Under the pieces are notes generated by a model. It made no database searches. It was not told where the DNA came from and saw nothing but the letters and a program-made list of their open reading frames with translations. The position numbers and the translations under genes are program-made. Positions 1 through 20,164 of a stretch of 20,164 nucleotides of DNA are shown here, in pieces; positions within the stretch are counted from its first letter, which is position 1, and every line of letters begins with the position of its first letter. Origin of the DNA: a virus; IMG/VR virus record IMGVR_UViG_3300047480_000387, positions 1 through 20,164 of that record; one strand, given 5' to 3'.

Positions 1-423
1 AGTAGCGTGAACAGAGTTAAACATCTCGTGGTGTTTGTGGAACTCGTCTGTACCCCTAGTTTTCCGCATACTTTCTAAATGCCCCATGGCTTGTTTGGCA
101 AGTTCTGCTACCTGTTTTGGATTGCCCCTAAACCCACTTGGGCTTTGAGCAATTCCGCCTCTAATAATCTTGGCTTGTTGTTTTGGTCTAGTAGTTTGAC
201 CTTTTACGCCCATCTCTGCTGGACCAGCAGTGGGTAATTTGGTCTCAACAACCTCACGAACATCTGCGTCAGTGGCTCGTGTAATCCAGCCACCATCACG
301 TTTGCCTTTTTCTCCACCAAGAATTTGCCCAACTTTTGGTGCACCAGCAATACGACCAGTCTTTGGGTCTAATTTTTTACCAGTACGGGTTTTAGTCCGT
401 TTACGTTTTGGCTTGTCTGTCAT
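1..423 (-). CDS. Unrecognised basic protein, N-terminal part (gene runs off the window)
   Basis: Only the first 141 codons are present. The frame is open from the ATG at 423 to base 1, so the C-terminus lies outside. The N-terminus is strongly basic (MTDKPKRKRTKTRTGKK), followed by a glycine- and lysine-rich stretch and then a more helical part containing QVAELAKQAMGHLESMRK at about residues 104-121. The basic start suggests contact with nucleic acid, or a disordered tail on a structural protein; neither can be proven. The start codon overlaps the stop of the upstream gene in an ATGA, with AAGGA about 10 bases before it, so the two are probably translationally coupled. I do not recognise a family. 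Confidence 0.72.
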   Translation of the reverse strand, partial: MTDKPKRKRTKTRTGKKLDPKTGRIAGAPKVGQILGGEKGKRDGGWITRATDADVREVVETKLPTAGPAEMGVKGQTTRPKQQAKIIRGGIAQSPSGFRGNPKQVAELAKQAMGHLESMRKTRGTDEFHKHHEMFNSVHAT

Positions 424-620
424 GCCATTCTGTCCTTAAGACGTTTTGCAGAGTGTTGAGCAAAGCATTGTGGACACATTCCTTTGCTGTACATAGCAGC
501 AACGGGGGACATAATCATTCCGCATTGAGGGCATGGTTGAGAACCGTTGTAGTTAAGTTGGTTGTTAACAACGGTTTTGGCTTGCATATCTAGCGTGTAA
601 GAACCGCTTTCAATATCCAT
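420..620 (-). CDS. Small zinc-ribbon protein (66 aa)
   Basis: The protein has two CPQC knuckles (C30/C33 and C49/C52), the spacing of a single-zinc ribbon. The N-terminal 28 residues are uncharged to mildly acidic, and the C-terminus is basic (HSAKRLKDR). Such ribbons mediate nucleic-acid or protein contacts, but no specific function can be assigned. The ATG overlaps the stop of the upstream gene as TAATG and is preceded by GGGAG at a good distance (gggagcaaactaATG). The gene overlaps the downstream gene by four bases. It sits in a block of unknown genes, so context does not help. Confidence 0.82.
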   Translation of the reverse strand: MDIESGSYTLDMQAKTVVNNQLNYNGSQPCPQCGMIMSPVAAMYSKGMCPQCFAQHSAKRLKDRMA

Positions 621-991
621 TAGTTTGCTCCCAAATCATTTCTAGAAGAACCTGAGTAACCTGCCACTCCTCCTGAGTACCAACCAACTCGTGGTTCAAC
701 ATAATTTCTATCAATGGACACTATGTCATCAATTCCAATTGTACGACGGTCATACCCATAACGGTCTGGAAATAAACGAATTTGTGGAAGAGGTGGACGA
801 ACCATTTTAGCAATGTCTGCACCAGGGATGTTCATAACCATCAACGCTTGAGAAGTTAGGCGTTCTTCATTAGAAGACCATGGACCGCTGTATTGCCAAC
901 GCTTGGCTACTTGGTCAGGTTGAAATGGTGGACGTTCATTCCACGGTTTTGTATGGTCATAACGACCATCTACTCCATTACCTCTTGCCAT
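620..991 (-). CDS. Conserved-looking hypothetical protein (123 aa)
   Basis: I do not recognise this protein. It is rich in aromatic residues, proline, glycine and arginine: an N-terminal part with NERPPFQPDQ, a short helix at about 40-62 ending in GADIAKMV, and a glycine/tyrosine-rich C-terminus (WYSGGVAGYSGSS). No membrane segment or signal peptide is visible. The start is supported by GGAG seven bases upstream of the ATG (ggagttaactaATG), and the preceding gene ends three bases before. Its composition, like that of its right-hand neighbours, would fit a minor virion or assembly component, but that is inference from composition only. Confidence 0.8.
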   Translation of the reverse strand: MARGNGVDGRYDHTKPWNERPPFQPDQVAKRWQYSGPWSSNEERLTSQALMVMNIPGADIAKMVRPPLPQIRLFPDRYGYDRRTIGIDDIVSIDRNYVEPRVGWYSGGVAGYSGSSRNDLGAN

Positions 992-994
992 TAG

Positions 995-1525
995 TTAACT
1001 CCAATTAGGACGTAAGGTACGCAACTGAGAGGCTCTCTTTGCGTAAATTGTCCCTGGCTCATCAGCACGAAGGTTTGCTTTACCATCGTTGACTAGGTGA
1101 GGAGCAGGAGTTAACTCCACCTCTGGTCGGTTTCTTTCTGATAAAAAGACAGCCACACCGTTGGCGTTACTCAAAATAGATTTCGATTGGCGTGATAAGC
1201 CTCTTGTGGGCTGTAACTCTGCGGGCCAGTAGTACGCACTTGGCTCTACTCGTTCACCTTTGTGAACACCTCGTTGATACGCTTTTTTGTTTACATTGTT
1301 TTTTATTGAGTCTAACAATCTATCGTCACGACGACGTGTTGTTAAAGTTCCTAAGTATCCGTCTGGGTATTCAGCAGACGGAACACGACCAACACCTAAA
1401 CGCATAAAGTCTAGGTTTGAACGAACAGATGGACCACCATATCCGCTTTGGTTGTTGTATCCGCTTAATCCACCAGCACCCATTGCTTGCCAGTTTTGGC
1501 TTGGGTTCATATTTGTTGCTGGCAT
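995..1525 (-). CDS. Hypothetical protein with Gly/Asn/Ser-rich N-terminus (176 aa)
   Basis: No family is recognised. Residues 1-36 are low-complexity (N, Q, G, S, Y), typical of a disordered tail. The middle (about 60-95) is strongly basic and charged (TTRRRDDRLLDSIKNNVNKK), and the rest looks mixed alpha/beta without cysteines. The start overlaps the upstream stop as TAATG, with GGAG seven bases ahead of the ATG. It belongs to the run of four complete unknown genes that starts at the divergent gap at 2176-2227 and is probably transcribed as one message from there. Confidence 0.8.
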   Translation of the reverse strand: MPATNMNPSQNWQAMGAGGLSGYNNQSGYGGPSVRSNLDFMRLGVGRVPSAEYPDGYLGTLTTRRRDDRLLDSIKNNVNKKAYQRGVHKGERVEPSAYYWPAELQPTRGLSRQSKSILSNANGVAVFLSERNRPEVELTPAPHLVNDGKANLRADEPGTIYAKRASQLRTLRPNWS

Positions 1526-2175
1526 TACTCTTCTCCACGCATACGCTTAACACGATTTTCATTAATTTTTCTTAAAATGTCCCCGTAAGTAACTTTTTCT
1601 TTCTTTCCAGTATCACGATTTACTGTGTAACCAGCCTTTTTATCCCAATCCTTATTACGGTATTGGTTACGGGTAAAACTTCCTTGTTCATTTGGCATAT
1701 CCAATGCACCAGGACGATAACGAGGGTCAACATCGTTTTTACCAAGGTCAGCAGTATGCAGTAAAACGTCTCCGCCATAACCTCCAACAAAGTGACCTCT
1801 GCGAGATACACGTGTTCCACCTAATGCGTAAGAGGCTTTTTGTTTTTCTTCAATACCCATTTTTTGGGCTTCACGAGGAGTCTTAAGTTTTACTGAAATA
1901 TCTTGGTCATATGTACCAGGTGTTTCTGGATTTTTCCATGCACCATGAACAGCGTCTGCAACTCCCTTAACTTTGGCAGCATGCTTTTCTCTGTATTCTT
2001 TAATTTGGCTTTCAGTTGCTGGAAGTGGAGTGGATTGTTCTGCTCCAGAAAAAGCAGTCATAAACCCATGGCCTTTAACAGGCAAACGGTCATGGAAACC
2101 TATTGAGGCTCCACCTTCTTCGGGCTTATTTAGGTGCTCTGCAAATTGAGCATCGCTTAAAGGTCTTTCACTCAT
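1525..2175 (-). CDS. Hypothetical charged protein (216 aa), first gene of the left minus-strand group
   Basis: This protein is highly charged and hydrophilic with no hydrophobic segment. A possible short helix at about 58-75 (QIKEYREKHAAKVKGVAD) precedes a central glycine-rich part (GHFVGGYGGD, near 125-135) and a lysine/arginine-rich C-terminus (GDILRKINENRVKRMRGEE). No cysteine or known catalytic motif is visible. The ATG at 2175 has only a weak upstream purine run (atagg), so translation may depend on the leader. It is the first gene left of the divergent gap that also starts the plus-strand gene at 2228, so a leftward promoter should lie in or beyond that gap. Function unknown. Confidence 0.8.
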   Translation of the reverse strand: MSERPLSDAQFAEHLNKPEEGGASIGFHDRLPVKGHGFMTAFSGAEQSTPLPATESQIKEYREKHAAKVKGVADAVHGAWKNPETPGTYDQDISVKLKTPREAQKMGIEEKQKASYALGGTRVSRRGHFVGGYGGDVLLHTADLGKNDVDPRYRPGALDMPNEQGSFTRNQYRNKDWDKKAGYTVNRDTGKKEKVTYGDILRKINENRVKRMRGEE

Positions 2176-2227
2176 ACAACCTATGGTCTAAGGTAAAGTA
2201 TGATTTGTCAGTATAAAGGAGATAGAA
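2176..2227. promoter_or_regulatory. Divergent intergenic gap, probable promoter region
   Basis: These 52 bases separate a leftward gene (start 2175) from a rightward gene (start 2228), so at least one promoter must lie in or close to them. On the plus strand there is a TATGAT at 2199-2204 that could be a -10 box. On the minus strand TATACT (2212-2217) and CTGACA (2206-2211) are promoter-like, but neither has a convincing partner at the usual 16-18 base spacing. The plus-strand gene has a strong ribosome binding site (aaaggagatagaaATG) inside the gap. The regulatory role follows from gene orientation rather than from a clean consensus. Confidence 0.45.
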
Positions 2228-2434
2228 ATGGCATACGAAAACGTATACAAACGTCCTTTAAAGCATTATGTGGCTATTGCTGTAGGTAATGACGAAAGAT
2301 ACCAAGCAGTATGCAACCCAATTAAATGTGGTTGGAAAGGCTCAGTAACTCATGACCGTTCTATGGCTGAGTTTGAACGGGAGATTCATTACATTGAAAT
2401 TCTTGACCTTGATACAAGGCCGTTCCCTCAATAA
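2228..2434 (+). CDS. Small cysteine-containing hypothetical protein (68 aa), the only plus-strand gene
   Basis: An ideal ribosome binding site (AAAGGAG seven bases before the ATG) and a protein-like sequence support this gene. It has a beta-rich start (HYVAIAVGNDERYQAVC), a possible half zinc site C29-x4-C34 followed by GWKGSV, and an acidic C-terminal helix with H54. It resembles small single-zinc proteins but has only two cysteines, so metal binding is uncertain. It is read against all other genes in the window, and its last 74 bases overlap the 3' end of the phosphoesterase gene on the other strand. The direction suggests separate control from the large minus-strand messages. Confidence 0.72.
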   Translation: MAYENVYKRPLKHYVAIAVGNDERYQAVCNPIKCGWKGSVTHDRSMAEFEREIHYIEILDLDTRPFPQ

Positions 2435-3572
2435 TATTGACGGCTTCAATAGCAAATCTTCCTGACTCTTCGTTATACCAAACGATTCCAACACCTTGTT
2501 GCCAGTTCTCATAATGAACACCTGGACGACCGTCTGAACCTACACCTGAGTTAACAGAAGGAACAGCACCGTCTACTCTGCACAAACATCCTGGAGTAAA
2601 CGCAACACTTCTAATTGGACCCTCTGCATCAAAGGTAGTGCGATACTGCATTTCGATTCGGTGAATGTGACCAAAGATTGTAGATAAATGAGGAGTGTCA
2701 TTGGTGTAAGCAACAGCAGTGTTTCCGTTACTTCTAACCTTGTTACCGTGCATTGCACGAAGGTACTTACCTAACCAAACCATGGACTCTTGAGATGGGT
2801 ACTTGTCAAAAAACTCAATGTCTAGTTCTTTTAGACACAATAGGTTTTGAACACTAAGTACAGGGTCACCGTCTATGTCATTAGCCTTCTTTAGACCATA
2901 AGATGCTGCTGCATTTCTCGTGGCATAAAGGTTAAGACGGTTATCGTGATTACCTTCTAGTAACACGATACGAGCATCAGGAGCAATTGCTCTTTGTTTT
3001 GCCAAAAACTCGTGACCATAATTAATGGCTGCTTGAGTGGTATTAGCAAAGGCTGCTTCTTGTATGTACTTGGAGTGCTCTTGCAAATCTAAGAAATCAC
3101 CTAGATTAATTACTACATCAATCCCGTACTTCTCTTGAACGTACGCCATAATTTTTAACGCTACGTCAATTGCTTTTTCATCATGAAATGGGTCTAAAGT
3201 TCCATCCTCATAACGACGATACCCAATCTGTGGGTCTGGAAGGATAAACGCACATCTCATATTTGTTTGAGACTTATCGTGTTTGGTTGGAGTCCAACCT
3301 AGATTTACATTTACGGGGTCAGCAGGTCTTACTATTTCCCATTGTGGTCCTTCGGTCCACGAAGGATGGATAACAAACTTAACGCCTTCAAGGTCGTGGA
3401 CGGTGGCATTTCCGTCTTCGTCTTTTGTAACCGTTTGATACGCAGATACGTTGACCTTACTAATGCGACCAATATCTTCTGGGTCAAAACCTTGCTTCTC
3501 CAATACTTCTTTAATTTTATTTCTTTGGGCTATTTCACCCAGTTCGTTCCATTTGTCATCATCTAACGACAT
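2361..3572 (-). CDS. Calcineurin-like metallophosphoesterase (403 aa)
   Basis: The signature blocks of the binuclear-metal phosphoesterase superfamily appear in order (numbering from the ATG at 3572): PDPQIG at 112-117, NLGDFLD at 156-162, LEGNHD at 205-210, MHGN with H275, and GHIH at 301-304. The usual D-x-H of block 1 reads D113-P-Q115, a substitution I believe occurs in other phage members. About 100 residues precede the catalytic domain and are unrecognised. Substrates could be DNA ends, nucleotides or RNA; the sequence does not say. The ATG at 3572 is preferred over the one at 3578 because AAGG then sits nine rather than three bases upstream. It overlaps the preceding HTH-like gene, and its 3' end overlaps the plus-strand gene. 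Confidence 0.9.
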   Translation of the reverse strand: MSLDDDKWNELGEIAQRNKIKEVLEKQGFDPEDIGRISKVNVSAYQTVTKDEDGNATVHDLEGVKFVIHPSWTEGPQWEIVRPADPVNVNLGWTPTKHDKSQTNMRCAFILPDPQIGYRRYEDGTLDPFHDEKAIDVALKIMAYVQEKYGIDVVINLGDFLDLQEHSKYIQEAAFANTTQAAINYGHEFLAKQRAIAPDARIVLLEGNHDNRLNLYATRNAAASYGLKKANDIDGDPVLSVQNLLCLKELDIEFFDKYPSQESMVWLGKYLRAMHGNKVRSNGNTAVAYTNDTPHLSTIFGHIHRIEMQYRTTFDAEGPIRSVAFTPGCLCRVDGAVPSVNSGVGSDGRPGVHYENWQQGVGIVWYNEESGRFAIEAVNIIEGTALYQGQEFQCNESPVQTQP

Positions 3573-3832
3573 GCACATGCACCTTGTCTGTGAGTCCGAA
3601 TTGTGTCTTTGCTCATCGGAGTATTTAGAACTCGTTGGAGTTCTCTAAATAAATCAGCATGACTTAAATCTGATTCTAATAGGATAGTGATTACTGCTGC
3701 TTTATCAGGATGCAGACTTGAGTGCCATTTGGCAAACTTACATAACTTACTGGTTTGAGGTCTTTCCTTTAAACGCTGAAGAAGTTCTTGGAAATCTTCT
3801 ATAGAACGTTCTTGAAGGTCGTGCTCTGCCAT
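3563..3832 (-). CDS. Small HTH-like DNA-binding protein (89 aa), putative
   Basis: The protein is predicted almost entirely helical. The second half (about residues 46-82, ITILLESDLSHADLFREL then MSKDTIRTHRQG) reads like a helix-turn-helix in which SKDTIRTHR would be the recognition helix. It ends in a cysteine pair (CAC). This fits small phage HTH proteins, including some annotated as regulators, but the family is not certain. The ATG has AAAGGG eight bases upstream. It overlaps the phosphoesterase gene by ten bases, so the pair is co-translated. The 81-base gap just upstream holds a hairpin and direct repeats that could be its operator. Confidence 0.65.
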   Translation of the reverse strand: MAEHDLQERSIEDFQELLQRLKERPQTSKLCKFAKWHSSLHPDKAAVITILLESDLSHADLFRELQRVLNTPMSKDTIRTHRQGACACR

Positions 3833-3848
3833 ACGGTAGACCCTTTCA

Positions 3849-3885
3849 TAGCGATTCGGTAAAGAAATCTTACCGAATTTCGCTA
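3849..3885. promoter_or_regulatory. Strong intergenic hairpin upstream of the HTH-like gene
   Basis: The inverted repeat has arms TAGCG+ATTCGGTAA (3849-3862) and TTACCGAAT+CGCTA (3870-3885), with a two-base bulge at 3879-3880 and a seven-base loop, giving 14 paired positions. No run of U follows on either strand, so it is not a classical intrinsic terminator. It lies in the leader of the HTH-like/phosphoesterase pair and after the end of the 3914-4144 gene. Possible roles are an operator, an mRNA processing or stability element, or a U-tract-less terminator of the sort reported in actinobacteria. Confidence 0.55.
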
Positions 3886-3907
3886 CGAAAAGAAACGACT
3901 TGCCGAA
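3869..3907. repeat. Direct repeat pair CTTRCCGAA, 30-bp spacing
   Basis: CTTACCGAA at 3869-3877 and CTTGCCGAA at 3899-3907 are nine-base direct repeats whose starts are exactly 30 bases apart, about three helical turns. Each is preceded by a similar AAAGAAA (3861-3867 and 3889-3895), so the similarity extends beyond the core. A third, inverted copy (TTCGGTAA at 3855-3862) forms the left arm of the hairpin at 3849-3885. The arrangement looks like a cluster of protein-binding sites in a non-coding gap. Confidence 0.5.
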
Positions 3908-3913
3908 ACTTTT

Positions 3914-4144
3914 TTATTCTTTTTTGAACCCTGTTGAAGGGGCTCCATCATCCCATTTATAGAAAGAACCAGCAGTCTGCTTGGATAATGGCTGTGGAGT
4001 TCCGTAAGGGTTACTGTCATTAGACCAAGCAGTACGTGCTGATGCTGTTGAAAGGTTTTGGCTTCCTAAAGATTTAGGAGACCCTACACCCTTATAAGGT
4101 TGTAGAGATTGCCCTGTTTGTTGTGAAGATAAGTTTCCGTTCAT
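3914..4144 (-). CDS. Low-complexity hypothetical protein (76 aa)
   Basis: The protein is dominated by Ser, Gln, Asn, Gly, Pro and Thr, with aromatic residues at intervals (YKG, WSN, FYKW). It contains no cysteine, membrane segment or recognisable domain and is probably largely disordered. The ATG lies three bases after the stop of the upstream gene; no good ribosome binding site is visible, so re-initiation from the upstream gene is likely. It may be a minor structural or assembly peptide, by analogy with the other Gly/Ser-rich proteins in the left part of the window, but this is speculative. Confidence 0.6.
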   Translation of the reverse strand: MNGNLSSQQTGQSLQPYKGVGSPKSLGSQNLSTASARTAWSNDSNPYGTPQPLSKQTAGSFYKWDDGAPSTGFKKE

Positions 4145-4147
4145 TGA

Positions 4148-4561
4148 TTATCGCAATGAGTCGGAAGCAGCCTTGTCCATTCCTTGACGAGCACCCATTG
4201 TGCTAGGAATGATACGTGCATTTGCCATTGTTGCACCTGCTGCTGGGTCAACTGTTGGCATCTTTGCAGAAATCTTGCAACAAGCACCCATACGTTCAGA
4301 TGAACCTGCGTCAACCTTTACAGGAGTACGACGTGGCTTTGCACCCATAACTGTTGGGTCACCTGCTTGTGTATTTTTCTTTGGCATCAATTTGCCTTTT
4401 ACTGCACCAACAGCAAGACGTGCACTTCCACGATTAATCATATCGCTTAGTGAATCTGGCATATCTACTGATGTGTTCTTTGCACCTGCACCATCTAGGT
4501 GACTTGATGCTGCTCCTGCACGACGACGCATAGCGTGTCCCATCTTTCTGTAATCTGACAT
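4148..4561 (-). CDS. Basic Ala/Gly-rich hypothetical protein (137 aa)
   Basis: This protein is rich in Ala, Gly, Met, Lys and Arg (RKMGHAMRRRAGAASSH at the start), with a strongly basic central part (KGKLMPKKNTQ, AKPRRTPVKV) and a vicinal cysteine pair (GACCKIS, near 93-98). No enzyme motif is seen. The composition fits a nucleic-acid-associated or disordered scaffold-like protein. The start is well supported by AAGGAG close to the ATG (aaggagttccaATG). It follows the SpoVS-like gene after a 56-base gap and precedes a second low-complexity gene by three bases. Function unknown. Confidence 0.72.
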   Translation of the reverse strand: MSDYRKMGHAMRRRAGAASSHLDGAGAKNTSVDMPDSLSDMINRGSARLAVGAVKGKLMPKKNTQAGDPTVMGAKPRRTPVKVDAGSSERMGACCKISAKMPTVDPAAGATMANARIIPSTMGARQGMDKAASDSLR

Positions 4562-4617
4562 TGGAACTCCTTAGTGCCCTTGTATAAATGGTAAGACTTT
4601 AGTCTTGGGTGTCTGCC

Positions 4618-4911
4618 TTAACTTGCTTGAATTGCAAAAACAATTGCCGAAATTTCGCCATCACGACTTTCAATAGTCGTAAACCCTGGCTTGCAAGTCA
4701 GGTCTAACCCTCTTGGGGCTACGTAACCACGAGCAATGGCTAGGGCTTTAACTGCTTGGTTAACAGCACCTGCACCTACGGCACGTAGTTTTACTTGACG
4801 GTCTGCATACAGAGCATGGGCGATTGCAGAAGCCACGCTTTGAGGGTTGCTTCCAGCACTTACACGAAGAAACGGCTCTTCAGAAGAGACGATTGGTTCG
4901 ATTTCAGTCAC
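4618..4911 (-). CDS. spoVS-like: SpoVS-family protein (97 aa)
   Basis: Residues 15-80 closely match the SpoVS family: LRVSAGSNPQSVASAIA at 15-31, then GAGAVNQAVKALAIARG at 46-62 and VAPRGLDLTCKPGFTTI at 64-80. The family's invariant features (VSA-S-P-SVA, GAGA-NQAVKA-AIARG, VAP-G-DL-C-P-FT) are all present. SpoVS proteins are about 86 residues with an Alba-like fold thought to bind nucleic acid; in Bacillus subtilis the gene affects late sporulation. The extra length here is an N-terminal acidic tail of about a dozen residues. The start is GTG, with AAAGGA about ten bases upstream. The gene stands alone between two gaps (70 and 56 bases) and may have its own promoter. The role in the phage is unknown; a nucleoid-like or regulatory DNA/RNA-binding function is the natural guess. 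Confidence 0.9.
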   Translation of the reverse strand: MTEIEPIVSSEEPFLRVSAGSNPQSVASAIAHALYADRQVKLRAVGAGAVNQAVKALAIARGYVAPRGLDLTCKPGFTTIESRDGEISAIVFAIQAS

Positions 4912-4965
4912 GATTTATAGTCCTTTACGTTGTGTTGTAGTGCCCACCTACTCACAAAGGTAAAG

Positions 4966-4987
4966 AAAAAACGGCTATAAATCAGCC
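4966..4987 (-). terminator. Weak terminator-like hairpin after the RuvC-like gene
   Basis: On the minus strand GGCT-gatttat-AGCC (4-bp stem, 7-base loop) is followed by G and six T residues. It overlaps the stop codon of the RuvC-like gene. The T-run is good but the stem is very short, so any termination would be partial. It opens the 70-base gap before the SpoVS-like gene, where a transcriptional break would make sense. Confidence 0.3.
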
Positions 4988-5557
4988 TAAACGTGGTTCA
5001 TCTCTGTATTTAGGGTCTGCCATCTGCCTAATAATGGCTCTTTCAACCTCGTTTATCCCAGTTTTTGAGACAAGACGGGCTAAAGCATACGAGTCTGCTG
5101 CATTGTCGTCTGAGAACTCAACTCCCCAACGTTTGTACATCATCATCAACATCTCTTGTTTTTTGGCGTTACCTTTACCTGCAGCAAACTTCTTTAGGGT
5201 CATGGGAGATACTTGCAAAGGGAATATCTTGTCACGTTCATACAACTCTAGTTTTACTATGGCTGCTAATTCTCCTAGTTTTAAAGCAGCAGGTGACTGA
5301 AGAACGCTACCTTCTATAGCAACATCAAGAACTTCTGCCCCTAACTCTTGTACGTAATCAAGGGTGTCGCCAATCCATTCTTTTATATCTACAAGTCTTT
5401 CAATTCCAAAGTATGGAGATTTATACACCCACGTAAAATATTCTTTTGGGTTTTTACAAGACATGGCTGTTAAACCAAATCCTGTTAGGGATTGGTCTAT
5501 GCCAATGTAAACGTCGTCTTTTCGGGTAAGACCACCGTCAAAGTTTTTTACTGACAA
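4982..5557 (-). CDS. RuvC-like Holliday junction resolvase (191 aa)
   Basis: The RNase H-like acidic motifs of the RuvC superfamily are visible: D21 in YIGIDQSLTGFGLTA, E82 in VAIEGS, and a C-terminal cluster D150/D151 and D155 in DDNAADSYALA. Length and order fit phage RuvC-type resolvases, which cleave four-way junctions during recombination and before packaging. No ATG exists before the first motif. The start is TTG at 5557 with GGTGGA about five bases upstream, overlapping the dNMP kinase gene by 20 bases. A second, unrelated junction-nuclease candidate is encoded at 7715-8035. Confidence 0.85.
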   Translation of the reverse strand: MSVKNFDGGLTRKDDVYIGIDQSLTGFGLTAMSCKNPKEYFTWVYKSPYFGIERLVDIKEWIGDTLDYVQELGAEVLDVAIEGSVLQSPAALKLGELAAIVKLELYERDKIFPLQVSPMTLKKFAAGKGNAKKQEMLMMMYKRWGVEFSDDNAADSYALARLVSKTGINEVERAIIRQMADPKYRDEPRLG

Positions 5558-6071
5558 GGGTGTCCACCAAAAACCTTAACTCCTCCAAAGTTCCGTCGTT
5601 ACCTAACACTTCATCAAACTTATACGCATCCATTTCCCATTCGGATACATGACCGTTTACTGCAGTTACATCTGGTCGTTCAACACGCCAAATCTTTCCA
5701 TTTAATTGTTTGATTGCTACGGCTTCATTTATAAATCTAACGTCTGTGATTACGTACTTTGCATAAATGTCTCTTGAAAACTTTCTAAAAGCAGCACGTA
5801 TCCAAACTTCTTGGTCAATGTTTACACGAGCAGAATATCCTAATACTTGTAAATAATGACGAACTTCTGGGCGTTGTTTGGCTAAATCCCACCCGTATTC
5901 GTCTACTAATTCTTTTAGTCGAACATCGTGGACTATTGGATTCATGGCTAAAAGAATTTCTCTAATTGGGTCAGCAAAAGCAACTCGTTCAAATCTATGT
6001 TCTTTTACAAGATGTTCAGCAACCGTATCTTTTCCTGAACTTGCATATCCAGAAAGACCAATAATTACCAT
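5538..6071 (-). CDS. Deoxynucleoside monophosphate kinase-like P-loop kinase (177 aa)
   Basis: A P-loop GYASSGKDT at residues 8-16 is followed by the nucleoside-monophosphate-kinase pattern: FADPIREIL near 32-40, RPEVRHYLQVLG near 67-78, and VITDVRFINEA near 107-117. This matches phage dNMP kinases of the T4 gene 1 type, which phosphorylate dNMPs to feed replication. It is shorter than the T4 enzyme but has all the core elements. The ATG at 6071 lies inside the last codons of the upstream gene (7-base overlap); the AAAGGA there is a little distant, so translational coupling is probable. Its position beside the repair and replication genes fits nucleotide supply. Confidence 0.85.
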   Translation of the reverse strand: MVIIGLSGYASSGKDTVAEHLVKEHRFERVAFADPIREILLAMNPIVHDVRLKELVDEYGWDLAKQRPEVRHYLQVLGYSARVNIDQEVWIRAAFRKFSRDIYAKYVITDVRFINEAVAIKQLNGKIWRVERPDVTAVNGHVSEWEMDAYKFDEVLGNDGTLEELRFLVDTLVSKKL

Positions 6072-6550
6072 GACATTTTGTCCTTTCTGATTGCTCTAAC
6101 GTCTGAAGACCTACGGGTTATCTCACGAGATACTAAAGCGGTGTCTCGTTCTAAGTTGTAAAACATCACCTCAATCATCTTTCGATACGCATAGATGTTG
6201 TCCAAGTTATCTGCCAATTTCATAACTGTAGGGTCACTAGCAACGGCTGCTTTTAAAGCAGCAACTTTGTCATTCTTTGTTATTTCACGAGACACCATTA
6301 GTTTGGCTGATGTCATGTCTAATGCTTTTTCCGCTGCTCTTTCATCAATTTGTGCTGCAGATAACTGTGTAGCAACATAGTTTGACCAAGCAGTCAATCT
6401 GCTAAATAACAGACTTAGTTCTTCACTATCCAATTCAGTCAAATCTCTTGGCATTAACGGGTAGTCGTCTTGCTGTTGAGCAATTGCAAACCCTTGTTCT
6501 AGTAGTTCATTTATGGCCTTTTGCGAAGCCTCGCCTAACTTAAGTGTCAT
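6065..6550 (-). CDS. Hypothetical helical protein (161 aa)
   Basis: The protein is almost entirely alpha-helical and charged. A segment at about 40-75 is followed by a long coiled-coil-like stretch (DERAAEKALDMTSAKLMVSR) and a basic C-terminus (VSREITRRSSDVRAIRKDK). No catalytic or metal-binding motif is seen. The ATG at 6550 is chosen over an in-frame TTG at 6562 because GGAG lies seven bases upstream of the ATG. It starts one base after the stop of the Cas4-like nuclease, so it may be a partner or accessory of that enzyme, as small helical proteins next to phage nucleases sometimes are; this is inference. Confidence 0.75.
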   Translation of the reverse strand: MTLKLGEASQKAINELLEQGFAIAQQQDDYPLMPRDLTELDSEELSLLFSRLTAWSNYVATQLSAAQIDERAAEKALDMTSAKLMVSREITKNDKVAALKAAVASDPTVMKLADNLDNIYAYRKMIEVMFYNLERDTALVSREITRRSSDVRAIRKDKMSW

Positions 6551-6551
6551 T

Positions 6552-7391
6552 TTATTCTCCAAACTGTAGGCAGGACTTGCATCCTACTTCTGTAATGTTA
6601 CAAGCAATAGGGGTGTTTGTAGCAACCGCTTCTACGACTTGTTGGGCTTTTTTAAATATAGGCTCAACTATTTCATAGTCTGCTTTTACTGAAAACTCTC
6701 TGTAATCTTGGTCAGCCTTTAGTTCATAAAGAAACACGATTTCTTCAACTGGATTACCCATTCGCTTTGTTAGTTCTAGGTAAACCTGACCTTGTAGCAA
6801 GTGAGTTCTAAAAGGACGACGAATACTTCGCCATGCTTTTGTCATATCTCCATCGGCTTTTGCAAGCAGTTCAGGTGCTTCAAAACGAAGGGTTCCTGAC
6901 CCAATTGATTTAATTTCAATCAAACAGTCGTTTCCAATTCCTTTTACCCAACCGTCAGAATGTCCTGCAATTTTTAACTCAGGGTCAACTAACGTCACTT
7001 CGGCATATCGCAAGAAGTGACCATACGCACTGCAAGATTTACACATTTTTGGAGAAGTATCGTAGAACTGTGCTCCACACACTAAACAATTCCAAGCACC
7101 GTAAAGCACACCCATTTCTCTAAACCAGTTTTGCCATTTGGAATGAATGAAATGGCCTTCATCAAAGATTGATTGAAGTCTGAGATTTGGTTTGTCTTTC
7201 TTTACTGTAACTCCCGTTAAAGCAAAGTAAGCGGCTCTTAGACACCAATCAGCCTTAACCATTTCTGATGGGTGCAGCACGTCAGTACGACGGTCCTCAG
7301 CAGGTTTAGCCAATAAATGTCTTTCAACATCTCCTACCAAGCGAGGGTCGCTCTTCTTTGCATCTAAGAACTTCTTCAAATCACCAGCCAT
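6552..7391 (-). CDS. Cas4/RecB-like PD-(D/E)XK exonuclease with inserted zinc knuckle (279 aa)
   Basis: The nuclease core is clear: D146 in GHSDGWV, E159-x-K161 in LIEIKS, and the RecB-family Q200-x3-Y204. H79-like context (FDEGHFIH, 76-83) also matches the family. One cysteine before the core (C50, ADWCLRAAYF) and three at the C-terminus (C264, C271, C274) reproduce the split layout that holds a 4Fe-4S cluster in Cas4 and AddB. Unusually, a four-cysteine module (C102, C105, C117, C120) sits between, probably a zinc knuckle. Phage Cas4-like enzymes act as DNA end-resecting exonucleases in recombination. The gene starts by TAATG overlap with WhiB, with GAGG upstream. Confidence 0.85.
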   Translation of the reverse strand: MAGDLKKFLDAKKSDPRLVGDVERHLLAKPAEDRRTDVLHPSEMVKADWCLRAAYFALTGVTVKKDKPNLRLQSIFDEGHFIHSKWQNWFREMGVLYGAWNCLVCGAQFYDTSPKMCKSCSAYGHFLRYAEVTLVDPELKIAGHSDGWVKGIGNDCLIEIKSIGSGTLRFEAPELLAKADGDMTKAWRSIRRPFRTHLLQGQVYLELTKRMGNPVEEIVFLYELKADQDYREFSVKADYEIVEPIFKKAQQVVEAVATNTPIACNITEVGCKSCLQFGE

Positions 7392-7714
7392 TACTCAACC
7401 TCGTCTAATCCCATTACGTATTCTTCTAGTGTCATTCGTTTTTTGTAATTCTTTTTCCATTTACGGAACAAAGCGTTACGTTCTCTGTGCGACATTCCTC
7501 CCCAAATTCCATGGGGCTCATCTCGCTCTAGTGCATCCCAAAGGCATTGTAGTCTGACGGGACACGGGTTCTTTCCGTTTTCGCCAAAACAGTATGACTT
7601 GGCTTCAGCAGCGATTGTTTTGTACAGTTCTTTATCACGTGGAGGATAGAAGGTGTCAGTGTCAACTCCTTTGCACCGAGCCTTGTACCTCCAGGCGTGT
7701 TGTGGTTCATCCAT
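7391..7714 (-). CDS. whiB-like: WhiB-family iron-sulfur transcriptional regulator (107 aa)
   Basis: Four cysteines (C14, C42, C51, C57) and the diagnostic turn GIWGGMSHRERN (69-80) followed by a basic C-terminus (RKWKKNYKKR) identify a WhiB protein. These carry a redox- or NO-sensitive 4Fe-4S cluster and bind sigma factor or DNA. The second and third cysteines are eight residues apart (C42-FGENGKNP-C51) instead of the usual two. Phage WhiB proteins such as that of mycobacteriophage TM4 interfere with host WhiB function and cell division; a similar host-directed or phage-timing role is possible. The ATG directly follows the upstream stop, with AAGGA about seven bases ahead. This gene is the main evidence for an actinobacterial host. 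Confidence 0.93.
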   Translation of the reverse strand: MDEPQHAWRYKARCKGVDTDTFYPPRDKELYKTIAAEAKSYCFGENGKNPCPVRLQCLWDALERDEPHGIWGGMSHRERNALFRKWKKNYKKRMTLEEYVMGLDEVE

Positions 7715-8035
7715 TTACGATTCCTTATCAAGAGTCTCTCTCATTTCCAGGTAATCGTCTTCAAGGAGAATCACGTAATTCTCCCCATCTAGATGGATGC
7801 CTAATATCGGGATACGGCTATCTAGTATTGCCTCTCTCGTAATCTTCTTTAGAACTTCTGATTTAATTGTGACCTGTTTTTTACCAGTCCACTTGTGTTC
7901 AATCAGTAGTTCTTTAGAACGTACGTCACCCTTTCGGGACCAAAAGGCTCCAGAAGCAGCAGTACGAGAACCGCCTATACGTTTTGCTAAACGGTTTTCG
8001 TGCATACGAGATTGCTTCTGACCTTCAGATTTCAT
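7715..8035 (-). CDS. PD-(D/E)XK endonuclease, Holliday junction resolvase-like (106 aa)
   Basis: The compact nuclease fold is indicated by E13 in the first helix, GGSRTAASGAFWSRKGDV with D37, and E46-H-K48 in LLIEHKWT, followed by a short alpha/beta tail (ILGIHLDGENYVILLEDD). The SGA...KGD...E-x-K pattern and size match small Hjc-like or VRR-type phage resolvases. Basic N-terminal residues (KQSRMHENRLAKRIGG) would contact DNA. It overlaps the upstream gene by ATGA and abuts WhiB. Together with the RuvC-like protein it gives the phage two junction-cleaving candidates of unrelated fold. It could also be a general nicking or repair nuclease. Confidence 0.75.
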   Translation of the reverse strand: MKSEGQKQSRMHENRLAKRIGGSRTAASGAFWSRKGDVRSKELLIEHKWTGKKQVTIKSEVLKKITREAILDSRIPILGIHLDGENYVILLEDDYLEMRETLDKES

Positions 8036-8265
8036 TTTTTCTTCTTTGTAGTTAAGTAGGGGGTTTCTCTGTCTATTGCTACCAATGTTAACGCTACATG
8101 TTCGGCTGCTAATTGAACAGCAACCATAAGGTCTTCAGGATGAGCCTTTTTAGTTGCATCTTTTCCAGCAAACATAGAAGTGTTATTGCCGTTAGTAACA
8201 ACGAAATTAAGTATGGCTAGGTATTCCTCCATAGTTACATACCAATTACAACGGTTATCTTCCAA
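8032..8265 (-). CDS. Hypothetical protein (about 77 aa), start uncertain
   Basis: This is a small helical protein with a hydrophobic stretch (DLMVAVQLAAEHVALTLVAI) that is amphipathic rather than a clear membrane segment, and a lysine-rich end (TTKKKK). I do not recognise it. The start is ambiguous: TTG codons at 8271 and 8265 lie in the end of the RecA-like gene, and AGAAGG is nine bases before the 8265 codon. The only ATG near the beginning is at 8232, without a visible ribosome binding site. The 8265 start is preferred because two other genes here also use TTG inside the upstream gene's end. It overlaps the next gene by four bases. Confidence 0.6.
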   Translation of the reverse strand: MEDNRCNWYVTMEEYLAILNFVVTNGNNTSMFAGKDATKKAHPEDLMVAVQLAAEHVALTLVAIDRETPYLTTKKKK

Positions 8266-9283
8266 GGTCAACTACCTTCTTTGCCAATTCTTCCTTTAAG
8301 TCTACTTCTTCACGGATAGACGAAATTACAGATTCTGTTCCCTGCCATTTACGTTCTCCATAGTAGTACCAACCGCCCTTACGTTCAATGATTTCGTGAA
8401 GGACAGACATAGCAGCGATTTCTTTAGCAAAATCGTACTCGCCAGGATTGCACTCCCCTCCAGGAGCAAAGTAGAAATCAAAGTAGGCTACTCGTTGAGG
8501 GGGAGCAGTCTTGTTCTTTAATGTTCGTACTTTTATGGTCTGTCCAACACGAATTTTGTTTGTTCCTGAACCTGTCTCAATCCATTCATCACGACGGATT
8601 TCACAGCGGGTAAAGAACGCATAGTTCTTACCTTCTCCTCCAGGAGTAGTTCTAGGGTCTCCGTGCATTACGCCAATTTTCATTCGGTATTGGTTAATAA
8701 TGATGCCGAGAACTGCTCGTTCATCTTCAACCAAACTTCTTTTCATGGCTGCACCAACAACTCTAAAAAACTTATTAGTAAGCATGGCTCCACGACCAAC
8801 AGTTAGTTCGTCCATGTTCTTTGCCATTTCAGGAGATGGAGACAACGCTGGTAAAGAGTCAATTACGATGGCATCTACAGACTTAGATTCAGCAAAAGCA
8901 ATTACAGAGTCGTAGGCTTCTTCCATAACATTTGTTTCAATAACGATTACACGGTCTGGGTCAACACCACACATTTCAGCGTATTCTGGAACCCACTGTT
9001 CTGCTGCTACCCATACAGTTGTGAAGTTTGGGTTTAATGCTTGGTTTGCAGCAATTGTTTTTAATGCAACCGCTGTTTTACCGTGTGAAGATTCACCAAT
9101 AAGTTCGTTCCATTGATTTCCTGGAAAACCTCCACCAAGCACAAAGTCAAGAGTGGTAGACCCGCTTGTAATTCTAGGGATAATGTCACTGCGAATATCA
9201 GCAGCACGAACAACTACGTTATCTCCAAATCGTTTGTTGAGTTGAGCAACAACTTTTAATGCTTCGTCATTCATTGTCATCAT
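8255..9283 (-). CDS. RecA-like recombinase (342 aa)
   Basis: Walker A is GESSHGKT at 63-70 and Walker B is AIVIDS at 138-143. The DNA-binding loop region strongly resembles bacterial RecA (INQYRMKIGVMHGDP at 196-210, then TTPGG at 212-216). E95-like context (WVAAEQWVPEY) fits the catalytic glutamate area. It is about the length of RecA but lacks an obvious typical C-terminal domain, ending in a charged helix (EEVDLKEELAKKV). It should promote strand exchange in phage recombination and repair. The start chosen is the first of two adjacent ATGs, overlapping the upstream stop as ATGA, with GGGAG about nine bases ahead; ATGs at 9280 and 9274 are alternatives. Confidence 0.92.
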   Translation of the reverse strand: MMTMNDEALKVVAQLNKRFGDNVVVRAADIRSDIIPRITSGSTTLDFVLGGGFPGNQWNELIGESSHGKTAVALKTIAANQALNPNFTTVWVAAEQWVPEYAEMCGVDPDRVIVIETNVMEEAYDSVIAFAESKSVDAIVIDSLPALSPSPEMAKNMDELTVGRGAMLTNKFFRVVGAAMKRSLVEDERAVLGIIINQYRMKIGVMHGDPRTTPGGEGKNYAFFTRCEIRRDEWIETGSGTNKIRVGQTIKVRTLKNKTAPPQRVAYFDFYFAPGGECNPGEYDFAKEIAAMSVLHEIIERKGGWYYYGERKWQGTESVISSIREEVDLKEELAKKVVDLGR

Positions 9284-9651
9284 CCGTCTATTCTCCCAAT
9301 AATTCCTTGGGGGTTCCAATTGCTTTGAGTGTCGTTGCCACGTGCAGATTTTGCAGTGCCTTCAACTTTTGCTCCTGTTAATGAGCCAAACTTACTACCA
9401 GACTGTGACAATGGATAGCCACAGTCGTAACATCTTGGAGCCGTGTTAGACACAGCCATGTAGTTACTGCTATTGCAGTCTGGGCAAGATTGATTCTGTT
9501 GTGCACTACCAATACGTAAATTTGGTTGTGGTTGAGGAGGAGTGTATGGAGTCATTGGTCGTTGAGACGGAGGCATTGGGGGAGACACGTCTTGTCTAGG
9601 CATTGGGGTTTGACCTTGTAACTTCTTTGCCCACCAATCAGCATTACTCAT
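9280..9651 (-). CDS. Proline-rich protein with zinc ribbon (123 aa)
   Basis: A short N-terminal helix (NADWWAKKLQGQ) is followed by a Pro/Gln/Met-rich linker (about 15-45), a four-cysteine zinc ribbon (C56/C59 in CPDC and C74/C77 in CYDCG) and a Gly/Ser/Asn-rich basic tail ending in PQGIIGRIDG. This layout, disordered arms around a ribbon, suggests an adaptor between proteins or to single-stranded DNA. The start is very well supported (AAGGAGG eight bases before the ATG) and overlaps the upstream stop as ATGA. Its place between the polymerase operon and the RecA-like gene suggests a replication or recombination accessory role; no family is assigned. Confidence 0.82.
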   Translation of the reverse strand: MSNADWWAKKLQGQTPMPRQDVSPPMPPSQRPMTPYTPPQPQPNLRIGSAQQNQSCPDCNSSNYMAVSNTAPRCYDCGYPLSQSGSKFGSLTGAKVEGTAKSARGNDTQSNWNPQGIIGRIDG

Positions 9652-10076
9652 AGTTTTGGCCTCCTTGGTCCAACTGATATCAAATGTAAATCAACCATTT
9701 GAGATAGGTTTCCTACTACTGCAGCAATAGTTAGTTCTTGGTTTGTTGCTGCAAAATGGTCCCAAAATTCGTCTGGAAGTTCTTTTGCTGCATCACCCAT
9801 CTTAGTTCTCTGTAGTTCAGTAGTTGCTTTCGCAATCGAATAAGTTTGTGCAAAAATTAACGGAAATAAATGAGCGATTTTCTCGACTCGTTCGTCACTG
9901 GCTCGTTGCTCCATTTCAGCAACCTCATCGCTTACATATGTTGTTCCAGCAATAACTCCAAGTGCAAATGCGTCTTTTAATTGAGAGTCTAAAAATAACG
10001 CCCTAATGCGATACATAATCTCAGCAACAAGAGCGTCTTCATCAAACTTATACTTCTTCTTTTTAAACCATTTCAT
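9648..10076 (-). CDS. Hypothetical helical protein downstream of the polymerase (142 aa)
   Basis: A basic start (MKWFKKKKYKF) precedes a helical body with several amphipathic helices (EDALVAEIMYRIRALFL, EVAEMEQRASDERVEKIAHLF, DEFWDHFAATNQEL). There are no cysteines and no known motif. The ATG at 10076 overlaps the polymerase stop as ATGA, with GGGGAG about eight bases upstream, so it is probably translated with the polymerase. It could be a polymerase accessory factor, but the position is the only reason to think so. Confidence 0.78.
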   Translation of the reverse strand: MKWFKKKKYKFDEDALVAEIMYRIRALFLDSQLKDAFALGVIAGTTYVSDEVAEMEQRASDERVEKIAHLFPLIFAQTYSIAKATTELQRTKMGDAAKELPDEFWDHFAATNQELTIAAVVGNLSQMVDLHLISVGPRRPKL

Positions 10077-12085
10077 TTGGCTTCTCCCCACTTTTGTACA
10101 ACGTGGGTATCCGCAATCAATGGAACAACCATGTCAGGCAATTTAACCCCTTCCATTGATTCTCGAATTGCTGCTGCAACCTCATCAGCAAGGCTGTCAG
10201 GAGTAATTGTCACTAACTCATCGTGCACTGTCAATAGCACATTGACTTCTGGTTCTTCTGTAAAACAAGAATGTGCTCTAACCATAGCCAATTTTATCAG
10301 GTCAGCAGCAGACCCTTGAATAACCGTGTTAAACGCTTGTCGTTCAGCACGGGACTTTGGTCCAAGGTCATTGCTTAACAACTCTGGAATGTACCTACGT
10401 CTTCCTAGTACTGTTGATACATATGGCATAGGACGCTGTTGTTTTGCCATTCTAATAACTCTGTTTCTGTAATTATTGATGTTTGGGAACTTAGCGTTAA
10501 ACAAATCCATTAACTGGTGAGACTCTTTTACAGTACACCCAATTTGGTCTGCAATTTTTTCTGGACCTACACCGTAAGCAATAGCCAATACCAACACTTT
10601 TCCAGCACGACGGTCTACGCCCATTCTGTCACCAATCGTGGTGTAAATATCCCCACCATCCATATAGTTTTTAACGAACGCTGGGTCTTGAGAAAAAGAA
10701 GCAATAATGCGTGGCTCAATTTGAGAGTAATCAGCAACTACTAACTTGTATCCAGGTGGAGCAATAAACAGGTTTCTAATTAACTTGCCGTACTCTCCTT
10801 GTGACGGAATATTTTGCAAGTTAGGCTCGCTGCTAGAGAAACGCCCTGTTTCTGCACCATGAGATTTAAAGTTGGTGTGGACTTTGCCATTGACTAACAA
10901 ACTGTTTCGAGATTGAGTCTTTGATTTACCTTTGGTAGTTCTAGTTACGTCTCCGCCTGTATACGGAGTTACATAAGTAGTCATAATCTTGTTCAAATCT
11001 TGGTATCGCATAATTTCAGCGACTAACGGGTCTTTTTCTCTGTAGTACTCCAGTGCTTCAGAACTTACAGAGTAATGTTGATAACTTACTTCTTCCCCGT
11101 TTTTAACTGCCTCAAATCCCTTAGGTGTTAAAGCAATCTTAATGGTCTTATTAGGTCTAATACCACGACCACCTTCGCTTTTCGGTGTGAACAAAATCTT
11201 TTGCTTTTCTTGAATGGAATTCATATGAAACTCACGACCAGCAAGTTTGTACGCTTCTGCTGTTACTTTTACTAAGTCTTTTTCAATTTGAATTCTTAAT
11301 TTATCAAGTTCTTCAATATCAATGTGAGCACCTGCTAATTCCATATCAGCAAGAACAAGCATTAAATCCATCTCTAACTTCCAAACGGTTGTTAGGTTGT
11401 AATCTTTAAGTTTTGGTTCATAAATCTCGTACAACTGCCAAGTTGTTTCCGCATCTATGGCTGCATACTTTGCAACATCTTGAAAACTATGCTTTTCAAC
11501 AGCGTGTCCAATACCTTTAACAACGTCTTTGTCTAACTCACGTTTAGCACAATCTGCTAAACCTAAACCGTTTTTAGTTCTGTTGTTTAAAATAAAAGAA
11601 GCAATCATTGTGTCAAAATAAGGTTTAGTAGGAACTTTCCCTCTGTAGTATTTTGCTACGGCTTTTAAATCAAATTTAATATTGTGACCAACTTTTACTT
11701 TGTCACTAAACATTAAAGGTTTGAGTGCTTTAAATACATCTCCTGGCAATAATTGAACTGGTGCTTCTGAAAAAACAGGGACCCATAAGTCTTGACGTTT
11801 TGTATAGTCTTGTTCTCTTAGTTCTTTGCCCTCATCTAAACGTTTCTGTCCAGAAGCCAGTAAAGGTTTATCCCATTTAAGAAAGTCACCGTTTGGATGT
11901 CCCATCGGGATTACGTCTACACGTCCAGAAGTTGCAAATGCAATCCAAGTAACTTCGTTTAGTAACGGATGTAATCGAGAAAAATCGTCTGCTCCGACTG
12001 TTTCAACGTCAAATGCAAAAGCAGGTACGTCTGCATAAGCAGAAACCATTTCTTCTAATTGCTCTTTAGTCGTAATTATGTTCAT
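10073..12085 (-). CDS. polA-like: Family A DNA polymerase with 3'-5' exonuclease domain (670 aa)
   Basis: The exonuclease motifs are intact: D26-x-E28 (FDVET), VGHNIKFD with D139, and Y207...D211 (YAAIDAETT). The polymerase motifs are motif A D452YSQIEPRI, O-helix R492R-x2-K496-x7-Y504G, and motif C H621DE. No 5' nuclease domain is present, as usual for phages. Two residues are notable: Leu500 occupies the position of E. coli Phe762, and Pro458 replaces the common Leu after the motif A glutamate. In phage surveys a Leu at 762 has been linked to slower, more accurate enzymes and temperate lifestyles. The ATG at 12085 follows GAGGAG. A perfect hairpin lies 21-60 bases upstream of the start. Confidence 0.97.
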   Translation of the reverse strand: MNIITTKEQLEEMVSAYADVPAFAFDVETVGADDFSRLHPLLNEVTWIAFATSGRVDVIPMGHPNGDFLKWDKPLLASGQKRLDEGKELREQDYTKRQDLWVPVFSEAPVQLLPGDVFKALKPLMFSDKVKVGHNIKFDLKAVAKYYRGKVPTKPYFDTMIASFILNNRTKNGLGLADCAKRELDKDVVKGIGHAVEKHSFQDVAKYAAIDAETTWQLYEIYEPKLKDYNLTTVWKLEMDLMLVLADMELAGAHIDIEELDKLRIQIEKDLVKVTAEAYKLAGREFHMNSIQEKQKILFTPKSEGGRGIRPNKTIKIALTPKGFEAVKNGEEVSYQHYSVSSEALEYYREKDPLVAEIMRYQDLNKIMTTYVTPYTGGDVTRTTKGKSKTQSRNSLLVNGKVHTNFKSHGAETGRFSSSEPNLQNIPSQGEYGKLIRNLFIAPPGYKLVVADYSQIEPRIIASFSQDPAFVKNYMDGGDIYTTIGDRMGVDRRAGKVLVLAIAYGVGPEKIADQIGCTVKESHQLMDLFNAKFPNINNYRNRVIRMAKQQRPMPYVSTVLGRRRYIPELLSNDLGPKSRAERQAFNTVIQGSAADLIKLAMVRAHSCFTEEPEVNVLLTVHDELVTITPDSLADEVAAAIRESMEGVKLPDMVVPLIADTHVVQKWGEAK

Positions 12086-12105
12086 GTTGCTCCTCAAAGT
12101 TAGGT

Positions 12106-12145
12106 GCAAGGGGCTTGGAGAAAGAGAGTAAACCAAGCCCCTTGC
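12106..12145 (-). promoter_or_regulatory. Perfect 13-bp hairpin in the ssb-polA gap (terminator or attenuator candidate)
   Basis: The arms GCAAGGGGCTTGG (12106-12118) and its exact complement (12133-12145) enclose a 14-base loop. On the minus-strand transcript the stem ends 20 bases before the polymerase ATG and lies 28 bases after the stop of the SSB gene. No U-tract follows, but actinobacterial terminators frequently lack one. It would let the abundant SSB message end or be stabilised while only some transcription continues into the polymerase. It could equally be an RNase processing site. Confidence 0.7.
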
Positions 12146-12172
12146 TAGGAAGGGACGGTCGTAGGAAGGGGG

Positions 12173-12841
12173 TTATGCGACCGAACGAGCAACTTCTAGC
12201 AACTCAGGGCGAGGAGTATCCCAAATTGCTTCAGGACCAAATGGTTCTGCAGATGCTACGAGTTCCTCAACCTGGGTAGGGTCAAGGTCCCAATCTTCTA
12301 CAAGGTCTGTAGAACGAACACGCTCTAGTGAGTATGTTGTTTGTGGACCTGTACCTGTGCGTGAAACTGAATAGTAAAACTTATTCAATGGACCACGCTT
12401 TGGGTCTTCATGGGCTGCTTTGATTTGACGGAATAGAGTTGGTGGAGCAGTAAGAATCATTGTCTTCTGTTCTTCACCGCTTAGTACAAGAACTGTGAAA
12501 GCAAATTTTCCACGTGGCTTGTCACCAAGAATGTCACACAACGGACAACCTTCGTTGTCTGTGTCTGCGATACATACGAAAGAACGCTTTCCAGACGAAC
12601 GGTCAATCCAATGTTGCTCGTAACTACGGAAAGGTCCATCACCAATGAACTTGATGAGTTGTGATTCCTCAGAGAACTTAAAGTCTAGAGGGTATTCGCC
12701 CTTTTCTTTAGTTGCTGTTTTAAGGACTTTACTTGCTGCATCCCATCCAGATTGGACGGTAGTTCCTACCTTTGGGGTTGCATTTTCGTCATCAGCGTCA
12801 AGATATGAGGCTGCGTTTACTGAAGGCTGTGTAATTGCCAT
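12173..12841 (-). CDS. Single-stranded DNA-binding protein, T4 gp32-like (222 aa)
   Basis: A potential zinc site H77-x12-C90-x8-C99-x2-C102 almost reproduces that of T4 gp32 (H64-x12-C77-x9-C87-x2-C90). It is followed, as in gp32, by a strand-rich segment (GKFAFTVLVLS) and a K/R-containing helix (TLFRQIKAAHEDPKRG). The start of the domain (LIKFIGDGPFRSYEQHW, 62-78) fits an OB-fold. The C-terminus is acidic in part (VEDWDLDPTQVEEL) but not the classic acidic tip. It should coat single-stranded DNA at the fork. The ATG at 12841 is preferred over longer in-frame non-ATG starts that would overlap the upstream gene; the upstream purine run AAAGAAG is weak. Confidence 0.72.
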   Translation of the reverse strand: MAITQPSVNAASYLDADDENATPKVGTTVQSGWDAASKVLKTATKEKGEYPLDFKFSEESQLIKFIGDGPFRSYEQHWIDRSSGKRSFVCIADTDNEGCPLCDILGDKPRGKFAFTVLVLSGEEQKTMILTAPPTLFRQIKAAHEDPKRGPLNKFYYSVSRTGTGPQTTYSLERVRSTDLVEDWDLDPTQVEELVASAEPFGPEAIWDTPRPELLEVARSVA

Positions 12842-12884
12842 CTTTATTTCTTCTTTCGGTAATGAGGCTTTCGCACTCGGTTGG

Positions 12885-13373
12885 TTATGAGGTCGGTTGA
12901 CTCTCGGCAGCAACAGCATCTTTCCATCTTGAGACTATCGCCATGGTTAGGTCTGTGTGCTGAGACCATTCTACACGAGCAGTTCCTAATAGACCTCGTT
13001 TGGAGAACTCCTCCACAGCGATTTCTATAAGAACTCTTGTGTATACCCTGTTTCCGCCTACTTTCTCGCCATTTAAGGTCTTAGAACGTAGACGATAAGG
13101 GGCTCTTGGGAGATACCCCTTCTTTTCCCACGAACGGATGCTAATGATGCTCTTTTCAAGAGCCTTAGCCATAGCACCTATCGTGAAAACTTCGGTTTCT
13201 TTTCCGTTGAGATGTTTCATAATTGGGTTTTCATCCCAAACAGTTTCATCGTAAGAACGGCGTTTACGTTGTGCTTTTGGATTTACTTCACGACGCTTTT
13301 GCTTTGACCCAGGTTTGTATTCAAGGTCAGCAAAGGCTCTTTCAATCTCATCGTCACTACGTAGACCAGCCAT
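12885..13373 (-). CDS. MerR-type helix-turn-helix DNA-binding protein (162 aa)
   Basis: Residues 63-90 (FTIGAMAKALEKS then ISIRSWEKKGYLPR) match the winged HTH of MerR and excisionase-like proteins, with a wing at about 91-112 (RSKTLNGEKVGGNRVYT). The N-terminal 45 residues are basic and probably disordered (KQKRREVNPKAQRKRRS). No cysteine metal sensor or effector domain follows; only about 45 residues remain. It lies two bases after the preceding gene and just before the SSB gene, so it may regulate the replication operon or bind origin DNA. The upstream ribosome binding site is weak (aagaag). Confidence 0.8.
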   Translation of the reverse strand: MAGLRSDDEIERAFADLEYKPGSKQKRREVNPKAQRKRRSYDETVWDENPIMKHLNGKETEVFTIGAMAKALEKSIISIRSWEKKGYLPRAPYRLRSKTLNGEKVGGNRVYTRVLIEIAVEEFSKRGLLGTARVEWSQHTDLTMAIVSRWKDAVAAESQPTS

Positions 13374-13375
13374 GA

Positions 13376-13816
13376 TTACTTCTTACTTAACATTAGTGCC
13401 CAAACAATTTTGCCTGGGAACATCTCATCAACTTCTTCTTCTGTTAGCAACCCTTCATAAAGAGCAGCCATCAAAGCATCTTCATCTACAACAGTGATTG
13501 TCTTGTAAAGACGGTCTTGAAGATTTTTTGCTGTAATGATGTCATTAGCAATGTCTTCATTGATTTTTCTAGTTACTCGCTTTTGCTTTTGCAAAGACAC
13601 GTAACCATCAATCTCTTCAGGCAGTTCAAGCCACATGTTGCCTTTATCGTCTTCAAAACCTTCGGCTTCAATCTTTGCAAACAATGCAGCCTTTAGTTCT
13701 TTCTGACGTGCTTCGTAAGTTTCAATGTTCTTTTTAATTGATGAATACTCTTTGGTTTGAGAAACCAAATCATCACCGTTGTTAAAGTCTCTAGGACCGC
13801 CTACTGGAATTGCCAT
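13376..13816 (-). CDS. Hypothetical coiled-coil protein (146 aa)
   Basis: An N-terminal helical stretch at about 18-55 (SQTKEYSSIKKNIETYEARQ) has coiled-coil character. A short beta-like segment follows (GNMWLELPEEIDGYVSLQKQ), then an acidic C-terminal part (VDEDALMAALYEGLLTEEEV) ending in basic residues. No motif points to an enzyme. The start is well supported (GAGGAG seven bases before ATG) and lies ten bases after the SNF2 gene. Its place between an SNF2 helicase and a DNA-binding protein suggests a replication or recombination accessory role, without direct evidence. Confidence 0.8.
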   Translation of the reverse strand: MAIPVGGPRDFNNGDDLVSQTKEYSSIKKNIETYEARQKELKAALFAKIEAEGFEDDKGNMWLELPEEIDGYVSLQKQKRVTRKINEDIANDIITAKNLQDRLYKTITVVDEDALMAALYEGLLTEEEVDEMFPGKIVWALMLSKK

Positions 13817-13826
13817 TTATTTCTCC

Positions 13827-15458
13827 TCATATTTGTTTCTGCATTAGAAAGTTTAAAAGACTACCGACCGTTAAGTCAACGCCTCCCTTTTCATTAATGC
13901 CTTGTCCATCCATTACTGCATCAGCAATAGCGTTTTTTTGGTTTAGCATTTCGTACTGCCGTTCTTCAATTGATTTTTTCATTAAGAAGTCTTGAATAAT
14001 TACTGTCTTCCATTTGCTGGAGGCTCTTCTAATTCTAGAGTTACGTTGAACCGCCGTGCCAGATGACCATGGCAAATCATAGTTCACAAGTAAGTTGGCT
14101 TGTGGGAGGTCAACACCATAGCCACCTGCGTCGCTTGATATGAGCACCCTAACTTCTTTAGAATTTTGGAAGTCTAACTTAGCCTCTTCTTTAGCCTTAG
14201 AATTCATTTCTCCTGAGTAAATACGGCTTTTTATATTCTTCTTTAGAAGTTTGGATTGAATCATGTCCAACATTCCCAGGTAAGTTGTAAAGATAACTAC
14301 CTTAGAATCCTCATCAGTTTCAAGGTGTTCTGCTACATAACTCAGCATTGTATCCAATTTGGGCGAGGTATCACTTAGGTCATCAAGGTAGCCGTCGTCT
14401 GCCAGGGAAGCAGCATACGCACTACCGCCTTTTGCACCTTCTATAGAAATTCGTTCCCCGTCTACTTCAGCCCATCCTTTTTTATATTTAGTTGAACTTT
14501 CAACTAGTAACACAGGGCTGTCACACACCATACGAAGAGCAGTTATCTTGGACATTATGGAACCTCGTAAAGCGTCAGCAGGACTTCCTACTGCGTAACC
14601 TTGTCCATAATGTGCTTCTAAAGAAAATCCAGCACCAAATAAGTTTTGAGCCTCGGTTAGTTCATTCATCAAATCTAAAACAATTTTTTCGTATAAAACT
14701 TTTGATTTTTTATCAAAACTAACAGTTATTGGGTCAAGATGAATAGTGGCGGGCAGATAGGGAGCCACATCAGCATCTGATTGAGCCTTCCTAACTGACG
14801 CTTCTTTAATCTTCTCATGAAGCAATGGAAGATTGCGGTATCTCTGTACCCCGCCAAAATTGTTACGAACGATAAAGGTTTTATCAAACAAATCAAAACG
14901 ACCTAACAACCCTGGCTCTACAAATTGCATGATGCTGTATAACTCTTCTGGCTTACCGTTTTCAATTGGTGTGCCTGTAAGAGCAAACCTAATTGGAACG
15001 TTGGCTGCTAGTTCTTTTACTTTCTTAGTTCGTTTAGACCTGAACCCTTTGATTGCGGTTGCTTCATCGCAGACAATGGCTGAAATCTCTAACCTCTTGA
15101 TTTCATCCCAATCGTTAACTACCGATTCATAATTGACAATAATATAGTCAATAGAGTTAGCACTCCAATTACGACCCATTCCATATTGTTCTTCTCTCTG
15201 TTTCTTAGTTCCGTCAACTACTAGTGGAGTAGAGTTGCTGAACTTTTTTATTTCTGCAGCCCACTGATACTTAAGGCTGGCTAAGGCAATTACCAAAACA
15301 GGTTTTGTTATCTTGCCTAAACTCATCAGGTTCTCAATTGCTGCAATAGTCATGCAGGTTTTACCCAAACCCATTTCGTATGCAACCAGAACTCGACCCC
15401 GTTCCGTCATTTTGTCTACGGCTTCGGGTTGATAAGGCTTTAATGTTCCTGTGAACAT
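13827..15458 (-). CDS. SNF2-type superfamily 2 helicase/ATPase (543 aa)
   Basis: Motifs appear in order: LKPYQPEAVDKM Q-like start, Walker A EMGLGKT at 28-34, motif II DEAT at 131-134, motif III LTGTPIENG at 160-168, then the second RecA-like domain with KVVIFTTYLGMLD (386-398), GYGVDLPQANLLVNYDLPW (447-465) and a motif VI variant Q471RNSRIRR. The GTPIEN and DLPWSS features are typical of SNF2 proteins. Phage members translocate on duplex DNA and are thought to aid recombination, fork restart or removal of bound proteins. The ATG overlaps the stop of the small upstream gene (TAATG). No nuclease domain is fused. Confidence 0.93.
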   Translation of the reverse strand: MFTGTLKPYQPEAVDKMTERGRVLVAYEMGLGKTCMTIAAIENLMSLGKITKPVLVIALASLKYQWAAEIKKFSNSTPLVVDGTKKQREEQYGMGRNWSANSIDYIIVNYESVVNDWDEIKRLEISAIVCDEATAIKGFRSKRTKKVKELAANVPIRFALTGTPIENGKPEELYSIMQFVEPGLLGRFDLFDKTFIVRNNFGGVQRYRNLPLLHEKIKEASVRKAQSDADVAPYLPATIHLDPITVSFDKKSKVLYEKIVLDLMNELTEAQNLFGAGFSLEAHYGQGYAVGSPADALRGSIMSKITALRMVCDSPVLLVESSTKYKKGWAEVDGERISIEGAKGGSAYAASLADDGYLDDLSDTSPKLDTMLSYVAEHLETDEDSKVVIFTTYLGMLDMIQSKLLKKNIKSRIYSGEMNSKAKEEAKLDFQNSKEVRVLISSDAGGYGVDLPQANLLVNYDLPWSSGTAVQRNSRIRRASSKWKTVIIQDFLMKKSIEERQYEMLNQKNAIADAVMDGQGINEKGGVDLTVGSLLNFLMQKQI

Positions 15459-15583
15459 TATTCGAAGTCTGGCTCTTCCTGAGCACCACAGCCGTCATCA
15501 ATACAGCCGTAATCGCCACAATAGTCACAACGGAAAATGTCTTCATCTCCGTCAAACTCTTTTACTACATCATTGCTTGACAA
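15458..15583 (-). CDS. Four-cysteine microprotein (41 aa), TTG start
   Basis: After an acidic lead (VVKEFDGDEDIF), four cysteines with spacing C19-x2-C22-x4-C27-x4-C32 are followed by an acidic tail (EEPDFE). This looks like a minimal zinc-binding module. The frame opens with TTG at 15583, six bases after AAGGAG, and overlaps the primase end by 14 bases; it ends in TAATG with the SNF2 gene. The ribosome binding site and the fact that it exactly fills the 111-base space between two genes make it credible. Lying between primase and SNF2 helicase, it may be a replisome accessory. Confidence 0.68.
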   Translation of the reverse strand: MSSNDVVKEFDGDEDIFRCDYCGDYGCIDDGCGAQEEPDFE

Positions 15584-16538
15584 GATAGGCTCCTTCTCCA
15601 TAAATCATGTCTCTTGCATTTTCTAACCCAAAACGAATGTCTTCTGCAGTCATTTCTCCTGGGTCTTTTGCAGGTAATCCGTTATAGTTAAAAAACTTTA
15701 CCTCTATACCGTACTTCCTAGCACTGACAATTAAAGACTCACAGGCTTTTCTTCCTGCTTCATCTAAGTTTGGATTGTCAAAGGCTGCAATTACAGACTC
15801 ACTGGAACGGATTAGTTTTAACTGAGCATCACTAACAATTGCTCCAAAAGTTGCAACAGCCCCTTTTACTCCCACAGTTTCTAATCTAACTACATCTAAT
15901 GGAGATTCGACAACAACGACACGGTGTTTATCCATGTGCTGTACTCCAAATAACGTAGATGATTTCTTTACTCCTGTAGGCCTGTTTTTAAATCCTTTGG
16001 TTGCATGAGACTTTTCTTGCCAACCCATAAGTTCATGAGTGTGTGGGTCTCTAATAACTAAAATCCATTTGTCTTTATCCCAAAGAACTTCATATTTTTC
16101 TGCAGCCTCAGCACTAAGGCTTTTGTAACGTAAAGCCCATTCAGGAGGAGCAGTAAACAAAGCAAGTCTTGCTTCTGACATAGGTATTGGTTTTGGTAAC
16201 GAAACGTAATCTGGCATGCTCTTCAAACGATTACCAAGTTCTTCAACGGTAATCTCTTGAATATTGGCAAGCCACTCTTTTACTTGCTCATAATCAATTA
16301 CATCGTCATCTTCGTAAAACTCTTTAACATGACCTACTAAAGAAAAAACGCTTCCTTTAAACCCACAAGAAAAACATATATGAGCACCTGTTTCTTGGTT
16401 TATCCACCAAGAAGGATTGGCATCGTCTTTGCCCAACATACGTCGGTGCATAGGACAGTGACCCAATATTTCTGAACCACGTTCACGAATAACTTCAATG
16501 TTTAGTGTTGTTAATACTTCTTTGATATCAAAACTCAT
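15570..16538 (-). CDS. DnaG-type DNA primase (322 aa)
   Basis: An N-terminal CHC2-type zinc finger is formed by C28, H31, C55 and C58 (GHCPMH ... ICFSCGFKG). A TOPRIM domain follows: E211 in VVVVESPLD, then FDNPNLDEAGRKA (253-265) holding the acidic pair, and KDPGEM at 291-296. The protein is about half the length of bacterial DnaG and lacks the C-terminal helicase-binding domain, as is common in phages. It makes RNA primers for the phage replisome. The ATG overlaps the stop of the DnaB-like helicase as ATGA, so the two are made together. Confidence 0.93.
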   Translation of the reverse strand: MSFDIKEVLTTLNIEVIRERGSEILGHCPMHRRMLGKDDANPSWWINQETGAHICFSCGFKGSVFSLVGHVKEFYEDDDVIDYEQVKEWLANIQEITVEELGNRLKSMPDYVSLPKPIPMSEARLALFTAPPEWALRYKSLSAEAAEKYEVLWDKDKWILVIRDPHTHELMGWQEKSHATKGFKNRPTGVKKSSTLFGVQHMDKHRVVVVESPLDVVRLETVGVKGAVATFGAIVSDAQLKLIRSSESVIAAFDNPNLDEAGRKACESLIVSARKYGIEVKFFNYNGLPAKDPGEMTAEDIRFGLENARDMIYGEGAYLVKQ

Positions 16539-17788
16539 GGCATTAGTCCTCGTTTACAAACTGAACATGAAGCCATCTTTGTTTCTTCATGGAAGCAGCC
16601 TGTCTCCCAGTTCCAAGTAAGGGTTGTCTCACTTGGAGCACAGTTACGGCTTGCTACTATCTTCAGGTTTCGTAAGTCATCATAATCAGGTACTGGTTCA
16701 AGACCTAAGATGACATCGGAGTCTTGGAAGAAAGAAGATGAATAACCGATGGAATCTGCGGTTACTTTTCCACCCTTCATTTTCCATAGAAGAGTTTGAG
16801 TAGTGACAACTACAGGAATGTCATGACGTTGTGCTAAACGTTTTAGTGAACGAGTGACATTCGTAATGGATTGTGGTGTGTTCATCTCGCCAGTCATTTC
16901 ATCCATCATGAGATAAACACCGTCAACAAATACAATGTCTGGTTTTAATTTTGAGATAGACGCAGATAAAGAAGCAACGGTTAGACCGTTAACAGCATCA
17001 ACAAGATGAAATGAGTTTTTCATCTGGTCCATGTCTTTTAACATATCCATATAACGCTGTTCTTCATCTTGGAATAATTTTCCACGCCGTAAACGACCAT
17101 GCGAAACTTTGGCACGAATACCATCGTGACGTTGCTGTTGTTCACGGTTAGTCATCTCAAATGACTGGAACATTGGAACCTTGCCGTTTTGATGCACGTG
17201 AATCGCTACAGCAAGGGCTATCTGTGACTTACCAGTTTTAGGTGGAGCAATTACTGTTACTAATTGTCCCCCTTGCAATCCAGCAGTTGCTTCATCAATT
17301 TTGTCGAAGCCTGTTGGAATACCAATCATTGTGTGATTTGCTAATGCTTGATACTCAGCAAATCGTGCTTCTGCATCTTTTGTTAAATCAAGTTCGTTAG
17401 TTCCTTGAACACCTGAAGTATTTACTCTGGTGATTGCTGCTTCCATTGCAACCAATGCACCTTCGTGGTCATTGGAAGTAAGTTTGTCAATTGCAGATTC
17501 AAGTCCTTGTCGAACTAATAGTCTGCGACGAAATGCAACGGCTTGGTCAACAAGAAAATCTAAAGAGTCTTGTACATCTAAAACTTTATAAGTTGGGTAA
17601 TGGTCTTTAACAGTAACTGCTGTTGGGACCTCGGAGTATTCCCCATAATGTTTAATTACAAATCGCCATACCTTGGCGTTATCTTCATCTAAAAACCAAT
17701 CGGCTGTTACGCCACGTTGCAGCACAGGCAAAATGTCTCTGTCACGAATTACTTTACTGACAAGACGATGCTCGTTATCTGCTGCCAC
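16535..17788 (-). CDS. DnaB-like replicative helicase (417 aa)
   Basis: A DnaB N-terminal-like helical domain (about 1-115) is followed by the RecA-like motor: Walker A APPKTGKS at 181-188, E211 in FQSFEMTNRE, Walker B IVFVDG at 285-290, VTTQ with Q331, and VASRN with R381. The C-terminus carries an unusual tail with C398-F-H400 and C408-x2-C411 that could form a zinc knuckle. It unwinds DNA at the fork as a hexamer and should be loaded by the AAA+ protein at 18512-19231. The start is GTG at 17788, with AGAGGAG eight bases upstream; a 14-base gap separates it from the preceding gene. Confidence 0.93.
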   Translation of the reverse strand: MAADNEHRLVSKVIRDRDILPVLQRGVTADWFLDEDNAKVWRFVIKHYGEYSEVPTAVTVKDHYPTYKVLDVQDSLDFLVDQAVAFRRRLLVRQGLESAIDKLTSNDHEGALVAMEAAITRVNTSGVQGTNELDLTKDAEARFAEYQALANHTMIGIPTGFDKIDEATAGLQGGQLVTVIAPPKTGKSQIALAVAIHVHQNGKVPMFQSFEMTNREQQQRHDGIRAKVSHGRLRRGKLFQDEEQRYMDMLKDMDQMKNSFHLVDAVNGLTVASLSASISKLKPDIVFVDGVYLMMDEMTGEMNTPQSITNVTRSLKRLAQRHDIPVVVTTQTLLWKMKGGKVTADSIGYSSSFFQDSDVILGLEPVPDYDDLRNLKIVASRNCAPSETTLTWNWETGCFHEETKMASCSVCKRGLMP

Positions 17789-17802
17789 TTTTTATACTCC
17801 TC

Positions 17803-18219
17803 TTACAAATTATCTAGTTCTATTCCCCATGAACCATACATCGCAACTCTACTACGGATGTCTACGACACCTCGCAAATTTACTCTATACGGCAAGTCGT
17901 CCACAAGTTCCTGTGTGACGCTGTATATCTGTGCAAAATTAAAAGGGTTTCCTCCTCTCCTGTCAAGAATTTCCATCACTCTGTCTAAAGAAGATTGATT
18001 CCAACCTTCTTCTTCAATACCAGCAAGTTCTACTGATAACCCATAACGGTTTGTAATAATCCAAAGTTTGGCTACAGCCTCTTTGTTTATATTTTTAACC
18101 TGCAAAGAAGTTGTAGATTTAAATAACTTCTTTTCGGTTACTTCTTCGGCTAATGCAACAACGTCTGCTAAAACAATTATTCGTGCAGGTGTTTCATTAG
18201 ATATGTCGCCATTTTTCAC
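17803..18219 (-). CDS. Hypothetical protein, possibly a degenerate HAD-like fold (138 aa)
   Basis: I cannot assign this protein firmly. It has alternating strands and helices: IIVLADVVALAEE (14-26), LWIITNRYG (52-60) and RGVVDIRSRVAMYGSWGI (116-133). The order of a strand with Asp, a strand ending TNR, and VVDIRS...YGS-GI recalls the HAD phosphatase motifs, but the DxD nucleophile pair is absent. If it is HAD-like it is probably inactive. The start is GTG, overlapping the SWIM gene's stop as GTGA, with AGAGG just upstream. It lies between SWIM protein and helicase, in what is evidently a co-translated group. Confidence 0.75.
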   Translation of the reverse strand: MKNGDISNETPARIIVLADVVALAEEVTEKKLFKSTTSLQVKNINKEAVAKLWIITNRYGLSVELAGIEEEGWNQSSLDRVMEILDRRGGNPFNFAQIYSVTQELVDDLPYRVNLRGVVDIRSRVAMYGSWGIELDNL

Positions 18220-18515
18220 AGCACCTCTACCCTTGCATATTTCAAAACAAATTCACGAAATGCCTGAGCGTTTTCGTTTGCTTTTTCAGCCACTTCTTCT
18301 GGAACGTTATCTGGCACAAGTATCGCATAGTGCCCATCGTTTTCTGCCATACGTTGTTTTACGAAGTCAGTGTGCTTGCAAGAGTTGCGGATTTTAAAGG
18401 AAGGGCATGTGCAACGTGCTTCAGGGTCATCAGGACGAAGTGATACCTCGTACACACCTGTAGGTGACAAGAATACTTGAACCGTACGCCATGCTTCCAA
18501 TTTTGAGCCTTTCAT
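18216..18515 (-). CDS. SWIM zinc-finger protein (99 aa)
   Basis: The SWIM pattern C35-x-C37-x8-C46-x-H48 (CTCPSFKIRNSCKH) is present after a beta-hairpin-like lead (TVQVFLSPTGVYEVSLRP). A charged helical C-terminus follows (EEVAEKANENAQAFREFVLKYA). SWIM domains bind DNA or proteins and occur in SWI2/SNF2 enzymes, transposases and recombination mediators (Shu complex). The phage encodes an SNF2 helicase without a SWIM domain nearby, so a partnership in trans is possible but unproven. The start has GGAGG eight bases upstream and overlaps the helicase-loader stop as ATGA. Confidence 0.85.
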   Translation of the reverse strand: MKGSKLEAWRTVQVFLSPTGVYEVSLRPDDPEARCTCPSFKIRNSCKHTDFVKQRMAENDGHYAILVPDNVPEEVAEKANENAQAFREFVLKYARVEVL

Positions 18516-19231
18516 GCTCTTGCCCTCCGTAAGTCTTTGTTAGCGAGTCGAACTCTATGGAACGCTTCGTTAGCAAAACTAGCCATCGCCATGCTGTATT
18601 TGGCTGACCAATTTTCCAGCATCTCGTTAGTTGTGACTATTGTAGGTAAAGCCCTGTCATAACGACTGCGTAAAATCTCATCGAATGATGTGTCGTCATA
18701 CTTAGAGCCGTACTCTTTTCCTAAATCATCAAGAATTAACACTCTTACATTTAACCAGTCTTCTTTTGCACGTCCATGAAACCCCTCAATTTCACGAGTC
18801 AGTTCTCGTTTTTCTTCAGGGTCTGCATCAAATGTTGCTTTCTTACGTGAAAGAAACTCAGGATACGTTAAGTAATAAATCGGACGAGAAACCATTCCAA
18901 AATCAGAGTTCCCGTTGTACTTTAAAATGTTTTTTGCTTCGTCACCTTCTGGTAAACGACGAATGAATTCCATAGCAGCAACTACAGCGTGTGTAGTTTT
19001 ACCGAGTCCAGGCCCGCCATCAAACAAGAGGCCAACTCCAGTTAGCCCTAGACCACCAACTTGTTTGATGACAGACCCAGAGCCTAAATCCTCTAGCCAT
19101 TCTTCAACGACTTGAGGAAACTCGGTAATCATGTCAGAAGGCTCTAAGCCCATAAATCTGCGTGGAATATTTGAATTACGTAAAATCCAGTGCCTCTTTA
19201 AGGAGTCTAACTCCGATACGTCATACGCCAT
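18512..19231 (-). CDS. DnaC-like AAA+ helicase loader (239 aa)
   Basis: The AAA+ motifs are Walker A GGPGLGKT at 72-79, Walker B VLILDDLG at 164-171, sensor 1 TIVTTN at 197-202, and a late arginine pair R226/R228 (FHRVRL). Length and the DDLGKE signature match DnaC/DnaI-type loaders, which place the DnaB hexamer on DNA. The target helicase is encoded two genes downstream. The ATG at 19231 is chosen because AAGGA lies five bases upstream; it overlaps the preceding gene by 11 bases, and an in-frame TTG at 19258 has poorer support. Confidence 0.92.
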   Translation of the reverse strand: MAYDVSELDSLKRHWILRNSNIPRRFMGLEPSDMITEFPQVVEEWLEDLGSGSVIKQVGGLGLTGVGLLFDGGPGLGKTTHAVVAAMEFIRRLPEGDEAKNILKYNGNSDFGMVSRPIYYLTYPEFLSRKKATFDADPEEKRELTREIEGFHGRAKEDWLNVRVLILDDLGKEYGSKYDDTSFDEILRSRYDRALPTIVTTNEMLENWSAKYSMAMASFANEAFHRVRLANKDLRRARA

Positions 19232-19409
19232 CTTTTTCCTTAAACCATTTCCCGTCAAACGTAAATCCTGTTGGACGAATAGTTATTACGAAATAATCTT
19301 CTTTGCCTAAAAAAAGAACCCATACAACTAACTTCAGTATGTAATGTTTCCATTTTGGCATTTCGACAACTACCAGTGCAGGTAGGTCTTCTTTCTTTTT
19401 TCTAGGCAT
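19221..19409 (-). CDS. Small basic hypothetical protein with hydrophobic strand (62 aa)
   Basis: A basic start (MPRKKKEDL) leads into PALVVVEMPKWKHYILKLVVWVLFLG and then an aromatic, charged C-terminus (ITIRPTGFTFDGKWFKEKDG). The hydrophobic stretch is only about a dozen residues and alternates with Lys/His, so it is more likely buried strands of a small beta fold than a membrane anchor. The ATG at 19409 is preferred over a TTG at 19424; AAAGGG is five bases upstream of the ATG. It overlaps both neighbours. Function unknown. Confidence 0.72.
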   Translation of the reverse strand: MPRKKKEDLPALVVVEMPKWKHYILKLVVWVLFLGKEDYFVITIRPTGFTFDGKWFKEKDGV

Positions 19410-19575
19410 TGGTCCCTTTACCAATCTTTGGCAGGGTTACAACTATCCAGTAGTACCAAAAATATCCCGACCATGATGGTGCAGGTGAATAATCATCAAA
19501 CACCATACGCTTAAACCATCTGTACTGGGGCTTTCTATCTGCACCTGCTAATCGCATATCAACTACTCTAATCAT
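19402..19575 (-). CDS. Small aromatic-rich hypothetical protein (57 aa)
   Basis: The gene is defined by an ATG at 19575 with AAGGAG five bases upstream, an ATGA overlap with the preceding gene and a stop at 19402 that overlaps the next gene. The protein is basic and rich in Trp/Tyr/Phe, with a segment SGYFWYYWIVVTLPK (about 36-50) that might be a short membrane-associated patch. No family is recognised. It exactly fills the space between two genes, which supports it being real despite its size. Confidence 0.68.
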   Translation of the reverse strand: MIRVVDMRLAGADRKPQYRWFKRMVFDDYSPAPSWSGYFWYYWIVVTLPKIGKGTNA

Positions 19576-19790
19576 TCCAACTCCTTAGTGATAGCAACAA
19601 TAGTCTGGCAGGGATACGCTTGTAGCCCATCACCAAAAAAACAGGCACTACATAGATGTTCGTGTCCTTTTACTGGTTTATGCAATTCAACTACTGCACG
19701 AAGCATTGCAAATACCTTAGGTTCATCTTGAACTTGGTCAAAGTGTGCTTCGTAATCAGTGAACTTTTCTAACAACTCATCGTGTGTCAT
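19572..19790 (-). CDS. Hypothetical protein with Cys motif (72 aa)
   Basis: An acidic helical N-terminus (THDELLEKFTDYEAHFDQVQ) is followed by H43/H45-L-C47-x2-C50-x10-C61 (LCSACFFGD ... YPCQT). Small proteins with this CxxC...YPC-T end are frequent in actinophage genomes and may bind one zinc ion, but their role is not known. The ATG at 19790 overlaps the FmdB-like stop as ATGA, with GGGGAGG just three bases ahead; a TTG at 19802 is an alternative start. It is part of the tightly packed small-gene run upstream of the helicase loader. Confidence 0.75.
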   Translation of the reverse strand: MTHDELLEKFTDYEAHFDQVQDEPKVFAMLRAVVELHKPVKGHEHLCSACFFGDGLQAYPCQTIVAITKELE

Positions 19791-19957
19791 TGGCCTCCCC
19801 AACCTCCACCTTTAAATTGAACTGCAGGTGGTGTGTAAACCTTAACCATTAAGTTACCGCAACGTTCACACTTAGGACGTTCAGTAGAGTCAAAAGTTAA
19901 ATGAAGTTCCACAATACTTCCCTCGCATGTGTTGCATTTGAAATCGTATTTAGGCAT
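19787..19957 (-). CDS. FmdB-like zinc-ribbon protein (56 aa)
   Basis: The protein has two knuckles C8-x2-C11 and C30-x2-C33 with an intervening beta hairpin (GSIVELHLTFDSTERPK), and ends in the family-typical AVQFKGGGWGG. This matches small FmdB-type regulatory zinc ribbons, common in Actinobacteria and their phages; the founding protein was proposed to regulate a formamidase operon, but most members have no known function. The ATG overlaps the preceding gene by eight bases and the stop overlaps the next gene by four. It is short and complete. Confidence 0.8.
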   Translation of the reverse strand: MPKYDFKCNTCEGSIVELHLTFDSTERPKCERCGNLMVKVYTPPAVQFKGGGWGGQ

Positions 19958-20164
19958 TTAGTTTCTTCTCGTATCTTTCTAAGGCTGCTCGCCCAACGAT
20001 GTTGTTGTCGAACTTCCTACCATCAGAAGCGTACACAAATTCATCACCAATGTCATCAGTCGGATTAACAAGTCCGATATTTGCTCGTGCTTTGTTCATG
20101 TGAGTTCTAAACATTGCGAGGTAACGTTTGTACAGATGCGGTGCTTCGTCGCCAACATCTTTAC
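19950..20164 (-). CDS. Unrecognised protein, C-terminal 70 residues (gene enters from the right edge)
   Basis: The frame is open from the right edge (first full codon ends at 20162) to a TAA at 19950. The visible part is helical and charged: HLYKRYLAMFRTHMNKARANIG, then VNPTDDIGDEFVYASDGRKF, then NNIVGRAALERYEKKLNA. No motif is recognisable in this fragment and the start lies outside the window. It overlaps the FmdB-like gene by eight bases, so it belongs to the same message. Confidence 0.72.
   Translation of the reverse strand, partial: KDVGDEAPHLYKRYLAMFRTHMNKARANIGLVNPTDDIGDEFVYASDGRKFDNNIVGRAALERYEKKLNA

What the first reader, a model, noticed from the sequence alone, without database searches (positions are those of the whole stretch)
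2228..2434. Lone plus-strand gene overlapping the 3' end of the phosphoesterase gene by 74 bases
All other genes are on the minus strand. This one has an excellent ribosome binding site and a protein-like sequence, begins in a divergent gap and ends inside the opposing coding region (2361-2434). Convergent overlap of two coding regions is rare in phages and would make the two messages complementary at their 3' ends, allowing antisense or collision control.
Basis: partly seen in the sequence, partly recalled or inferred. Interest (0 to 1): 0.55.

Follow-up and report, generated by a model that had tools for sequence, protein, structure and literature searches.

The report
Antisense zinc-finger gene inside phage operon
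In a family of phages that probably infect actinobacteria, one tiny gene for a zinc-finger-like protein lies backwards inside a run of DNA-replication genes and shares its last stretch of DNA with the end of the facing gene; comparison with relatives shows that both genes are real.

Summary
ORF68 (2228-2434, +) is the only plus-strand gene among 34 called in the window and overlaps the 3' end of the metallophosphoesterase gene (PE, 2361-3578, -) by exactly 74 nt. It is a real gene: 29 other viral contigs carry a homologue, and in all 29 it overlaps PE tail-to-tail, by 34-89 nt. Inside the overlap, selection divides neatly. PE's last 11 codons change amino acids freely but hardly ever synonymously, because they face ORF68's conserved helix; ORF68's last 10 codons are dictated by PE's conserved end. 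The protein looks like a small C2H2-type zinc finger. In four relatives a different mini-protein (CxxC, then two His) fills the same antisense slot and also overlaps PE. Seven of ten larger relatives examined carry a tyrosine integrase, always on the antisense gene's strand, while the facing arm encodes replication functions. Best reading: a noncontiguous-operon-like layout, with the overlap itself a by-product of packing. Regulation by antisense RNA or polymerase collision is plausible but untested; overlap length varies, and no conserved terminator or RNA structure was found. The kind is known; this is a clear new member.

The parts
2228..2434 (+). ORF68: gene of a 68-aa C2H2-like zinc-finger protein, antisense inside the minus-strand run of replication genes
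2361..3578 (-). Metallophosphoesterase (PE), 405 aa, the convergent partner
   Evidence: phrog_20266, E 4.1e-86; PF00149, E 1e-6
2361..2434 (.). 74-nt convergent coding overlap; ORF codon positions 1/2/3 face PE codon positions 1/3/2
2364..2396 (-). PE residues 395-405: free tail (pN/pS 1.52, pS 0.12) facing the conserved ORF68 helix
2397..2434 (+). ORF68 tail (about the last 10-12 codons): amino acids free (last 10: pN 0.237, pS 0.056), facing conserved PE residues 382-394
2215..2221 (+). Ribosome-binding site AAAGGAG, six bases before the ATG; TAAA.G conserved in 21 aligned leaders
2194..2199 (+). Candidate -10 hexamer TAAAGT (TAnnnT in 20 of 21 leaders, four bases before TTTGTC); promoter inferred
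2204..2209 (+). TTTGTC block, present in 21 of 21 ORF68 leaders, absent before the alternative ORF of L040 and L043
1525..2175 (-). 216-aa gene (o216) of unknown function, divergent from ORF68 (52-nt gap); next minus-strand gene after PE

Best explanation
ORF68 is a genuine gene for a small C2H2-type zinc-finger protein, nested backwards between two genes of the replication arm of a probably temperate actinophage family. Shown: it is coding, conserved, and overlaps PE in all 29 relatives. Shown: the overlap is a handover, in which each protein's essential end lies opposite the other's free tail. Shown: the slot can be filled by a different CxxC/two-His mini-protein. Inferred: ORF68 has its own short promoter in the 52-nt divergent gap. 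Inferred: the operon is transcribed through ORF68, giving a noncontiguous-operon arrangement in which ORF68 is made when the replication operon is silent or weak and is damped by read-through when it is active, by polymerase collision or duplex RNA. Inferred: the protein binds zinc, and through its helix a nucleic acid or a protein partner.
For: Coding: hexamer score; pN/pS 0.37 outside the overlap. Dual coding: PE synonymous variation in the overlap is 0.44 of expected, against a minimum of 0.82 in 359 outside windows; for residues 395-405 it is 0.09, 0.12 and 0.00 with 15, 8 and 5 sequences. Replicate with another gene: between L040 and L043 the alternative ORF has 6 synonymous and 0 nonsynonymous changes in the overlap, the PE tail 0 and 6. 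Linkage: of 80 loci found through the neighbour o176, 17 hold PE; 16 of these hold one of the two antisense families (13 ORF68, 3 the other); 0 of 63 without PE hold either. Promoter: TAnnnT plus TTTGTC leader. Zinc finger: H13, C29, C34, H54 invariant in 17 of 17; strand-strand-helix model, pLDDT 77. Strand: 7 of 10 larger records carry a tyrosine integrase, in all 7 on the strand of the antisense gene (ORF68 in 6, the alternative ORF in G005).
Against: No expression data. The simple sigma-70 scan calls no promoter before ORF68, and no -35 is conserved. Overlap length varies from 34 to 89 nt, so the overlap itself is not a tuned element. No conserved hairpin beyond the ORF68 stop. No confident match in Pfam, PHROGs or PDB. 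The L112/L113 pair does not repeat the handover pattern clearly. o216 could have a promoter of its own, which would weaken the operon argument. The window itself, a 20-kb fragment, has no integrase match; temperate life is inferred from relatives.
Confidence: 0.5

Rival explanations
1. Plain genome compaction: ORF68 is a real zinc-finger gene with its own promoter, and the overlap with PE has no regulatory role; the two genes simply read into each other's free tails.
For: Overlap length differs between clades; each protein's conserved part avoids the other's; no conserved RNA structure; antisense overlaps are known in phages (PMC7017920, passages).
Against: None of the 29 relatives has lost the overlap, and the alternative ORF keeps it too; the gene is antisense inside a run of genes, so some transcriptional interference is hard to avoid.
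Confidence: 0.38
2. ORF68 is a partner or inhibitor of PE, as the antisense-encoded Ith protein is of Tha in phage 80alpha: it tracks PE because it acts on PE or on PE's pathway.
For: Neither antisense family in 63 loci without PE, one of them in 16 of 17 with PE; known precedent of a small antisense gene whose product inhibits a product of the operon it interrupts (PMC11087260, passages).
Against: 11 more distant PE loci (39-45% identity) have no ORF68, and L111 has neither family; co-occurrence could reflect acquisition as one DNA block; no interaction data.
Confidence: 0.1
3. ORF68 is a chance open frame or an antisense shadow of PE.
For: Short; no database family.
Against: Two thirds of it (133 of 207 nt) lies outside PE and is conserved with pN/pS 0.37; 29 homologues; PE loses synonymous freedom exactly where it faces ORF68.
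Confidence: 0.01

Closest known systems
Noncontiguous operon (Saenz-Lahoya et al. 2019; seen here only through passages of the review PMC7154746)
   Same: A gene nested antisense between genes of an operon, transcribed on its own.
   Different: There co-transcription and mutual repression were measured; here only gene order, a candidate promoter and selection on both frames are known. The coding overlap with the upstream gene is an added feature here.
ith/tha of Staphylococcus phage 80alpha (PMC11087260, passages)
   Same: A small antisense gene in a phage operon, a conserved layout with alternative versions of the small gene (ith-1, ith-2).
   Different: There the operon is the lysogeny (cI) operon and the antisense gene rises in the lytic cycle; here the arm is replicative and the antisense gene shares the integrase strand. 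No sign that PE is a defence protein.
SpdB (PF05122), small mobile-element proteins
   Same: 5 of 17 members match weakly, best E 0.005; that SpdB has a similar cysteine knuckle is recalled, not from a call.
   Different: ORF68 scores 12.5 bits against a cut-off of 25; bits of the other members were not shown.
Lar-type restriction alleviation proteins
   Same: 6 of the 50 listed viral structure matches (893 in all) bear this name; small phage proteins.
   Different: All six have E above 0.1; no sequence match.

Membership tests
Noncontiguous operon | Gene of opposite direction nested between genes of one operon | tested here: met
   Gene order only: 1 plus gene among 34 called, minus-strand genes on both sides; that these form one operon is inferred
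Noncontiguous operon | Flanking genes co-transcribed through the nested gene | not testable with these tools
   no transcript data
Noncontiguous operon | Nested gene has its own promoter | tested here: inconclusive
   TAnnnT in 20 of 21 and TTTGTC in 21 of 21 leaders, but no -35 and no hit in the simple scan
Noncontiguous operon | Mutual repression by collision or RNase III | not testable with these tools
   needs RNA-seq and mutants
C2H2 zinc finger | Two Cys and two His conserved | tested here: met
   H13, C29, C34, H54 invariant in 17 of 17 rows; that H13 is the fourth ligand is inferred, zinc was not tested
C2H2 zinc finger | Beta-beta-alpha fold with ligands at hairpin and helix | tested here: inconclusive
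   model of pLDDT 77 with strands 15-19, 25-29 and helix 44-63; no PDB match at E below 0.001
SpdB (PF05122) | Score above Pfam's curated cut-off | tested here: not met
   ORF68: 12.5 bits against 25
Convergent (tail-to-tail) overlapping gene pair | Both frames under selection in the shared stretch | tested here: met

The most novel reading that the evidence does not exclude
A replaceable antisense cassette: phages of this family keep a backward slot at the end of PE, fill it with one of at least two zinc-finger mini-proteins, and use transcription across it to make the cassette and the replication operon mutually exclusive, so that the mini-protein is a lysogeny-side or early regulator (possibly of PE itself).
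Probability: 0.15. Interest if true: 0.7.

Novelty: new member of a known kind. Interest (0 to 1): 0.42.

Why it matters
It is an unusually clean natural example of how two opposite-strand genes share DNA: the place where each protein stops mattering can be read off codon by codon, and the pattern repeats with a different gene in the same slot. It also suggests that the antisense-gene-in-operon layout known from staphylococcal phages occurs in uncultured actinophages, where a role in the lytic/lysogenic choice could be tested.

Tried and rejected
Chance ORF or antisense shadow: rejected. A conserved terminator or RNA element after the ORF68 stop: RNAalifold on 12 sequences gives -1.35 kcal/mol and no compensatory pair; Rfam at gathering scores finds nothing in the window. 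The ORF68 leader motif elsewhere in the window: the long motif occurs once; the short one has a second match with three mismatches, fewer than chance expects. Named phage relatives: none at E below 1 for ORF68 or for the alternative ORF. Cellular genomes: the one scan gave a single 16-residue match in a Prevotella MAG, not followed up and not credible as an orthologue. PDB by sequence: 0 matches at E up to 10; by fold: best Foldseek E 0.45, best VIA Z 5.4, too weak to name a fold; a lambda integrase arm-binding domain (1kjk, Z 4.0, 46 residues, 2.4 A) was noted and set aside. The structure model of the alternative ORF has pLDDT 62 and all-helical content, against the zinc-finger guess; with two near-identical sequences it was not used either way. 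Homology between ORF68 and the alternative ORF: profile comparison gives probability 7.8%, E 0.0044 for one comparison, so not claimed. Serine recombinase in the ten larger records: 0 of 10. Literature on 'noncontiguous operon' with 'phage' and 'zinc finger': 0 papers; this covers only that wording in the held library. On checking, I measured the 29th relative (L131, overlap 86 nt), recounted the leaders, and searched the window for an integrase (0 of 1).

Full report
WHAT IS THERE. My hexamer caller finds 34 genes in the window, 33 minus and one plus, ORF68 (2228-2434). ORF68 has the best coding score of 66 plus-strand ORFs of at least 40 aa (23.2; next 11.4). It starts 52 nt from the start of the divergent 216-aa gene (o216) and ends 74 nt inside the 3' end of the PE gene. 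The neighbours include DNA polymerase A, RecA, a DnaB-like helicase, a primase, an SNF2-type helicase, a RuvC-like resolvase and a Cas4-like exonuclease, and a WhiB gene (PF02467, E 1.6e-18). WhiB is described as a suggested key indicator of actinophages (PMC10202952, passages seen), and the best named PE relatives are Clavibacter and Microbacterium phages (H1-H15, 38-43% identity). The host is therefore probably an actinobacterium (inference).

RELATIVES. A scan of IMG/VR with an alignment of 17 ORF68 proteins gave 29 loci. All 29 overlap PE: by 74 nt in 8, 86 nt in 3, 89 nt in 8 and 34 nt in 10. These loci were found through ORF68, so they cannot show its absence. A scan with PE, which does not select for ORF68, gave 33 loci: 18 with ORF68, 2 (L040, L043) with a different antisense ORF, 11 more distant ones (L046-L056, 39-45% identity) without ORF68, and 2 (L044, L057) cut off. 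Contigs recur between the scans, and some loci are short.

THE OVERLAP IS A HANDOVER. With 15 of the sequences, PE synonymous variation in residues 382-405 is 0.44 of expected, against a minimum of 0.82 and a median of 1.04 in 359 windows of equal length outside. The loss is concentrated in residues 395-405 (0.09; 0.12 with 8 sequences; 0.00 with 5). There PE's pN/pS is 1.52, whereas the facing ORF68 codons have pN 0.123 and pS 0.394. In the other half the roles swap: PE 382-394 has pN/pS 0.16, and the last 10 ORF68 codons have pN 0.237 and pS 0.056. Outside the overlap ORF68 has pN/pS 0.37 and PE 0.17. Pairs of sequences are not independent, so these ratios describe the pattern; the window comparison is the control. 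The ten 34-nt relatives were not part of this analysis.

A SECOND GENE IN THE SAME SLOT. L040 and L043 (PE 75-76% identical to the window's) have a 61-aa antisense ORF with a 74-nt overlap; its last dozen codons are the same PE-facing DNA as in ORF68, but the rest shows no significant similarity to ORF68. L112 and L113 have a 62-aa relative of it with a 71-nt overlap. All four have C-x2-C followed by two histidines three or four residues apart. Between L040 and L043 the ORF shows 13 synonymous and 3 nonsynonymous changes overall, and in the overlap 6 and 0, while the last 24 PE codons show 0 and 6. The L112/L113 pair is less clear: ORF 10 and 8, overlap 1 and 2, PE end 2 and 1. The gene next door also differs (172-182 aa instead of o216). 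In L111, where neither family is found, PE ends GLEFNA, right after the conserved core, and the next ORF begins a few bases on. A 58-aa antisense GTG ORF does overlap the L111 PE end by 4 nt, but it lies inside that next ORF, has no match to either family, and was not tested further. This is one case only; distant PEs without ORF68 have tails of varying length.

LEADER. I aligned 21 of the 30 leaders (window plus 29 relatives; near-identical contigs left out). TTTGTC is present in 21 of 21, a TAnnnT hexamer lies four bases before it in 20 of 21 (L039 has TAGACC), and TAAA.G marks the ribosome-binding site. No -35 is conserved and the simple promoter scan does not call it. I take it as a likely promoter, not a proven one. 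The leader of L040 and L043 lacks these blocks.

PROTEIN. H13, C29, C34 and H54 are invariant in 17 of 17. The model (pLDDT 77, pTM 0.61) has strands 15-19 and 25-29 and a helix 44-63. The helix, H54 included, is encoded almost wholly inside the overlap (residues 46-63). Family searches give only weak leads: SpdB in 5 of 17 members, best E 0.005; 6 of 50 listed viral structure matches named restriction alleviation protein, all above E 0.1.

GENOME CONTEXT. I chose 10 larger records (30-100 kb) behind the loci then in hand: 7 carry a tyrosine integrase and 0 a serine recombinase. In all 7 the integrase lies on the strand of the antisense gene: ORF68 in 6, the alternative ORF in G005 (orientations, coordinates). 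Gene maps of four records show an integrase-bearing arm converging on the replication arm. In two maps (G002, G006) the antisense gene is the only backward gene called in that arm; in G001 and G005 my caller did not list it, although the tblastn match (G001) or the ORF (G005, as L040) is there. The window itself has no integrase match.

MECHANISM. The layout, a gene with a likely promoter of its own nested backwards in a run of genes, is that of a noncontiguous operon (PMC7154746, passages), known in phage 80alpha for ith/tha (PMC11087260, passages). By analogy, read-through of the replication operon would damp ORF68, and ORF68 transcription would damp the operon. None of this is measured. The variable overlap length and the lack of a conserved RNA element speak for the overlap itself being a product of packing, not a regulatory device.

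VERDICT. The regulatory interpretation remains open. Kind known, member new, evidence for dual coding unusually clear.

Noticed in passing
window 7391-7714 (-): WhiB-like transcription factor gene (PF02467, E 1.6e-18), pointing to an actinobacterial host.
   Followed up: partly
window 1525-2175 (-) and L040 4858-5376 (+): Two genes without detectable similarity (216 aa and 172 aa) alternate at the same place before o176: of 80 loci, 38 hold the first, 21 the second and 21 neither.
   Followed up: partly
window 4200-4502 (+): 100-aa plus-strand ORF nested antisense in the gene at 4148-4561 with a mildly positive coding score (11.4); probably a shadow of that gene.
   Followed up: no
L082 and L083, PE gene: PE matches in two pieces in each, as if the gene were broken or misassembled in these two contigs.
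   Followed up: no
L093 7199-8713 (-), L092 6781-8385 (-): A larger relative (G006) encodes a queuine tRNA-ribosyltransferase-like and a tryptophan-halogenase-like protein.
   Followed up: no
window 2361-3578 (-): PE is distantly similar (about 24% identity) to mycobacteriophage proteins, some annotated as recombination directionality factors; whether PE has such a role is open.
   Followed up: no
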